A stretch of DNA of 64,000 nt, taken from Zeaxanthinibacter enoshimensis. Lineage in GTDB: Bacteria; Bacteroidota; Bacteroidia; Flavobacteriales; Flavobacteriaceae. The notes beneath the pieces were generated by a model. That model saw only the letters and a list, made by a program, of their open reading frames with translations, ran no database searches and was not told the DNA's origin. The stretch spans positions 772,099 to 836,098 of the forward strand of contig NZ_SNYI01000002.1 of assembly GCF_004362865.1 (NCBI RefSeq), given 5' to 3'. A program made the translations under genes and the position numbers. The stretch's first letter is position 1. Every line of letters begins with the position of its first letter. This document shows, piece after piece, positions 1-64,000 of the stretch.

Positions 1-1
1 T

Positions 2-1141
2 TCGTTATACGCCAATTTTGTAAGGAATGCTGTGCCGTATTACCTGATGTCGCTGAGGGAAGCGACAAAAACAGGTGATTATTCAGAAGCCGATAAATTA
101 CTTGCCGCTTTTGAACAGAACCAGAAGAACCACGGGCAGGAGATCCTGCCTTCCCCGGAAAGGGTAGAGGCAGAGGTCATTTACAACAAACTGGACATCT
201 TTAACCGGCTATATAAATATTACGCTCTGGTAGGACTACTGATGTTCGTGGTTTTAATATTCCGGATATTTAAGGACAGGTCTTTATGGCGTGTAGCGAC
301 TTTCTTCTTTAAGGGAGTCATCCTGCTGTTCTTTGCCTGGCACACAGGCGGACTGATCCTCCGCTGGTATATATCCGGTCATGCCCCCTGGAGTGACGCT
401 TATGAAAGTATTCTTTATGTATCCTGGGCGACTATGGGAATGGGGTTATTGTTAGGGCGAAAAAGCGAACTGACCATCTCAGCATCTGCATTTGTCACCA
501 GTATGCTGCTGTGGATCGCTCACCAGAGCTGGGTAGATCCTTCTATCGCGAACCTGCAGCCGGTACTGGACAGTTACTGGCTGATGATACACGTGGCGGT
601 GATCGTGGCCAGCTACGGACCTCTCACCGTAGGAATGATCCTGGGGGTAGTTTCCTTACTACTGATGATCCTGACCAATAAAAAGAATAAAAAACGAATG
701 TCTCATGCCCTTAAAGAGCTGACCATCATAAATGAACTGGCGCTAACTGTAGGGTTGATCATGCTGACTATCGGGAACTTTCTGGGAGGTCAATGGGCTA
801 ATGAAAGCTGGGGCCGATACTGGGGATGGGACCCAAAAGAAACCTGGGCCTTGATCTCTATTATGGTCTATGCTTTCGTGGTACACACCAGGTTGATTCC
901 CGGGCTCAGGGGGAAGTGGACCTTTAACTTCTTAAGTATAATCGCCTTTGCAAGTATTATGATGACCTATTTCGGGGTGAACTTCTACCTGGCAGGACTG
1001 CACAGTTATGCCAGTGGTGCACAGGTTATTACACCTTCATTTGTGTGGTATACCCTGGCAGGGGTAGGGGTGCTTGGAGCAGTAAGTTACTGGAGACATA
1101 GTATCCATTACAGTAAGAAGAAGTCGGTTAAATCTGCCTAG
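2..1141 (+). CDS. ccsA: Cytochrome c biogenesis protein CcsA, C-terminal part (5' end outside window)
   Basis: The frame is open from base 2, so the gene enters from the left edge; a GTG at 32 is only an internal codon. The visible part is a polytopic membrane protein with about eight hydrophobic segments. It carries the tryptophan-rich haem-handling motif WGRYWGWDPKETW and histidines in WHTGG, MIHVAV and VVHTRL that match the conserved haem-ligating positions of the CcsA/ResC family. This family works with CcsB/ResB in system II to export haem and attach it to apocytochrome c. In Bacteroidota the two are often fused in one protein of about 1000 residues; whether that is so here cannot be seen. 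It ends three bases before the convergent lipoprotein gene. Confidence 0.93.
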   Translation, partial: SLYANFVRNAVPYYLMSLREATKTGDYSEADKLLAAFEQNQKNHGQEILPSPERVEAEVIYNKLDIFNRLYKYYALVGLLMFVVLIFRIFKDRSLWRVATFFFKGVILLFFAWHTGGLILRWYISGHAPWSDAYESILYVSWATMGMGLLLGRKSELTISASAFVTSMLLWIAHQSWVDPSIANLQPVLDSYWLMIHVAVIVASYGPLTVGMILGVVSLLLMILTNKKNKKRMSHALKELTIINELALTVGLIMLTIGNFLGGQWANESWGRYWGWDPKETWALISIMVYAFVVHTRLIPGLRGKWTFNFLSIIAFASIMMTYFGVNFYLAGLHSYASGAQVITPSFVWYTLAGVGVLGAVSYWRHSIHYSKKKSVKSA

Positions 1142-1144
1142 GGA

Positions 1145-1963
1145 TCATTTCCCGCCGTTGGCGCGGAGATCTGCTATACATTGGTTATCCAGGGAAGGGA
1201 TATTTCCCCCGGTAAGCATATCCAGAATACCTTCCCCGGTTTCAGCGGTCCAGTACATCAGGCAATTCTCGTCCGTACAGTGCCTGCCGTGCTCTGTGTC
1301 CTGGTGATCAGACTGCAAAGGTGCGCCCGCGTTAACGAGTCCCATAAGGTGTCCGAACTCGTGGTTGAGAACCGTTGATTCTAATACAGTTCTTGAGGGG
1401 CCAAAAGCCCTGTCACTGAATTCCTGGACAGAGGATTCAAACAGAGCAAAGGAGGTATTCCTGAAGGCTACGCCTAGCACGGTGCCATTCTCCGTGTTTC
1501 CTGTATATTCTGCATCGAGGAATATTCCCCAGACTGCGATCATACGATCGTCGTTATAAGCTGTCCTGTAGGTATTCTCAAGGGAGACGATATCATCAAT
1601 ACTGTATTGGTCCTTATTCGCTGATGGAATTTCTTCAAGTACCAGTTCTATGCCCGCGGGTTTATTCAGACGTTCTTCCAGGAAAGTCCTGAAGTTATCT
1701 ATGGTTTGTTGCCCCGGCTCCATACCCGGCATATACTGGATCTCCAATTTGATCGAGGTAAAAGATTTGTCGGAGAGTAAAGCTTCGGAAGAACTTCCTG
1801 TACTCTGGCGATTGGCGTCTTTATTAACTTCCTGCTGATCCTGGCTATCTGTCTCTTCATTACCGGTCTGCATGGCATCAGTAGAACAAGAGGAAACTAT
1901 TACGAGTAGTAGTACAAATGTAATAGCGTTCAGGGGGGCTCTGAATAATTGTATCAGCTTCAT
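1145..1963 (-). CDS. Metzincin-like zinc metalloprotease lipoprotein
   Basis: A 272-residue protein with a lipoprotein signal ending in VSSCS (lipobox Cys about residue 26), then a Gln/Asp/Ser-rich linker, so probably anchored in the outer or inner membrane. The catalytic signature is HEFGHLMGL, the HExxHxxG of metzincins. The usual third zinc histidine is not directly after it; instead about 18 residues intervene before HCTDENCLM. That resembles the HC-x4-C-x-M segment of archaemetzincins, so the third ligand is probably that histidine. The family (often named membrane metalloprotease in Bacteroidota) is known by motif only; the substrate is unknown. It converges on ccsA and stands alone, about 115 bp from the next gene. 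Confidence 0.72.
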   Translation of the reverse strand: MKLIQLFRAPLNAITFVLLLVIVSSCSTDAMQTGNEETDSQDQQEVNKDANRQSTGSSSEALLSDKSFTSIKLEIQYMPGMEPGQQTIDNFRTFLEERLNKPAGIELVLEEIPSANKDQYSIDDIVSLENTYRTAYNDDRMIAVWGIFLDAEYTGNTENGTVLGVAFRNTSFALFESSVQEFSDRAFGPSRTVLESTVLNHEFGHLMGLVNAGAPLQSDHQDTEHGRHCTDENCLMYWTAETGEGILDMLTGGNIPSLDNQCIADLRANGGK

Positions 1964-2079
1964 AGTTCAGGATTGGGGTAACTTAAAAACGGTTGTCTCT
2001 GGAAATTATTTTACTTGAAAAATCCGGTTAAACGGCTGCAATAGTCGTTTTTTTTAATCTAATTTTCAAATTTTTAAGC

Positions 2080-2922
2080 TCAAAGCTGTTGATACCAGAC
2101 ATTTACGCTTTCAAGGCTGCTGCCGATCAGGGTATTGTTCCTGAGTGTGCCGCCGCAATTAAAACCCAGTTTGCTTAAGGTGATATTCCGACCATAGGAA
2201 GTAGCCCTTGCCAGAACACATACAGAATTGAGTTCCTTTTCCCTGGCAATGCTGATCATTTTTTCAACGAGGTAATACGAGAGATTCTGTCCCCGGTGGT
2301 TAGGATGTGAAGCGAAATCGGATATCTCGGCATGTCCGAGTTCTGGGTAGATGTACATTCTCGCTGTTTCAACCAATCGGTCTTCCTCAAATATACCCCA
2401 ATAGGATGCGCCTTTGTTAAATCCATCCTCCACTTGTTTTGCAAAACGGGAAGAGTAGGGGTAATCAAGATATGCGGCTTTATATAGATTTGTCACTGCC
2501 TCACTGTCCTGAGCACTTAATTCCCTCAGTTGAAAATTGCCTGACATTTTATAGGTGTTAGATGAGGCTACCGAAGCTTTGGCAATGGTTTTGACAGAAT
2601 CGATGACCTTCTGCTCACGTTTTTCGCAATGTTTACGTTGCGGATCCAGGAATTGGGAAAGAAAATAGCCTGTAGTGGTACCTTCGAACAAACCGGGAAT
2701 TTTAGCTTCTTCCTGGTAGCCTTTGGCCAGGAATGGTTCTATTCCCCATTCAGGCACCTTCCCGACAATCTTATCACATTCCAGTTCCTTTGCCATATGG
2801 TTCATCTTGTCGATCACTTCATCTATTGATTCGCGTTGGTAAAGGGTAACGTAAAGATTCCTGTTCCCTCCCCCGTGATGAACCAGGGCTCCGTCTATTT
2901 TTTCCATTGAATCATATCCCAT
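2080..2922 (-). CDS. ablB: Putative beta-lysine N-acetyltransferase (AblB family)
   Basis: A 280-residue two-part protein. The N-terminal half has the AblB-type start (GALVHHGGGNRNLYV) and the segment KVPEWGIEPFLAKGY. The C-terminal half (from about 128) is a GNAT acetyltransferase with the acetyl-CoA loop region HPNHRGQNLSYYLVEKM. AblB acetylates beta-lysine, made from lysine by lysine 2,3-aminomutase (AblA), to give the osmolyte N-epsilon-acetyl-beta-lysine. No ablA lies next to it: upstream is proA on the same strand, 95 bp away. The product may therefore be an osmolyte enzyme with ablA elsewhere, or a relative with another amine substrate. A second in-frame ATG five codons downstream is an alternative start. 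Confidence 0.72.
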   Translation of the reverse strand: MGYDSMEKIDGALVHHGGGNRNLYVTLYQRESIDEVIDKMNHMAKELECDKIVGKVPEWGIEPFLAKGYQEEAKIPGLFEGTTTGYFLSQFLDPQRKHCEKREQKVIDSVKTIAKASVASSNTYKMSGNFQLRELSAQDSEAVTNLYKAAYLDYPYSSRFAKQVEDGFNKGASYWGIFEEDRLVETARMYIYPELGHAEISDFASHPNHRGQNLSYYLVEKMISIAREKELNSVCVLARATSYGRNITLSKLGFNCGGTLRNNTLIGSSLESVNVWYQQL

Positions 2923-3017
2923 AAAGGCTGTATAATTTTCGGGTTAAAAGCAAGGCCACTTCCAATCACTGTTCAGTATAGCGAGAGGAAGTGGACTACT
3001 TAATTATTCAGTTGTAA

Positions 3018-4217
3018 TTATGCTCGGACGTGACCATCACCGTATACATAGTATTTATTGGTGACAAGCTCGTTCAGCCCCAGGGGTCCCCTGTGGTGAA
3101 GTTTATCCGTGCTGATCGCCAATTCTGCGCCTACGCCCATACTTCCGCCATCTGTAAAACGGGTAGAGGCATTCTGGTAAACTGCAGCACTGTCTACCTG
3201 TTCCATAAACTGTACAGCTTTCTGCTGGTCATCAGACATGATGGTGGCTGAATGTCCCCCGGAATATTTATTGATCTTGTCCATAGCTTCATCCACGCTG
3301 TCTACCGTCCCGATAACACATTTCATGGCCAGGAACTCTTCATACCATACAGATTCGTCAGTTACCACCTCGGTCTCAGGAAGAATCTTGTTTGTCCTTT
3401 GATCCGTGAGTACTTCAACACCGTTCTCCTTCAGGAAACTGTGCAGCTCCTTCAATTTTGCTTCGTACTCTGGGAATTCGCTATGTACCAGTATCTTATC
3501 CAGGGCATTACAAGCCGAGATCTTGTGTGTCTTGGCATTCAGGATCACCTGTTTGGTCTTATCCCAATCCGCATGTTCGTCTATAAAGAGGAAGTTATTT
3601 CCCCGTCCACTTACCAATACGGCACACTCTGCGTGTTCTTTTACGAAATTGATAAGTCGCTCTCCACCTCGTGGTACGATCAGGTCCAGGGGTTGAGTCG
3701 GATTTTTAAGGAATTCCTGCGTTTCTTCCCGGCTCATGTTCATTAGCTGAATCCAATCTTTGTCCAGCCCGTTTTCGGTAAGTGCCCTGTGCCAGAAATC
3801 GACCAGCATGGCATTACTGTGTTTAGCTTCCTTTCCTCCTTTAAGCAAAATCTTGTTATTTGCTTTAAAGGCGAGTACTGCCGCTTCGATAGTAACATCT
3901 GGCCTGGATTCGTAAATGATCATGATGGTCCCGAAAGGAGCGGTTTTATTGATCACTTTTAGTCCGTCGTGGACTTCACGATCAGATATCACTTTCCCGA
4001 CAGGATCTTCCTGTTCCATGACCGATTGTACAGACGCGATCATTCCGTCTATTTTTGCTTCATCTATGACCAGCCTGTCATACATGGCCTGGTCATCCCT
4101 TTTGAACAGATCCAGGTCTTCCTTGTTGGCACCCAGTAATTCTGAGCGATTTTCTCCAAGGATCCGGATCATGGATTTAAGGACGTTATTTTTCTTCTTT
4201 GTATCTAGTAATTTCAT
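3018..4217 (-). CDS. proA: Glutamate-5-semialdehyde dehydrogenase (gamma-glutamyl phosphate reductase)
   Basis: Second step of proline synthesis: NADPH-dependent reduction of glutamyl-5-phosphate to glutamate semialdehyde. The 399-residue length fits the family. Visible landmarks are GTIMIIYESRPDVT, LKGGKEAKHSN in the nucleotide-binding half, the catalytic cysteine in KISACNALDKI and the C-terminal HHRGPLGLNELVT. It is the last gene of a proC-proB-proA operon read right to left, 16 bp after proB. Confidence 0.95.
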   Translation of the reverse strand: MKLLDTKKKNNVLKSMIRILGENRSELLGANKEDLDLFKRDDQAMYDRLVIDEAKIDGMIASVQSVMEQEDPVGKVISDREVHDGLKVINKTAPFGTIMIIYESRPDVTIEAAVLAFKANNKILLKGGKEAKHSNAMLVDFWHRALTENGLDKDWIQLMNMSREETQEFLKNPTQPLDLIVPRGGERLINFVKEHAECAVLVSGRGNNFLFIDEHADWDKTKQVILNAKTHKISACNALDKILVHSEFPEYEAKLKELHSFLKENGVEVLTDQRTNKILPETEVVTDESVWYEEFLAMKCVIGTVDSVDEAMDKINKYSGGHSATIMSDDQQKAVQFMEQVDSAAVYQNASTRFTDGGSMGVGAELAISTDKLHHRGPLGLNELVTNKYYVYGDGHVRA

Positions 4218-4233
4218 TGTAGTTTTTTTGAGT

Positions 4234-5004
4234 TTATAAGCTCACTTTTGTTCCCACAGCTTTTCCGGCAACGATATCCAGGATAATATTTTCCGTTTTA
4301 CCGTTGGCGATGTAGGTAGGAATATTATTAGAGGCGGCCTGTTTGGCGTAATCCATTTTAGAGGCCATACCTCCCCGGCCTTCACCTTCTTTCTTCCCGG
4401 ATTCTGCGATGTACTTATCGATGTTATCATCAACGTGAACATCTTGCAGTAATTTGGTTTCATCGTCTTCAGGATGCCCGGTATAAAGACCGTCAATATC
4501 TGTCAGGATGATCAGCATATCCGCATTAAGAAGGTTTGCAACAAGGGTAGCCAGTTCGTCATTATCAGAGAACATGGACATGGTCACAGATACGGCGTCA
4601 TCTTCGTTTGCAATCGGGATCACTCCTTCAGATAATAAGCCTTCATAACAGTTGATCATATTTTCACGGTGCACCCCGGGGTTAAAATCACGCTTTGTCG
4701 GTAATACCTGGGCGCATTTTAATCCGTAATCCTGGAAAATATTGTAGTACAACCGCATCATCCTGGGTTGTCCGATAGCCGAATATACCTGTCTTCGCTG
4801 GGTAGGATCCTCGATCTTGGATTTACCCAATACCTCTCTCCCGGCAATTGCAGATCCCGAAGAAACCAGGACAGTAATAATATCCTGTTCATATAATTCT
4901 GCGATCTGTGAGACCAGGCTGCGTAGCACCGGTCTTACGATCCTGTTGTTCTTATTGGTCATTACGTTAGTACCAACCTTGATCACTATTTTCTTCTCGT
5001 ACAT
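4234..5004 (-). CDS. proB: Glutamate 5-kinase, short form without PUA domain
   Basis: First step of proline synthesis: ATP-dependent phosphorylation of glutamate. The 256 residues hold one amino-acid-kinase fold: KVGTNVMTNK at the start, VSSGSAIAGREVLG, the FSDNDELATLVANL substrate segment, and GRGGMASKMDYAKQA for nucleotide binding. The C-terminal PUA domain of the E. coli enzyme (367 residues) is absent, so the protein is a kinase-only form, as in several other lineages. It lies between proC (2-bp gap) and proA (16-bp gap). Confidence 0.94.
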   Translation of the reverse strand: MYEKKIVIKVGTNVMTNKNNRIVRPVLRSLVSQIAELYEQDIITVLVSSGSAIAGREVLGKSKIEDPTQRRQVYSAIGQPRMMRLYYNIFQDYGLKCAQVLPTKRDFNPGVHRENMINCYEGLLSEGVIPIANEDDAVSVTMSMFSDNDELATLVANLLNADMLIILTDIDGLYTGHPEDDETKLLQDVHVDDNIDKYIAESGKKEGEGRGGMASKMDYAKQAASNNIPTYIANGKTENIILDIVAGKAVGTKVSL

Positions 5005-5006
5005 AA

Positions 5007-5813
5007 TTAATGAGTTTCTCCCAGCTCCACGGCCCTGTTAAAGGCTGCAAAAGCTGCTTCTTTAATTTTATCACTTACATTATTATCATCCATAGAATCT
5101 AATGCGGCCCTGGTGGTACCTCCCTTAGAGGCAACCCTTTCCATCCAGGAATTAGGTGAGAGTTGGGACTGGTTAAATAATTCTACCGCACCAGTAAAGG
5201 TCTGGCTGACGAGAACCTTGGAATCATTCTCCGAGAATCCCATCTGCAGGGCTGCTTCCATCATGCTTTGCATGAAGTAAAAGACATAAGCCGGACCACT
5301 TCCGGAAATACCGGTAGAGGCATCTATGTATTTTTCGCTGCTTACCCTGATGGCTTTACCCGTACTGGCCAAGAGGCCTTCAACGGTGAAAAGTTCTATG
5401 CGCGATACTTCCGGGGAAGATACATAGGAGGTGATGCCCTGACCTACTTTGGCAGGAAGGTTTGGCATTGCCCGGACAATTTTAGTGATGCCGGTAGCCT
5501 CTTGCATACCCTGAATGGTCACGCCGGCCATGATAGAAATAATGATCTTATCATTATTCAGGTAAGGTTTCATTTGCTGGAACAGCACTTCTGCGTGATA
5601 TGGTTTAACAGCGACGAAGATGATGTCTGCTGCGGGAACACAATCTTTGAGGTCTTTGAACCCGTCAAAGTATTCGATCTTCCCAATTTGTCTTTGTTTT
5701 TCTTCAGAAGTGTCCAGGATCATGATATTCCTTTTCTTAAGGAAGGGGGATTTGGACATTCCTTCGGCGTAGGTAAGTCCCATGTTTCCTGCACCGATGA
5801 CTAATACTGTCAT
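5007..5813 (-). CDS. proC: Pyrroline-5-carboxylate reductase
   Basis: Last step of proline synthesis: NAD(P)H reduction of pyrroline-5-carboxylate to proline. The 268 residues begin with a Rossmann motif (VLVIGAGNMGLTYAEG) and end in the conserved dimer domain with SGISGSGPAYVFYFMQ and VASKGGTTRAALDSM. It is the first gene of the proC-proB-proA operon, so its upstream region (5814-6182) should carry the operon promoter; no strong TAnnTTTG box is obvious on this strand. Confidence 0.95.
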   Translation of the reverse strand: MTVLVIGAGNMGLTYAEGMSKSPFLKKRNIMILDTSEEKQRQIGKIEYFDGFKDLKDCVPAADIIFVAVKPYHAEVLFQQMKPYLNNDKIIISIMAGVTIQGMQEATGITKIVRAMPNLPAKVGQGITSYVSSPEVSRIELFTVEGLLASTGKAIRVSSEKYIDASTGISGSGPAYVFYFMQSMMEAALQMGFSENDSKVLVSQTFTGAVELFNQSQLSPNSWMERVASKGGTTRAALDSMDDNNVSDKIKEAAFAAFNRAVELGETH

Positions 5814-6182
5814 AACTTTTTGTTATTTGTTTAAATATTATGAATACAACCTAAAAAAATCTGGGACATATAAAAATTCATTGAATGATGCCGGAGGTTT
5901 TAACAAAAAAATCATCAAGCTGATAATCAGACAGGTTTAAATTGTCAAATTGTTAATACGTCTTTTTTTAAGGGTGACATCAACAAGTCGTACCTCTTAA
6001 TATAAGGTTTAGAGACTGGGATTATTTGTTTAATCCCTATGATTATTGACGTATATAACGGGTAAACAATTAAGGTCTGAAGGATCTGGAGCTATTCTCA
6101 ACGCGATGTCCTGATCTTTGGAGAAGGCTGTCATCAGTTCTGCACTTTTTACTAACTTTATCTGCTATAGCAATACGCAGTT
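5814..6182. promoter_or_regulatory. Divergent intergenic region between proC and the PLP enzyme gene, with an inverted repeat
   Basis: A 369-bp non-coding stretch. On the plus strand a likely -10 element TAACTTTA is at 6153-6160, 23 bp before the ATG at 6183. A perfect inverted repeat GGGATTA / TAATCCC with a 6-base loop is at 6018-6037 and could be an operator or an RNA hairpin. I see no SAM-I, SAM-II or cobalamin riboswitch consensus. No open frame here looks like a gene. Confidence 0.4.
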
Positions 6183-7358
6183 ATGAAGCACGATAAATTA
6201 GGCCTGAATACCATTTGTACCCATACCGGTGAGCTGGAAGATGCAACATTTAAAGGAGCGGTTTCTCCTTTATATATGAGCACCTCCTACGCTTTTGAAA
6301 ATGTAGATACCAAACGTTACCCCAGGTATTTCAATACTCCGAACCAGGAAGCGCTCAGCAGGAAGATCGCAGCCCTGGAAAAGACAGAAACCGCATTGAT
6401 ATTTGGTAGTGGTATGGCTGCAATCAGTACAGCTTTGCTGGCTTACCTCAAATCCGGTGATCACGTGGTGTTACAACAAATGTTATACGGCGGCACATAT
6501 AACTTTGTGACCGAGCAATTCCAGCGTTATGGTATTAGCTATACATTTGTTAAAGGGAGCGAGGCAGATGATTTCGAGGCGGCCATTACCCCGGATACCA
6601 AGGTGATCTATATAGAGACCCCATCCAACCCATTGCTGACCATAACGGACATGGCAGCAATCGGAGCCCTGGCTAAAAAACACGACCTGGTCTCCATGAT
6701 CGACAATACATTTGCCAGCCCTGTGAATCAAAATCCTATCGAATTCGGAATTGATATAGTCTTGCACAGTGCCACGAAATACATGGGGGGACATTCGGAT
6801 ATTCTCGCCGGCGCGGTAGCCTGCTCCGAGGAACTGATGAAGCCCATCTACCTTACCGGTCGGAACCTGGGGGGGAACCTGAGTGATTATACTGTGTGGT
6901 TGCTAGAGCGAAGTTTGAAGACCATGGGGATCCGGGTAAAAGCACAGAACGAAAATGCGATGAAAATGGCAGAATACCTGGACAGGCATAATTCGGTCAG
7001 CACAGTTTATTACCCGGGGCTTTCGTCTCATCCTGGCCACCAGCTTGCAAAGAAACAGATGAAAGGCTATGGCGGGATGCTGTCTTTTGACCTGGATGAA
7101 AGTTGTGACCCGGAAAAATTCAGGGATTCCCTGAAGCTCATTAAACCCTCCATGAGCCTGGCGGGAATTGAAAGTACACTTTTATCCCCCGCAAAAACCT
7201 CCCACGCTTTACTACCCCAAGAAGAAAGGGTGAACCAGGGGATCTCCTCCAGGCTGATCCGTTTTTCCCTAGGTATTGAAGATATAGAAGATCTTAAGGC
7301 CGATATAGAGCAGGCTATAAAGGCCAGCAAAACAGAAATGGCTGTCAACTCAAAATAA
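6183..7358 (+). CDS. Cys/Met metabolism PLP-dependent enzyme (methionine gamma-lyase or cystathionine gamma-synthase type)
   Basis: A 391-residue fold-type I PLP enzyme. The motif SATKYMGGHSDILAG holds the Schiff-base lysine (about residue 199); FGSGMAAIS, YGGTYNF and IETPSNPLL are standard for the family. The short C-terminal ALLPQEERVNQGISSRLIRFSLGIED also fits. The family includes MetB, MetC, MegL and O-acetylhomoserine sulfhydrylase, which sequence reading alone cannot separate. It is followed after 54 bp by bshB1, suggesting a thiol-metabolism context; a second, divergent member of the same family lies at 31139. Confidence 0.85.
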   Translation: MKHDKLGLNTICTHTGELEDATFKGAVSPLYMSTSYAFENVDTKRYPRYFNTPNQEALSRKIAALEKTETALIFGSGMAAISTALLAYLKSGDHVVLQQMLYGGTYNFVTEQFQRYGISYTFVKGSEADDFEAAITPDTKVIYIETPSNPLLTITDMAAIGALAKKHDLVSMIDNTFASPVNQNPIEFGIDIVLHSATKYMGGHSDILAGAVACSEELMKPIYLTGRNLGGNLSDYTVWLLERSLKTMGIRVKAQNENAMKMAEYLDRHNSVSTVYYPGLSSHPGHQLAKKQMKGYGGMLSFDLDESCDPEKFRDSLKLIKPSMSLAGIESTLLSPAKTSHALLPQEERVNQGISSRLIRFSLGIEDIEDLKADIEQAIKASKTEMAVNSK

Positions 7359-7412
7359 TTTAAATAATAACGCCTTAGCCACACATTTGTGGCGGGGGCA
7401 ATCAGATTAACT

Positions 7413-8135
7413 ATGAAGTTAGACATATTGGTTTTCGGGGCCCATCCCGATGATGCAGAATTAAGTGTAGGCGCCACGATTGCCAAAGAGGTTGACCGGG
7501 GTAAAAAAGTTGGGATCATAGATCTTACCAGGGGAGAGCTGGGAACCAGGGGCAGTGCAGAGATCAGGGATCGTGAAGCCGCAAAAGCTGCCGAAATCCT
7601 GGGTATATCGGTCCGGGAAAATATGGAATTCGCTGATGGTTTTTTTGTCAATGATAAAGAACACCAAATGGCGCTGATCCGGATGATACGGAAATACAGG
7701 CCGGAGATCGTGTTGTGTAATGCTATAAGAGACCGGCATATTGATCATGGCAGGGGGAGTAGCCTTGTCAGTGACGCTTGTTTCCTCAGCGGGCTGCTGA
7801 AGATAGATACGCGAATGGAGGGCGATGACCAATGGCAGGATCCATGGAGGCCAAAACAAGTTTACCACTATATACAATGGATGAACCTGGAACCAGATTT
7901 TGTGATCGATGTCACCGGTTATATGGATACGAAACTAAAAGCCATTGCCGCGTATTCCTCCCAATTCTACGATCCCGACAATAAAGCACCGGATACCCCG
8001 ATAAGCAGTAAGAATTTCCAGGAAAGTATTGGTTACAGGGCAAGAGACCTGGGACGGTTAGTAGGGGTGGAGTACGCCGAGGGCTTTACAGCAGAGCGGG
8101 TGATAGCAGCAGATTCCCTCGGGGATATTTTTTAA
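7413..8135 (+). CDS. bshB1: Bacillithiol biosynthesis deacetylase BshB1
   Basis: A 240-residue zinc deacetylase that removes the acetyl group from GlcNAc-malate in bacillithiol synthesis. The LmbE/PIG-L fold is shown by GAHPDDAELSVG (zinc and catalytic residues) and RDRHIDHGRGSSLV (third zinc ligand). Other landmarks are DLTRGELGTRG and VEYAEGFTAERVI, both typical of BshB1. I start at ATG 7413 because family members begin MKLDIL; an upstream GTG at 7389 would add eight unlikely residues. bshA and bshC are not in the window. Its stop overlaps the convergent kinase gene by 4 bp. Confidence 0.93.
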   Translation: MKLDILVFGAHPDDAELSVGATIAKEVDRGKKVGIIDLTRGELGTRGSAEIRDREAAKAAEILGISVRENMEFADGFFVNDKEHQMALIRMIRKYRPEIVLCNAIRDRHIDHGRGSSLVSDACFLSGLLKIDTRMEGDDQWQDPWRPKQVYHYIQWMNLEPDFVIDVTGYMDTKLKAIAAYSSQFYDPDNKAPDTPISSKNFQESIGYRARDLGRLVGVEYAEGFTAERVIAADSLGDIF

Positions 8136-10201
8136 GAGGCGTTGCTGTAGGCTTTCTCGTATTTAGGAATGGTGAAGTAGAAGCTGGTACCGATCCGCAG
8201 AGCACTCTCTACCCAGATAGTTCCGTTGTTCTTCTCTACCATTTCCTTGCAGAGTGAGAGCCCCAGACCTGTACCTTTTTCGTTGTTGGTACCATATGTG
8301 CTAACGTTGGCATCCTTTGAGAATAACTTTTCCTGGGTGATCTTATCCATCCCAACTCCTGTATCCCTAACAGAGAATTCGAAATGCTTCTGGTGTTCCT
8401 CCACCTTCAGCTGTATAATTCCATTGTCCGGGGTAAATTTAAGGGCATTACTGAGAAGGTTTCTCACCACGATATCGATCTGGTTGGTATCTGCATAGAC
8501 CAGGGTATTTTCCGGAATTTCATTATTGATGGTAATTTTCTTGTTCTCTGCCAATTCCGAGAGCAGGTTGATATTTTCATCCACCAGCGAATCAATAGCG
8601 ACTACCGTGGGTTTCGTGACTGCACCGTTCATCTGGGTATAGCCCCATTGAAGAAGGTTATTCAGCGTAAAACTGATGTGATCCACATCATCGCGGAGTT
8701 TGGGAATAAAATCCCAAAAATCATCTTTTCCTATTTCCCCGTCCTTGAACATATTCAGTAAACTTTGCAGTGCACCTATAGGCCCCCGAAGGTCATGACC
8801 GATTATAGAGAACAGTTTATTCTTTGTACTGATGTTTTCCTCCAGCTCGGCCTCTCTTAGTTTTAGACTCTCCTGTTTTGACTTTAATTCCAGGTTAAGC
8901 TGCTTCTGAATTTTTTGCCCCCGATGTACCAGGTAGGTCACTACGATAAAAATCAAAAGTACAAACAAGGCGATATTCACATAACTCTGCTGTTTGGCAA
9001 GCTCCCTTTTGTTATCTTCAATCAGGGCAAGTTTTTGCTTGTCGTATTCGTTTTTGGTTTTGAGCATGCTGAGGATCTTGGAATTCTCATTCCTTGAGAG
9101 GGTATCAGACAGTCTTTGGAAAAGCTCGTGGTAACGCAATGCTTCTTCGTAACTCTCTTTGTTCTTGTGTATCTTATAGAGGGTCTTGGCACATTTCTGG
9201 GTACCTTCTGTAAACTGAATCCTCGTCGAAATAGCAAATGCATTCTGTGCATATTGCTCAGAGATACTGTCATTTCCGGTACCCAGGTGGGCTTCGGCCA
9301 TTCCGTTGTACAGATCTATAATACCCCGGTCATCCTGGATCTTCTGGTGGAGCAGCTCACTCTGGTGATACCAGTAAAGGGCCCATTTATAGTTTTCCTG
9401 CTGCAGGTAGACCTTTCCTTTGATCTCGTATGCAAAAGCCAGCCAGTCTTCCAGGTTACGGCGCTCAAAAACGGCAATAGCTTTATTGATATGGAACATG
9501 GCGTATTCCTGTTCCCCCATTTCGGCATAAACTGAGGCGAGGTTACTGTTGGTCTGGGCAGAATAAACTTCGTTGCCGATCTCTTCATTCAGTTTTGATA
9601 CCTTTTTAAAGAATTCCAGCGACTGTGAGTAATCGTTTTGTGAAGCATACAGGTTGGCAATGTTCTCATTCATGATAGAGAGCATTTCCAGATCGTTAAC
9701 CTTGGTAGCCAATTCTATCCCCTCCAGGTAGCCGCTTAACGCTTTGGAATAATCTCCTATATAACCGTATTCCGATGCCAGGTTGTTCATCGTCTGCAGG
9801 GCTATCCCTGTATTTCCTATCTCATTGGCAACATTCAGGGATTTCCGGTAAAATGTAACGGCCATTTTATTATCCCCTTTATCGGAATAATAATCCGCTA
9901 TCCGCATAAAGGAATAACTCTCACCCTTGCGATAATTGATCTTCCTGCTGTAAGCAAGGGCATCTTTCGCCAGGATGTACAAACTGTCAGAGTTGTAATA
10001 CCGGATTTCCTTACCCAGGTTCAGTAGGAGGTCTATGTAAAGGGAGTCTTTCTGGTACTCTGCACTACTGGCCTGTAACTGTTTTATCTTTCTTTTCAGT
10101 TCCTCACGTTCGTTGATCTGGGCATTAACGGCAAGGGCGACTACCGGTAAAAGTAACATGCAGAATCGGACAAGCCTTTTAAATGAAATACTTACGAACA
10201 T
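8132..10201 (-). CDS. TPR-containing membrane sensor histidine kinase (orphan)
   Basis: A 689-residue sensor kinase. It has a signal peptide (residues 1-27), tetratricopeptide-type helical repeats from about 60 to 360 in the periplasm, one membrane segment (about 408-426) and a coiled coil. The kinase core has an H box with the phospho-acceptor histidine near 469 (SIIGHDLRGPIGAL), an N box (NLLSNALKF), and the ATP-lid glycine motifs DTGVGM and GTGLGLSL. TPR sensor kinases of this form are common in Bacteroidota; signals and targets are mostly unknown. No response regulator gene is adjacent, so the partner must be encoded elsewhere. It converges on bshB1 with a 4-bp overlap. Confidence 0.9.
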   Translation of the reverse strand: MFVSISFKRLVRFCMLLLPVVALAVNAQINEREELKRKIKQLQASSAEYQKDSLYIDLLLNLGKEIRYYNSDSLYILAKDALAYSRKINYRKGESYSFMRIADYYSDKGDNKMAVTFYRKSLNVANEIGNTGIALQTMNNLASEYGYIGDYSKALSGYLEGIELATKVNDLEMLSIMNENIANLYASQNDYSQSLEFFKKVSKLNEEIGNEVYSAQTNSNLASVYAEMGEQEYAMFHINKAIAVFERRNLEDWLAFAYEIKGKVYLQQENYKWALYWYHQSELLHQKIQDDRGIIDLYNGMAEAHLGTGNDSISEQYAQNAFAISTRIQFTEGTQKCAKTLYKIHKNKESYEEALRYHELFQRLSDTLSRNENSKILSMLKTKNEYDKQKLALIEDNKRELAKQQSYVNIALFVLLIFIVVTYLVHRGQKIQKQLNLELKSKQESLKLREAELEENISTKNKLFSIIGHDLRGPIGALQSLLNMFKDGEIGKDDFWDFIPKLRDDVDHISFTLNNLLQWGYTQMNGAVTKPTVVAIDSLVDENINLLSELAENKKITINNEIPENTLVYADTNQIDIVVRNLLSNALKFTPDNGIIQLKVEEHQKHFEFSVRDTGVGMDKITQEKLFSKDANVSTYGTNNEKGTGLGLSLCKEMVEKNNGTIWVESALRIGTSFYFTIPKYEKAYSNAS

Positions 10202-10550
10202 GGATAATGGTTGTTTGGGACAAATTCGGTTTAAATAGGTTGTGATAAAGTTACCTATACAACGACGCTCATTTTAATTTATGTTGTGAAAACCAAATTT
10301 TTGGTAGTTTTATCGATGTCAAAGTGTAGTTCATCGATATTTTACAGGAAGCCTTCAAAAAAAGTAAGTTTTGGCTTACACATTTCAGCCTTTGTATATC
10401 TGAGCAGGGTGATAGAAAAATTTGAATATTTTTTTGGAAGCTTGCGGTAAAAAAAAGTACCTTTGCCACCGCTGACAAACAGGGGATTTTCCCAAGGGAA
10501 GATCCGGATGGCTGAATAGCCGACCAGTTTGAAAGCAAAAATGACAAACG
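10202..10550. other. Intergenic region upstream of the kinase gene and tRNA-His
   Basis: A 349-bp AT-rich stretch. It holds the leader of the kinase gene on the minus strand and the tRNA-His promoter on the plus strand. A 92-codon minus-strand open frame at 10269-10547 has low-complexity, unrecognisable content and would run antisense through the tRNA promoter; I do not regard it as a gene. Confidence 0.6.
10433..10465 (+). promoter_or_regulatory. Promoter of tRNA-His
   Basis: TTG at 10434-10436 and TACCTTTG at 10458-10465, separated by 21 bp, match the Bacteroidota housekeeping promoter (TTG / TAnnTTTG). The predicted transcript would begin about 80 bases upstream of the mature tRNA. Confidence 0.65.
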
Positions 10551-10624
10551 GTGGTTGTAGCTCAGCTGGTTAGAGCGCTGGATTGTGGTTCCAGAGGTCG
10601 CCGGTTCGAACCCGGTCTTCCACC
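10551..10624 (+). tRNA. tRNA-His (GTG anticodon)
   Basis: A cloverleaf can be drawn: acceptor GTGGTTG / CTTCCAC, D arm GCTC/GAGC, anticodon stem CTGGA/TCCAG with loop TTGTGGT, and T arm GCCGG-TTCGAAC-CCGGT. The anticodon is GTG (His). A G precedes position 1 (10550) and the discriminator is C (10624), the G-1/C73 pair that marks tRNA-His. CCA is not encoded. Two U-U oppositions (positions 5-68 and 6-67) weaken the acceptor stem as I read it. A terminator follows directly. Confidence 0.95.
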
Positions 10625-10637
10625 CGAAACATTGGAT

Positions 10638-10671
10638 AAAGTCCCTTTCCTCACAGATTGGGACTTTTTTT
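10638..10671 (+). terminator. Rho-independent terminator of tRNA-His
   Basis: Stem AAAGTCCC / GGGACTTT (10638-10645 with 10660-10667) followed by a T run. Confidence 0.8.
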
Positions 10672-10675
10672 ATAC

Positions 10676-10704
10676 AAAAAAATGGAGGTCACAGACCTCC
10701 ATTT
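10676..10704 (-). terminator. Terminator of the M28 peptidase gene
   Basis: An 11-bp perfect stem (10680-10690 with 10694-10704) and a T run on the minus strand, 28 bp past the peptidase stop codon. Confidence 0.8.
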
Positions 10705-10731
10705 ATATTTGGCAGTAATTATACCTGTTGA

Positions 10732-12294
10732 TTATTTGGCAGCTTTATCCACGGTGATACGCTGTTCCCGGTTAGCTAACTCCCAGGCGGTGTAAAAGAC
10801 TAACTGGGCCCTGTTCTTTAACAGGTCATAATTGATCTTGTCTGGAGTATCTGTATGCCGGTGGTAATCTGCATGAGTCCCGTTGAAGTAAAAAATGATC
10901 GGGATGTTATTCTTGGCAAAATTATAATGATCACTCCTGTAGTAGAAGCGGTTTGGATCATTCTCGTCATTATAGGTATAATCCAGCTCCATTTGGGAGT
11001 ATTTATCATTAACAGCTTCGGATAATTGATGAAGATCCGTACTCAGTTTATCAGACCCGATGAGGTAGATATAATTGCGGTCACCATCCCGTTTCGGGTC
11101 AATCCTACCGATCATATCAATATTCAGGTTCGCAACCGTATTGGCAAGCGGGAATATCGGGTCAAAATCTGTATAATACTGGGATCCAAGCAGTCCCTTT
11201 TCTTCCCCCGTCACATGCAGGAATACCAGAGACCTTTTTGGGCCATTGCCTGCTTTTGCAGCCGCCTTAAAAGCTTCGGCGATCTCCAGCATGGCCACGG
11301 TCCCGGAACCGTCGTCATCCGCACCATTATTGATCTTCCCGTCATCGTTGACTCCTATGTGATCCAGGTGCGAGGAAATCACGATATATTCCCCTGGTTT
11401 TTCTGATCCCTTAATAAAGGCCACGACGTTTTCAGAACTGATCTGTTCATTCTCGCTTTTTAAATTTATGGTCACAGGCCTATCCAGGACTTTTGCTTTA
11501 TTATTCTCCGGAATTTCTGGATAAAGGGAGTTAGCCATGTCCTTGGATATCACGATCAGTGCAGCATTTTCATCCTCTTGCTTTAATCCCATCCGGCCCG
11601 CATTATTACGGCTCATATAATCAAAAGATCGTTTAAACCTGGAATAATTCTGTGGGTCATAGAACAGTATGGCTTTGGCTCCTTTTGCCGTAAGAACCTC
11701 CGATTTTTTGGCAAGGCCTTCAGACATCTTACCCCATTCAGAAGGTTGCATGGTTCCTGACACCCGGTATGTTTTATCCTCTGCCATAGGTTCCCCGGCT
11801 TTAATCAGGACTACCTTTCCGGCTACATCCAGTGATTCAAAATCTGAATAATTGGTATCTTCTATTCCATATCCTGCGTAGACCAGCTGATCTGCATTGA
11901 TCTCCGCAGAAGAGAAGGTGATGAAGTCCTTTCCCATAGTATAGGTTTGCGCTCCGGAGGAAACTGAACCTTCAGGTAACTTAGTGATCTCCAGCGGTAC
12001 TTCCTGGAAATAATTCCCATCTGCCTGCGCAGCGGGTATCTGCATTTGCTGGTACTGTTCTTTAAGGTAGTTTACCGCTTTTTTCTGACCCTCTTTCCCC
12101 GTTTCCCTGCCCTCAAAATCATCGGATGCATAGGTGAAAAGGTGTTCTCTTAATTCTGATTCGGTAATAGTTGCGGCATAGGTCTTTGCCGGATCTGCTA
12201 TTGGTTTATTTTCCTGTGACTCCGTTACCGTAGTCTGGGAGGAGTTACAGGCCATGAAAAGGCCAAGAGCCAATAGGGATAATTTGTTCTGCAT
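10732..12294 (-). CDS. M28-family zinc aminopeptidase lipoprotein with PA domain
   Basis: A 520-residue secreted peptidase. The start at 12294 places a lipobox (LGLFMAC, Cys about 16) at the N terminus; the longer frame from 12384 would hide it. A protease-associated (PA) segment lies around 130-280. The M28 core has the zinc and catalytic residues in SSHLDHIG, NGADDDGSG, TGEEKGLLGS and NIDMIGR, and the last histidine in HRHTDTPD. M28 enzymes release N-terminal residues from peptides using two zinc ions. It is probably attached to the cell surface or periplasmic membrane and feeds peptide use. It is a single gene, divergent from the hydroxyproline operon. Confidence 0.92.
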   Translation of the reverse strand: MQNKLSLLALGLFMACNSSQTTVTESQENKPIADPAKTYAATITESELREHLFTYASDDFEGRETGKEGQKKAVNYLKEQYQQMQIPAAQADGNYFQEVPLEITKLPEGSVSSGAQTYTMGKDFITFSSAEINADQLVYAGYGIEDTNYSDFESLDVAGKVVLIKAGEPMAEDKTYRVSGTMQPSEWGKMSEGLAKKSEVLTAKGAKAILFYDPQNYSRFKRSFDYMSRNNAGRMGLKQEDENAALIVISKDMANSLYPEIPENNKAKVLDRPVTINLKSENEQISSENVVAFIKGSEKPGEYIVISSHLDHIGVNDDGKINNGADDDGSGTVAMLEIAEAFKAAAKAGNGPKRSLVFLHVTGEEKGLLGSQYYTDFDPIFPLANTVANLNIDMIGRIDPKRDGDRNYIYLIGSDKLSTDLHQLSEAVNDKYSQMELDYTYNDENDPNRFYYRSDHYNFAKNNIPIIFYFNGTHADYHRHTDTPDKINYDLLKNRAQLVFYTAWELANREQRITVDKAAK

Positions 12295-12502
12295 TATTGT
12301 GTTTTTTGAGAATTCATCAAAAATAGTGAAAACTTCTGCAATTCCACGGCCCCTTTTTAAACACGTTCTGATAATAATTAACATACTTATTTGGCCAATT
12401 TTCCGGTATTAAGATCATGAGGATAATACTGTAATAAATTATATGGGACTACCTTGTGGTCCATCCAAAAGAAATGTATTTTGCAAAGTAAATCAGCCAA
12501 TT

Positions 12503-13426
12503 ATGAAATTCAAATGGGAAGGTGTAATGCCGGCCATGACCACCAAATTCACAGCGGATGACAGCCTGGATCTACCCGCTTTTAAACATAATTTACGAGC
12601 CCAGCTCAATGCAGGGGTACATGGAGTAATTTTAGGCGGCTCCCTGGGGGAGGCCAGTACCTTATCCCAGGATGAACTGCAGCTTCTGCTCAGGGAAACT
12701 GTCGCCGAGGTAGGGGATAGTATCCCTGTCATCAGTACGATAGCCACCGGGTCTACCAGGAATGCCCTGTTATTCGCACGGCAAGCCAGGGATTGCGGGG
12801 CAAGCGGATTGATGGTCCTTCCTCCGATGCGGTATAAAGCCACGGAAAGGGAGATCCTGCAGTTCTTTGAATCGATAGCAAAAGAGACAGATTTGCCTGT
12901 CATGATCTATAATAATCCTGTGGACTACCAGATCGGGGTGAGCATTTCTATGTTCGAAACCCTGTTGAAATATGATAATATCCAGGCAGTAAAGGAATCT
13001 ACCCGGGACATTTCTAACATCACCAGGATAAAGAACGAATTCGGAGACCGGCTTAAGATCTTATGCGGGGTAGATACCCTGGCGTTGGAGAGCCTGCTGA
13101 TGGGAGCCGATGGTTGGGTAGCGGGCTTAGTATGTGCTTTTCCCGCAGAAACTGTGGCCATCTATGAACTGGTCCGCGCAGGAAGGACAACAGAAGCCCT
13201 GGAACTATACCGGTGGTTTCTTCCCTTGCTGGAGCTCGATATCAACCCCCAGTTAGTTCAGAATATTAAACTGGCAGAGGTAGCCACCGGTCTGGGGACC
13301 GAACATGTAAGGTTACCGAGACTGCCTTTATCCGGTGAAGAACGTATCCGCGTTGAAAGGATCATAAAGAAGGCAATGGCTAACAAGCCAGAATTGCCCG
13401 ACTACAAAAAATATCTTCAGTCATGA
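12503..13426 (+). CDS. Dihydrodipicolinate synthase-family enzyme of hydroxyproline catabolism (probable 1-pyrroline-4-hydroxy-2-carboxylate deaminase)
   Basis: A 307-residue class I aldolase-type barrel. The Schiff-base lysine is K164 (AVKESTRD) and the assisting tyrosine Y136 (MIYNNP); GGSLGEASTLS is the substrate loop. Starting at 12503 gives the family-like MKFKWEGVMPA; the frame is open to 12443 but those codons overlap promoter-like sequence (TATTTTG near 12478). The next two genes encode 2-oxoglutarate semialdehyde dehydrogenase and 4-hydroxyproline epimerase, so the best assignment is the deaminase of the trans-4-hydroxyproline pathway. A sugar-acid dehydratase role is the alternative. 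Its stop overlaps the dehydrogenase start by 4 bp (ATGA), so they are translationally coupled. Confidence 0.83.
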   Translation: MKFKWEGVMPAMTTKFTADDSLDLPAFKHNLRAQLNAGVHGVILGGSLGEASTLSQDELQLLLRETVAEVGDSIPVISTIATGSTRNALLFARQARDCGASGLMVLPPMRYKATEREILQFFESIAKETDLPVMIYNNPVDYQIGVSISMFETLLKYDNIQAVKESTRDISNITRIKNEFGDRLKILCGVDTLALESLLMGADGWVAGLVCAFPAETVAIYELVRAGRTTEALELYRWFLPLLELDINPQLVQNIKLAEVATGLGTEHVRLPRLPLSGEERIRVERIIKKAMANKPELPDYKKYLQS

Positions 13427-15006
13427 TCACGGGAGAGAATTTTATAGGAAAGACCCGCTCGGCCACAGGCAGTAAACAGTTTTCAACGTTTGACCCGGTA
13501 AAGGCCAAACCAAACCCTGAACAGTTTTTCGTGGCCACCGAAAAGGAGATCGATGATGCTGTAAACCTGGCTGCATCGGTATTCCCTGTTTATAGTGATA
13601 CCAGTGCTGAAAAAAGAGCAGGGTTTCTCAGGGCTATAGCAGACGAGATCAGCGAGCTTGGGGATAGCTTAATCGATTGTTATTGCCGGGAATCCGGGTT
13701 GCCGGAAGGCAGGGCAGCAGGGGAGAGGGGAAGAACATTGAACCAGCTAAGGTCCTTTGCAGATTATATTGAGACCGAGGAATGGAGAATGCCTGTTATC
13801 GAAACAGCTGATCCCGGCCGTGAACCGAATCCCAGGCCCGATCTTCGGAATGCATTATTTGCGCTTGGACCTATAGCGGTATTTGGGGCCGGGAACTTCC
13901 CATTTGCTTTTTCTACGGCAGGGGGCGATACGGCCAGTGCCCTTGCAGCCGGGTGTCCTGTGGTTTACAAGTGTCACCCTATGCATGCCGGCACAAGTGA
14001 AATGGTAGCTTCTGCCATAATCCGGGCTGCAGAGCGCACTGGAATTCCGGATGGAGTGTTCTCACACCTGCACAGCCAGGGAACTACCGTGGGGCAGCAA
14101 CTGGTTGCCCACCCCGGGATCAAAGCTGTTGGTTTTACAGGCAGTATGGGAGGAGGGAAAGCCTTATATGATCTTGCCGCGCAACGGGAAGAACCCATCC
14201 CGGTGTTCGCGGAAATGGGCAGTATTAACCCGGTACTATTACTGCCGCAGGCTATGGAGAAGGATGCAAAGGGGTGGGCGGATAAATTCGCTGCCTCGAT
14301 CACCCTTGGAGCAGGACAGTTCTGTACCAACCCGGGCTTGTTCATCAGCGAAGAGAGTCCGGCATTGGACCGGTTCATAGGAGCCCTTTCAATGTTCCTG
14401 GAAGATAAGGAGCAGGGGACTATGCTTCACCCGGATATACATCAGAATTACCTGAGATGGACTTCTCTGCAGAAGAAACAACCCAATACCCAGATCGTAT
14501 CAGATCCCGGGGAGAAGGATCAACAATACAAGGCAGCCCCCGTTCTGCTTACCGTATCAGGACTAGATTTTATAAAGAACCCGGGATTGCAACACGAGGT
14601 GTTTGGCCCTTTCAGCCTGGTCGTAAAATGTTCCGGTAGTGAGGAGGTACAGGAAGTAATAAATGTGCTCCAGGGACAGTTGACTGCTACGGTCATTGGA
14701 AATCCTACAGAGATGGACAAGTACAGCGAACTGGTAAAAGACCTGCAATCCAAAGCTGGTAGACTATTGTTTAACGGGGTTCCTACGGGGGTTGAGGTTT
14801 CAGAAGCCATGCAACATGGGGGACCATATCCAGCTACTACGGACAGTAGGTTTACATCAGTCGGAATGCGTGCCATTTACAGGTGGGTAAGACCGGTCTG
14901 TTACCAGGATTGCCCACAGGCCCTGTTACCCGACATATTAAAGAATGGTAATCCCCTGGGGGCAAGCAGGAAGGTAAACGGGCAGTATACTACACAATCT
15001 ATATAA
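13423..15006 (+). CDS. 2-oxoglutarate semialdehyde dehydrogenase (NADP-type aldehyde dehydrogenase)
   Basis: A 527-residue aldehyde dehydrogenase that would oxidise 2-oxoglutarate semialdehyde to 2-oxoglutarate, the last step of hydroxyproline breakdown. The catalytic general base is E264 in FAEMGSINP and the nucleophile C301 in GAGQFCTNPG; FGAGNFPFAFSTAGGDTAS is the coenzyme-binding region. The FAEMGSINP form is typical of the oxoglutarate-semialdehyde group rather than of generic aldehyde dehydrogenases. Coupled to the gene before it and 7 bp from the epimerase gene after it. Confidence 0.88.
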   Translation: MITGENFIGKTRSATGSKQFSTFDPVKAKPNPEQFFVATEKEIDDAVNLAASVFPVYSDTSAEKRAGFLRAIADEISELGDSLIDCYCRESGLPEGRAAGERGRTLNQLRSFADYIETEEWRMPVIETADPGREPNPRPDLRNALFALGPIAVFGAGNFPFAFSTAGGDTASALAAGCPVVYKCHPMHAGTSEMVASAIIRAAERTGIPDGVFSHLHSQGTTVGQQLVAHPGIKAVGFTGSMGGGKALYDLAAQREEPIPVFAEMGSINPVLLLPQAMEKDAKGWADKFAASITLGAGQFCTNPGLFISEESPALDRFIGALSMFLEDKEQGTMLHPDIHQNYLRWTSLQKKQPNTQIVSDPGEKDQQYKAAPVLLTVSGLDFIKNPGLQHEVFGPFSLVVKCSGSEEVQEVINVLQGQLTATVIGNPTEMDKYSELVKDLQSKAGRLLFNGVPTGVEVSEAMQHGGPYPATTDSRFTSVGMRAIYRWVRPVCYQDCPQALLPDILKNGNPLGASRKVNGQYTTQSI

Positions 15007-15013
15007 CCGGCGT

Positions 15014-16021
15014 ATGGCAGTACATGTCTTTGAATGTATAGACGGCCACACTTGTGGAAACCCGGTGCGGGTTATAACCAAGGGTGCCCCCATGCTGGTC
15101 GGTGCAAACATGGCAGAAAAGCGGCAGCATTTCCTGGCAGAATACGATTGGATCCGGAAAGGCCTTATGTTTGAACCCAGGGGGCATGATATGATGAGCG
15201 GGAGCATATTTTACCCGCCGACAGATCCAGAGAACGATGCCGGAATTCTCTTTATAGAAACCAGTGGTTGCCTGCCTATGTGCGGTCATGGAACCATTGG
15301 CAGTGTAACCATTGCCATAGAACACCAGTTGATTATCCCTAAGAGCCCGGGGACCGTACGTCTTGAAACTCCGGCCGGACTGGTTACGGCCGCCTATGGA
15401 TTAAAGGGAAATAAGGTCGACTGGGTACGCATTATCAATGTTCCTTCTTTTTTAATGGAGGAAGGGCTGATGGTGGATACACGGAGACTTGGGCCACTGC
15501 GATTTGATGTGGCATATGGGGGAAATTTCTATGCCATCATCGACCCCCAGGAAAATTACGGTGGGTTGCAGTTTTTATCTCCTTCAGAAATTGTCCACTT
15601 CAGCGGGGAGATCCGCAAGGAGATCAACACCGCATACCCAGACAGGTTTATCCATCCCCTGGACAGCCGTATCAAGCATGTGACTCACCTGATGTGGACC
15701 GGTGATACAATCAGTCCCGAGGCAACCGCGAGGAATGCCGTCTTCTACGGGGAAAAGGCGATAGACCGTTCGCCATGTGGAACGGGAACCAGTGCCCGGA
15801 TGGCCCAGTGGTATGCTAAGGGAAAATTACAGCCGGGCGAATCATTTATCCATGAGAGTATAATAGGTTCACGCTTTACCGGGAGAATTGAACAAATAGC
15901 GAGAGTAGGGAACAGGCCTGCCATCATTCCCAGTATAGAGGGATGGGCAAGGGTATACGGGCAGAATACCATTACTATAGATGACAGTGATCCGTATGCA
16001 TATGGCTTCCAGGTACTCTGA
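15014..16021 (+). CDS. 4-hydroxyproline 2-epimerase (proline racemase family)
   Basis: A 335-residue enzyme interconverting trans-4-hydroxy-L-proline and cis-4-hydroxy-D-proline. Both catalytic cysteines of the two-base mechanism are present: C90 in CLPMCGHGT and C255 in SPCGTGTS. This excludes the dehydratase subgroup, where the first is threonine. IDGHTCGNPVRV at the start is the family signature. It closes the three-gene operon. The FAD-dependent cis-4-hydroxy-D-proline oxidase needed between this step and the deaminase is not in the window, nor is an importer or regulator. Confidence 0.88.
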   Translation: MAVHVFECIDGHTCGNPVRVITKGAPMLVGANMAEKRQHFLAEYDWIRKGLMFEPRGHDMMSGSIFYPPTDPENDAGILFIETSGCLPMCGHGTIGSVTIAIEHQLIIPKSPGTVRLETPAGLVTAAYGLKGNKVDWVRIINVPSFLMEEGLMVDTRRLGPLRFDVAYGGNFYAIIDPQENYGGLQFLSPSEIVHFSGEIRKEINTAYPDRFIHPLDSRIKHVTHLMWTGDTISPEATARNAVFYGEKAIDRSPCGTGTSARMAQWYAKGKLQPGESFIHESIIGSRFTGRIEQIARVGNRPAIIPSIEGWARVYGQNTITIDDSDPYAYGFQVL

Positions 16022-16076
16022 CCCGGAAACAATTATCCAAATTGACGATGGGCCCGTATTTACTCCGGCCCAGGGA

Positions 16077-17384
16077 TCAGACATTCTTGCCTTTCAGCAT
16101 TTTTTTCCAGTATAAATAGGGTAGACCATACTTTTTTAACATCCACAGGCGCCAGTGTTCTTTGGCACTGTCAAAGACCAGCATCTGCTTTAGTTTTGGA
16201 TCCGGGGTAAAATTATTCTTATAATCAAATTCCGCCAGCACCATCTTACCGTAGTCGGTCACTAAAGGACATGATGAATAACCATTGTAGCTCATAGTAC
16301 CGATCTTGTGATGCCTAATGAGCAGGTCAAGATTATCAACGACTACAGGGACCTGCTTTCTTATCGCTGCACCGGTTTTGGCAGTGGGTATGCCGGCTAC
16401 GTCACCCAGGCTGAAGATATTGGGATATTCTTTGTGCTGCAGTGTACCCGGGTCTACATCTACCCAACCGGAATCATTGGCCAAAGGTGAATTTTTTACA
16501 AAATCCGGAGCCACGGAAGGAGGGGCGGTATGCAGCAGGTCATAATGAATTCCATAACGGTTCCCATCAACCGAGACCTTTACATGTTTATAATTATACT
16601 GCAAGCTTTTGTCAAGCCTGCTAGTGTCCCCCTCTTTATCAGCAATCACCGTACATCCCTGCTGTACTTCTTTACCAATTTCATACCATGCAATCTGTCT
16701 TTTGCTATCTACCTCGACAAGTCTATGGTAGAATCTCAGGTTGATATCCTTCCTGTCCACAACACTTGTAAGGGTCTTGGCTATTTCCGGTATCCCGAAT
16801 ATTATGGTGCCCGGAGTCGCAAATACCACCTCGGTTTCATCGCGAACCCCGCTTTTCCTGAAATAACTCTCAGCGAGGTACATGATCTTCTGCGGGGCTC
16901 CCCCGCATTTAATCGGTGTGGCCGGCTGGGTGAAGAGGGCCGTTCCCCCTTTAAAATTCTTTATAACATTCCAGGTATGTACAGGATCCGTATAATTGCT
17001 GCAAACCACCCCTTTGTCCATGGCTTCTCCCAAACCGGGTACCAGGTCATAGTCGTATGCCAGCCCGGGGGCTACTACCAGGAAATCATAAGTCACAGAC
17101 CCGGAAACAGATGTGAATACCCGGTTATTAACAGTATCGAACTTTGTGGCTTTATCCTTTATCCATTTCACTCCTTTTGGGATCACGGAGCCCATGGGCT
17201 TTGCAGTTTTATCAAAATCATACGTGCCCGCACCTACCAGCGTCCAGGCCGGTTGATAATAATGCTTATCTGCCGGTTCAATGATGGCAACATCAATAAT
17301 TTTCTTTTGTTTGCGTAATTGGGCAGCGACCATAATTCCGGCAGTTCCGCCCCCGATGATCAGGACTTGATAATGTGGATCCAT
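16077..17384 (-). CDS. sqr: Type II sulfide:quinone oxidoreductase
   Basis: A 435-residue FAD flavoprotein. IIGGGTAGIMVAAQL binds FAD; the two redox cysteines are C160 (TPIKCGGAPQKI) and C372 (GYSSCPLVTDYGKMV). Both contexts closely resemble the mitochondrial and bacterial type II SQR pattern, and GDVAGIP is the second flavin motif. The enzyme oxidises sulfide at the membrane and passes electrons to quinone, with a thiol or sulfite accepting the sulfane sulfur. No persulfide dioxygenase or rhodanese is adjacent. It converges on the hydroxyproline operon and is unlikely to be its missing oxidase. A dyad upstream may control it. Confidence 0.9.
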   Translation of the reverse strand: MDPHYQVLIIGGGTAGIMVAAQLRKQKKIIDVAIIEPADKHYYQPAWTLVGAGTYDFDKTAKPMGSVIPKGVKWIKDKATKFDTVNNRVFTSVSGSVTYDFLVVAPGLAYDYDLVPGLGEAMDKGVVCSNYTDPVHTWNVIKNFKGGTALFTQPATPIKCGGAPQKIMYLAESYFRKSGVRDETEVVFATPGTIIFGIPEIAKTLTSVVDRKDINLRFYHRLVEVDSKRQIAWYEIGKEVQQGCTVIADKEGDTSRLDKSLQYNYKHVKVSVDGNRYGIHYDLLHTAPPSVAPDFVKNSPLANDSGWVDVDPGTLQHKEYPNIFSLGDVAGIPTAKTGAAIRKQVPVVVDNLDLLIRHHKIGTMSYNGYSSCPLVTDYGKMVLAEFDYKNNFTPDPKLKQMLVFDSAKEHWRLWMLKKYGLPYLYWKKMLKGKNV

Positions 17385-17438
17385 TTTTGTTACAATTAGT
17401 TGTTTCTATAAAAATAGATGATATATGTCTGTCCGACA

Positions 17439-17452
17439 GTAACTTGTGTTAC
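17439..17452. promoter_or_regulatory. Candidate CRP/FNR-family operator upstream of sqr
   Basis: The perfect dyad GTAACTTGTGTTAC fits the GTAAC-N4-GTTAC pattern described for HcpR-type CRP/FNR regulators in several phyla. Its centre lies about 40 bp upstream of a plausible sqr transcription start, the spacing used by class II activators. No such regulator is encoded nearby. Confidence 0.35.
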
Positions 17453-17682
17453 AGAGGAGACATCGGATTCGGTTAAAGCTTATTTATTATTCGAATCCAG
17501 GCATTAGAGCAACTCTGCAGGTCATGGATTTTTGAAAAACCCATTTCCAGGAGTACTCCTGCAGAAAAGGAAGCGGGATAATAATGCTAAACCGTGAAGG
17601 TATCGTTTAATCGCGCGCGGGAGTATGAGATTAATCTTCAGTTCCATACATTCTTTTTGGACAATAATTTAAAGAAAGGCTA

Positions 17683-17711
17683 TTGATAATAGAAAATCCT
17701 TTTTATATTTG
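17683..17711 (+). promoter_or_regulatory. Promoter of tRNA-Ser
   Basis: TTG at 17683-17685 and TATATTTG at 17704-17711, 18 bp apart; the mature tRNA begins 10 bp later. Confidence 0.7.
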
Positions 17712-17721
17712 CAGCCGCTAA

Positions 17722-17806
17722 GGAGGAATGGCAGAGTGGTCGAATGCGGCAGTCTTGAAAACTGTTGAGGGTCACACCTCCGGGGGTTCGAATCCCTCTT
17801 CCTCCG
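17722..17806 (+). tRNA. tRNA-Ser (TGA anticodon)
   Basis: An 85-base class II tRNA. Acceptor GGAGGAA pairs with TTCCTCC, discriminator G at 17806. The anticodon loop CTTGAAA gives anticodon TGA (Ser). A long variable arm (GAGGGTCACACCTC region) and T arm GGGGG-TTCGAAT-CCCTC follow, though the T-stem has minor wobble. CCA is not encoded. Confidence 0.96.
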
Positions 17807-17809
17807 CAT

Positions 17810-17841
17810 AAAAACCCTGGGTGTAAGCCAAGGGTTTTTTT
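17810..17841 (+). terminator. Terminator of tRNA-Ser
   Basis: An imperfect stem AAACCCTGG / CCAAGGGTTT (one bulge) with a T run. The T run is also the start of the left arm of the long palindrome that follows. Confidence 0.7.
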
Positions 17842-17912
17842 ATTCCCCAAGCGTACCGAGCTCGCTCGGTTAAGCGAAGGGGAATAAAAAAGACCACGAT
17901 GCGATAGCATCG
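17836..17912. repeat. Nested palindromes downstream of tRNA-Ser
   Basis: Outer arms TTTTTTATTCCCC (17836-17848) and GGGGAATAAAAAA (17879-17891) are perfect complements. Inside them a smaller hairpin is formed by ACCGAG and CTCGGT. A third hairpin CGATGC-GATA-GCATCG follows at 17897-17912. This can form a cruciform-like structure and marks the left border of the repeat region. Confidence 0.7.
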
Positions 17913-18078
17913 GGTTTTTAATGCAGAACCCCCTCCCGGGGATCGCGAGCGAAGCGAGTAATCCGCTATCTCAGTAAGCAGTTTGCAGTTTGCAGTGGGC
18001 AGTAGGCAGTCTAAGTTCGAAGTTCGAGGTTTGAAGTTCGAGGATCGCGGTTTGCAGTATGTAGTTCGAAATTCGAGG

Positions 18079-18093
18079 CCTGCCAATGGCAGG
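18079..18093. repeat. Short GC palindrome in repeat region 1
   Basis: CCTGCCAATGGCAGG, a perfect hairpin with a 3-base loop, sits between heptamers. It looks like a shortened form of the 38-bp palindromes at 18243 and 18430. Confidence 0.7.
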
Positions 18094-18464
18094 TAAATTC
18101 GAAGTTCGAAGTTCAAAGTTTGCAGTTTGCTGTTCGAGATATAAAGCATTACTACTACATTGTCACCCTGTCCCCTTTGTCATCTCTGTCACACTTTGTA
18201 ACTATGTACCTGTGTACCTAAGTAACGGTTCGAAGTTTGAGGCCTGCCAAAGGCCCGTCCGACCGGCACGGGCGGGCAGGTAAATTCGAAGTTCGAAGTT
18301 CAAAGTTTGCAGTTTGCTGTTCGAGATATAAAGCATTACTACTACATTGTCACCCTGTCCCCTTTGTCATCTCTGTCACACTTTGTAACTATGTACCTGT
18401 GTACCTAAGTAACGGTTCGAAGTTTGAGGCCTGCCAAAGGCCCGTCCGACCGGCACGGGCGGGC
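18091..18464 (+). repeat. Two 187-bp tandem units identical as read
   Basis: Bases 18091-18277 and 18278-18464 read as identical. A third copy begins at 18465 and matches for about 44 bases before diverging near the core. Each unit holds heptamers, the core, the 9- and 8-bp arrays and a 38-bp GC palindrome. Identity implies a recent duplication (or an assembly effect) compared with the degenerate neighbouring copies. Confidence 0.9.
18243..18280. repeat. 38-bp GC-rich palindrome, copy 1
   Basis: Arms CCTGCC / GGCAGG and GCCCGT / ACGGGC give a REP-like hairpin interrupting the heptamer run. A second identical copy is at 18430-18467. Confidence 0.75.
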
Positions 18465-18467
18465 AGG
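18430..18467. repeat. 38-bp GC-rich palindrome, copy 2
   Basis: Identical to 18243-18280, placed at the junction of the second and third 187-bp units. Confidence 0.75.
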
Positions 18468-18879
18468 TAAATTCGAAGTTCGAAGTTCAAAGTTTGCAGT
18501 TTGCTGTTTGAGATATAAAGAAATTTACTCCATCGTCACCCTGTCCCCTTTGTCACCTTTGTCACCCATTTAACGGTGTGACGGCGTGACGGCCTAACGG
18601 TGTCCCGGATTACCCGCCTGCAAGTTTTCTGCACTGAATTCATTTAACTTGAGCATGGGGCGGGGTTAAGAGCCCCGGTTTTCAGTAGGCAGTTTGCAGT
18701 GGGCAGTAGGCAGTCTAAGTTCGAAGTTCGAGGTTTGAAGTTCGAGGTTTGAAGTTCGAGGTTGGAGGTTCGAGGAATGTAGTTTGCAGTTCGCGGTTTG
18801 CAGTTTGCTGTTCGAGATATAAAGCAATACTATTCCATCGTCACCCTGTCCCCTTTGTCCCTCTTTGTAACTATGTACC

Positions 18880-18938
18880 CCGCCCGTACCAGACGGCACG
18901 TTCCTGCCCGACTACGTCATTCAGGCGGGCGGGCGGGC
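18880..18938. repeat. 59-bp GC-rich palindromic insert inside an 8-bp array
   Basis: It lies exactly between TATGTACC and TGTGTACC, two octamers that are adjacent in the sister copies. Its ends are complementary (CCGCCCG / CGGGCGG). This looks like insertion of a small palindromic element into a pre-existing array. Confidence 0.6.
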
Positions 18939-19223
18939 TGTGTACCTTTGTAACGGTTCGAAGTCTGAGGTTTGAAGTTCGATGTTCGAGGAATGTAGTT
19001 TGCAGTTCGCGGTTTGCAGTTCGCGGTTTGCAGTTTGTTGTTCAAGATATAAAGCAATACTATTCCATCGTCACCCTGTCCCCTTTGTCACCTCTGTCAC
19101 ACTTTGTAACTATGTAACTATGTACCTGTGTACCTATGTAACTATGAATCTAAGAACCAAAGTACCCATCCCAATACTATTTTTTATATCATCTTTGCAT
19201 GGTTAACACGATAAGACCACAGT

Positions 19224-19550
19224 ATGAATTGGTTGCTCCTGATCATCGCCGGATTATTTGAAGTTGCTTTTGCTTTTTGCCTTGGTAAGGCTAAAGAAAC
19301 TACGGGAAACGAGGCGAACTACTGGTACACTGGTTTTGTGCTTTGTCTTGCCATAAGCATGTACCTGCTAGTGAAAGTAACCCGGGAACTTCCCATCGGC
19401 ACCGCCTATGCCGTGTGGACAGGGATAGGTGCTGTAGGCACAGTTTTGATAGGAATATTGGTATTTAAAGAACCGGCCACCTTCTGGCGGGTATTCTTTA
19501 TTACTGCCCTGATCGGCTCTATTATCGGCCTGAAAATAGTTTCGGTTTAA
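19224..19550 (+). CDS. Small multidrug resistance family transporter (SugE/Gdx-like)
   Basis: A 108-residue four-helix membrane protein. The membrane-embedded glutamate of the family is E13 in IIAGLFEVAFAF; GTAYAVWTGIGAVGT is the second hallmark. SMR proteins work as antiparallel dimers exchanging protons for cations. The SugE/Gdx subgroup exports guanidinium, the EmrE subgroup quaternary amines; features such as AGLFEV with a following KAKE lean to SugE/Gdx, but this is not decisive. No guanidine riboswitch is recognisable upstream. The gene begins about 55 bp after the end of the repeat region; CATCTTTG at 19190-19197 is a near-consensus -10. Confidence 0.85.
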   Translation: MNWLLLIIAGLFEVAFAFCLGKAKETTGNEANYWYTGFVLCLAISMYLLVKVTRELPIGTAYAVWTGIGAVGTVLIGILVFKEPATFWRVFFITALIGSIIGLKIVSV

Positions 19551-19598
19551 AAAAGTTCTTACAATAAGGGAAGTGGGCCGGCATCCAGCTCCATATGA

Positions 19599-20063
19599 TC
19601 AGTATTCCTCTACCTTGGTATGGATCAGACGATCAAACCATTCCAGTTCAGGGTCACGTTCGTCTATTAGCTGGTTACCCACTATTTCAAAAGTAGCATT
19701 ACCCATGACCAGTTGCCCGTCATAGATATTCCAGGTACCCCTCTTTATAAATGCTTCGTTGCCGCAGGTATACCTGTATCCTTTGCTTACGGTATCTGTG
19801 CTGGTAACCAATTCTACCGCTATGGTTTCATAGGTACGGTCTTCCCTGATCACTGTGATCACTTCCAGGCATGGAAGGGCTTCCACCAGGTTGTAAAAAG
19901 CTACTCCGCCGTAATTGAATTCAGACGGATCATTAGATCTTAGCTCGGTTAAGCGGTAAGTTCCGTAGAGTCCGGAAAGTTCGTCCGCCTCTGGCGTTTC
20001 CTTGGAACAGGATACTGTCAAAAGAAGTGAAGCAAATAGCAGAAGTAGAGTACTGATCTTCAT
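19599..20063 (-). CDS. Hypothetical lipoprotein, possibly lipocalin-like
   Basis: A 154-residue protein with a clear lipoprotein signal (LLTVSC, Cys 19). The rest alternates short beta-type segments (GLYGTYRLTEL, GTWNIYDGQLVMG, ATFEIVGNQLI), which resembles the lipocalin-like lipoproteins frequent in Bacteroidota. Two further cysteines (in PCLEV and YTCGN) could pair. I cannot name a function. It stands alone, convergent with the SMR gene. Confidence 0.7.
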   Translation of the reverse strand: MKISTLLLLFASLLLTVSCSKETPEADELSGLYGTYRLTELRSNDPSEFNYGGVAFYNLVEALPCLEVITVIREDRTYETIAVELVTSTDTVSKGYRYTCGNEAFIKRGTWNIYDGQLVMGNATFEIVGNQLIDERDPELEWFDRLIHTKVEEY

Positions 20064-20208
20064 CGTCCGGGGGTTTATAGGAAATAACTCACAAATAAAA
20101 CTAACAAAAAATAGAAAGTCATCGTCCTGATGTAGCTATTAATCGATGAAATGCAACCACATTTTAGGATAATCTCGATGAACGACAATCATAATCTTAT
20201 TCAAGCCG

Positions 20209-20216
20209 TATTTTTG
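20209..20216 (+). promoter_or_regulatory. -10 element abutting the start codon of the TauE/SafE gene
   Basis: TATTTTTG at 20209-20216 fits TAnnTTTG; the ATG is at 20221. A start of transcription at the usual distance would fall on or next to the ATG, giving a leaderless mRNA. The upstream -33 box is weak. Confidence 0.5.
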
Positions 20217-20220
20217 CCAC

Positions 20221-20979
20221 ATGGAAGAATGGTACCATTACCCCTTATTGATCGCTGTTGGCTTTGTTGTAGGGTTTATCAATACTGTTGCCGGCGGTGG
20301 TTCCCTGCTCTCCTTACCCGTGCTTATATTCCTGGGACTACCTCCTGCCGTGGCAAACGGTACCAACAGGGTGGCGGTTATTATCCAGACCGCTATGGGC
20401 GTAGCAGGCTTTAAAAGCAAGGGGGTGTCCACCTATCCCTTTAATGTTTACCTGGGAATTGCTGCCCTGCTGGGTTCCCTCATCGGGGCATACATGGCAG
20501 TGGATGTTAAGGGCGAGACCTTTAACCGCATCCTTGCGGTTGTTATGGTCATCGTGGTCTTAATCATTATCTTTAAACCCAGGATAAGGATAGAGGATTT
20601 ACAGGAGCGACTAAGTGGTAAATATTTCTGGATAGCGATTGCATCCTTTTTCTTTATCGGTATCTATGGCGGATTTATCAATGCCGGGATCGGTTTTATC
20701 ATAATCCTTTTCCTGCACTTTATAAATCGCCTATCCCTGGTGAAAGCCAACGCAACCAAGGTGGCTGTCGTGTGCATCTATACCCTCGGTGCGTTGATGG
20801 TCTTCGCCTGGAATGAAAAAGTGGTCTGGCAGGTAGGGCTGGTTCTTGCTGTAGGTAATGGGCTGGGGGCCTGGGTGTCCAGTAGGGTATCGGTAAATAA
20901 GGGAGATGGTTTTATTAAAACATTTTTAGTCGTTATGGTTGTCATTATGGCTGTAAAACTTTGGTTCTTTAATTCGTAA
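20221..20979 (+). CDS. TauE/SafE-family membrane permease
   Basis: A 252-residue protein with about eight membrane segments. It contains both family halves: GFINTVAGGGSLLSLPVL near the N terminus, and a repeat-like FINAGIGFIIILFLHF in the second half. The family includes exporters and importers of sulfite, sulfonates and other organic anions. It is 4 bp from a nitroreductase gene; that pairing gives no clear substrate. Confidence 0.85.
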   Translation: MEEWYHYPLLIAVGFVVGFINTVAGGGSLLSLPVLIFLGLPPAVANGTNRVAVIIQTAMGVAGFKSKGVSTYPFNVYLGIAALLGSLIGAYMAVDVKGETFNRILAVVMVIVVLIIIFKPRIRIEDLQERLSGKYFWIAIASFFFIGIYGGFINAGIGFIIILFLHFINRLSLVKANATKVAVVCIYTLGALMVFAWNEKVVWQVGLVLAVGNGLGAWVSSRVSVNKGDGFIKTFLVVMVVIMAVKLWFFNS

Positions 20980-20983
20980 TTGC

Positions 20984-21628
20984 ATGGAGGAGTTTATAAA
21001 AAATTTGGAATGGCGCTACGCGGTTAAAAAATTTGATGAAAAGAGAATGCTGCCGGATAACGATATCGCTGTCCTGAAAAAATCATTTAACCTGACTGCC
21101 ACTTCCTTTGGTTTGCAACCGATCCGCCTGGTTGTTGTAAGTGATAAGGAGCTGCAGCAGAAATTATTGCCTTTATCCTACGGGCAGAAACAGGTTGCAC
21201 AGGCATCCCATGTCCTGGTTCTCTGCATTGAAAAAGAGATTACGCCGGACTATATCAGCGCTTATTTTAAAACCATCAAGCAGGTAAGGGGAACCAGTGA
21301 TGAGATCCTGGAGCCATATAAGGAACAGATGCTGGCCACCTTTGCCGGATGGGACCAGAAACAAGTGGAGGAGTGGGCCAGGAACCAGGCCTATTTGGCT
21401 CTGGGGAACCTTCTTACCATTTGTGCTTTCCGTAAAATTGATTCCTGCCCCATGGAAGGATTTTTACCTTCCGGATACGATGAACTCCTCGGTCTTGATA
21501 AAAGAGGGTTGTCCTCTGTACTTGTCTTGCCTGTGGGGTACAGGGCGGAGGATGATATGTTCTCAGGATTCAAGAAGGTCAGGCGATCCATGGATAAGAC
21601 CATCATCCATATTCCCGACCCATCGTAA
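20984..21628 (+). CDS. Nitroreductase-family NAD(P)H oxidoreductase
   Basis: A 214-residue FMN enzyme of the NfsB/nitroreductase fold. EWRYAVKKFD at the N terminus binds FMN phosphate; SFGLQPIRLVVV and CPMEGF are further family positions. Such enzymes reduce nitro compounds and quinones by two electrons; the natural substrate is unknown. It probably shares a transcript with the permease before it (4-bp gap). Confidence 0.88.
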   Translation: MEEFIKNLEWRYAVKKFDEKRMLPDNDIAVLKKSFNLTATSFGLQPIRLVVVSDKELQQKLLPLSYGQKQVAQASHVLVLCIEKEITPDYISAYFKTIKQVRGTSDEILEPYKEQMLATFAGWDQKQVEEWARNQAYLALGNLLTICAFRKIDSCPMEGFLPSGYDELLGLDKRGLSSVLVLPVGYRAEDDMFSGFKKVRRSMDKTIIHIPDPS

Positions 21629-21682
21629 CCTGTCACCACCTGAACTAATATTTAATCGAAAGTTTTTTTAATTTTTATATGT

Positions 21683-22876
21683 ATGCCCGGATTCGAATTG
21701 TTTGGAGATAATGAACGGAAAGAGGTACAGGATGTATTATCCACAGGGGTACTGATGCGTTATGGTTTTGATGGTATGAGGCAAGGGCATTGGAAGGCCA
21801 GGGAACTGGAGCATGCCCTGGCACAGAGAATGCAAACTGCCCATGCCCAGCTACTAAGCAGTGGTACAGCCGCGCTGACCGTAGCTATGGCCAGTGCCGG
21901 GATTGGAGCAGGGGACGAGGTGATCTTGCCGACATTCACCTTCGTTGCCAGTTTTGAAGCTGTATTGGCCCTTGGTGCGATACCTGTGCTGGTGGATATC
22001 GATGATACCCTTACGCTTGATCCCCGGGCGGTAGAAAATGCCATCACCAACAAGACCAGGGTGGTAATGCCGGTTCATATGTGTGGTTCTATGGCAGATC
22101 TCCAGGCGCTTAGATCGATCTGTGACAAACACCGGTTACTCTTGGTCGAAGACGCCTGCCAGGCAATAGGAGGAACTTACCAGGGTAAACCCCTGGGTAG
22201 TTATGGTGACCTGGGGTGTTTTTCATTTGATTATGTAAAAACGATTACCTGTGGGGAAGGCGGGGCATTGATCACGAACAATGAGACTTTTTACAGGAAC
22301 GCAGATCATTATTCCGATCACGGACATGACCATGTGGGGAATGATCGCGGGGCTGAATCACATCCGTTCCTGGGATACAATTACAGGATATCCGAAATGA
22401 ATGCTGCCGTGGGAATAGCTCAATTGGCCCGGCTGGATGATTTCCTTGCAATACAGGAAAAGCATTATTCCATTATGCGCAATGCACTCGAAAGTATTCC
22501 CGGTATCTCGTTCCGCCGTGTCCCCGAAGGAGGTGTGGAAAATTATTCCTTTTTAAATTTTTACCTGCCCAATGAACAGGCTGCCCGCGAGGCACATGCT
22601 GCGCTAGGTCCTGCAGGGGTTGATGCCTGTTTCTACTGGTATGACAATAACTGGCATTACCACCGGAAATGGGATCATCTTAAGCAATTGAAAAGTTTAG
22701 GAAACCTGAATTCTGAAATCCGTGAGAGGCTGAGGAACATGCCGGATGCCAGGTTCACAGCTTCCGATCATTGGATGGGCAGAACGATCTCAAGTTTAGT
22801 TAAACTGGGCTGGTCCGAGCAGGAAGTTCATAAGAGAGCTACAACGATGGCCGAGGTCCTGAAGCAGTACTGCTAG
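21683..22876 (+). CDS. DegT/DnrJ/EryC1/StrS-family PLP aminotransferase
   Basis: A 397-residue sugar-aminotransferase-type enzyme. The PLP lysine lies in FSFDYVKTITCGEGGAL; LPTFTFVASFEAV and VEDACQAIGG are further family motifs, with DAC the pyridine-contact region. Relatives transfer amino groups to keto-sugars for surface glycans and cofactors. No glycan genes are adjacent, so the substrate is open. It converges on ribB with a 4-bp overlap. Confidence 0.88.
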   Translation: MPGFELFGDNERKEVQDVLSTGVLMRYGFDGMRQGHWKARELEHALAQRMQTAHAQLLSSGTAALTVAMASAGIGAGDEVILPTFTFVASFEAVLALGAIPVLVDIDDTLTLDPRAVENAITNKTRVVMPVHMCGSMADLQALRSICDKHRLLLVEDACQAIGGTYQGKPLGSYGDLGCFSFDYVKTITCGEGGALITNNETFYRNADHYSDHGHDHVGNDRGAESHPFLGYNYRISEMNAAVGIAQLARLDDFLAIQEKHYSIMRNALESIPGISFRRVPEGGVENYSFLNFYLPNEQAAREAHAALGPAGVDACFYWYDNNWHYHRKWDHLKQLKSLGNLNSEIRERLRNMPDARFTASDHWMGRTISSLVKLGWSEQEVHKRATTMAEVLKQYC

Positions 22877-24039
22877 TATGGCACGTAATCCACGATCTCC
22901 AGGCCGTACCCGACTATACCGACTCTCTTGGATTGGGTAGTGTTGGTCATGATCCTCATCTTGCTGATGTGCAGGTCGTGCAGGATCTGGGCACCAATAC
23001 CGAAATCCTTACTGTCCATTTCAATTTTAGGAGCTTTCATGATGCCGTTTTCCTGGTTCTCTTTCAGTCCCCGGATACGCTTCAGCAAATTGAAGGACTC
23101 ACTCTGCTGGTTAATGAATACGATCACTCCACGCCCTTCTTCATTCAGCGCCTGGAACATATCGTCCAGTTTCTTGTCCGCGTTGTTTGTTAGGGTACCG
23201 AGGATATCATTATTGACCAGGGTAGAATTGATACGGGTCAGTACCGCCTCGCCGGGTGTCCAGCTGCCTTTGGTCAATGCCAGGTGAACCTGGTCGTTGG
23301 TAGTTTGCTGGTAAGCGTGCAAAGTATATTCTCCGAACCGGGTATTCACCTGGAAAGATTCCTTCTTGACAATAAGGCTGTCATACCGCATGCGGTATGC
23401 CACCAGGTCTTCAATAGAGACCAGTTTAAGATCAAATTTTTTAGCTACTTCCACCAAGTGAGGTAACCTCGCCATAGTGCCATCTTCGTTCAGGATCTCT
23501 ACCAGGATTCCGGCCGGCTCAAAGCCTGCCAGGCGTGCAAAATCTACCGCGGCTTCGGTATGTCCTGTCCTCCTGAGAACTCCCCCGTTCCTTGCCCTTA
23601 ATGGAAAGATATGTCCGGGTCTTCCCAGGTCGTGCGGCTTGGTTCTTTTATCAACAAGTGACTTAATGGTCTTAGCCCGGTCATGTACAGATATACCTGT
23701 GGTACAACCCTGGCCGATCAGGTCTACGGAAACAGTGAACTGGGTGTGGTGCAATACAGTGTTATTTTCCACCATCATATTCAGCTCCAGTTCAGCACAA
23801 CGCTTTTCCGTGAGGGGCGCGCAAATTAGTCCACGGCCATGGGTGGCCATGAAGTTGATCATTTCAGGGGTTACGCTTTCCGCTGCAGCGATAAAATCGC
23901 CCTCGTTCTCGCGGTTTTCATCATCCACGACAATGATCACCTTCCCCTGCCTGATATCCTCTATCGCCTCCTCGATAGTATTCAGTACTATCTTTCCTTC
24001 CTTGCTGCTGATCACGCTGTCTTTTTTTTCTTTTTCCAT
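22873..24039 (-). CDS. ribB: 3,4-dihydroxy-2-butanone 4-phosphate synthase with degenerate GTP cyclohydrolase II domain (RibBX-like)
   Basis: A 388-residue two-domain protein. Residues about 15-215 are an intact RibB: DDENRENEGDFIAAAE, HGRGLICAPL, TGISVHDRA and HTEAAVDFA. It makes the four-carbon precursor of riboflavin from ribulose 5-phosphate. Residues about 220-388 match the GTP cyclohydrolase II fold. However, the zinc-binding cysteines are missing (the segment reads NNDILGTLTNNADKKL where RibA has C-x10-C-x-C) and the catalytic loop reads EEGRGVIVF rather than QEGRGIGL. A separate active RibA is therefore expected elsewhere. Its 5' end overlaps lptFG by 28 bp. Confidence 0.9.
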   Translation of the reverse strand: MEKEKKDSVISSKEGKIVLNTIEEAIEDIRQGKVIIVVDDENRENEGDFIAAAESVTPEMINFMATHGRGLICAPLTEKRCAELELNMMVENNTVLHHTQFTVSVDLIGQGCTTGISVHDRAKTIKSLVDKRTKPHDLGRPGHIFPLRARNGGVLRRTGHTEAAVDFARLAGFEPAGILVEILNEDGTMARLPHLVEVAKKFDLKLVSIEDLVAYRMRYDSLIVKKESFQVNTRFGEYTLHAYQQTTNDQVHLALTKGSWTPGEAVLTRINSTLVNNDILGTLTNNADKKLDDMFQALNEEGRGVIVFINQQSESFNLLKRIRGLKENQENGIMKAPKIEMDSKDFGIGAQILHDLHISKMRIMTNTTQSKRVGIVGYGLEIVDYVPY

Positions 24040-25532
24040 TTAAATAGCCTACTAATCTTTTGTACGAAGTGGCCCATATCCATTAGCCCCCTGTCTGCGG
24101 TCGCCCTGCGTGTCAGGTAAACACCCAAAGGTAACATTATTAATGTAGAAAGCCATGCCCCGAGCATAGGGTGAATGTTTCCTTCCTTCGCATAATTCCC
24201 CGCAAAAACGCCGAGGAAATAATACGCCAGGAAAAGCACGATCGCAATGACCATGGGCAGTCCAAGTCCTCCTTTCCTGATGATGGCCCCCAGGGGTGCT
24301 CCCACGAAGAAAAGGATGATACAGGAGAAAGCAAGGGCGTACTTATTATGCAATGACAGGATGTGCATATTGTAAATTTTGTACCGGCGCTGTAATTCCT
24401 CTTTTTTACCCTGGACAGAATTCAGGATATTGGTTACCGAGTTATTAGCCGAATTGTAGATCTGGATACGCTGCCATTCTGCGTAAAGTTCCGTGATGTC
24501 TTCAGGCACGGGTCCCAGAGAATCCTTAACTACCTTTTCCGGGGTAAATCCTGCAGTAACCAGGCTGTCATTTGCAGCCGAAAAATCATTATTTATACCA
24601 GGGGTAGCTGATTGCAGGGAATCTGGTACTTTTAGGGGGAATGCTCCCATCCGGTTCACGATATTCTTTGAAAAGGCCACAACAATCTCCGTGTTATTTT
24701 CTTTCAGGGAATCAATATCCTTTTTTAACCGGGAGATATTCTTCATCTTATCAGTGCGGACATTCCGCTCCTCTTCCAGGTCCTGGGTATTGTCCGGGAT
24801 CTCGATATTGATGGTATAAGTGTCAAAATTTGATTTGGCAAAAGGGTATTTTCGTCTTTCCTCGCTCGACTTTGGCCTTAATTCTTCGTAATAATGACCA
24901 TCCTTGAGCACCAGTTGGATAATGTCTGACCCCTCGCTGGAAATGAGTTCCCCGGATTTTGCTTTGATCACGGTGTTGTTGATCTGCAATTCGGATTTCT
25001 TGTGAATGATCACATTATCCAGGAAGCGGTCATTTTCACCTGACTTATTGTCGACCTTGATATTCAGCCCTTCAAAATCACTGAAAACTCCTTCTTCTAT
25101 GACGGCTGCGGGTTTCACCGTAGCAATATTCCTGCGCAGGTTGTAGATCTTCTGTTCAGAAGCTGGGATAACATTATTGGCAAAATAGAAGGTCACAAAT
25201 CCCAGGAAAGTAACAAACACTACCAGGGGTAACATGGCCCGTTGCAAAGAGATCCCTGATGCTTTCATGGCGGCAAACTCGTAGTTCTCAGCAAAAGCAC
25301 CGAAGGTGAGGATAGAGGAGAGGAGCACCGTAAGTGGCAATACCTTCTCCGTCAGGTTCGGCATCAGGTAGAACAGGAATTTACCTATAATGATCAGGTC
25401 CAGTCCTTTCCCTGCAAGGTCGTCAATAAAAAGCCAGATCGTCTGGAATATGAAGATGAACATCAATATTACAAACGAACTGAAAAAATTCAGGAGAAAC
25501 CGCCTTAGTATATATTGGTCAAGGATCCGCAA
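24012..25532 (-). CDS. LptF/LptG-family LPS export permease
   Basis: A 506-residue inner-membrane protein with the YjgP/YjgQ architecture: three membrane segments near each end (for example NFFSSFVILMFIFIF and LAFSCIILFFVGAPLGAI) around a large periplasmic domain. That domain is longer than in E. coli and rich in Asp, Glu, Asn and Ser. With LptB it forms the ABC exporter that moves lipopolysaccharide out of the inner membrane. It lies between lolA (3-bp gap) and ribB (overlap) in one transcript. Confidence 0.9.
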   Translation of the reverse strand: MRILDQYILRRFLLNFFSSFVILMFIFIFQTIWLFIDDLAGKGLDLIIIGKFLFYLMPNLTEKVLPLTVLLSSILTFGAFAENYEFAAMKASGISLQRAMLPLVVFVTFLGFVTFYFANNVIPASEQKIYNLRRNIATVKPAAVIEEGVFSDFEGLNIKVDNKSGENDRFLDNVIIHKKSELQINNTVIKAKSGELISSEGSDIIQLVLKDGHYYEELRPKSSEERRKYPFAKSNFDTYTINIEIPDNTQDLEEERNVRTDKMKNISRLKKDIDSLKENNTEIVVAFSKNIVNRMGAFPLKVPDSLQSATPGINNDFSAANDSLVTAGFTPEKVVKDSLGPVPEDITELYAEWQRIQIYNSANNSVTNILNSVQGKKEELQRRYKIYNMHILSLHNKYALAFSCIILFFVGAPLGAIIRKGGLGLPMVIAIVLFLAYYFLGVFAGNYAKEGNIHPMLGAWLSTLIMLPLGVYLTRRATADRGLMDMGHFVQKISRLFKWKKKKKTA

Positions 25533-25535
25533 TGC

Positions 25536-26183
25536 TTAGTTTCTTATGATGTAGTAGCCTTCGTTCTCGTATTTGCTCTCATCAAAAGTAAATAAGGTTT
25601 TGGACAACGGCTGGTCTGTTTTAAAAGAATTAACAGTGATCGTGGTCTTGGTGCCGTTTTTCCCGGTCTCGATCAGCTTATAGATGTGTTTCGTTTCCAC
25701 ATCAACCCCCAAGAGAATAGAAGCGATCTCGGATTGGCTGTCGATAGGGATAAGCTTTACATACTGGATCTTCCTTCCCTGCACGTTCTGAAGTATGTCC
25801 CATTCGTATTTATGACCATCCCTGTAAAAGGTCAGCATATCTGAGGGGGTAATAGTGTTTCCTTCTTCTGATTTATCCTCAATGGTAACCTCTTCATTTT
25901 CCGGAACAATGGTGTATACTTTTTTGCCATCGTACATCTGCTGGGAACCCATATAGTTGAACAAATACTTTTCTCCCTGCAGGGTGACATCTCCCCGGGT
26001 TTCCTGTTTTACGTTGGCTTCGGTATTATTGAGCTCGTATTTAAAATCGACCTTTATGTTGTCGTAGCTCTTCACCTTGTTATATACTTCCTCCAACAGG
26101 GCTTTGGCCTTGTTGGCATCCTGGGCCTGGAGCCCTGTGATTCCGAAGGTTACGAGTAGTAATAAGCAGATAATATTCTTCAT
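25536..26183 (-). CDS. LolA-like outer-membrane lipoprotein carrier
   Basis: A 215-residue periplasmic protein with a cleavable signal ending near LQAQDA. The body shows the LolA/LolB-type beta fold: YDNIKVDFKYEL, the QETRGDVTLQGEKYLF strand pair and PSDMLTFYRDG. LolA carries lipoproteins from the inner to the outer membrane. Placement between ftsK and lptFG (3-bp gaps both sides) is typical of Flavobacteriia. Confidence 0.87.
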   Translation of the reverse strand: MKNIICLLLLVTFGITGLQAQDANKAKALLEEVYNKVKSYDNIKVDFKYELNNTEANVKQETRGDVTLQGEKYLFNYMGSQQMYDGKKVYTIVPENEEVTIEDKSEEGNTITPSDMLTFYRDGHKYEWDILQNVQGRKIQYVKLIPIDSQSEIASILLGVDVETKHIYKLIETGKNGTKTTITVNSFKTDQPLSKTLFTFDESKYENEGYYIIRN

Positions 26184-26186
26184 GAT

Positions 26187-28550
26187 TTATTTTGTTTCAT
26201 TTTCTAATAACTGTTCCAATGCATACAGATCGGTCACCAGTACCTGCCTGGCTTTACTGCCTTCAAACGGCCCTACGATTCCCGCAGCTTCCAGCTGGTC
26301 AATAATCCTGCCGGCCCTGTTATATCCAAGCTTGAGTTTTCGCTGGATCAGGGAAGCAGAACCCTGCTGCGCTGTTACGATAACCTCTGCGGCTTCGCGG
26401 AACATAGCATCCCGGTCTGCGATCTCATAATCAATACTCGTGCCAGAATCTTCTCCTACATATTCTGGCAGGAGATGAGCATCCGGGTATGCCCGCTGTG
26501 ACCCGATGTATTCTGTAATCTTGGCAACCTCGGGCGTATCCACGAAGGCACATTGCAGCCGGGTAACATCGTTCCCCTGTGTAAACAGCATATCACCCCG
26601 CCCGATCAGCTGGTCTGCACCCTGCGCATCGAGGATTGTCCTTGAGTCGATTTTTGAGGTAACACGGAATGCGATCCTCGCCGGGAAGTTAGCTTTGATG
26701 ATCCCGGTGATCACGTTTACGGATGGACGCTGCGTCGCAATGATCAGGTGGATACCAATGGCACGGGCCAACTGTGCCAGCCTGGCGATCGGGGTCTCCA
26801 CTTCCTTACCTGCTGTCATGATCAGGTCTGCAAACTCGTCAATTACAAGGATGATGTAAGGAAGAAACTTATGACCGTCATTCGGGTTCAGTTTCCGCGC
26901 TTTGAATTTTGTATTGTATTCCTTGATATTACGAACCATGGCCAGTTTCAGCAGCTCGTAGCGGTTATCCATCTCTATACAGAGCGAATTCAGGGTGTTG
27001 ATCACCTTGGTATTGTCGGTTATAATAGCCTCTTCCGAATCCGGTAGCTTGGCCAGGAAATGCCGTTCGATCTTATTGTAAAGCGTCAGCTCTACCTTCT
27101 TGGGATCAACCAGGATAAACTTAACCTCTGCAGGGTGCTTTTTGTACAACAGGGAAGTAAGGACGGCGTTAAGTCCGACTGATTTTCCCTGTCCCGTGGC
27201 ACCTGCCATTAACATATGGGGCATTTTGGCAAGGTCTACAACGAAGGTCTCGTTGCTGATGGTCTTTCCAAAAGCGATCGGTAATTGCATCTCTGCCTTC
27301 TGGAATTTACTCGATGCGATCACAGAACGCATAGAGACGGTGGTCGCGTTCTTGTTCGGAACTTCGATACCAATGGTACCTTTCCCGGGGATAGGGGCAA
27401 TGATCCGTATTCCAAGTGCTGCAAGGGATAAGGCAATATCATCCTCAAGGTTTTTGATCTTGGAGATCCGCACTCCTGCTTCGGGTACAATCTCGTATAA
27501 AGTGACCGTCGGACCAATGGTGGCTTTGATCTGGGCGATCCCGATCTTATAATTCTTGAGGGTATCAACGATCCTGTTCTTATTCTCCTCCAGTTCTTCC
27601 TGGTTGATGGTAATACCACCACCGGAACCGTGCTGTTCCAGCAAGTCCAAGGGCGGGAATTTGTAATTTCCAAGTTCGAGTGTAGGGTCAAATTCCCCGA
27701 AATCTTCGACTAACTTATCTGACAGGAGATCTGTTTCTTCTTTTTCTTCGGCCACAGTCTCTACCTCCATCTCCAGGTCATCATCGGCTTCATCTTTTAC
27801 CTCGGTCTGGGTTTCGGGGCTCAGGGGAGGGATGTTCTCTTTATGGGTATACGGATCCAGAACTACCGGGGTCTCTTCCTCTTCAGCAGAGGTGGTTAAA
27901 TCTTCTGATTCGACCGTTGCAGCAGGGCTGCTTTGTTCCTTATTGAATTCGTTCTTCACCGCTGACTTCTTCCTGTTGAAGAATTCTGCGACCCCTTCCG
28001 GGGTGAACTTAAACAGGCGTACCATGATGATAGTGAGTCCGAATAACAGTAACAGGAAAACCCCGATCTTACCGGTGTAATCCTGCAGAAAATCATTCAT
28101 TTCGTAACCGACCAGGCCGCCGAGTAAGGGCATTTCCGAGGCAAAGAACCCCATCGCTATGGAGATCCAGATGACAAAGACCAGTCCCCAGATCCATTTA
28201 CGGAGCAGACCATTCTTGCCAATGCTGAGAAAAAGATGAAGCCCGGTTATACAGAGCAGGTAGGGGAAGATCAATGAGGCTATCCCGAACCCCCGGTACA
28301 TAAAGAAATGACTAACCGCCGCCCCGAACTTGTTCAGCAGGTTCTTGGCCGTGGCATTCCTGTCCCTGAATTCACTCAAAAGACTCTGGTCATCCTGCCA
28401 GGTGAAGTAAAAGGATATAAATGAGAAAAAGAGCGCCAGGCTCAACAGGATCAAGAGACTTCCGAAGATGACCTTGTTCTGTTTCGATAGCCGAAAGGAA
28501 ACACTTTTTTTAGAAGATGTAGGTTTGGACTTTTTTTTCTTCTTAGCCAT
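26187..28550 (-). CDS. ftsK: DNA translocase FtsK/SpoIIIE
   Basis: A 787-residue septal DNA pump. It has a Lys-rich N terminus, four membrane segments (about 28-190) and an acidic linker (about 200-300). The motor has Walker A (GATGQGKS, near 450) and Walker B (ILVIDEFADLI). The C-terminal gamma winged helix (YNRAGRIIDQLEAAGI) reads DNA orientation signals. It clears chromosome ends through the division septum for XerCD recombination. It starts the ftsK-lolA-lptFG-ribB cluster. Confidence 0.95.
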   Translation of the reverse strand: MAKKKKKSKPTSSKKSVSFRLSKQNKVIFGSLLILLSLALFFSFISFYFTWQDDQSLLSEFRDRNATAKNLLNKFGAAVSHFFMYRGFGIASLIFPYLLCITGLHLFLSIGKNGLLRKWIWGLVFVIWISIAMGFFASEMPLLGGLVGYEMNDFLQDYTGKIGVFLLLLFGLTIIMVRLFKFTPEGVAEFFNRKKSAVKNEFNKEQSSPAATVESEDLTTSAEEEETPVVLDPYTHKENIPPLSPETQTEVKDEADDDLEMEVETVAEEKEETDLLSDKLVEDFGEFDPTLELGNYKFPPLDLLEQHGSGGGITINQEELEENKNRIVDTLKNYKIGIAQIKATIGPTVTLYEIVPEAGVRISKIKNLEDDIALSLAALGIRIIAPIPGKGTIGIEVPNKNATTVSMRSVIASSKFQKAEMQLPIAFGKTISNETFVVDLAKMPHMLMAGATGQGKSVGLNAVLTSLLYKKHPAEVKFILVDPKKVELTLYNKIERHFLAKLPDSEEAIITDNTKVINTLNSLCIEMDNRYELLKLAMVRNIKEYNTKFKARKLNPNDGHKFLPYIILVIDEFADLIMTAGKEVETPIARLAQLARAIGIHLIIATQRPSVNVITGIIKANFPARIAFRVTSKIDSRTILDAQGADQLIGRGDMLFTQGNDVTRLQCAFVDTPEVAKITEYIGSQRAYPDAHLLPEYVGEDSGTSIDYEIADRDAMFREAAEVIVTAQQGSASLIQRKLKLGYNRAGRIIDQLEAAGIVGPFEGSKARQVLVTDLYALEQLLENETK

Positions 28551-28613
28551 GAATTTTTAAAATCTGGGGACTAAATTACAAATTTAAGCACGAAGGAGAT
28601 TCCTCACGCGACT

Positions 28614-28979
28614 TTAAAATATTTTCGGTAAATAGATCAGCAGGCCAATCACAGATGCAGCTATGGAAACTATCATTACTGCACCGGCAGATACATCTTT
28701 AATAAATCCGATCCTCGGGTCGTGCTCGGGTTGTATAAAATCGGACAGCTTTTCAACCGCAGTGTTCACCCCTTCAATTCCCATGACCAGGCCAATCGCA
28801 AATACCTGCATGATCCATTCCGTGGTACTAATCTCAAAATAGAAACCCGCAATAGTCATGATCACGACCAGCGCAGCCTGGATCTGTATACTGCCTTCGG
28901 TCCTTACCAGCAGGATCGCTCCTTTCAGCGCAATTCCAACACTGCGGACCCGGTTAATGAAAAAACTCTCTTCAGCCAT
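28614..28979 (-). CDS. dgkA: Diacylglycerol kinase (DgkA family)
   Basis: A 121-residue three-helix membrane protein. The motif MGIEGVNTAVEKLSDFI is the DgkA active-site signature (GxExxNTAxE). I start at 28979 (MAEESFF), as in relatives; the frame runs to 29018 but the extra residues are not family-like. It phosphorylates diacylglycerol or undecaprenol-type lipids. It overlaps the end of tpx by 8 bp, so the two are coupled. Confidence 0.88.
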   Translation of the reverse strand: MAEESFFINRVRSVGIALKGAILLVRTEGSIQIQAALVVIMTIAGFYFEISTTEWIMQVFAIGLVMGIEGVNTAVEKLSDFIQPEHDPRIGFIKDVSAGAVMIVSIAASVIGLLIYLPKIF

Positions 28980-29478
28980 TCTGTAATGCCTCCAGGGCCG
29001 CTTTATAATCAGGTTCATTACTGGTGTCTGCTACCTGTTCGGTATAGATCACCTTTCCTTTCTCATCAATAACCACAACAGAACGTGATAAAAGTCCCCG
29101 GATCGCTGTGTCTGTAAACGTTACTTCATATGCTCTGCCAAAATTACCGTCCCTGAAATCGGAGAGGGGAATTACATTATTTATTCCTTCTGCTCCGCAG
29201 AAACGTCTTTGTGCATGCGGAAGGTCCTTTGAGATGCAAAGCACCACGGTATCTTCCAAAGCTGCAGCCTCTTCATTGAATTTCCTTACGGATGTCGCGC
29301 AGGTACTGGTATCGATGCTTGGGAAAATGTTCATGATGATCTTTTTCCCCTTGAAATCTTCCAGGGTAACATCTGAAAAATCAAGTTTGGTGAGTTGAAA
29401 GTCAGGGGCATTACTTCCTACTTCCGGAAGATTGCCGAGCGTATTCATGGGCTGCCCTTTCCCGGTCACTGTAGCCAT
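28972..29478 (-). CDS. tpx: Thiol peroxidase (2-Cys peroxiredoxin, Tpx)
   Basis: A 168-residue peroxiredoxin. The peroxidatic cysteine is C60 (SIDTSTCATSVRKFN) and the resolving cysteine C94 (RRFCGAEG), the Tpx spacing. It detoxifies organic hydroperoxides with thioredoxin as donor. First gene of the tpx-dgkA pair. Confidence 0.95.
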   Translation of the reverse strand: MATVTGKGQPMNTLGNLPEVGSNAPDFQLTKLDFSDVTLEDFKGKKIIMNIFPSIDTSTCATSVRKFNEEAAALEDTVVLCISKDLPHAQRRFCGAEGINNVIPLSDFRDGNFGRAYEVTFTDTAIRGLLSRSVVVIDEKGKVIYTEQVADTSNEPDYKAALEALQNG

Positions 29479-29586
29479 TTTAACGATCTTAAAGTTAGGT
29501 GGTGAAATTATGAAATATAAAAAAACCTATGGCCATAAAACCTTCATAAATTCCTCAAACGCTAGAGGCCCAAGCCAGAGGGGTAC

Positions 29587-31065
29587 TTAGTCCTTGGTAA
29601 GCATCTTTATCTTTATACCAACGGCTGCAAAGAACAAGGTGGTAAAAGGACTGAGCCAGTTGAATATTGCAAAGGCAAAGTAGTCACCCACGGCCACACC
29701 AAGTACACTGCTGTGATAAGCCCCGCAGGTATTCCACGGAATCAGTACGGAAGTCACCGTTCCGGAATCCTCCAGGGTACGGCTCAGGTTTTCAGGGGCA
29801 AGTCCTTTATCCTCGTAAGCCTGGGCAAACATTTTCCCCGGTACCACAATAGCCAGGTATTGGTCTGATGCCGTTACGTTTAATGCCAGGCAACTTCCTA
29901 CGGTACTGGCAAAAAGACCAAAAGTAGATTTGGCAAGACCTAACAAGGATTGAGTGATGCGGGCAAGGGCGCCGATCCCATCCATGATCCCGCCAAAGAC
30001 CATGGCACAGATGATGAGCCAGATGGTTCCTAACATCCCGTACATACCTTTTGCAGAGAACAGGTCGTTCAGGGCAGGGTTGTCTGTAGGGATAGAGGTG
30101 TTTACCGTGATCGCGTTGATCACCCCTTTATAGCCTGACTCGAATGTAAGTTGCTCAGCACCGGTGATGCCGGCTACGATCCCGGGTTGGAAGATCAGTG
30201 CAAAGACTCCGCCTAACAGGGTTCCTACCAAAAGGGCCATCAGCGGAGGTGCCTTTTTAACGATGAGGAAGATCACCGCGGCTGGCACTAAAAACAACCA
30301 GCCATTGATATCAAATGTACTTTTTATAGAGGTCAGGATACCATCGGTATCGGGGGTTCCGGTGGTGTCCGTGGTAAAACCAATGATGATAAAAACTATA
30401 AGGGTGATGAGGATAGTCGGGGTCGTGGTCATTGCCATATACCGGATATGGTCAAAGAGGTTACCCCCGGCCATGGCCGGAGCCAGGTTGGTTGTATCAC
30501 TAAGCGGGGACATCTTGTCGCCAAAATAGGCACCGGACAATACTGCCCCGGCCGTCATTCCCAGCGAAACGCCAAGGGCTTCACCAATCCCTATAAGGGC
30601 AATACCAACGGTAGCAGAGGTAGTCCAGCTGCTGCCCGTTGCCACCGAAATAACCGCACATATGATCACGCATGCCGCGAGAAAGATAGTCGGATTCAGT
30701 ACTTGTAAACCGTAGTAGATCATAGCGGGAATAATACCGCTGATCAGCCACGTACCTGCCAGTGCGCCAACCATCAGCAGGATGAGAAGGGCTCCGGTAG
30801 TCGATTTAACATTGCGAGCCACCTCTTCCAGCATTTTCTCATAAGACACCTTGTTGAAAGCGCCGACAACAGCAGCTACAGCACCTCCCATCAGGAGTAT
30901 AAACTGGTTGGAGCCGCTGATGGCATCATCACCAAAAACATATACGTTGTAAGCAAGCATCCCTACCAGTGCGAATACCGGGATCAGGGCCTCCCATATG
31001 TTTAATTCTTTATTCTGTTCTACGGAATCGTCAGTATGGGGGGCATTCGCTGGTTCTTTGGCCAT
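29587..31065 (-). CDS. nhaC: Na+/H+ antiporter NhaC family
   Basis: A 492-residue polytopic protein with an Asp/Glu-rich N terminus and about twelve membrane segments. Typical NhaC motifs are GSSWTTSATVGIALIGIGEALG, GAYFGDKMSPLSDTTNLAP and the late VLIPWNTCGAYHSSVLGV. It exchanges Na+ for protons, fitting a marine cell. It lies 73 bp downstream of the PLP gene at 31139, possibly co-transcribed. Confidence 0.92.
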   Translation of the reverse strand: MAKEPANAPHTDDSVEQNKELNIWEALIPVFALVGMLAYNVYVFGDDAISGSNQFILLMGGAVAAVVGAFNKVSYEKMLEEVARNVKSTTGALLILLMVGALAGTWLISGIIPAMIYYGLQVLNPTIFLAACVIICAVISVATGSSWTTSATVGIALIGIGEALGVSLGMTAGAVLSGAYFGDKMSPLSDTTNLAPAMAGGNLFDHIRYMAMTTTPTILITLIVFIIIGFTTDTTGTPDTDGILTSIKSTFDINGWLFLVPAAVIFLIVKKAPPLMALLVGTLLGGVFALIFQPGIVAGITGAEQLTFESGYKGVINAITVNTSIPTDNPALNDLFSAKGMYGMLGTIWLIICAMVFGGIMDGIGALARITQSLLGLAKSTFGLFASTVGSCLALNVTASDQYLAIVVPGKMFAQAYEDKGLAPENLSRTLEDSGTVTSVLIPWNTCGAYHSSVLGVAVGDYFAFAIFNWLSPFTTLFFAAVGIKIKMLTKD

Positions 31066-31138
31066 TTGGTTTTTTCAGTTTGTCCGTAATATTACGATTT
31101 TGATACATGTTCTGCAAACAGGATATCAGGGGATCATA

Positions 31139-32359
31139 TTATCGAACGCTGACGGTCTCTTTCAGGATATTTAAGGCTACCATGCATTCGCGCATCTGCT
31201 GATAGGTGCGTTTAATGTCATTGTCTAACCCAATTGAGAACCGGATAAGTCCTTCGCTCAGTCCCATTTCTTCCTGTTCTTCTTCTGAAATTTCTGAAGA
31301 AGTTGAAGAGCCCGGAGCACTGAACAAGGTTTTATAGAACCCAAGACTAACGGCGAGATAACCCAGGTTTTTCTCCTGCATCATTTCCATAAGGGCATTG
31401 GCTTTATCGAGACTGCCGACATCAAGGGTCATGATTCCTCCAAACCCGAATTCTTCCACGATCATAGATTTCATCAGCTCATGCCCGGGGTGCGAACTTA
31501 ACCCGGGGTAGACTACCCTTAAACCGTCTTTTTCGAAATTCTCAGCCAGGTATTGTGCATTTTCGCTGTGCTTTTTAATACGAACATGCAGGGTTCGCAT
31601 GTTCTTCAGGATAGAAGAGGCCCTGAGGCTGTCCAGGGTACTGCCCAGTAACATCCCCGCCCCGTCATTTACATCCTTGAGGGAGAGACAGAAATCCGTA
31701 GACCCACATACGACCCCGGCCACACAATCACTGCTTCCATTTATGAATTTTGTAAGACTGTGGATCACGATATCCGCTCCCAGGGCAATAGGGTGAATAG
31801 AGAGAGGTGTAAATGTATTGTCTACCACCAGCGGGATGCCATGAGCTTTTGCCAATTTAGCCAGGGCTTTGATATCCGCTACCTCGAGCAGGGGATTGCT
31901 GACCGCTTCACAAAAGATCATCTTGGTCTTAGGAGTAATAGAACGTTCCACTGCTTCTATATCCGTGATGTCTACAAAGGAGGTGTTGATATTGAACCTG
32001 CACAGGAAATTTTTCATGAAGGCGTAGGTGCCCCCGTAAATTGTCCTGCTGCTCACCAACTCATCTCCGGCTCCGCAAAGCTGGAGAATAGTGGCCGTAA
32101 TAGCGCCCATACCACTCCCGGTCACATTGGCGGTCTCTGTACCTTCCAGGGCAGCCATGGCCTCACCCAGGTAGAGATTAGAAGGGGAGGAGTGCCTGCT
32201 GTACAGGTAACAGCCTTCGGTGTTCCCTTCAAAAGTGTCGAACATCGTTTTAGCCGAGAGAAATGTATAGGTAGAGGAATCGGAGATGGAAGGGTTGACT
32301 CCACCGAATTCCCCGAAGTATTGTAAATATTGTAATCTGTCTGCTGCTTTACGGTCCAT
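31139..32359 (-). CDS. Cys/Met metabolism PLP-dependent enzyme (probable methionine gamma-lyase or C-S lyase)
   Basis: A 406-residue fold-type I PLP enzyme. The Schiff-base lysine is in HSLTKFINGSSDCVAG; GSGMGAITATI, SRTIYGGTYAFM and FCEAVSNPLL are family motifs. Cys, His and loop composition differ from the paralogue at 6183, and it has an unusual acidic tail region EISEEEQEEMGLSEG. It is divergent from the Lrp-family gene at 32511, an arrangement seen for amino-acid catabolic lyases under Lrp control. Confidence 0.85.
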   Translation of the reverse strand: MDRKAADRLQYLQYFGEFGGVNPSISDSSTYTFLSAKTMFDTFEGNTEGCYLYSRHSSPSNLYLGEAMAALEGTETANVTGSGMGAITATILQLCGAGDELVSSRTIYGGTYAFMKNFLCRFNINTSFVDITDIEAVERSITPKTKMIFCEAVSNPLLEVADIKALAKLAKAHGIPLVVDNTFTPLSIHPIALGADIVIHSLTKFINGSSDCVAGVVCGSTDFCLSLKDVNDGAGMLLGSTLDSLRASSILKNMRTLHVRIKKHSENAQYLAENFEKDGLRVVYPGLSSHPGHELMKSMIVEEFGFGGIMTLDVGSLDKANALMEMMQEKNLGYLAVSLGFYKTLFSAPGSSTSSEISEEEQEEMGLSEGLIRFSIGLDNDIKRTYQQMRECMVALNILKETVSVR

Positions 32360-32510
32360 AGTATTGTGTATTTAACCATCAAAATTACAAAATATGGTTT
32401 TTATATATTGTTAAAACGAATTATAGCAGTAAAATCATCTATTGATTGGATGAATATTAGAAAATAATTTGGTAATTTACCCTGTAGTTTTTAAAAACCG
32501 AAAAATATTC

Positions 32511-32978
32511 ATGATCACATTAGATGAAACTGATCTTCAGTTACTGGATATGCTCCAGGAGGATGGGAAAAAGACGATCAAAGAGTATGCACTGAAGCTG
32601 GGGCTGTCTGCCACTGCCGTATACGAGAGGATCAAAAGACTGGAAAAACAAGAGGTTATCGCTAAATATGTGGCTTTACTGGATAAGACCAAAGTAGGGC
32701 GGAATTTCGCGGTCTTCTGCCATGTAAGGCTCAGCCAGCATATTAAAGAGAATGTGCTGCAGTTTGAGAAGGAAGTGCTTAAACTGGCCGAGGTCGTGGA
32801 ATGTTACCATATCGGCGGGGATTACGACTATATCCTTAAGATCCATGTCGGGGACATGGAGGCGTACAGGGAATTTATGGTGACCAAACTCACCGCTATT
32901 AAAAACATAGGAAGCACTCAAAGCTCTTTCGTGATCTCCGAGGTGAAATATACCACGGCGGTACCTTTGGTGTCTTAA
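32511..32978 (+). CDS. Lrp/AsnC-family transcription regulator
   Basis: A 155-residue regulator: N-terminal winged helix-turn-helix (about 1-60; KEYALKLGLSATAVYERIKRLE) and a C-terminal RAM ligand domain with GGDYDYILKIHVGDMEAY. I start at ATG 32511 (MITLDETDLQLLDML); the frame extends to a TTG at 32469 that adds a non-family tail. Lrp-type proteins bind amino acids and often control the neighbouring divergent gene, here the PLP lyase at 31139. Confidence 0.9.
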   Translation: MITLDETDLQLLDMLQEDGKKTIKEYALKLGLSATAVYERIKRLEKQEVIAKYVALLDKTKVGRNFAVFCHVRLSQHIKENVLQFEKEVLKLAEVVECYHIGGDYDYILKIHVGDMEAYREFMVTKLTAIKNIGSTQSSFVISEVKYTTAVPLVS

Positions 32979-33025
32979 ACGCTGAACATTCGCTTTAGAC
33001 CAGCGGTATGCCCCTATGGTTTAGC

Positions 33026-33055
33026 TTGCGCAACGTTAAAACATTTGTACTTTTG
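33026..33055 (+). promoter_or_regulatory. Promoter of lpd
   Basis: TTG at 33026-33028 and TACTTTTG at 33048-33055, 19 bp apart, matching the Bacteroidota consensus; the gene starts 59 bp later. Confidence 0.6.
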
Positions 33056-33114
33056 TAATCCGTTGCCACAGAAGGCGCGAACAAGAAACTTCCTTCATTA
33101 ACGAAAAGAATACT

Positions 33115-34521
33115 ATGACTTCATACGATGTAGCCGTAATTGGCTCAGGTCCCGGTGGATATGTCGCGGCCATCCGTTGTGCCCAGCTGGGGATGAAAAC
33201 AGCGATCATTGAGAAATATGCAACCTTAGGCGGTACTTGCCTTAACGTGGGATGTATTCCCTCTAAAGCGTTACTGGATTCTTCTCACCATTATGAAGAA
33301 GCGGTCAAAAATTTTGAAGAACACGGGATTGAAATTCCGGGTGAAGTGAAAGTAAACCTGGAAAAAATGATTTCCAGGAAGCAGGGGGTGGTCGACCAGA
33401 CCACAAAAGGTATCCAATTCCTGATGGACAAAAACAAAATTGAAGTTTACCAGGGTCTGGGTAGTTTTAAGGATGCAACTCATATCAGTATTGCTAAAGA
33501 TGATGGGGGTACGGAAGAAATTGAAGCTAAGAACATTATTGTTGCTACTGGTTCAAAGCCTTCAAGCCTGCCTTTTATCACTATCGATAAAGAACGTGTG
33601 ATCACTTCTACAGAAGCATTGAAACTCAAGGAAATTCCGAAGCACATGATCATTATTGGCGGGGGAGTTATAGGACTGGAGCTCGGACAGGTTTATAAAA
33701 GACTTGGCGCAGAGGTGACAGTGGTCGAATTCATGGACAGGATCATTCCGGGTATGGATGCAGCACTCTCCAAGGAGCTGATGAAAGTGATGAAAAAGCA
33801 GAAAGTTAAATTCAACCTTTCACATAAAGTCACCTCGGTAGAACGAAAAGGGGACGAAGTAGTTGTAAAGGCAACCGATAAAAAAGGTGAAGAGGTAGAG
33901 TTTAAAGGAGATTACTGCCTGGTTTCTGTAGGGAGAAGGCCTTACACAGACGGACTCAACGCAGAGGCGGCCGGATTGAAACTGGATAAAGCCGGCAGGA
34001 TAGAAGTGAATGAAAAACTGCAGACAAGTACTAAAAATATATATGCTATCGGGGACGTGGTCAGGGGTGCTATGTTAGCACACAAAGCCGAAGAGGAAGG
34101 TACCATGGTGGCCGAGATACTTGCCGGACAGAAACCACACATAGATTATAACCTTATTCCCGGGGTTGTCTATACCTGGCCTGAAGTGGCCGCGGTTGGG
34201 CAGACAGAAGAAGAACTTAAAGAGAAAGGAATAGCCTACAAGGTGGGGCAGTTCCCGATGAGGGCATTGGGACGATCAAGAGCCAGCATGGATACGGATG
34301 GTTTTGTAAAGATCCTTGCTGATAAGAACACAGACGAGGTTCTTGGCATCCACATGATCGGCGCCCGTTGTGCAGACCTGATCGCGGAAGCAGTCACAGC
34401 AATGGAATTCCGCGCTTCAGCAGAGGATATATCCAGGATGAGCCATGCACATCCGACCTATGCAGAAGCGGTCAAGGAAGCTGCTCTGGCGGCTACTGAG
34501 GACCGAGCCCTGCATATCTGA
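33115..34521 (+). CDS. lpd: Dihydrolipoyl dehydrogenase
   Basis: A 468-residue E3 flavoprotein of the 2-oxoacid dehydrogenase complexes. FAD motif GSGPGGYVAAI; redox disulfide C42/C47 in GGTCLNVGCIPSK; NAD motif IIGGGVIGLELG; C-terminal His-Glu pair in HAHPTYAEAVKEA. It reoxidises dihydrolipoamide with NAD+. It stands alone with its own promoter and terminator. Confidence 0.96.
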   Translation: MTSYDVAVIGSGPGGYVAAIRCAQLGMKTAIIEKYATLGGTCLNVGCIPSKALLDSSHHYEEAVKNFEEHGIEIPGEVKVNLEKMISRKQGVVDQTTKGIQFLMDKNKIEVYQGLGSFKDATHISIAKDDGGTEEIEAKNIIVATGSKPSSLPFITIDKERVITSTEALKLKEIPKHMIIIGGGVIGLELGQVYKRLGAEVTVVEFMDRIIPGMDAALSKELMKVMKKQKVKFNLSHKVTSVERKGDEVVVKATDKKGEEVEFKGDYCLVSVGRRPYTDGLNAEAAGLKLDKAGRIEVNEKLQTSTKNIYAIGDVVRGAMLAHKAEEEGTMVAEILAGQKPHIDYNLIPGVVYTWPEVAAVGQTEEELKEKGIAYKVGQFPMRALGRSRASMDTDGFVKILADKNTDEVLGIHMIGARCADLIAEAVTAMEFRASAEDISRMSHAHPTYAEAVKEAALAATEDRALHI

Positions 34522-34542
34522 GCTGAGTAATGAAAATTGAAG

Positions 34543-34573
34543 ACCCGGTCATGAAACTGACCGGGTTTTTTTA
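34543..34573 (+). terminator. Terminator of lpd
   Basis: Stem ACCCGGTCA / TGACCGGGT (34543-34551 with 34558-34566), 6-base loop, T run. Confidence 0.85.
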
Positions 34574-34575
34574 TT

Positions 34576-35760
34576 CTAGGATTTTACAAAGCCAATAACC
34601 CTGAGCAGCCAACTCATTGAGGCTCTTAACTGCCGGTATCCGAAAAGAAGTACCGGTTCGGCTTGTTCACGGATAGTATTTAATACCCCGGCAATCCTGG
34701 TCTTGATAACTTCCTCCTGTGCATCGTACTGTAACGCCAGGTAACTGCAAAGTACCATGAAAATAGCGGCACCCGGAACCACGATAGCAGGAGCTACGCC
34801 ATGATGCAGGAAGCCGTAAATGCCAAGACCGGTAAAGCTGCCGTACAGCACTATAAAATGGATCACGTAAATAGAAAGCGTATTCTGGCCTAAGCGGAGC
34901 AGGGTATTATTGGTGAGAAATTGTCGTAAGGCCATGAATACAGCAAACACAACCATTACATTCCCCAACCGGATAAAGAGGTAATTATTGTTCACCAGTC
35001 CCTGGAATACAGTGATCCCGGTGGTATCAAAAAGCACTTTAAAAAGCGGGGTAGAATAGTATATCAATGCTGCCCCGATGATCAAAGACACCGCTATGGA
35101 AACGGGGTACAGGTGTTTCATTGCCCTGTACCTGGAAAAGACCACGGAAAGAAAAGCGCCAAAAGCGGTATATCCCATCCACGGGATCAGGGTAAATACT
35201 GAACCATTCGCCTTGGTCAGGTAATTGGCCAGCATATCTGGTAAAAATGAAAAGCTCCACTGCTTATACATGGGCTCCAGTAAGAACAGCACCATAGTAA
35301 TACCCAGGAGAACCGTGGGAAAAACGTACTTCTTTTTCTTTGTGGTAAGCAGGTAAACCCCGATTATTCCCAGCAGGGATAAACCAATACAGTGAAGAAC
35401 ATCTACTAGGTAAAATGAACCATAGACCTCACCTTTGAGAAGTCCAAAAAGATTAAGCCGTAAGAGATACCCGATAAACAGCAGTTGCAGTCCGCGTTTG
35501 ATCCCTTTCATCACCCGGGGATTCTGCCATCCTTTCTCCGGCACCTTGATCAGTAATAGTGTGAAAATAAACCCGGATACAGTAAAGAAGACAGGAGCAG
35601 TGATCCCCCTGAAATATTTCCAGGTCGCATAGACTATGTTGGAATCATCCCGGAATACAGGGTCAAGTAATCCATCCACGAAATGTCCCTGTAACATCAT
35701 CAGGATAGCCCAGGCGCGCATGGCGTCTATAAAATATAATCTGCTCAACTTTTGTTCCAT
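34576..35760 (-). CDS. DUF1624-family membrane acyltransferase (heparan-alpha-glucosaminide N-acetyltransferase-like)
   Basis: A 394-residue protein with about ten membrane segments. The N terminus RLYFIDAMRAWAILMMLQGHFVD contains the conserved early Asp, Arg and His of the DUF1624/HGSNAT and acyltransferase-3 type proteins; FRGITAPVFFTVSGFIFT is also family-like. Related proteins acetylate sugars across the membrane or act on cell-surface lipids; the substrate here is unknown. It is a single gene. Confidence 0.75.
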   Translation of the reverse strand: MEQKLSRLYFIDAMRAWAILMMLQGHFVDGLLDPVFRDDSNIVYATWKYFRGITAPVFFTVSGFIFTLLLIKVPEKGWQNPRVMKGIKRGLQLLFIGYLLRLNLFGLLKGEVYGSFYLVDVLHCIGLSLLGIIGVYLLTTKKKKYVFPTVLLGITMVLFLLEPMYKQWSFSFLPDMLANYLTKANGSVFTLIPWMGYTAFGAFLSVVFSRYRAMKHLYPVSIAVSLIIGAALIYYSTPLFKVLFDTTGITVFQGLVNNNYLFIRLGNVMVVFAVFMALRQFLTNNTLLRLGQNTLSIYVIHFIVLYGSFTGLGIYGFLHHGVAPAIVVPGAAIFMVLCSYLALQYDAQEEVIKTRIAGVLNTIREQAEPVLLFGYRQLRASMSWLLRVIGFVKS

Positions 35761-35876
35761 AATTACAACCCTATATACTTATCAGACAGGGGGTTTGGAT
35801 GTTTCAGGGCGCAAAATTATACAAATTCTTCGCAATTCTCTGGGTTTTAGGGTATTTTCGTTTTTAAATTTTTGAT

Positions 35877-36410
35877 ATGTCAGTAATTCTTGCCTTCGCA
35901 GGGAGTAATTCTTCCACTTCCATCAACTACGCTCTTGTTAAATATACAGCTTCTCTCCTGGAAGATCACGATCTGCGTTTGCTCAACATGTCTAATTACC
36001 CTTTTCCCTTATTTAGTGAGGATGCAGAAAAGGAAGATGGTTATTCTAATTCCCTGAAGGAATTGTATTCAGATATACAAGAGGCAGACGGATTGATAAT
36101 TTCGGTAAACGAACATAACGGGGGGCAATCCGCTTACTTTAAAAACCTCGTGGATTGGCTGTCCCGGCTGGACAGGGGCTTTGTTAAGGATGCAAAGATT
36201 TTATTGATGTCTACTTCGCCCGGGAAAAGAGGAGCCATTGGATCACTGGAAAGAACCGAGAAAATGATGACCCGCTTTGGTGCGGAGATAACGGCGACAT
36301 TTTCCCTGCCCTCGTTCAAGGAAAATTTTGATATGGAAGAGGGAATCACTGACCAGGAGCTCGCAGCACAGCACCAGCAGGTACTTAAACAGTTTCTCTC
36401 TAAAATCTGA
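35877..36410 (+). CDS. NADPH-dependent FMN reductase-family protein
   Basis: A 177-residue flavodoxin-like protein. LAFAGSNSSTSINYALVKYT binds FMN phosphate and SVNEHNGGQSAYFKNLVDW is the second FMN segment. Family members reduce quinones, azo dyes or metal ions. Adjacent to pabB with a 5-bp gap; no functional link is clear. Confidence 0.86.
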   Translation: MSVILAFAGSNSSTSINYALVKYTASLLEDHDLRLLNMSNYPFPLFSEDAEKEDGYSNSLKELYSDIQEADGLIISVNEHNGGQSAYFKNLVDWLSRLDRGFVKDAKILLMSTSPGKRGAIGSLERTEKMMTRFGAEITATFSLPSFKENFDMEEGITDQELAAQHQQVLKQFLSKI

Positions 36411-36415
36411 GCACT

Positions 36416-37726
36416 TTGCGCATAGAACGGCAATTCGGGATCAAAGATTCCGGGTTCACAAAATCGAAATTACTTGCATGGGCCCAGCAATACGAAGAAA
36501 TTGCCTGGTTGGATAGTAATGACCACAAGGATCCCTATGGGCAGTTTGATGCCCTCCTTGCCGTTGGGGCCCACACCCACCTCACTACCGGTGCCGCGGG
36601 TGCGTTCGAAAGTCTTAGAGCTTACAGGCGTAATACCCGGGACTGGATCTTTGGCTACCTTACCTATGATCTGAAAAACGACCTGGAAGCACTGGAATCT
36701 GCGAATGCAGACGGTTTGGGATTTCCTGATCTCTTTTTCTTTCAACCGCTTAAAATCATCCGGCTCAAGGGAGAAACCATTACTTTTTCTTACCTGGAAC
36801 CGGTAGTGAACGAGCTCGAAGCAGATTTCCAAACCCTGTGTAAGGATAGGCCTGTATCTTATTACAGGATCGACCCCGGGGAAGGACCGAAGATCAGGAT
36901 GAGAATATTTAAGGAAACCTATTTCAGCAGGGTCCGGGAAATGCTTAACCATATCCACCGCGGAGACATATACGAAGCTAATTTTTGCCAGGAATTCTAT
37001 GCGGAACGCACGGCGATAGATCCTTACCTTGTATATACCAGGCTAAATGAACTATCCATGCCCCCCTTTGCATCTTTCTTTAAAAGATCGGAGCTCTTCC
37101 TGATGTGTGCGTCCCCGGAAAGGTTCTTGTGTAAATCAGGAAATACGCTTATCTCTCAACCGATTAAAGGTACTGCCCGGCGATCTGTTGCTAAAAGGGA
37201 AGATGAACTCCTGAAATTACAATTGCAGCATGATGAGAAGGAGCGTTCAGAGAATATTATGATCGTCGACCTGGTAAGAAATGACCTGTCTAAACATGCG
37301 GTTAAAAACAGTGTCAGGGTGCCCGAATTGTGTAAGGTGTATTCCTTTAAACAGGTACACCAGATGATCTCTACCGTCACTGCCGAAATACTACCGGGCA
37401 CCGATCCGGTCACAGTTGTGCAAGATACTTTCCCCATGGGTAGTATGACAGGAGCTCCAAAGCTATCTGCAATGAAGATCATCGAGGAGCTTGAAGCTTC
37501 CAAAAGAGGGTTATACAGCGGTTCTGTCGGCTATTTCACCCCCGAGGGTGATTTTGATTTCAACGTTGTGATCAGGAGTATCCTCTATAACGCCAGCCGG
37601 AGGTTTGTTTCCTATTCAGTTGGAAGTGCCATCACAGCTAAAGCTACACCGGCTAAGGAATACGAAGAATGCCTGCTTAAGGCACGGGCTATGAGGCAGG
37701 TCCTTGAGCAGGATTCTATGTTATAA
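36416..37726 (+). CDS. pabB: Aminodeoxychorismate synthase component I
   Basis: A 436-residue chorismate-using enzyme for p-aminobenzoate and folate synthesis. C-terminal signatures: QPIKGTARR with the ammonia/chorismate lysine, and MGSMTGAPKLSAMKIIEELE. PabB is chosen over TrpE or MenF by the PIKGT context; pabA is not adjacent. The best start is the TTG at 36416; no ATG lies near the family's usual N terminus (RIERQFGI...). The gene runs into the hydrolase gene after 24 bp. Confidence 0.9.
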   Translation: MRIERQFGIKDSGFTKSKLLAWAQQYEEIAWLDSNDHKDPYGQFDALLAVGAHTHLTTGAAGAFESLRAYRRNTRDWIFGYLTYDLKNDLEALESANADGLGFPDLFFFQPLKIIRLKGETITFSYLEPVVNELEADFQTLCKDRPVSYYRIDPGEGPKIRMRIFKETYFSRVREMLNHIHRGDIYEANFCQEFYAERTAIDPYLVYTRLNELSMPPFASFFKRSELFLMCASPERFLCKSGNTLISQPIKGTARRSVAKREDELLKLQLQHDEKERSENIMIVDLVRNDLSKHAVKNSVRVPELCKVYSFKQVHQMISTVTAEILPGTDPVTVVQDTFPMGSMTGAPKLSAMKIIEELEASKRGLYSGSVGYFTPEGDFDFNVVIRSILYNASRRFVSYSVGSAITAKATPAKEYEECLLKARAMRQVLEQDSML

Positions 37727-37750
37727 ATAGGTTATCTTACCTTAAGAAAT

Positions 37751-38584
37751 ATGGCTGCAACAGAAAACTACATCAACTGGAAAGATGACCGGCAGGTTTT
37801 CCTGGGAATTGAAGAACCCGGGCAGACTAAAGCTGTGGTGGTGCTTATACATGGATTTGGTGAACATTCTGGGCGTTATTCTGATGGAGTTATTCCTTTC
37901 CTGCTGGAACATGGACTGGCAGTCTTCCGCTATGATAATATTGGTCACGGGAAAACCGAAGGGCAGCGGGGTTATTGCCATGGTTACGAAGAGTTGTTAG
38001 AGCTGTTAGAACATGTTATAGCCAAAGCGGCAAAGCGCTTCCCTGGTTTACCATTATTTCTGTACGGCCATAGTATGGGAGGGAATTTAGCAATAAACCT
38101 TGTGATAAGGAGATCAGTCAGGGTTGCCGGAATAATGGCATCCAGTCCTTACCTGCGGCTGGCTTACCAGCCCCCGGGGTGGAAATTGCAGGTTGGTAAA
38201 TTGTTAAAAATAATCGCTCCCAGGTTTAGTATGTCCTCGGGTTTGGATCCTGAAGGAATATCGAGTATTCCGGATGAGGTTAAAAAGTACCGTGAAGATC
38301 AGTTAGTGCATGACAGGATCACACCAAACTACGCTTTCCCGATCATCGAAGCTGGTGCCTGGGCGATAGAAAATTCGCGCCTGATGACGACCCTCATTAT
38401 TATCATCCATGGAAAGATGGATCCGATTATTGATCATCGCGGTTCTGTTGAATTTGATAAGGGTACTGATTATTCCAGGCTGGTATTACTGGAGAAGGGC
38501 TATCATGAATTACATCACGATGTTAGTCGTGATTTGTTGTTTAAACATATTAAAGAATGGTTAGGGGAGCAAGGACTGCATTAA
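37751..38584 (+). CDS. Alpha/beta hydrolase, monoacylglycerol-lipase type
   Basis: A 277-residue serine hydrolase. VVLIHGFGEHSGRY forms the oxyanion loop; nucleophile in LYGHSMGGNLA; acid in GKMDPIID; histidine in GYHELHHD. The fold matches monoglyceride lipases and lysophospholipases. It has no signal peptide and is probably cytoplasmic. Confidence 0.87.
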   Translation: MAATENYINWKDDRQVFLGIEEPGQTKAVVVLIHGFGEHSGRYSDGVIPFLLEHGLAVFRYDNIGHGKTEGQRGYCHGYEELLELLEHVIAKAAKRFPGLPLFLYGHSMGGNLAINLVIRRSVRVAGIMASSPYLRLAYQPPGWKLQVGKLLKIIAPRFSMSSGLDPEGISSIPDEVKKYREDQLVHDRITPNYAFPIIEAGAWAIENSRLMTTLIIIIHGKMDPIIDHRGSVEFDKGTDYSRLVLLEKGYHELHHDVSRDLLFKHIKEWLGEQGLH

Positions 38585-38623
38585 TCCGGGCCAGGGCGAT
38601 GGGTATTACTGACCTAATCTTTT

Positions 38624-38631
38624 TACCTTTA
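38624..38631 (+). promoter_or_regulatory. -10-like element next to the tilS start codon
   Basis: TACCTTTA at 38624-38631 (one mismatch to TAnnTTTG) ends 5 bp before the GTG at 38637, so transcripts could be leaderless or nearly so. Confidence 0.4.
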
Positions 38632-38636
38632 TCCCC

Positions 38637-39944
38637 GTGTTAGAAAGGTTTAAAGAACATATCACCCGGCAATTCCCCAAGTTGGCAGAGCATACATTCC
38701 TGCTGGCATGCAGTGGCGGGATGGACAGTATGGTCTTATTGAAGCTCTGCCAGTTGTCCGGCCTGAAGTTTCATGTAGCACATGCTAATTTCAGGTTAAG
38801 GGGGAAGGAGAGCGATGGGGATGAAAAATTTGTGAAGGATTACTGTGAAAAATATAATATAAAATATCACTTAACAAGCTTTGATACAATCGGTTATGTG
38901 AATAATAATAAAGTATCAGTTCAGGTGGCTGCCCGGGATTTACGCTATGGATGGTTCAAAAATCTTCTGCAGGAAAACCAGCTCTGCAAGGTGGTAACGG
39001 CCCATCATGCTGATGATGACCTGGAAACCTTTATTATCAATTTATCACGGGGTACGGGTCTGTTTGGGCTGAGTGGTATTCCTGGAAATACAGATGTTGT
39101 CGCCCGGCCTTTGCTTCGTTTTGACCGGAATACTTTAGAAAAATTCGCCAGGGAGCACAAGTTATCCTGGAGAGAAGACAGCAGTAACCAGGAAATAAAA
39201 TACCTCAGGAATCAGATCAGGAAAGAAATTGTACCCCCTCTGAAAGAGACCCACCCCGCTTTTATGCAAAATTTCCTTAGTACACTTGGACACCTGCAGG
39301 ACAGCGAGGCTATCATTCGGGCCCATGTTTCACAACTTAAAAACGATTTGTTCAGGAAAGAAGGAGAAATCTTCCGTATAAGTATTGAGCAACTCACTAC
39401 ATGCAACCCCCTTCGTCCTTATCTTCATTTTTTATTCGAAGAATATGGTTTTATTGAAGGAGAGCCCATAGAGGGCTTGCTGCAGTCAGGTAGTGGCAAA
39501 ATATTGTTGAGTCATACACACCGCCTGGTCAAAGACAGGGAGGACCTGCTGTTACAGCGGTTAGAAATACAGGACAAGGGAGTTTACACCCTTAAGGCAG
39601 AAGCAGGTGAGATCGGTGAGCCTGTTCAGCTCATCCTGGAAGAAGTCAATGCCCTGGGAAATACAGATAAGCATATTTTATACGTTGATAAAGAAAAGTT
39701 AAACAAGGAACTGACCTTGAGGAAATGGAAAAAAGGGGATTATTTTTACCCCTTCGGACTCTCAGGTAAAAAGAAACTGTCCAAATTCTATAAGGACGAG
39801 AAAATGGATCTTGTCGCTAAAGAAAAGCAATGGTTATTGTGTTCCGGGGATTCCATAGTATGGGTTCTCGGTAAAAGGCCTGACGACCGTTTTAAAGTAA
39901 GTGATAACACCAGAAAGATATTAAAGATTACATGGGTAGATTAA
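38637..39944 (+). CDS. tilS: tRNA(Ile)-lysidine synthase
   Basis: A 435-residue PP-loop enzyme that converts cytidine 34 of tRNA-Ile(CAU) to lysidine, allowing AUA decoding; essential in most bacteria. The ATP loop is LLACSGGMDSMVLL; AHHADDDLETFIINLSRG and the C-terminal RKWKKGDYFYPFG also fit. Start codon is GTG. Its 3' end overlaps dsbD by 13 bp. Confidence 0.94.
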   Translation: MLERFKEHITRQFPKLAEHTFLLACSGGMDSMVLLKLCQLSGLKFHVAHANFRLRGKESDGDEKFVKDYCEKYNIKYHLTSFDTIGYVNNNKVSVQVAARDLRYGWFKNLLQENQLCKVVTAHHADDDLETFIINLSRGTGLFGLSGIPGNTDVVARPLLRFDRNTLEKFAREHKLSWREDSSNQEIKYLRNQIRKEIVPPLKETHPAFMQNFLSTLGHLQDSEAIIRAHVSQLKNDLFRKEGEIFRISIEQLTTCNPLRPYLHFLFEEYGFIEGEPIEGLLQSGSGKILLSHTHRLVKDREDLLLQRLEIQDKGVYTLKAEAGEIGEPVQLILEEVNALGNTDKHILYVDKEKLNKELTLRKWKKGDYFYPFGLSGKKKLSKFYKDEKMDLVAKEKQWLLCSGDSIVWVLGKRPDDRFKVSDNTRKILKITWVD

Positions 39945-41917
39945 AAGGAGTATTGGTCGTTTTATTCGGATTTTTGGCCATGTCGGCCATTACTGCGCAA
40001 ACAGATGAATCCCCTGTTGTATGGTCACAAGAGGTTAACCAGATATCCGATACGGAATTTGAGCTTGTCCTGACCGCCGAGATAATGAATGGCTGGCATG
40101 TATATTCCCAGCACACCCCGCCGGGAGGTCCGCTGCCTACGGAATTCACCTATGTTGGTGCCGGTGAAAGTTATGAGTTGTTGGGAGATACCGAAGAAAG
40201 TGAGACAGAAACTGCTTTCAGCGATATTTTCGAGGTTGATGAAACCTTTTTCAAGAATGAAGCACGTTTTACGCAGAAGATCAGAATAACGGACAAGGAT
40301 CTTCAGCAGGTCAGGTTGGATCTTTTTTACCAGGTATGTAAGGAAGTATGCATTCCCGTTGAAGAGACCTTTTACTTCTCATTATACGGGCAGGACATCG
40401 TGGTGGAGGAAGCAACGATCGATGACCGGAGCCGGGCTATGGGGCAATCCCTGAATATCGATCTTAAGAACCAGCAGTTGCTCAATCAATCTGACGGGGA
40501 ATCATTGGGCGGCACCGGGGGATTATGGGTCATATTCGGTCTCGGTTTCCTGGGAGGGTTACTGGCCCTGTTAACTCCCTGCGTATTCCCTATGATACCT
40601 TTAACCGTCTCTTTCTTTACCAAACATTCCCAGAAAAAGTCGAAAGGGGTCATTAACGCTTTACTATATGGCTTCTTTATTGTCCTCATCTATTTTTTAC
40701 TCAGTCTGCCATTTCACTTATTTGATTCGGTCGACTCCCAGATCCTGAATACCATTGCTACTAACGTATGGCTGAATGTATTCTTCTTCCTGATTTTCGT
40801 ATTCTTTGCATTCTCCTTTTTTGGCTATTACGAGCTTACGCTGCCAAGTTCCTGGGCCAACAGGATGGACGCAGCATCAGCTAAAGTAGGTGGGGGATTA
40901 GGGATATTCTTTATGGCCCTTACGCTGGCCATTGTATCTTTTTCCTGTACCGGTCCCATCCTGGGCGGGTTACTCGGAAGTACGGCCCTGGCTGAAGGTG
41001 ATGTGGCAACCAATCTCTCTGCCGGGATGCTGGGATTTGGCGTAGCACTGGCTTTACCTTTTGCGTTATTTGCACTATTCCCGGCATGGTTGAATTCCTT
41101 GCCTAAATCCGGCGGATGGATGAACACGGTAAAAGTGGTACTGGGGTTCCTGGAATTAGGACTGGCTTTGAAATTTTTGTCAAACGCAGACCTGGTTGGA
41201 AATTGGGGACTTCTGAAGAGGGAAATCTTCCTGGCAATCTGGGTGGCCCTTTCCCTTGGCATGACCTTGTATTTGCTGGGAGTTGGAGGGACTAAAGGGC
41301 AAAAAAAGTCGGCTCCGCGTATTGTATTCGGCTTGGTTAGTGCGGCCTTTACACTTTACCTGCTTCTTGGGTTGTTCAAGGTAATGCCCCTGAAACTCCT
41401 CAGCGGTTTTCCACCACCGCAGTTCTACAGCATAGTGGACCAGGAGAGCGACTGTCCCCTGGGATTAGATTGTTACAAGGATTTTGAGGAAGGCCTGGCA
41501 TATGCCAAAAAGGTAAATAAGCCTATCCTGCTTGATTTTACTGGATGGGCCTGTGTCAATTGCCGTAAAATGGAAGAGAATGTCTGGAGTGACCCTGCCA
41601 TCTACGAAATTTTGAACGAAGAGGTTGTCCTGATCTCATTATATGTTGATGACCGCAAAGAATTGGAAGAATCAGAAAAGTTTGCTTATCAATTCGATTC
41701 AGGAAGGGTGAAAGAAATTGGAACTGTTGGACAGAAATGGGGTACTTTCCAGACGGTAAACTTCGGTGCAGCCTCACAGCCTTATTATGTGTTAATGTCT
41801 CCTTCCCTGGAAATTCTGGGTCCGTCCATACAGAACACAAACATCCCGGATTATGTAGATTGGCTGCAGAGGGGAATCGCTAATTTTGAGGATGCCCCGG
41901 TTGTGTTAGAAGACTAA
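39932..41917 (+). CDS. dsbD: Thiol:disulfide interchange protein DsbD
   Basis: A 661-residue membrane reductase. Cleavable signal (ends near AITAQ), periplasmic N-terminal domain with a Cys pair in YQVCKEVCIP, eight membrane segments with paired cysteines in LLTPCVFPMIP and SFSCTGPILGG, and a C-terminal thioredoxin-like domain with WACVNCRKM. It moves electrons from cytoplasmic thioredoxin to periplasmic thiol proteins, including those of cytochrome c assembly (compare ccsA at the left edge). It overlaps the tilS end by 13 bp. Confidence 0.94.
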   Translation: MGRLKGVLVVLFGFLAMSAITAQTDESPVVWSQEVNQISDTEFELVLTAEIMNGWHVYSQHTPPGGPLPTEFTYVGAGESYELLGDTEESETETAFSDIFEVDETFFKNEARFTQKIRITDKDLQQVRLDLFYQVCKEVCIPVEETFYFSLYGQDIVVEEATIDDRSRAMGQSLNIDLKNQQLLNQSDGESLGGTGGLWVIFGLGFLGGLLALLTPCVFPMIPLTVSFFTKHSQKKSKGVINALLYGFFIVLIYFLLSLPFHLFDSVDSQILNTIATNVWLNVFFFLIFVFFAFSFFGYYELTLPSSWANRMDAASAKVGGGLGIFFMALTLAIVSFSCTGPILGGLLGSTALAEGDVATNLSAGMLGFGVALALPFALFALFPAWLNSLPKSGGWMNTVKVVLGFLELGLALKFLSNADLVGNWGLLKREIFLAIWVALSLGMTLYLLGVGGTKGQKKSAPRIVFGLVSAAFTLYLLLGLFKVMPLKLLSGFPPPQFYSIVDQESDCPLGLDCYKDFEEGLAYAKKVNKPILLDFTGWACVNCRKMEENVWSDPAIYEILNEEVVLISLYVDDRKELEESEKFAYQFDSGRVKEIGTVGQKWGTFQTVNFGAASQPYYVLMSPSLEILGPSIQNTNIPDYVDWLQRGIANFEDAPVVLED

Positions 41918-41989
41918 TTTAATCCTTTAGCCGATTGTTTTTTTCCCTGCCATAAAAACTGCTACCTTGTCATTAGTAAATAAGAAGCA

Positions 41990-44380
41990 GTGAAGATATT
42001 AAAGACGTTAGGGTGGATATTGCTTGGATTTATCCTGGTAGTGATCCTGGTGGTACTTATTGGGAGGCAGACACTAAAACCGGAGTATGACGGGGCAACG
42101 ACCTTGCCAGGCCTGCAGCGGGATGTCGATGTGTTTTACGATACCTACGGAATCCCTCATATCTACGCCAAAACCGAATTGGACGCCATCCGGGCACTCG
42201 GATATGTCCATGCCCAGGACCGGCTATGGCAAATGGAATTGTTGCGCAGGGTAGGTTCCGGCGGATTATCAGAAGTTTTTGGTAAAGATCTGATAGACGC
42301 AGATAAGTTATTTCTTTCGCTGGGTATTGCGGATGCCACGGAGAAGACGGTAAGGGAACTTGATCCCGAAGACCCGGTTGTAAAATTATCGCAGGCATAC
42401 CTGGATGGAATCAATCATTTTATAAAGGAAGGTCCTACCCCTATGGAGTTCCTGTTGACCGGTATAGAGAAGACTCCGTTTACGCTTAAGGATATTTACA
42501 ACAGCATGGGCTACATGGCCTATACCTTTGCCACCGCCCACCGCACGGATCCTTTACTTACGGCAATCAGGACCAAACTGGACTCCACGTACCTAGCCGA
42601 CCTGGAGATCGGGGAAACGGCTCATCCTACCAGGATACCCGTACACACGGACTCCCTGCAAATGCAGGTAAGTAAGGAGCTGGCCAGTGTTGTCCATAAT
42701 TCACTATCTGGTCTTCCCGTTCCTCAGTTCATGGGGAGCAATAGCTGGGTGATTGGTCCGGAGAAAACCAAAAATGGCAAAGTGATACTTGCAAATGACC
42801 CTCACATCGGTTTTGGGCAGCCTTCCACCTGGTATGAAGCCCATCTGAATGCACCCGGGTACGAAAAGTATGGGTACCACCTCGCGGGTTTTCCTTTCCC
42901 TCTTTTAGGACACAACCGGAAAGCCGCATATGGTCTGACCATGTTTCTTAACGATGATACGGATTTCTATTTTGAACAGGTTCATCCGCAGGACTCCACG
43001 AAATACAAGACCGTCGACGGTTGGGCGACCTATGAAACCAGGACCTACCGTATTCCGGTTAAGGATGCGGACACGGTAACGTACACTTATAAGATCTCCT
43101 CAAGGGGGCCCTTGGTCAATGGCATTTCGAAGGATCTGGAAATTCTACCGGAAATAAGCATGTCATGGCTATATACCAAGCAGGAAAATAAACTGTTGAA
43201 GGTGTTACATGGCATCAGTCATGCAGATAACATTGAGAGTTTCAGGGATGCCCTACCGGACTTACATGCCCCGGGACTAAACGTGATGTACGGGGATGCC
43301 GAGGGAAATATCGCATGGTGGGCCACCGCCAAGTTATATGACCTTCCGGGAGGTGTAAATTCAAAATTTATCCTGGATGGAGCGAACGGGCAGGAAGAAC
43401 CTGTAAAATTCCGTGATTTCATTGAAAATCCTCAATCGGTTAACCCGTCTTCGAACTATGTCTACTCGGCAAATAATCAACCGGATTCAATTCGTGGAGG
43501 TCTGTACCGGGGGTATTACCTGCCGGAAAACAGGGCGCGGAGGATAGTGAACCTGCTGGAAACAAGGGACGATTGGGATCTCGATGCAACCAAGGAGATG
43601 ATCACAGATGTGACTTCTCCGGTAAATCCGTCCGTAATTACTGAACTAGCGAAATCTATGAAAGTTAAAGCCCTTACTGACCAGGAAATCAAGATCCTGG
43701 ATATTCTGGGTAAATGGGAGGGAGATTACCCGTTAAACAGTGTGGCGGCTACCATCTTTCACCGATGGGTTTATTTTTTCCTGGAAAACACTTTTGCCGA
43801 TGAGCTTGGGGAAACCCTGTTCCCGAAATTCCTGGATACGAATTTCTGTAAGCGATTGATCGCCCCCATGGCGGCCAAGGAAGAATCAGTCTGGTGGGAT
43901 GATATTAATACCGCAGAGAAGGAAGTTAAAAAAGATATTATCCAGGAATCCTTTGATGAGGCGATTACTTCTTTGAAGGCACAGCTTGGGGAAGATCATA
44001 CAAAATGGACCTGGGAGCGGGTGCATACCCTGGAGCACGGGCACCCGATGGGAGAGGTGGAAGCCCTGCGGACATTCTTTAATGTAGGCCCATTTCCTGT
44101 TCCCGGCAGTCGTGAAGTCATCAATAACCTGGCCTTTCCTTATGAGGGCGATGGCCAGTACCAGGTTACCGCAGGCCCTTCGACCCGGAGGGTCATAGAT
44201 TTCTCGGATATAGAGAATAGTGTGAGCATATTACCAACAGGGCAGTCCGGGAATCCCTTAAGTCCACATTACGAGGATCAGGCAGAAATGTTTGCAAACG
44301 GGGAATTCCGGAAAATGCTTCTGAATAGAAAGGAAATAGAAGTTAATGCCGTTTCCCGTCTTCTGCTCAGAAAAGAATAA
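41990..44380 (+). CDS. Penicillin acylase-family (S45) N-terminal nucleophile hydrolase, copy 1
   Basis: A 796-residue precursor with an N-terminal membrane segment (about 5-25). The predicted autocatalytic cleavage is between Gly249 and Ser250 in MGSNSWVIG; Ser250 would be the catalytic N terminus of the beta chain. DPHIGF after it fits the oxyanion region. Family members hydrolyse amides with hydrophobic acyl groups: penicillins, acyl-homoserine lactones, other N-acyl amino acids. Start codon is GTG. A second paralogue lies at 47832. Confidence 0.92.
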   Translation: MKILKTLGWILLGFILVVILVVLIGRQTLKPEYDGATTLPGLQRDVDVFYDTYGIPHIYAKTELDAIRALGYVHAQDRLWQMELLRRVGSGGLSEVFGKDLIDADKLFLSLGIADATEKTVRELDPEDPVVKLSQAYLDGINHFIKEGPTPMEFLLTGIEKTPFTLKDIYNSMGYMAYTFATAHRTDPLLTAIRTKLDSTYLADLEIGETAHPTRIPVHTDSLQMQVSKELASVVHNSLSGLPVPQFMGSNSWVIGPEKTKNGKVILANDPHIGFGQPSTWYEAHLNAPGYEKYGYHLAGFPFPLLGHNRKAAYGLTMFLNDDTDFYFEQVHPQDSTKYKTVDGWATYETRTYRIPVKDADTVTYTYKISSRGPLVNGISKDLEILPEISMSWLYTKQENKLLKVLHGISHADNIESFRDALPDLHAPGLNVMYGDAEGNIAWWATAKLYDLPGGVNSKFILDGANGQEEPVKFRDFIENPQSVNPSSNYVYSANNQPDSIRGGLYRGYYLPENRARRIVNLLETRDDWDLDATKEMITDVTSPVNPSVITELAKSMKVKALTDQEIKILDILGKWEGDYPLNSVAATIFHRWVYFFLENTFADELGETLFPKFLDTNFCKRLIAPMAAKEESVWWDDINTAEKEVKKDIIQESFDEAITSLKAQLGEDHTKWTWERVHTLEHGHPMGEVEALRTFFNVGPFPVPGSREVINNLAFPYEGDGQYQVTAGPSTRRVIDFSDIENSVSILPTGQSGNPLSPHYEDQAEMFANGEFRKMLLNRKEIEVNAVSRLLLRKE

Positions 44381-44419
44381 ATCCATCAAGTTTTAATAGA
44401 AAATATTCTATATATTTTA

Positions 44420-44427
44420 TATCTTTA
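44420..44427 (+). promoter_or_regulatory. -10 element of yifB
   Basis: TATCTTTA at 44420-44427 (one mismatch to TAnnTTTG), 22 bp before the ATG at 44450. Confidence 0.45.
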
Positions 44428-44449
44428 GGAATATCGACCTGGTATTCTG

Positions 44450-45985
44450 ATGCTTACAAAAGTTTACGGTAGTGCTGTTTTCGGGGTCGATGCCCAGGTG
44501 ATAACGATCGAAGTAAATGTTGGCAGGGGTATCGGCTATCATCTTGTGGGTTTACCCGATAATGCGATCAAGGAAAGTAATTACCGCATCGCGGCGGCTT
44601 TGATCCATAACGGATATAAGATCCCCGGTAAGAAAATCACCATCAACCTTGCACCCGCCGATCTCAGGAAAGAAGGTTCCGCATACGACCTTCCTCTTGC
44701 CCTGGGAATTCTCCTGGCATCAGGGCAGATCTCGACCGATACGGTAAAGGAATACCTCGTGATGGGTGAACTCTCCCTGGATGGCAGTCTGCAACCCATA
44801 AAAGGTGCATTACCGATAGCGATCTGTGCCCGGGAGGCAGGATTCAAATATTTCATTTTACCCTGGGAGAATGCCGAAGAAGCAGCAATAGTGACCGGTT
44901 TAAAAGTATACGGGGTAAAAAATATACGCGAAGTGATCGATCATTTTGACAAAGACCAGCCCTTAGAGGAAAAAAAAGTCGATATAGAGGAGGTATATTA
45001 TGAACAACAGCGACATGCTGAACATGACTTTTCTGACGTCAAAGGACAGGAGAGTATAAAACGTTGTATGGAAATTGCTGCGGCAGGGGGGCATAATATA
45101 ATCCTGATAGGTCCTCCGGGAGCGGGTAAAACCATGCTGGCAAAGCGACTACCGTCCATTTTACCACCCATGGCGCTTGACGAAGCCCTGGAAACCACGA
45201 AGATACACAGCGTCGTTGGTCGGCTCAAGAATACCGGGCTTATGACCCAGAGGCCCTTCCGGAGTCCACACCACACTATTTCTGATGTAGCCCTGGTCGG
45301 GGGCGGATCATACCCTCAACCGGGAGAGATCTCTTTGGCCCATAACGGGGTATTATTCCTGGATGAATTACCCGAATTTAAGCGCAGTGTTTTAGAGGTG
45401 ATGCGGCAACCATTAGAAGACAGGGAAGTGACGATCTCTAGGGCAAGGTTCACGGTAACCTATCCAAGTAGTTTTATGCTTGTAGCTAGTATGAACCCCA
45501 GTCCTAACGGATATTTCAATGATAAAGACGCCCCCTGGAGTTCCAGTGGCACAGAAATGCAGCGCTACCTGGGAAAGATATCGGGTCCCCTGCTGGATCG
45601 TATAGATATTCACATAGAGGTGACCCCCGTCCCCTTTGAACAGTTAGCGGAGACCAGGAGGGGAGAAGCAAGTGCCGATATCCGCCAGCGGGTTATTGCA
45701 GCCAGGTCTTTACAGACCCTGAGATTCCGTCATATTCCGAACCTGCATTACAATGCGCAAATGAATACCAGGCAGATATTTACTTATTGTATGCTGGAAT
45801 CAGCCTCTTTGAAATTGCTGAAATCAGCTATGGAAAAACTGAACCTTTCGGCCCGTGCCTATGACCGGATCCTTAAGGTTGCCCGTACAATAGCCGACCT
45901 GGATGGATCAGAAAAGATCAGGAATGACCATGTGAGCGAGGCTATACAGTACCGCTCCCTTGACCGGGAAGGGTGGTTAGGGTAA
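44450..45985 (+). CDS. comM: YifB/ComM-family Mg-chelatase-like AAA+ ATPase
   Basis: A 511-residue protein: N-terminal ChlI/Lon-protease-like domain ([11 protein letters not shown]), AAA+ core with Walker [15 protein letters not shown], Walker [11 protein letters not shown], and a C-terminal helical domain. ComM relatives are helicases that promote branch migration in natural transformation. No other competence genes are nearby. Confidence 0.93.
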
Positions 45986-46120
45986 TTTTGCCATGGAAAC
46001 CATTGATTATTAACACTTTTTTTCGGCTTGTATTTATAATATTCCGCTCATTAAAAGGTTAATTAATTATAAGCTTTTATATTCCCCATTTTATACCGAG
46101 ACTGAAAAATCAGGTTAATT

Positions 46121-47437
46121 ATGTCACGACTTAAACTCCTCCTCATTAGTGCAGGAATGATTATGTTTCTTATGGGATTGTTATTCATTTTCAATAGTCC
46201 CCAACCCGGATCAAAACCTGAAATGAGCGCGTCTACAGATCAGTTTAAAGAGATCCGGATACCTCAGGAAGAGATTATATTATATAAAAGCCGTCAGGAG
46301 GAGTTGCAGGCGGCGTTACAAGCATATTTTGATGAGGCTATCGCGGCAGGCGATATAGTAGGAGCAGGGGTAAGCATCGTTAAGGGGGATTCGATCGTGA
46401 TTTCTGATGGCTTCGGAAAGCGAAATATTCGGAACCAGGAAGAGGTAGATGGTCAGACTATATTCAGGCTGGGATCGCTGTCAAAAGGTTTCACCGGGAT
46501 CCTGGCAGCCGATTTTATCCATGAAGGCAAGTTGCATTGGGAGGATAAGGTGAAAGACTATATCCCGGAATTTCAATTGGGAGATCCCCAGCACACCGAG
46601 AAGATCACCTTGGCCAATATTCTTTCCCACACTGCCGGAGCCCCTTACCACAGCTTCACCAATTTGATTGAAGCCGGGCTGCCACTACAGGATATTGCCC
46701 CCAGATTCAAAGAAGTAAAACCCATCAGTAACCCCGGAGCTCTTTACAGTTACCAGAATGCTTTGTTTGCACTCTCAGGTGAAATGATGCACAAAGCAAC
46801 AGGGCAGGGTATCAGGAATTCTCTCGAGCAGAGGTTCTTTAACCCTTTGGAAATGTGTTCTACCACCATGGATCACGAAACACTGCTCAATAACTCCAAT
46901 GTTGCCTTACCCCATTCAAAATGGCGCAAAAGCTGGAGACCGAAGAAACTGAATGATCATTATTACAATGCTATAGCGGCAGGCGGAATCAGTGCCAATG
47001 CTGAGGATATGGGTAAGTGGATGCGTTTTGTATTGGGTCACAACCCTGAGATCATGAGCAGATCAGCCATAGAGGAGACTTTCAAACCATATATAGAGAT
47101 AAAAGGGCATAGTAAATACTACCAGCGCTGGCCCGGGCACGTATCCTCGTATTACGGCTTCGGATGGAGAATTCACAAAATGACAGAGGATAATGCTGAG
47201 CGGGAAACAACAATCTGGCACCACGGCGGGAGTGTAAATAATTACAGGAACGAGATCGCCATATACCCGGAAGCTGACCTGGGTATTTGTGTGCTCTTAA
47301 ACTCCAATTCCAGACTAGCCAGGACAGTAGTTCCGGATCTTTATGCAATTGTGAAGAAGGTATTTAGGCAGCCTGATTCCCATATGGCTTATAAAGGCTT
47401 GCCTGAGTGCAGGGGGCATAATGTGGAAGAGGGGTAA
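46121..47437 (+). CDS. Beta-lactamase-family (class C-like) serine hydrolase
   Basis: A 438-residue membrane-anchored protein (segment about 8-24). Class C motifs: SLSK in RLGSLSKGFTG, YQN in YSYQNALFA, and HHGGSVNNY near the C terminus. Such enzymes hydrolyse beta-lactams, D-amino-acid peptides or esters; true resistance activity cannot be inferred. The last codons and the stop lie at the edge of the repeat region, so the C-terminal tail (after about 425) may be altered by it. Confidence 0.87.
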   Translation: MSRLKLLLISAGMIMFLMGLLFIFNSPQPGSKPEMSASTDQFKEIRIPQEEIILYKSRQEELQAALQAYFDEAIAAGDIVGAGVSIVKGDSIVISDGFGKRNIRNQEEVDGQTIFRLGSLSKGFTGILAADFIHEGKLHWEDKVKDYIPEFQLGDPQHTEKITLANILSHTAGAPYHSFTNLIEAGLPLQDIAPRFKEVKPISNPGALYSYQNALFALSGEMMHKATGQGIRNSLEQRFFNPLEMCSTTMDHETLLNNSNVALPHSKWRKSWRPKKLNDHYYNAIAAGGISANAEDMGKWMRFVLGHNPEIMSRSAIEETFKPYIEIKGHSKYYQRWPGHVSSYYGFGWRIHKMTEDNAERETTIWHHGGSVNNYRNEIAIYPEADLGICVLLNSNSRLARTVVPDLYAIVKKVFRQPDSHMAYKGLPECRGHNVEEG

Positions 47438-47823
47438 AGGTACATAGGTACATAGTTACAAAGGGTGACAAGGGTGACAGAAGGGACAGGGTGACGATGG
47501 AGTAGATTTCTTTATATCTCGAACTGCGAACTGCGAACTGCAAACCGCAAACATCAAACTTCAAACTAGAAACCGGGACGCCGTCAGGCCGTCAAGCCGT
47601 CACACCGTACAATGGGTACATAGTTACAAAGGGTGACAAAGGTGACAAAGGGGACAGGGTGACGATGGAGTAGATTTCTTAATATCTCGAACTGCGAACT
47701 GCGAACTGCAAACCGCGAACTGCAACCCGCAAACCGCAAACCGCGAACCGCGAACCGCAAACCTCAAACCTCGAACTTCAAACTTCAAACTTCAAATTTC
47801 GAACCTCAAACCTCAAACTTCGC
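47438..47823 (-). repeat. Composite 7/9/8-bp repeat element, region 2 (two cores, inverted relative to region 1)
   Basis: Non-coding and filling the gap between two convergent genes. Read on the minus strand, it has the same order as region 1. First come heptamers, then the core (TTAAGATATT or TATAAAG-type; complements of TTAATATCTC and TTTATATCTC near 47680 and 47512), then GTCACCCTGTCCC, 9-bp units and 8-bp units. Bases 47688-47820 are 19 heptamers in unbroken phase (plus-strand CRAACYK); the first 11 end in G and the last 8 in T, matching the proximal GCRG and distal GARG blocks of region 1. A GGCGTGAC-type octamer run lies between the two copies. Confidence 0.9.
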
Positions 47824-47831
47824 TCTGAGAT

Positions 47832-50219
47832 CTATTCAGCGGGAACTAATAACAAGCGTTCCACGGTGACCGAGTCGATCTTTTCCTCAGAAAAATATAC
47901 GGGGAAATACTCGTCCCGTGCCCATGTTTCAAAGAGATTGCCATAGAATTCACTTGACGGGTCTCCTGATTGCCCGGGCGCATTCGTAGCTTCCGCAGCA
48001 TCCCAGTCGCCCGAATTAACGATCATCCGGAAAGAAGCCCCGCTGCTCTGGCGCTTATTGCCCCCTGTGGAACCCGGGGTATATGAATTACCGCCCCTGG
48101 GAAGGGGTCCTAAGTTCATCCGGGCCGCCAGACTGTCATTAACCAGTTTACCCAGGGCATGCTCCATGACTGTATGCTTGAACTTCTCCTGGCCGTATTG
48201 CCATTTATCCATGTCCGGGCCCAGATCTTTTTCCAGTTGGGCGACGCTTTCTGTAAATACTTCCTGCAAAAATTCATCGCGAGCCTTTAAAGGTTGAGCA
48301 CCAAATTCATCGCCGGGATCGGTAACCCAGTCCACAACCCGTTTCATCTGTAAATATTTTATAATGCCTTTGGCGGCCTCCGGAATAAATCTTTCGTCAG
48401 CCTTGTCGCCAAGTGTATTTTCGAACGCGACATATATGGCCGCCGGGACAGATCCCGGGTCCAGGGAGTGATCCCAGTCTCTCAAAAGTTCAAGTGCATC
48501 TGCCGCCTTCCCGGATAATTCCAGCTGCAGCAGGAGGGGAGTTAGTTGTCTTGCCGGAATCGAAACATAATCCACTTGCAGGGCTTTCATTTCCTCCATA
48601 GACAGCTTATTCTTGCCGGATAACACTTCTTCAATTCGTTCTCCCCTGTAAGGATCGGCCCAGGTATAGCCTACAGCGTCCCAACGCTGATAGTCAGCCG
48701 GGATCACATTCTGGTTGGCAGTAGCGATATATCCTTTTTCCGGGTTTACACTGTGGGGTTTCTCCTTGATCGGCAGATACCCGTCCCATTCGTATTTTCC
48801 ATTCCCGGGGACAGGTACTAATCCGCTGAAATTTGGTCTTACAGGCGCAATTCCGACAGCCTGCCACCCGATATTTCCCTCCTTATCGGCCCAGATCATA
48901 TTCTCTCCCGGGATGTGACTGTAACTACATGCTTCGCGGAATTCTTCCCAGGTTTTGGCCTGGTCCATTCGCAGGGATGCCAGGTAAGGAGAACCACCCG
49001 GTTCTAACCAGGCACAACGCACGGCATAGGCCTTATGATTTACAGAGTCGATCATAGTAACCGGTCCGTGCCTTGTATACCTAAGTGTTACTTTTTTTGC
49101 TTCCTTTCCTTTTATCTCAATATTTTCTTTCTCCCGTCGCATTTCTTCCCATCCATCTCCATACCTGTATTGCTCAAGGTTTTCCGGGTTGAGGTCATAG
49201 ACGTAAAGATCTTCCCCGTCCGTTTCAAATACGGTTAGGCCCCAGCTCCCATACTCGTTGTGTCCTATTGAAATACCGGGTATTTCGGGTTCGCCGCCCC
49301 CGATGACATTCCATCCCGGAGCTACAAGATGTGCCATGTATCTCAGTGAAGGAACAGCAATGGTCCTGTGTGGGTCATTAGCCATATAGGTATGCCCGTC
49401 AACAGTCCGGGTATCATCTATCACCCAGTTGTTACTTCCTATACTATGATGGTCTGATTTTCCCTCCACCAACTGGTTCAAAGCAAGGGCTACTTTCGGT
49501 TCACGGTATTCTGGAACAATATCTTCCGGGCGGAAAACTACTTTCTGCCTGTAAGCTTTATATAATTCCAGGATATCTCCTGACAAGAGATCGGCAGTTA
49601 AGGAAGTATCTAATGAAATTTCGGGCTCCTGCGGGTGAAACCAGTACAATTCGCTGACCTTTTCCGGTCCCAGGACAGCCACGGCCCGCCCGATCTCTAA
49701 TTCTTCTTCTATATTCCCGAGTAAACCCTGGTGCCTGGAGATTACAACCTCAGGGGTCCATTTCCCAGGTTTAATACCGAGCAATTTAAATTCGATTGGT
49801 AACTTCCCGGGATTGCGAAGTACCTCATCGATGTATGCGTTGACTCCATCCGTATAGGCCGTAATGATCTCAGCACCCCTGGGGTGGTAATGGTTCATTT
49901 CTTCTGTCATATCACCGCGGAATTTGAACAATCGTGTTCCCAGGTCACGTTTGAATTCTCTTTCTCCAAGTATTTCAGCTACGGTCCCCGTAGCCTGCCT
50001 TCTCCAGATCTCGAATTGGAAGAGCCGGTCCCGGGCCGCGGCGTAACCCTGGGCGAAGAACAAGTCGTGTTCATTTTCGGCATAAATATGGTTTAAACCC
50101 CACTGGTCTCTTTTGATCTCCACGGTTGAGTGCAGTCCGGCGAGGTTTATACTGTTTTTATTTTCTGTTTTACAGGAAAACAGGAGCAGGCTGATACACA
50201 GGCATACTATAATTCTCAT
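47832..50219 (-). CDS. Penicillin acylase-family (S45) hydrolase, lipoprotein, copy 2
   Basis: A 795-residue precursor with a lipoprotein signal (LLLFSC, Cys 16). The predicted cleavage is before Ser262 in GSNNWVID, which becomes the catalytic N terminus; ANDPHR follows. It is a diverged paralogue of the protein at 41990, differing in anchoring: lipid here, membrane helix there. Substrates are probably N-acyl amides outside the cytoplasm. It converges on the serine hydrolase gene across the repeat element. Confidence 0.91.
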   Translation of the reverse strand: MRIIVCLCISLLLFSCKTENKNSINLAGLHSTVEIKRDQWGLNHIYAENEHDLFFAQGYAAARDRLFQFEIWRRQATGTVAEILGEREFKRDLGTRLFKFRGDMTEEMNHYHPRGAEIITAYTDGVNAYIDEVLRNPGKLPIEFKLLGIKPGKWTPEVVISRHQGLLGNIEEELEIGRAVAVLGPEKVSELYWFHPQEPEISLDTSLTADLLSGDILELYKAYRQKVVFRPEDIVPEYREPKVALALNQLVEGKSDHHSIGSNNWVIDDTRTVDGHTYMANDPHRTIAVPSLRYMAHLVAPGWNVIGGGEPEIPGISIGHNEYGSWGLTVFETDGEDLYVYDLNPENLEQYRYGDGWEEMRREKENIEIKGKEAKKVTLRYTRHGPVTMIDSVNHKAYAVRCAWLEPGGSPYLASLRMDQAKTWEEFREACSYSHIPGENMIWADKEGNIGWQAVGIAPVRPNFSGLVPVPGNGKYEWDGYLPIKEKPHSVNPEKGYIATANQNVIPADYQRWDAVGYTWADPYRGERIEEVLSGKNKLSMEEMKALQVDYVSIPARQLTPLLLQLELSGKAADALELLRDWDHSLDPGSVPAAIYVAFENTLGDKADERFIPEAAKGIIKYLQMKRVVDWVTDPGDEFGAQPLKARDEFLQEVFTESVAQLEKDLGPDMDKWQYGQEKFKHTVMEHALGKLVNDSLAARMNLGPLPRGGNSYTPGSTGGNKRQSSGASFRMIVNSGDWDAAEATNAPGQSGDPSSEFYGNLFETWARDEYFPVYFSEEKIDSVTVERLLLVPAE

Positions 50220-50344
50220 GGTTGCGGTTTAGGTTGGTCATCAGATCGGTCTTGTGCCGGGTGTCCAAGGGGAAATGAAGATAGAAAAAAATCTGTTCAT
50301 TTGAGATTTGCAATTCCCTTAGGTCGTGACCTCATTATAGCCAT

Positions 50345-50370
50345 AAAAAAACACCCTGGGGATCGGGTGT
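50345..50370 (-). terminator. Terminator of the gene at 50409
   Basis: Stem ACACCC / GGGTGT (50351-50356 with 50365-50370) with a T run on the minus strand. Confidence 0.7.
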
Positions 50371-50408
50371 CTTTCATGGTAATGAATATAAGTAAGCGTG
50401 TCGTTCTG

Positions 50409-50852
50409 TTATATAACCTGCTGGGACTGTTGTAACCCCGCTTTGATCTGCAGGATGTCCTGGACTGTTTCCCGCATTTTTTCTGCGATAAGCATATGAG
50501 GTATTCGTAAAGTGGTAAATCCGTCGTTCATTGAGTGCATGGCTTCCTCCAATTCTTCCATAGCTCTTTTGTGGCTGTAGAGATGAGGTTCATGATCTAT
50601 TTCCACATTTAATTTAACCCTGGGCAGTGCGATATCAACGGATTTTTTTCCGTCCCACCAGGCAAGCATAGGGTTTTCGCCCGCTTCTTTTAATCCGTAA
50701 TAGAGTCTGATGGCCTGTAGGGAGGTCTTATGTCTTTTATTAAGTCTCAGTAAGCGGTCGTAGTGCTTTTTGCACAACTCCACATCAAATAGTTCCATGG
50801 AGTTTTTATGATCGATGTAACTGAGTTCTTTATGGCATTCTAAACAGGTCAT
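50409..50852 (-). CDS. Hypothetical protein, possible DUF559/Vsr-like nuclease fold with N-terminal zinc knuckle
   Basis: A 147-residue cytoplasmic protein. It starts with CLEC and has another Cys (ELCKKHY), suggesting a small zinc site. The centre, KKSVDIALPRVKLNVEID, followed by a helix and FTTLRIPHML, resembles the D-(E/D)x... core of very-short-patch and DUF559 nucleases, though the ExK lysine is not clear. It has its own terminator. Function unknown; the nuclease idea is an inference from pattern. Confidence 0.55.
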   Translation of the reverse strand: MTCLECHKELSYIDHKNSMELFDVELCKKHYDRLLRLNKRHKTSLQAIRLYYGLKEAGENPMLAWWDGKKSVDIALPRVKLNVEIDHEPHLYSHKRAMEELEEAMHSMNDGFTTLRIPHMLIAEKMRETVQDILQIKAGLQQSQQVI

Positions 50853-50935
50853 TTAGTAGGTTTGTTGGGGGTTTGGGATAATTATAACTGCGCGTTTTTT
50901 TGATTATTATATTTTCTCGATGTACGGACCCCGGA

Positions 50936-50970
50936 TTTTAGACGAACTGCACTTTTTTAGATGAACTGCA
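50936..50970 (+). repeat. Direct repeat pair upstream of the NRAMP-like gene
   Basis: TTTTAGACGAACTGCA at 50936-50951 and TTTTAGATGAACTGCA at 50955-50970 differ at one base and are 19 bp apart. A third AACTGC is at 50886. They lie 68-87 bp upstream of a -10-like TATATTTA (51038-51045) and may be operators. Confidence 0.5.
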
Positions 50971-51072
50971 TATATTTTTAGTTTTTTCAGGTTCAAATTT
51001 TAATTCTTAACCGGGCGTCGTTCCAGCAGAATCCTCCTATATTTACGAAAATGACGGGCTAACAATTGGAGT

Positions 51073-52263
51073 ATGTTTAAGAATATAGGACCGGGAGTTT
51101 TAGTAGCCGCCGCCTTTATTGGCCCGGGTACGGTTACGGTTTGTACCCTTGCAGGAGTCGGGTTCGGCTATGCTTTACTCTGGACCTTGCTCCTATCTAC
51201 CCTGGCCACGATGGTCCTGCAGGAAATGTCAGCCCGGCTTGGTCTTGTTACCCGGAATGGATTGGCAGATGTGATCCGTGAACAACTGAATACACCACTA
51301 CTCCGCAACCTGGTCCTCTTTATAGTTCTGGGAGCAATCGTCATTGGGAATACTGCTTACGAAGCTGGTAATATAGGCGGTGCAACACTGGGACTGGAGG
51401 CCATTTTCGGAAACAACTATTCTTCCTTCTATCCCTGGGTGATCGGGATCTCAGCTTTTTTCCTGTTGTTGGCCGGAAACTACAAATTGCTGGAAAAGGT
51501 TTTTGTGACCCTGGTCTTGCTGATGAGCGTTTCCTTCATCATAACAGCTGTGATCACGAAACCGGATCTGGGAGACGTATTCCGGGGGTTACTGGTTCCA
51601 GGCTTGCCCGAGGGAAGCTTGTTGATGGTTATCGCATTAGTGGGAACCACCGTTGTTCCTTATAACCTTTTCCTGCATGCCTCCCTGGTAAATGAGAAAT
51701 GGAATGGCAAAGAAGACCTGGGTAAGGCAAGGAATGACACTTTATGGGCCGTGGGATTGGGGGGGCTGGTTTCGATGACTATAGTGATTGCAGCCTCTGC
51801 TATTCCAACGACAGAAGTAAATGACGCCCTGGATCTTGCCAAGGGCCTGCAACCATTATTTGGTGAAGGCGCACGTTATTTTATGGGGTTAGGTCTTTTT
51901 GCTGCCGGGATCACCTCCTCTATAACTGCTCCCCTGGCAGCAGCCTACGTGGCTAATAGTTGCTTTGGCTGGCAGGCAGATATGAAAGACTGGAAATTCC
52001 GCCTGGTTTGGATCTCTGTACTCACGATCGGGGTACTGTCCCTCTCCTTTGGATTCCGGCCGATAGAGATTATCAAATTTGCACAGGTTGCTAATGGGTT
52101 GCTGTTACCCGTAATTGCCATTTTCCTTCTTTGGGTTGTTAATAAGGCATCCGTCTTGGGAAGGTATAAGAACGGAGTGGTTCAAAATATCATTGCTGTC
52201 GTGATCATAGGGCTGGCCATATTGTTAGGAGCCAAGAGTATTATAACCGTATTTAATGCCTAG
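51073..52263 (+). CDS. NRAMP-superfamily carrier, probable 5-oxoproline (pyroglutamate) importer
   Basis: A 396-residue membrane protein with about eleven segments and an NRAMP fold. The metal-site residues are not kept: the DPGN motif of helix 1 reads GPGT (AAAFIGPGTVTV) and the MPH motif of helix 6 reads VPYNLFLHASL. It should therefore not carry Mn2+ or Fe2+ by the known mechanism. The next genes, 3 bp away, are pxpA-pxpB-pxpC; the same order occurs in B. subtilis (ycsG with ycsF, kipI, kipA). Import of 5-oxoproline is the likely role. Confidence 0.75.
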   Translation: MFKNIGPGVLVAAAFIGPGTVTVCTLAGVGFGYALLWTLLLSTLATMVLQEMSARLGLVTRNGLADVIREQLNTPLLRNLVLFIVLGAIVIGNTAYEAGNIGGATLGLEAIFGNNYSSFYPWVIGISAFFLLLAGNYKLLEKVFVTLVLLMSVSFIITAVITKPDLGDVFRGLLVPGLPEGSLLMVIALVGTTVVPYNLFLHASLVNEKWNGKEDLGKARNDTLWAVGLGGLVSMTIVIAASAIPTTEVNDALDLAKGLQPLFGEGARYFMGLGLFAAGITSSITAPLAAAYVANSCFGWQADMKDWKFRLVWISVLTIGVLSLSFGFRPIEIIKFAQVANGLLLPVIAIFLLWVVNKASVLGRYKNGVVQNIIAVVIIGLAILLGAKSIITVFNA

Positions 52264-52266
52264 ACT

Positions 52267-53010
52267 ATGCACAGGAGGAAAATAGATATTAACAGCGATG
52301 TAGGGGAAGGTATGGGGAACGAAGCCGAACTCTTCCCTTATATCAGTTCCTGTAACATTGCCTGCGGCGGACATGCCGGGGATGAAGGGGAGATCAGGAG
52401 AGTACTCTCACTGGCGAAAGCTCACGGACTTAAGATGGGGGCGCATCCATCATACCCGGATAAGGATAATTTTGGGAGAACTTCCATGACCATGTCGGAA
52501 AGCGAACTGATCGATACCATCAGGGAGCAATTATCATTGGTCTGCCGGGTTGCCGAAGAAGAAAATTGTACTCTTTACCACGTAAAGCCTCATGGTGCAC
52601 TCTACAATGATATTGTTGCGGATAAATCCCTGGCCAGGATATTTTTAAAGGCCCTGGAGCCTTTTGATCCTGAGCTGGTCATTTATACACCTTACGGTTC
52701 AGCACTCACTGAAGAAGCCATAGCTGCCGGCAGAAGGGTTGTATTTGAAGCATTTGTTGACAGGGCTTATAATTCAGACATGAGCCTGGTGTCGCGACAA
52801 CAGCCGGGGGCTTTGATAGAGTCACCGGAGAAAGCCCTGGATCATATTGTAAACATGGTACTCCGGAGAAAGGTCAGGAGTATAGAAGGCGAGCTTCTTT
52901 CTATGGAGGCAAATACCTTCTGTATACACGGAGATACTCCTTCGGCATTGCAAATATTGATGTATATTTCAAAAGAATTACCCAAACACGGAATTTACCT
53001 GGACAAGTGA
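52267..53010 (+). CDS. pxpA: 5-oxoprolinase subunit A (LamB/YcsF family)
   Basis: A 247-residue subunit of the ATP-dependent complex that hydrolyses 5-oxoproline to glutamate. IDINSDVGEGMGNE at the start and CGGHAGDE are the family's metal/active-site segments; KPHGALYND follows. It is translationally coupled to pxpB by a 4-bp overlap (GTGA). Confidence 0.94.
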   Translation: MHRRKIDINSDVGEGMGNEAELFPYISSCNIACGGHAGDEGEIRRVLSLAKAHGLKMGAHPSYPDKDNFGRTSMTMSESELIDTIREQLSLVCRVAEEENCTLYHVKPHGALYNDIVADKSLARIFLKALEPFDPELVIYTPYGSALTEEAIAAGRRVVFEAFVDRAYNSDMSLVSRQQPGALIESPEKALDHIVNMVLRRKVRSIEGELLSMEANTFCIHGDTPSALQILMYISKELPKHGIYLDK

Positions 53011-53750
53011 GCAAGTACCCTATAACCATAGAACCCTTCGGGGAATACGCCATGCTGATCAAATGGCCGGAAGAAGTCAAGGAACCTATTCTTGAGGATA
53101 TGTTGCAGTTTGGGAATTTCCTGGAACAAAACTGCCTTAAAAAGGGCAAATGGGAATTGGTCCCGGCATACCATACGATGGCTGTGATCAGGAGGATCCC
53201 TATAGAAGACAGTGCCAATCTGAAAAGAGAATTGCTACAATGGTATGAAAATGCCACGAAAGCTGAACTTCCGGAGCGTTATCTTTGGAAACTTCCTGTC
53301 TGTTACGACGAAGAGTTTGCTCCCGATCTTAAAGAAGTATCAGATAAACTTGGTTTGAGTTCGGAAGAAGTCATCAATATGCATACCTCTTCTACCTATA
53401 CCGTGTACGGCCTCGGATTTCTACCGGGTTTCATGTACCTGGGAGGACTGCCTGATAGTTTACAAATTCCAAGGCGGGAACACCCGAGGATGAAAGTAGA
53501 TGCAGGTTCCGTGGGACTTGCCGGGCAACAGACAGGCATCTATCCCCAGGAATCACCGGGAGGATGGAATATTATTGGAAACTGCCCTATTCCGAGTTTT
53601 GATGCCAAGAAAGAACCTCCAAGCTTTATAAAGACCGGGGATAAAGTGCGATTTTACGAGATCACGGAAGGAGAATACCAGTTATTCAAATTAGAGTCTG
53701 AAGTGGGGATACATCAAATTGAAAAAATCAAGCTGGATGCTGACAGTTAA
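53007..53750 (+). CDS. pxpB: 5-oxoprolinase subunit B (KipI family)
   Basis: A 247-residue subunit of 5-oxoprolinase. GLGFLPGFMYLGGLP and the following AGQQTGIYPQESPGGWNIIG are the KipI/PxpB signatures. Start codon is GTG within the pxpA stop. The end overlaps pxpC. Confidence 0.94.
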   Translation: MSKYPITIEPFGEYAMLIKWPEEVKEPILEDMLQFGNFLEQNCLKKGKWELVPAYHTMAVIRRIPIEDSANLKRELLQWYENATKAELPERYLWKLPVCYDEEFAPDLKEVSDKLGLSSEEVINMHTSSTYTVYGLGFLPGFMYLGGLPDSLQIPRREHPRMKVDAGSVGLAGQQTGIYPQESPGGWNIIGNCPIPSFDAKKEPPSFIKTGDKVRFYEITEGEYQLFKLESEVGIHQIEKIKLDADS

Positions 53751-54576
53751 GAAAACAGGCCTTTACACCAGTGTACAGGACCTGGGAAGATTTGGATACA
53801 GGAAACTCGGGGTGCCCGCATCAGGTGCGATGGACAGTTATGCCGCTTCTGTAGCGAATTCGCTGTTGGAGAACGAGGAAGAGGACGCCGTGCTGGAGAT
53901 CACTATGACCGGACCCACCCTGGTTTTTGAAAAATCGACTTATATCGCGGTTTCAGGCGCAGAGCTATCTATGAAGTGCAACGGGGAGGCTATTGAGAAG
54001 AATACCGTGCACAAGATCGAAGCCGGGGATGAAATTTCTTTTGGACAATTGGAGCATGGGTTCAGGAGCTACCTGGCTGTTAAAGGCGGGTTCCTTACAA
54101 AAAAAATACTGGATAGCAGGTCTTTTTATTTCCCTGTAACTGAAATGGGAAAGATCAGAGAACATATGCAGCTCCCTTACGATGAGACCCTGGAGTTTGA
54201 ACCCAAGATCAGTAGTGTAACAACAAAAGGTTTTTACAAAGAGAATATACTGAAGGTGTCGCCCGGGCCGGAATATGCCATGCTCAATGACAGGCAACTG
54301 GAGACTATATTCACGAAGGACTTTACCATTGCAAAAGAAAACAACCGTATGGCCTACCAGCTGGAGGAAGCTATAGAAGGTCATAACAAGAGCATGCTTA
54401 CCTCTGCAACGCTCCCCGGAACCATACAGTTTACACCTGCAGGTAAACTGATCATACTTATGCGAGACGGTCAAACTACAGGAGGCTACCCCAGGGTGCT
54501 GCAGCTGTCTTCTACAGCGGTCTCGTTGCTGGCACAGAAGAAATACGGGGATCATATCCGTTTAAGAATGCATTGA
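53737..54576 (+). CDS. pxpC: 5-oxoprolinase subunit C (biotin-dependent carboxylase-like KipA family)
   Basis: A 279-residue subunit; begins TVKKTGLYTSVQDLGRFG and shows GVPASGAMD and GQTTGGYPRV, family landmarks. I start at ATG 53737; a TTG at 53719 is an alternative six codons upstream. It overlaps pxpB by 14 bp. With PxpA and PxpB it completes the enzyme. Confidence 0.93.
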   Translation: MLTVKKTGLYTSVQDLGRFGYRKLGVPASGAMDSYAASVANSLLENEEEDAVLEITMTGPTLVFEKSTYIAVSGAELSMKCNGEAIEKNTVHKIEAGDEISFGQLEHGFRSYLAVKGGFLTKKILDSRSFYFPVTEMGKIREHMQLPYDETLEFEPKISSVTTKGFYKENILKVSPGPEYAMLNDRQLETIFTKDFTIAKENNRMAYQLEEAIEGHNKSMLTSATLPGTIQFTPAGKLIILMRDGQTTGGYPRVLQLSSTAVSLLAQKKYGDHIRLRMH

Positions 54577-54723
54577 ATACTACTTCTTCTACTTTTTTAC
54601 CTTTGCTGGATATAATAACGGAACTGCATTTAAATACCTGGCAATCAGTTATTTAAATAGTATTGGATGGTATTGAATTTATCCTCTTAGGCATATGCCG
54701 GATTCTTCCCATAGTCAAAGGCT

Positions 54724-54731
54724 TATCTTTG
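54724..54731 (+). promoter_or_regulatory. -10 element of the ilv operon
   Basis: TATCTTTG at 54724-54731, a full TAnnTTTG match, 36 bp before ilvD. No attenuator peptide or T-box is apparent in the 191-bp leader region. Confidence 0.55.
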
Positions 54732-54767
54732 GAAGTCATTGTAAAATAGGAAGACCAAACGGCATTT

Positions 54768-56444
54768 ATGGAATTGAATAAATACAGCAAACAGATTACC
54801 CAGGATCCATCGCAACCGGCCTCGCAGGCAATGCTTTACGCCCTAGGACTTAAGGAAGAGGATATGAGCAAACCCTTTATCGGGATTGGGAGTACCGGCT
54901 ATGAAGGGAATCCCTGCAATATGCATCTCAACGATCTTGCACAGCATGTGAAGACCGGGGTAGGGGAAGCCGGGATGGTCGGACTTGTATTCAATACCAT
55001 TGGAGTCAGTGACGGTATTTCAATGGGTACTTACGGGATGAGGTATTCCCTGCCATCCCGGGATATCATTGCAGACTCCATGGAAACCGTGGTACAGGCG
55101 ATGAATTACGATGGTTTGGTCACCGTGGTGGGATGTGATAAGAATATGCCGGGAGCCTTAATGGCAATGATCCGTCTTAACAGGCCCAGTGTTATGGTAT
55201 ATGGAGGCACAATTGCTTCGGGTTGTGTCAGGAACAGGAACCTGGATGTAGTTTCGGCTTTCGAAGCCTGGGGTGAAAAGGTGGCTGGAAGCATTAATGA
55301 AGAGGAATATAAAGAAGTGATACAAAATGCCTGCCCAGGAGCAGGTGCTTGTGGAGGAATGTATACAGCAAACACTATGGCCTCTGCTATAGAAGCACTG
55401 GGGATGGCCTTACCCTATAATTCTTCTAACCCCGCTGTGGGTAAGGATAAAAAGGGAGATTGTATAAAAGCCGGTAAAGCACTTCGGGTGCTGATGGAAA
55501 AGGATCTGAAGCCCATGGATATCCTTAGCAGGAAATCATTTGAGAATGCAGTCCGACTTATCATTGTTCTCGGGGGGTCCACTAATGCGGTACTGCACTT
55601 CCTTGCAATAGCAAAAGCCGCTGACATTAACTTCACTCTGGATGATTTCCAGCGGATTAGTGATACAACCCCGTTCCTGGCTGACCTGAAACCCAGCGGG
55701 AAATACCTCATGGAAGATGTTTACAGGGTAGGAGGAATTCCGGCTGTTATGAAGTTCATGCTCGAAAATGATATGCTGCACGGAGATTGTCTTACGGTAA
55801 CCGGGAAAACCCTGGCTGAGAACCTGAAAGACGTACCGGGTCTTAAGAGCGGGCAGGATGTTATCCACCCGGTCAGCAACCCTATCAAACCAACGGGACA
55901 TCTCAGGATATTGTACGGAAACCTCGCAGAAGAAGGTGCAGTTGCCAAGATCACCGGGAAAGAAGGCCTTCACTTTACGGGACCTGCAAAGGTGTTCGAG
56001 GATGAGTTCAAAGCCAATGAAGGTATTGGAAAAGGTCTGGTGAAGAAAGGGGATGTGGTGGTTATCCGGTATGAAGGTCCTAAAGGAGGTCCGGGTATGC
56101 CGGAAATGCTAAAACCCACTTCGGCCATCATGGGGGCAGGTCTTGGAAAGGATGTAGCTCTTATTACTGATGGGAGGTTCTCCGGGGGAACCCATGGTTT
56201 CGTGGTCGGTCATATTTCACCGGAAGCTCAGGAAGGTGGTACTATCGCATTACTTAAAGACGGCGATATGATCACTATCGATGCCGAGGAGAATACCATA
56301 AGTGTTGCCCTCAGCGAGGAAGAACTGAAGGCCCGCCGGGAGGCATGGACCGCTCCACCTTTGAAGGTTAAGCGGGGCAGTCTTTTTAAATATGCCAAAA
56401 CTGTTTCATCAGCCTCCCAGGGTTGTGTGACAGACGAGTTATAA
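54768..56444 (+). CDS. ilvD: Dihydroxyacid dehydratase
   Basis: A 558-residue Fe-S dehydratase in valine, leucine and isoleucine synthesis. Cluster cysteines appear in [19 protein letters not shown] and [16 protein letters not shown]-terminal [19 protein letters not shown] is the family signature. First gene of ilvD-ilvB-ilvN-ilvC. Confidence 0.97.
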
Positions 56445-56469
56445 CACATTAACATAGCATAGCAGATCT

Positions 56470-58203
56470 ATGGAAACATTGAAGGATAAAAAAATGAAAA
56501 AGAGCGCAGACACCCGGATGAAGATCAGTGGTGCAGAGGCTATCATCCACTGCCTGCTGGCAGAAGGAGTAGACCTTATCTATGGTTACCCCGGGGGTGC
56601 TATCATGCCTGTCTACGACGAATTATACAAGTTCCAGGATCAGCTTACCCATGTCCTTACCCGGCACGAGCAGGGGGCGGCCCATGCTGCACAGGGATAT
56701 GCGAGGGCAACCGGAAAGGTCGGGGTTGCCATGGCCACTTCCGGGCCCGGGGCAACGAACCTGGTGACAGGTCTTGCCGATGCCCAGATCGATTCAACTC
56801 CTATGGTCTGTATAACCGGGCAGGTACCCCGTCATTTACTGGGTTCTGATGCTTTCCAGGAAACCGATATCATCGGTATTTCTACCCCGGTCACCAAATG
56901 GAATTACCAGGTTACCAAGGCCTCTGAGATCCCTGAGATCATGGCTAAAGCTTTCTATATAGCTAAATCGGGCAGGCCAGGACCTGTGCTGGTGGATATC
57001 ACTAAAAATGCCCAGTTTGATGAACTGGAATTTGAATACAAGCCTTGCACCCAGGTTAGAAGTTACCAGCCTTATCCTAAACCTGATATGGCGGATTTAC
57101 AAGAGGCCGCAGCCCTCATCAATACTGCCAAAAAACCATACATTGTATATGGCCAGGGCGTGATCCTCGGCAAAGCAGAAGAAGAATTAAAAGCACTGGT
57201 GGAAAAATCAGGCATTCCTGCAGCCTGGACGATTCTCGGTTTGTCGGCCATGGAGACCGATCATCCCCTCAATGTTGGAATGGTCGGGATGCACGGGAAT
57301 TACGGTCCTAATGTGCTAACCAACGAGTGCGACCTGCTTGTCGCCATTGGTATGCGGTTTGATGACCGGGTGACCGGTGACCTGGATACCTATGCCAAAC
57401 AGGCAAAGATCATTCATTTTGAAATAGATCCAGCAGAGATCAATAAGAACGTAAAAGTGGATGTGGCTGTACTTGGCAATGCCAAAGAGTCTTTAAAGCT
57501 GCTTTTACCCTTGATCAAGGAAAATAAGCACGAAGCCTGGCATTCCGAATTCAAGAAAAAACAGGAGGAAGAGTACGAGGCGGTGATCAAAGCAGACCTG
57601 TATCCTCAAAAACCGGGGCTTACCATGGGTGAGGTGATCGGTTCCATCAATAAAGCATCCGGGGATAATGCCGTCATCGTCTCTGATGTAGGCCAGCACC
57701 AGATGATCGCCTGTCGCTATGCGCGCTTTACCCAGACTAAAAGTAATATTACCTCAGGCGGACTCGGAACGATGGGATTTGCACTCCCTGCAGCTATAGG
57801 TGCGAAAATGGGTGCCGAGGACAGGGAAGTAGTGGCCATTATAGGGGATGGCGGGTACCAGATGAATATACAGGAGCTCGCTACCATTTTCCAGAATAAG
57901 ACCGCGGTAAAGATCGTAGTGCTGAATAACGAACATTTAGGCATGGTGCGGCAATGGCAGGAACTTTTCTTCGAAAAGCGATATGCTTCCACGGTGATGA
58001 CCAATCCTGATTTTGTAAAGATTGCGGAGGGATACCACCTGAAAGCCCGCCGGGTGGAAGAACGTTCTGAACTGGATGAAGCGGTTAAGGAGATGATGAA
58101 TTCCAAAGAACCCTATTTCCTGGAGGTAAGAGTTGAAAAAGAAGATAATGTCTTCCCGATGATCCCTTCAGGGGCATCTGTCTCAGACATTCGATTAAAA
58201 TAA
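56470..58203 (+). CDS. ilvB: Acetolactate synthase large subunit
   Basis: A 577-residue ThDP enzyme joining two pyruvates (or pyruvate and 2-oxobutyrate). GYPGGAIMPVYDEL, the catalytic glutamate in RHEQGAAHAAQGYAR, and the ThDP motif GDGGYQMNIQELAT are present. Follows ilvD after 25 bp. Confidence 0.96.
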   Translation: METLKDKKMKKSADTRMKISGAEAIIHCLLAEGVDLIYGYPGGAIMPVYDELYKFQDQLTHVLTRHEQGAAHAAQGYARATGKVGVAMATSGPGATNLVTGLADAQIDSTPMVCITGQVPRHLLGSDAFQETDIIGISTPVTKWNYQVTKASEIPEIMAKAFYIAKSGRPGPVLVDITKNAQFDELEFEYKPCTQVRSYQPYPKPDMADLQEAAALINTAKKPYIVYGQGVILGKAEEELKALVEKSGIPAAWTILGLSAMETDHPLNVGMVGMHGNYGPNVLTNECDLLVAIGMRFDDRVTGDLDTYAKQAKIIHFEIDPAEINKNVKVDVAVLGNAKESLKLLLPLIKENKHEAWHSEFKKKQEEEYEAVIKADLYPQKPGLTMGEVIGSINKASGDNAVIVSDVGQHQMIACRYARFTQTKSNITSGGLGTMGFALPAAIGAKMGAEDREVVAIIGDGGYQMNIQELATIFQNKTAVKIVVLNNEHLGMVRQWQELFFEKRYASTVMTNPDFVKIAEGYHLKARRVEERSELDEAVKEMMNSKEPYFLEVRVEKEDNVFPMIPSGASVSDIRLK

Positions 58204-58213
58204 TACGGTAGGT

Positions 58214-58738
58214 ATGGAAAAAAAATGGTTTACCATTTCAGTATACTCAGAGAACAACGTCGGGCTCCTCAACAGGATCTCCGGGATATTCCTGAAAAGA
58301 CACATCAATATTGAAAGCCTTAATGTCTCTAAATCCGAGATAGAAGGGGTTTCTAAATTTACGGTGGTGGTATTTACTACGGAGGACTGGACCCGCAAGA
58401 TCGTGATGCAGATAGAAAAGCAGATAGAGGTGATCAAAGCATTTTATCACACGGATGAAGAGACGATCTACCAGGAATCAGCACTCTTCAAAATAGGATC
58501 TCACCTCTTGTTCGATGAAAGGCAGATACAGAATATCATAAAGGACAGTCACGCCCAGATCGTGACGGTTTCCAGGGAATTTTTCGTGCTGGCAAAAACC
58601 GGGAAACGGGAAGAGATCGAAGAAATGTACAGGCTGTTAAAACCCTATGGGATCATGCAGTTTGTGAGATCAGGGCGGATCACGGTAACAAAGGCCGAAA
58701 TGAAGATATCCTCCTTACTGGCCGCAATGGAAAAATAA
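58214..58738 (+). CDS. ilvN: Acetolactate synthase regulatory small subunit
   Basis: A 174-residue subunit with an N-terminal ACT domain (FTISVYSENNVGLLNRISGIFLKR) that senses valine, and a C-terminal domain ending in SGRITVTKAEM. It activates and gives feedback control to IlvB. Ten bp after ilvB. Confidence 0.95.
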   Translation: MEKKWFTISVYSENNVGLLNRISGIFLKRHINIESLNVSKSEIEGVSKFTVVVFTTEDWTRKIVMQIEKQIEVIKAFYHTDEETIYQESALFKIGSHLLFDERQIQNIIKDSHAQIVTVSREFFVLAKTGKREEIEEMYRLLKPYGIMQFVRSGRITVTKAEMKISSLLAAMEK

Positions 58739-58775
58739 TAATCAAACCAATATTTATAAATAATCATTACAAAAA

Positions 58776-60251
58776 ATGGCAAATTACTTCAATACACTCT
58801 CCTTACGCGAACAACTGATGCAACTGGGTAAATGCCGGTTTATGGAATCGAGCGAGTTTTCGGATGGTGTATCCGCACTTAAAGGCAAAAAAATAGTGAT
58901 CATTGGTTGTGGGGCACAGGGCCTTAACCAGGGACTGAACATGAGGGATTCCGGCCTGGATGTCGGCTACACCCTTCGCGATGCAGCGATAGCTGAAGAA
59001 CGCCCTTCATTTAAGAATGCCAAAGAGAACGGTTTTAAAGTTGGTACCTACAAAGAAATGATTCCTACCGCTGACCTGGTCATTAACCTTACCCCGGATA
59101 AGCAGCATACCGCTGTGATCAATGCGGTAATGCCACTGATGAAGAAAGGCGCCACCTTGTCTTACTCCCACGGGTTCAACATCGTGGAAGAAGGAATGCA
59201 GGTTCGGGAAGACCTGACCGTAATAATGGTCGCGCCAAAAAGCCCCGGTTCTGAAGTGCGCGAGGAATACAAACGCGGATTTGGGGTGCCCACCCTGATC
59301 GCAGTACATCCGGAAAACGACCCGGAGCAGAAGGGACTTGAACAGGCCAAAGCTTATGCCGTCGCTACCGGGGGTCATAAGGCAGGGGTGCTCGAATCCT
59401 CTTTCGTGGCTGAAGTGAAATCAGACCTAATGGGAGAACAGACCATCCTCTGCGGCCTGTTGCAGACAGGTTCTATCCTCTGCTTTGACAAGATGGTAGC
59501 CGAAGGAATAGAACCGTCCTATGCTTCCAAACTAATTCAGTACGGCTGGGAAACGATTACTGAAGGGTTGAAATACGGGGGAATCACCAATATGATGGAT
59601 CGCCTGTCTAACCCGGCAAAGATCAAAGCGTTTGAATTGTCTGAGGAACTTAAGGAGATCATGAGACCATTGTTCAATAAACATATGGATGATATCATGA
59701 GCGGTCATTTCTCTAAAACAATGATGGAGGATTGGGCTAATGACGATAAGAATCTCCACGCCTGGCGAGCTGCTACCGGGGAAACTGCCTTCGAGAAAAC
59801 TCCGGCAGGGGATCACAAGATCTCCGAACAGGAGTATTATGATCATGGTGTCCTGATGGTGGCCATGGTCAGGGCAGGAGTAGAGCTGGCTTATGAAGCG
59901 ATGACAGAATCAGGCATCATAGGGGAGTCGGCTTATTACGAGTCGCTGCACGAAACTCCGCTGATAGCTAATACTATCGCGAGGAAAAAACTATTTGAAA
60001 TGAACAGGGTGATCTCGGATACGGCAGAATACGGATGTTACCTCTTTGATCATGCTTGTAAACCCCTGTTGGCAGATTTCATGAAAAAAATTAAGACTGA
60101 TGTGATCGGGAAATCCTATGCTGAAGGCAAAGGGAACGGGGTAGATAATGCAAAGCTCATCGCGGTGAATAAAACCCTGAGGGAACACCCGGTAGAGATC
60201 GTCGGGGCAAGGTTACGCGCGTCTATGACGGCAATGAAACCGCTGGCCTGA
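58776..60251 (+). CDS. ilvC: Ketol-acid reductoisomerase, class II (long form)
   Basis: A 491-residue enzyme converting acetolactate to dihydroxyisovalerate. NADPH motif [19 protein letters not shown]; the metal site is in [12 protein letters not shown]. The length and two knotted C-terminal halves mark the class II (E. coli/plant) form. Last gene of the ilv operon, 37 bp after ilvN. Confidence 0.96.
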
Positions 60252-60292
60252 TCAAAAAAATTTATAGAAAAGAACAGAATAATCATTTGATT

Positions 60293-61885
60293 ATGGAACA
60301 AACAATGAATCAAATCCCGGAAGCTTACGCGATCACAGATCCCATTCACCAGAAGAAATACCTGGTGAACGGTAAGCTCGAATCCTGGGAAGGGGCAAGT
60401 ACGGAAGTGTATTCGTCTATCTCGTCTTCGGAGGATTATGCGCCTACCTTACTAGGAAGTATCCCGGATATGGGAGAACCTGAAGCCCTGGCGGCTTTAC
60501 AGGGTGCGCTGGAAGCCTTTGACCAGGGAAAAGGTATATGGCCTACCATGAGGGTTAAAGACCGCATAGAGTGTATGCTGAAGTTTGTCAGCCAGATGGA
60601 GACCAAAAGGGACGAGATCGTAAAATTGCTGATGTGGGAAATAGGAAAATCACTTCCTGATTCTGAAAAGGAATTTGACCGTACCGTGGAGTATATCTAT
60701 AATACGATCGAAGATTACCGCGAATTGGACAGGAATTCGGCCAAGTTTACCAAGAATGACGGGGTGTATGCCCACATCAGGAGGGGACCCCTGGGAGTGG
60801 TACTCTGCCTGGGACCATATAACTACCCGCTGAACGAAACCTTTGCCCTTCTTATCCCTGCTATAATTATGGGAAATACCACCATTTTTAAGCCGGCTAA
60901 ACACGGGGTACTGTTAATTACGCCTCTGCTCGAAGCATTCCAGTCAAGTTTTCCGAAGGGGGTGGTGAATATCCTTTTTGGTCGGGGACGGGCGGTCGCA
61001 GCTCCTATTATGAAGACAGGAAAAGTAGATGTGCTCGCGTTGATCGGGAACAGTAAATCGGCCAATGCCCTCCAGGAACAGCATCCCAAGAGCAACAGGC
61101 TTCGGCTGGTCCTCGGTCTCGAGGCTAAGAACCCTGCGATCGTTTTACCGGATGCAGACCTGGACCTGACCATCGAAGAATGCCTTGCGGGAACATTGTC
61201 TTTTAACGGTCAGCGTTGTACAGCACTGAAGATCGTATATGTTCACCAGGAGGTTAGGGAGGAATTCCTGCAGCGCTTTGCAAAGAGAGTCGATGAACTT
61301 AAGTTTGGGAACCCATGGGAAAAAGGGGTGAAACTCACTCCCTTACCGGAGCCGGGTAAACCTGATTATATACAGGAACTCATTGATGATGCCTTGGCAA
61401 AAGGGGCAAAGATCATAAATGAAAAGGGGGGAGAACGCAGTGATAATTATATCTGGCCTGCAGTGTTATACCCCGTAACCAAAGAGATGAGGGTGTATAA
61501 GGAAGAACAATTCGGACCTGTGATCCCGGTAATATCATTCCAGGATATTGAAGAACCCCTGGATGACATGGCCGAAAGTAATTACGGGCAGCAGGTGAGT
61601 CTATTCGGGAAGGACGTCTATACCCTTGCACCCCTGATCGATACCCTGGTAAACCTCGTTTGCCGGGTGAACCTGAACAGCTCCTGCCAGCGAGGGCCAG
61701 ATGTCTACCCGTTTACTGGCAGGAAAGATTCTGCCCAATCTACGTTAAGTGTGCATGATGCATTGCGATCATTCTCGATCCGTACCTTCGTAGCCTTTAA
61801 GGATAACCCTTTAAATACGGAGACCGTAGAGCAATTACTGGAATCCAAGCTGTCTAACTTTATAAGCACGGACTATATCCTGTGA
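60293..61885 (+). CDS. NADP-dependent glyceraldehyde-3-phosphate dehydrogenase-like aldehyde dehydrogenase (GapN type)
   Basis: A 530-residue aldehyde dehydrogenase. Nucleophile C309 in NGQRCTALK, coenzyme segment [12 protein letters not shown], and the C-terminal [18 protein letters not shown] are GapN-like. The general-base glutamate (E of ELGGK, 34 residues before the Cys) is replaced by Gly275; a Glu two residues later (LGLEAKN) may serve instead. It lies 41 bp after ilvC and may share its transcript; it could supply NADPH. The ATG at 60293 is preferred over the TTG at 60287. Substrate not proven. Confidence 0.78.
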
Positions 61886-61904
61886 TATTATTGATTATAA
61901 CACA

Positions 61905-61943
61905 AAAGCCCCTTCCTGTCATGGAAGGGGCTTTCTGTTTTTA
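61905..61943 (+). terminator. Terminator after the GapN-like gene
   Basis: Stem AAAGCCCCTTCC / GGAAGGGGCTTT (61905-61916 with 61923-61934), loop TGTCAT, T-rich tail. It ends the ilvD to GapN-like run. Confidence 0.88.
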
Positions 61944-61984
61944 AACCGCGACTGTTCGATATTATCAAAAGATTACTGACTCTA

Positions 61985-62021
61985 TTACCTAAAAAGGTAA
62001 AATACTACCTAAAGCTGGTAA
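61985..62021. promoter_or_regulatory. Tandem dyads upstream of the MFS gene
   Basis: TTACCT-AAAA-AGGTAA (61985-62000) is followed by a second, looser dyad TACC-N7-GGTA (62006-62020). They sit about 32-68 bp upstream of the -10 and look like operators. Confidence 0.45.
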
Positions 62022-62052
62022 TCCAAGACAGCTGTTCACGCGTATCTACAGC

Positions 62053-62060
62053 TAACTTTG
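62053..62060 (+). promoter_or_regulatory. -10 element of the MFS gene
   Basis: TAACTTTG, full match to TAnnTTTG, 61 bp before the ATG; no clear TTG -33 box. Confidence 0.5.
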
Positions 62061-62121
62061 ATTGCAGGATTAAACCCGGGCTAACCGAACGGGTTTTCCG
62101 GGACAGTTTAAACAGGTACAC

Positions 62122-63324
62122 ATGAAACCAGATATATTGAGAAAGAAAGCCTTATTCGCCCTGGCCATGGGTGGGTTTGGGATTGGATTGACAGAATTTG
62201 TCATCATGGGAATATTACCCGATGTGGCACAGGATCTAAACATCAGCATTGCCAAAGCCGGTCATTTTATTGCGGCCTATGCCCTTGGCGTTGTAGTGGG
62301 AGCACCATTGCTGACCGCGGTGGCCGGGAAATGGAAAGCGCATAAGGTGATGTTATACCTCATGTTGTGGTTTACCCTATTCAATACCTTATCGGCATTT
62401 GCTCCTAATTACGAATTATTATTGCTCACCAGGTTCCTCTCTGGTCTGCCGCATGGTGCTTTTTTCGGAATTGGGGCAGTAGTGGCTGCAAAACTGGCGA
62501 AAAAAGGGAAGGCAGCACAAGCGATCGCCACTATGTTTGCCGGTCTCACAGTGGCCAATGTCCTGGGAGTGCCACTGGGAACTTACCTCGGGCAACAGAT
62601 CCACTGGAGCTGGTCTTTTCTCCTAGCGGGAATTATAGGCCTGTTAACGCTGGTTAGTGTACATTTCTGGATTCCTGTACAGGAAAGGGCCTCTACCCGG
62701 GGCTTTGGGAAAGACATAAGTATTCTTGCCAAACCGCAGGTGCTGGGACTTATTCTCCTGACCACCATTGGAACAGGGGGTTTCTTTGCATGGTACAGTT
62801 ATATCGCCCCACTGCTTACCAAAGTTGCAGGTTGGGAAGATGAAATGGTCAGCTATGCAATGATACTGGCTGGCCTTGGAATGGTAGCCGGGAATTTCCT
62901 GGGTGCCAAGTTGGCCGAATGGTTTGCCCCTATGAAAGCAGTGGTCACCAGCCTGATCCTAATGACCGCAGTGCTGGTGGTGAACAGTTTCCTTGCCGTT
63001 GATCCTTATGCCGCCATTATCATGACCTTTGTGATCAGTATGGTAGCCTTCACGGTGGGAACACCTGTTCAAATGGCCATTATACAACAATCAAAGGGTT
63101 CAGAAATGCTGGGATCGTCACTGAACCAAAGTGCTTTTAATATGGCCAATGCTTCCGGAGCTTTTTTCGGCGGATTACCCATCGCCATGGGGTATGATTT
63201 TACCAAGCCGGGACTGGTGGGAGCATTGTTAGCCGGGATTGGGGTGCTGATCGCTTCAGTGCTTCTCCTGCTGCAGCGCCGACAAGTAAAGAACAGGAGG
63301 AGACAACTCGCTTTACAATCCTAG
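62122..63324 (+). CDS. MFS transporter, DHA1/AraJ-like
   Basis: A 400-residue carrier with twelve membrane segments. GLTEFVIMGILPDVAQDLN is the start of AraJ-type arabinose/drug efflux relatives; RFLSGLPHGAFFGIGAVVA is the family's loop motif. It probably exports small solutes or drugs by proton antiport. Dyads upstream suggest a dedicated repressor, not in the window. It overlaps leuB end by 4 bp (CTAG, convergent). Confidence 0.86.
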   Translation: MKPDILRKKALFALAMGGFGIGLTEFVIMGILPDVAQDLNISIAKAGHFIAAYALGVVVGAPLLTAVAGKWKAHKVMLYLMLWFTLFNTLSAFAPNYELLLLTRFLSGLPHGAFFGIGAVVAAKLAKKGKAAQAIATMFAGLTVANVLGVPLGTYLGQQIHWSWSFLLAGIIGLLTLVSVHFWIPVQERASTRGFGKDISILAKPQVLGLILLTTIGTGGFFAWYSYIAPLLTKVAGWEDEMVSYAMILAGLGMVAGNFLGAKLAEWFAPMKAVVTSLILMTAVLVVNSFLAVDPYAAIIMTFVISMVAFTVGTPVQMAIIQQSKGSEMLGSSLNQSAFNMANASGAFFGGLPIAMGYDFTKPGLVGALLAGIGVLIASVLLLLQRRQVKNRRRQLALQS

Positions 63325-64000
63325 ATCTGCGCTGCCAGCCAGTTTCCTACTTCATCGGTTCCGTGAGCTTTATCCTTATCTGCAAGGTCTTCGGTAACCA
63401 TACCTGTTTCAAGGGCCTGGTTAACGGCATCTCTAATAGCGGTGGCTTCCTCGCTGAGCCCGAAGTCCTCAAACATCATGGCGGCAGAAAGTATAGTGGC
63501 CATGGGATTGGCGATATTTTTCCCGGCGGCCTGGGGGTATGAACCGTGTATAGGCTCGTAAAGAGAAACATTTTCTCCTACCGAGGCCGATGGCATTAAG
63601 CCCATGGAACCGGAGATCACTGAAGCCTCGTCCGTCAGGATATCGCCAAACAGGTTCTCTGTGATCAGTACGTCATAAGAATTTGGCCATTGAACAAGAC
63701 GCATTGCCACGGCATCTACGAACTCATAACTCACGGTAACTTCCGGGTAATCTTTTTCCATAGCCTGTACCGTTTCCCTCCATAACCTGGAAGATTCCAG
63801 CACATTGGCTTTATCCACACAACAAAGCTTCTTGGATCGCCTCATAGCAAGCTCAAAGCCCTTCTTAGCCAGGCGCTGAACTTCTTTGCGCGTATAGGTA
63901 CAGGTATCATAGGCTGTATCACCATTATCCTCCCTGCCGCGTTTTCCGAAATATATTCCACCTGTAAGTTCGCGCAGGAAGACCAGGTCTGTCCCTTCTA
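63321..64000 (-). CDS. leuB: 3-isopropylmalate dehydrogenase, C-terminal part (5' end outside window)
   Basis: The frame is open to the right edge, so the N terminus is missing. The visible 226 residues include the substrate arginine region (LRELTGGIYFGKRG), catalytic Lys in CVDKANVLESSRLWRE, metal-binding Asp in ENLFGDILTDEASVI, and EPIHGSYPQAAGKNIANP for NAD+. The enzyme oxidises 3-isopropylmalate in leucine synthesis, matching the nearby ilv genes. leuA, leuC and leuD would lie beyond the window. Confidence 0.95.
   Translation of the reverse strand, partial: EGTDLVFLRELTGGIYFGKRGREDNGDTAYDTCTYTRKEVQRLAKKGFELAMRRSKKLCCVDKANVLESSRLWRETVQAMEKDYPEVTVSYEFVDAVAMRLVQWPNSYDVLITENLFGDILTDEASVISGSMGLMPSASVGENVSLYEPIHGSYPQAAGKNIANPMATILSAAMMFEDFGLSEEATAIRDAVNQALETGMVTEDLADKDKAHGTDEVGNWLAAQI

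Follow-up and report, generated by a model that had tools for sequence, protein, structure and literature searches.

The window, the whole 64,000-bp stretch of DNA analysed here, belongs to the genome of Zeaxanthinibacter enoshimensis. The gap between a tRNA-Ser gene and a 108-aa ORF in the window is occupied by a composite repeat tract, and the features are listed in Table 1. A preliminary description had noted five copies that share a fixed order around a core; all five cores were confirmed, and the copies lie at 17.98–19.15 kb. The alignment of seven copies showed that the order also holds: 7-mers, core, ATCGTCACCCTGTCCC (ATTG... in copies 1 and 2), 9-mers and 8-mers, the 3′-ends of copies 3 and 4 being eroded. 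Copy 3 carries 8-mers of the TGACGGCG type in place of the TATGTACC type, and copy 4 has lost one 9-mer and has a palindrome amid its 8-mers. Copies 1 and 2 had zero differences across 131 aligned bases. With at most one mismatch, the core matched 7 times in the window, versus a mean of 1.32 and a maximum of 6 in 100 dinucleotide shuffles. The arrays reported by TRF in the tract have units of 7, 14 and 21 bp, with one 8-bp array and a 187-bp tandem. Two ORFs of at least 80 aa overlap the tract (17772–18149, minus strand; 18749–19117, plus strand), and both appear to be born of the arrays. The preliminary description had missed the minus-strand copies 6 and 7 (47.43–47.86 kb), the nested palindromes and the H element.

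Table 1. Features of the composite repeat tract and of the second core site in the window.
Feature	Position	Strand	Remark
tRNA-Ser, flank on one side of the tract	17722-17807		
Composite intergenic repeat tract, five unit copies	17980..19150	+	between tRNA-Ser and 108-aa ORF
Palindrome GCCTGCC...GGCAGG within 7-mers	18242..18280; likewise 18079-18093, 18429-18467	+	sequence
Composite unit in tandem, 187 bp x2.6, covering copies 1-3	18088..18565	+	TRF, 96% matches
Copy 1: 7-mers, core GAGATATAAAG, 9-mers, 8-mers	18100..18230	+	core 18136-18146
Copy 2	18287..18417	+	core 18323-18333
Copy 3, 8-mers of TGACGGCG type	18474..18604	+	core 18510-18520
H element: CTGCA-N7-TGCA dyad, TTAACTT, G-rich hairpin	18617..18682	+	sequence model 18618-18681, 62.9 bits, E 1.3e-18 (score not independent, as the model was built from copies including this H)
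7-mer array, GTTYGAR then GTTYGCR, heading into copy 4	18717..18816	+	TRF
Copy 4, 8-mer array split by GC-rich palindrome	18778..18959	+	core 18814-18824
GC-rich palindrome within copy 4 8-mers, CCGCCCG...CGGGCGGG	18880..18938	+	sequence
Copy 5, longest 8-mer array among the five	19008..19150	+	core 19044-19054 AAGATATAAAG, one mismatch
108-aa ORF, other flank of the tract	19224		
Copy 6	47430..47556	-	core 47510-47520
Copy 7	47600..47724	-	core 47678-47688 GAGATATTAAG
7-mer arrays heading into copy 7	47686..47822	-	TRF

The Z. enoshimensis genome has a size of 3.34 Mb in 12 contigs. Nowhere in this genome but at the two window sites, 29 kb apart, does the core stand beside the GTCACCCTGTCCC block. 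The search of other genomes that had been proposed gave no match to the whole-core pattern among 84,980 other species genomes. Four loci with other near matches to the core (L002, L003, L008 and L015) were read, and there was no array beside any of them. The exact core is confined to the two window sites, which rules it out as a genome-wide element, whereas the architecture recurs in 37 tracts of the genome with other cores. Four GTTYGMR units with at most one mismatch gave 177 matches in this genome versus 1 for the reversed control, and three units with at most two mismatches gave 375 versus 33. The sampled tracts repeat the same grammar with locus-specific cores; the sample consists of 18 stretches around places among the matches listed and covers few of the places beyond 156 kb of contig C3, and some loci were read as motif strings rather than as full letters. 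The loci at 1360–1366 kb of contig C1, found via the 9-mer pattern, are further tracts of this kind whose cores differ.

The 37 tracts showed a strong strand polarity. Motif classes, H included, lie 844 times on the 7-mer strand versus 19 times on the opposite strand. The counts (7-mer strand/opposite) are 322/4 for GTTYGAR and 169/0 for GTTYGCR, two classes that define the tract strand and are polar partly by construction; without them the count is 353 versus 15. The other classes gave 135/7 for the 9-mer, 57/2 for the 8-mer, 49/4 for class D, 102/2 for class B and 10/0 for H. In the order test, whose motif classes had been defined by eye from part of these data and whose tracts had been chosen for their 7-mers, GTTYGAR preceded GTTYGCR 56 times versus 25, GTTYGCR preceded the 9-mer 28 times versus 4, and the 9-mer preceded the 8-mer 25 times versus 7; 0 of 1000 shuffles reached any of these values. 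The order 8-mer before GTTYGAR (13 vs. 0) was reached by 24 of 1000 shuffles, and the order 9-mer before GCATCACC type (9 vs. 2) by 17. The same test was weaker in 25 tracts of the congener Zeaxanthinibacter sp. PT1, where 88 of 1000 shuffles reached the order GTTYGAR before GTTYGCR, 75 reached GTTYGCR before 9-mer, and only 9-mer before 8-mer stands. The recurrence of a preferred order in the 37 tracts, and more weakly in PT1, bears out the early view that random microsatellite slippage does not account for the tract. In 133,858 bases of Z. enoshimensis stretches, 114 tandems of period 7, 62 of period 8, 2 of period 9 and none of period 10–11 were counted (the window's 9-mers are too degenerate to register with the tandem counter), and one shuffle of the same stretches had 0 tandems of period 7–11.

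The tracts are mainly intergenic, with 7 of 489 7-mer units located inside ORFs of at least 100 aa. The genes flanking 36 tracts of Z. enoshimensis are convergent in 10 cases, tandem in 10 + 6 and divergent in 8, with one neighbour missing in 2, and no gene-orientation rule was seen. The upstream neighbour is on the same strand in 20 and on the opposite strand in 15 of 35 cases (12 vs. 5 within 60 bp), and in PT1 in 11 and 12 of 23 cases (9 vs. 5 within 60 bp). Orientation relative to gene ends, a check that had been suggested for the core, showed no clear bias for tracts or for H, and both strands are used by tracts and H along the three large contigs. With this orientation pattern, the suggestions of a transcribed or a chromosome-structuring element found no support. 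Several tracts begin with TA|GTT, which makes a TAG; stop codons as an insertion target were considered and, given the strands of the upstream neighbours, not upheld. Palindromes of the form GCCTRCC...GGYAGG break up the 7-mers; 17 of the 24 do so in a single phase, preceded by TTYGMR and followed by TAAATTYGMR.

The site of the window tract is also occupied in PT1. The PT1 tract has 24 7-mer units versus 41 in Z. enoshimensis, and contains roughly four repeats of an approximately 165-bp unit in which tRNA 3′-flank sequence is included; the window core was not found at this site. In PT1 (L140, compared with window positions 17453–17624), tRNA-Ser is preceded by an additional 1.4 kb or so of sequence that appears to be coding. 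Both flanks of 12 tract-bearing Z. enoshimensis intervals lie within the PT1 stretches, and 7 of these 12 hold at least two 7-mers in PT1, all or most of them oriented as in Z. enoshimensis; this occupancy is biased upward because most of these stretches were chosen by matching the window tract. One of the seven also has a single 7-mer on the other strand. The remaining five hold at most one 7-mer each: four contain H copies, among which L096 also has variant 7-mers and one also has an extra gene, and the fifth contains only a gene. A thirteenth interval, placed by synteny (L166), holds one 7-mer and a few variants, which makes 7 of 13 overall. Synteny alone placed the L099 region, where the three intervals flanked on both sides have 7-mer counts of 0, 1 and 3. 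The reverse case was seen once, in an interval with 0 7-mers in Z. enoshimensis and 8 in PT1.

The exact four-unit 7-mer pattern was found in 12 of 299 genomes of the family, with 111 matches in Z. enoshimensis, 33 in PT1 and 1 to 18 in the ten others. Two of these ten are close to the reversed control (G214, 18 vs. 15; G258, 5 vs. 9). The three-unit pattern gave 15 matches versus 7 for the control in MAG SS_bin_70 and 0 in strain CP2B. Eleven loci from the ten genomes were read by eye, and they showed simple 7-mer arrays with no composite. The simple arrays at L105 (G013) and L104 (G214) stop just short of an ATG, and the protein at L105 is presumably similar to RecN. At L108 (G200), a four-unit array apparently lies inside a coding frame, as judged by eye.

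Neighbouring tracts share cores. Among 22 tracts, alike cores were found in 6 of 24 pairs less than 60 kb apart versus 3 of 207 other pairs, and 0 of 5000 permutations reached 6; the 60-kb limit was set after a first look at core-pair distances, and three of the six near pairs come from a single trio, one pair is separated by 59 kb, and one, scoring 0.46, narrowly clears the limit of 0.45. That earlier look used other bins: of 120 core pairs at 2–40 kb, 20% were alike, and about 1% or less at greater distances. The window core pair lies on opposite strands and has a similarity score of 0.94. The local sharing of cores is consistent with ectopic conversion or a template switch between repeat arms, as well as with local transposition.

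The H element is a conserved element of about 65 nt between the 8-mers and the next 7-mers. A sequence model built from 53 copies detected H in all four Zeaxanthinibacter genomes examined and scored 52 matches in Z. enoshimensis, 52 in PT1, 23 in SS_bin_70 and 106 in CP2B. In 95 other relatives searched with the model, only G026 (1 weak match) and Phaeocystidibacter luteus had matches. The model found 185 matches in 394,884 selected bases. In the 150 best copies, which were selected by the model itself, the TGCA-N7-TGCA dyad, a TWANCTT block and GGGGNGGG are near-invariant. The stem varies along with its partner (GGGGTT, GGGATC, GGGACC, GGGACT, GGGATTA and others). A perfect stem of at least 5 was present in 96 of 132 G-run copies, versus a mean of 48 and a maximum of 59 in 200 shuffles exchanging the 3′ halves. 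The hairpin is kept by compensatory change. RNAalifold reported no covariation in the first H alignment, which we attribute to misaligned hairpins of unequal length, and the stem test was used instead. Five of the 150 copies lie inside long ORFs.

The H element and the arrays are separable, since CP2B has H together with 0 7-mers and 0 tandems of 7 or 8 bp in 19,006 bases. Tandem series of H whose spacers are unique and in which 7-mers are scarce or absent were observed in PT1 (L158, C4:101500–106500) and at L160 and L145, which indicates that H can multiply alone. The end of contig C2 (L190) and the start of contig C3 (L191) of Z. enoshimensis both consist of tandem H with a spacing of about 80–100 bp, beside sequence that we take to resemble the end of 5S rRNA. 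The PT1 contigs C4, C5 and C6 also start or finish in such H-type repeats. Tandem H repeats break assemblies.

An exact 21-base piece of H, TAACTTGARACCGGGGMGGGG, was found in 13 contig stretches among the 84,980 species: three in PT1, one in CP2B, one in SS_bin_70 and eight in P. luteus. It is thus limited to Zeaxanthinibacter and P. luteus, which belongs to another family of Flavobacteriales. The H model had 26 matches in P. luteus, or 42 in a closer search, and those listed cover approximately model positions 19–65, the part from TTAACTT to the hairpin. The letters near the H-like motif of P. luteus are different, with AAGCCTC 7-mers, CCAACCCT 8-mers and different palindromes. A regular expression for H-like sites, which is loose and yields more sites than the H model, showed tandems of 7 or 8 bp within 250 bp downstream of 18 and upstream of 3 of 34 sites in P. 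luteus (0.10 at random positions). The corresponding values were 37 downstream and 30 upstream of 113 sites in Z. enoshimensis (random 0.22), 54 and 55 of 165 in PT1 (random 0.14), and 0 and 0 of 47 in CP2B (random 0.01). The units of Zeaxanthinibacter are chained, and arrays flank the H-like sites on both sides about equally. Three P. luteus loci (L230, L231 and L239) have a recurring near-palindrome block around AAACGTTTA and CGGCTAGTTTTCA, 5′ of the H-like hairpin. Three others (L229, L233 and L234) have a second GGGG hairpin in the opposite direction, AGAACTTC.

The tract family is strand-polar and ordered, has 7- and 8-bp periods, lies between genes at spots common with the congener, shares cores locally and has a covarying H hairpin. 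We propose with moderate confidence that the window tract represents a single locus of a noncoding, satellite-like family of composite tracts at the level of the genus, which would be maintained by slippage, unequal recombination and short-range copying and probably has no gene-regulatory role. The unit on one strand comprises, in order, often H, GTTYGAR 7-mers, GTTYGCR 7-mers, a locus-specific core, 9-mers (TGTCACCTT-like), TATGTACC 8-mers and other 8-mers (TGACGGCG, GCATCACC). The numbers of short units may change by slippage, and whole units may multiply via unequal recombination, as the 187-bp unit of the window and the unit of about 165 bp in PT1 suggest. Cores may move from one tract to its neighbour when ectopic conversion or a template switch takes place across the repeat arms, and such passage would keep the order. 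The tracts may persist where insertion is tolerated, being tolerated rather than used. Slippage and conversion are suggested here by comparison across loci and species rather than across isolates of one species. Our confidence in this satellite-like reading was lowered because the synteny-placed intervals share fewer arrays than the matched ones.

We speculate, tentatively and with some doubt, that H is the seed of a bacterial satellite. A DNA-processing activity would stall or re-prime at H, arrays of 7 or 8 bp would grow on its 3′ side, and the product would be copied to neighbours and give a polar composite. This idea arises because P. luteus also pairs an H-type hairpin with 3′ arrays of 7 or 8 bp in other letters. 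The arrays on both sides of H in Zeaxanthinibacter, and the H copies without arrays in CP2B, argue against it.

A reading of the unit or of H as a non-autonomous mobile element is unlikely; such an element would make local hops with the help of an enzyme acting in trans, and arrays would grow at its landing sites. The preliminary description had raised mobility, and one part of that suggestion stood: neighbouring tracts have alike cores on either strand, which means short-range copying. The single phase of the palindromes within the 7-mers is consistent with a mobile element, and the restriction of TAACTTGARACCGGGGMGGGG to Zeaxanthinibacter and a species of another family would fit horizontal passage. 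However, many tract positions are common to both species, and ten paired sites examined by eye revealed no recognisable target duplication. For a comparison with MITEs or DNA transposon derivatives, with their terminal inverted repeats and target-site duplications, no clean empty site was among these ten. The Y1 transposase (PF01797) had 0 matches in Z. enoshimensis versus 5 positives among 14 control genomes, so a RAYT route was rejected. The reverse transcriptase (PF00078) had 0 matches in Z. enoshimensis, PT1 and P. luteus and 2 in CP2B, and a route by retron, group II intron or DGR was likewise discarded. Window positions 18700–19165 had no phage or plasmid match and TAACTTGARACCGGGGMGGGG was not found in viral contigs; a phage or plasmid origin was therefore set aside.

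We consider it quite improbable that H serves as a regulatory module, promoter-like or RNA-like, with the tract transcribed as a 5′ hairpin followed by repeat RNA. The rigid spacing of H, its dyad, the TTAACTT shortly before the G-run and the compensatory change in the hairpin are compatible with such a role. The gene upstream of H is on the same strand in 78 cases and on the opposite strand in 58, a mild excess among chained and so not independent copies, and it raised our confidence in this possibility. The downstream gene shows no rule (55 same strand vs. 59 opposite), which argues against H as the promoter of the adjacent gene. The motif TTTG-N17-21-TAnnTTTG, which we take to be the Bacteroidota promoter consensus, occurs 6 times on the array strand of the Z. 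enoshimensis tracts, 0 times on the opposite strand and 0.3 times in shuffled sequence. It has 0 matches in the PT1 tracts, and the arrays are TTTG-rich anyway; promoter-like 9- and 8-mers were judged a weak candidate. Rfam matches in the window and 7 loci were only tRNAs.

It is very improbable that the tracts are just ordinary heptanucleotide microsatellites, long simple sequence repeats whose neighbours are there by chance: 7-mer arrays of related letters in 10 of the 299 family genomes, without a composite at the 11 loci read, fit such repeats, but the order and polarity tests, the spots common to two species and the presence of H do not.

Several known bacterial repeats resemble parts of the tract. 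REP/BIME palindromes associated with RAYT are dispersed intergenic hairpins with nested palindromes. H is likewise a short, intergenic palindromic hairpin in many copies with nested palindromes nearby, but it is longer, has conserved non-hairpin blocks, and occurs in a genome where no Y1 (TnpA_REP) transposase was found. The STRR sequences of cyanobacteria are heptanucleotide intergenic arrays like those of Zeaxanthinibacter, but they are known as a single array type. Among long simple sequence repeats (LSSRs), 7-bp units dominate most repeat-rich genomes and are scattered across phyla, and an interaction with DNA polymerase has been proposed (Mrazek 2007, as summarised in PMC4679880). The tracts of Z. 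enoshimensis resemble LSSRs in having tandem units of 5–11 bp beyond chance (177 vs. 1 in the control), mostly between genes. They differ in that 7-, 9- and 8-bp arrays follow a preferred order on one strand, around cores and with H. TAACTGA heptamer arrays occur in Beggiatoaceae, Cyanobacteria and five Bacteroidetes, including Gramella forsetii, and are absent from the same spots in close relatives of the latter (PMC4679880). They are intergenic heptamers as in Zeaxanthinibacter, whose units are GTTYGAR/GTTYGCR instead, and the part of PMC4679880 consulted here describes no 8- or 9-mers, polar order or hairpin module for them. The GGGNATC quadruplex heptamers of Xanthomonas and Nostoc are genome-wide, intergenic and near gene ends (PMC4692102). 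Unlike them, the GTTYGMR units have no GGG run, and the consulted part of PMC4692102 does not describe an ordered multi-array. Heptanucleotide arrays are thus already known; no description of polar 7-9-8 composites or of H was found in the open-access literature searched.

The tracts have a genome-wide repeat grammar of three periods that is strand-polar and keeps to common spots in two species while the letters turn over, which resembles eukaryotic satellites. They offer a tractable bacterial case for asking why units of 7 and 8 bp are favoured, how cores reach neighbouring tracts and whether a hairpin sets this in motion. The H motif is common to two distant families, so that one can look for an enzyme that both have.
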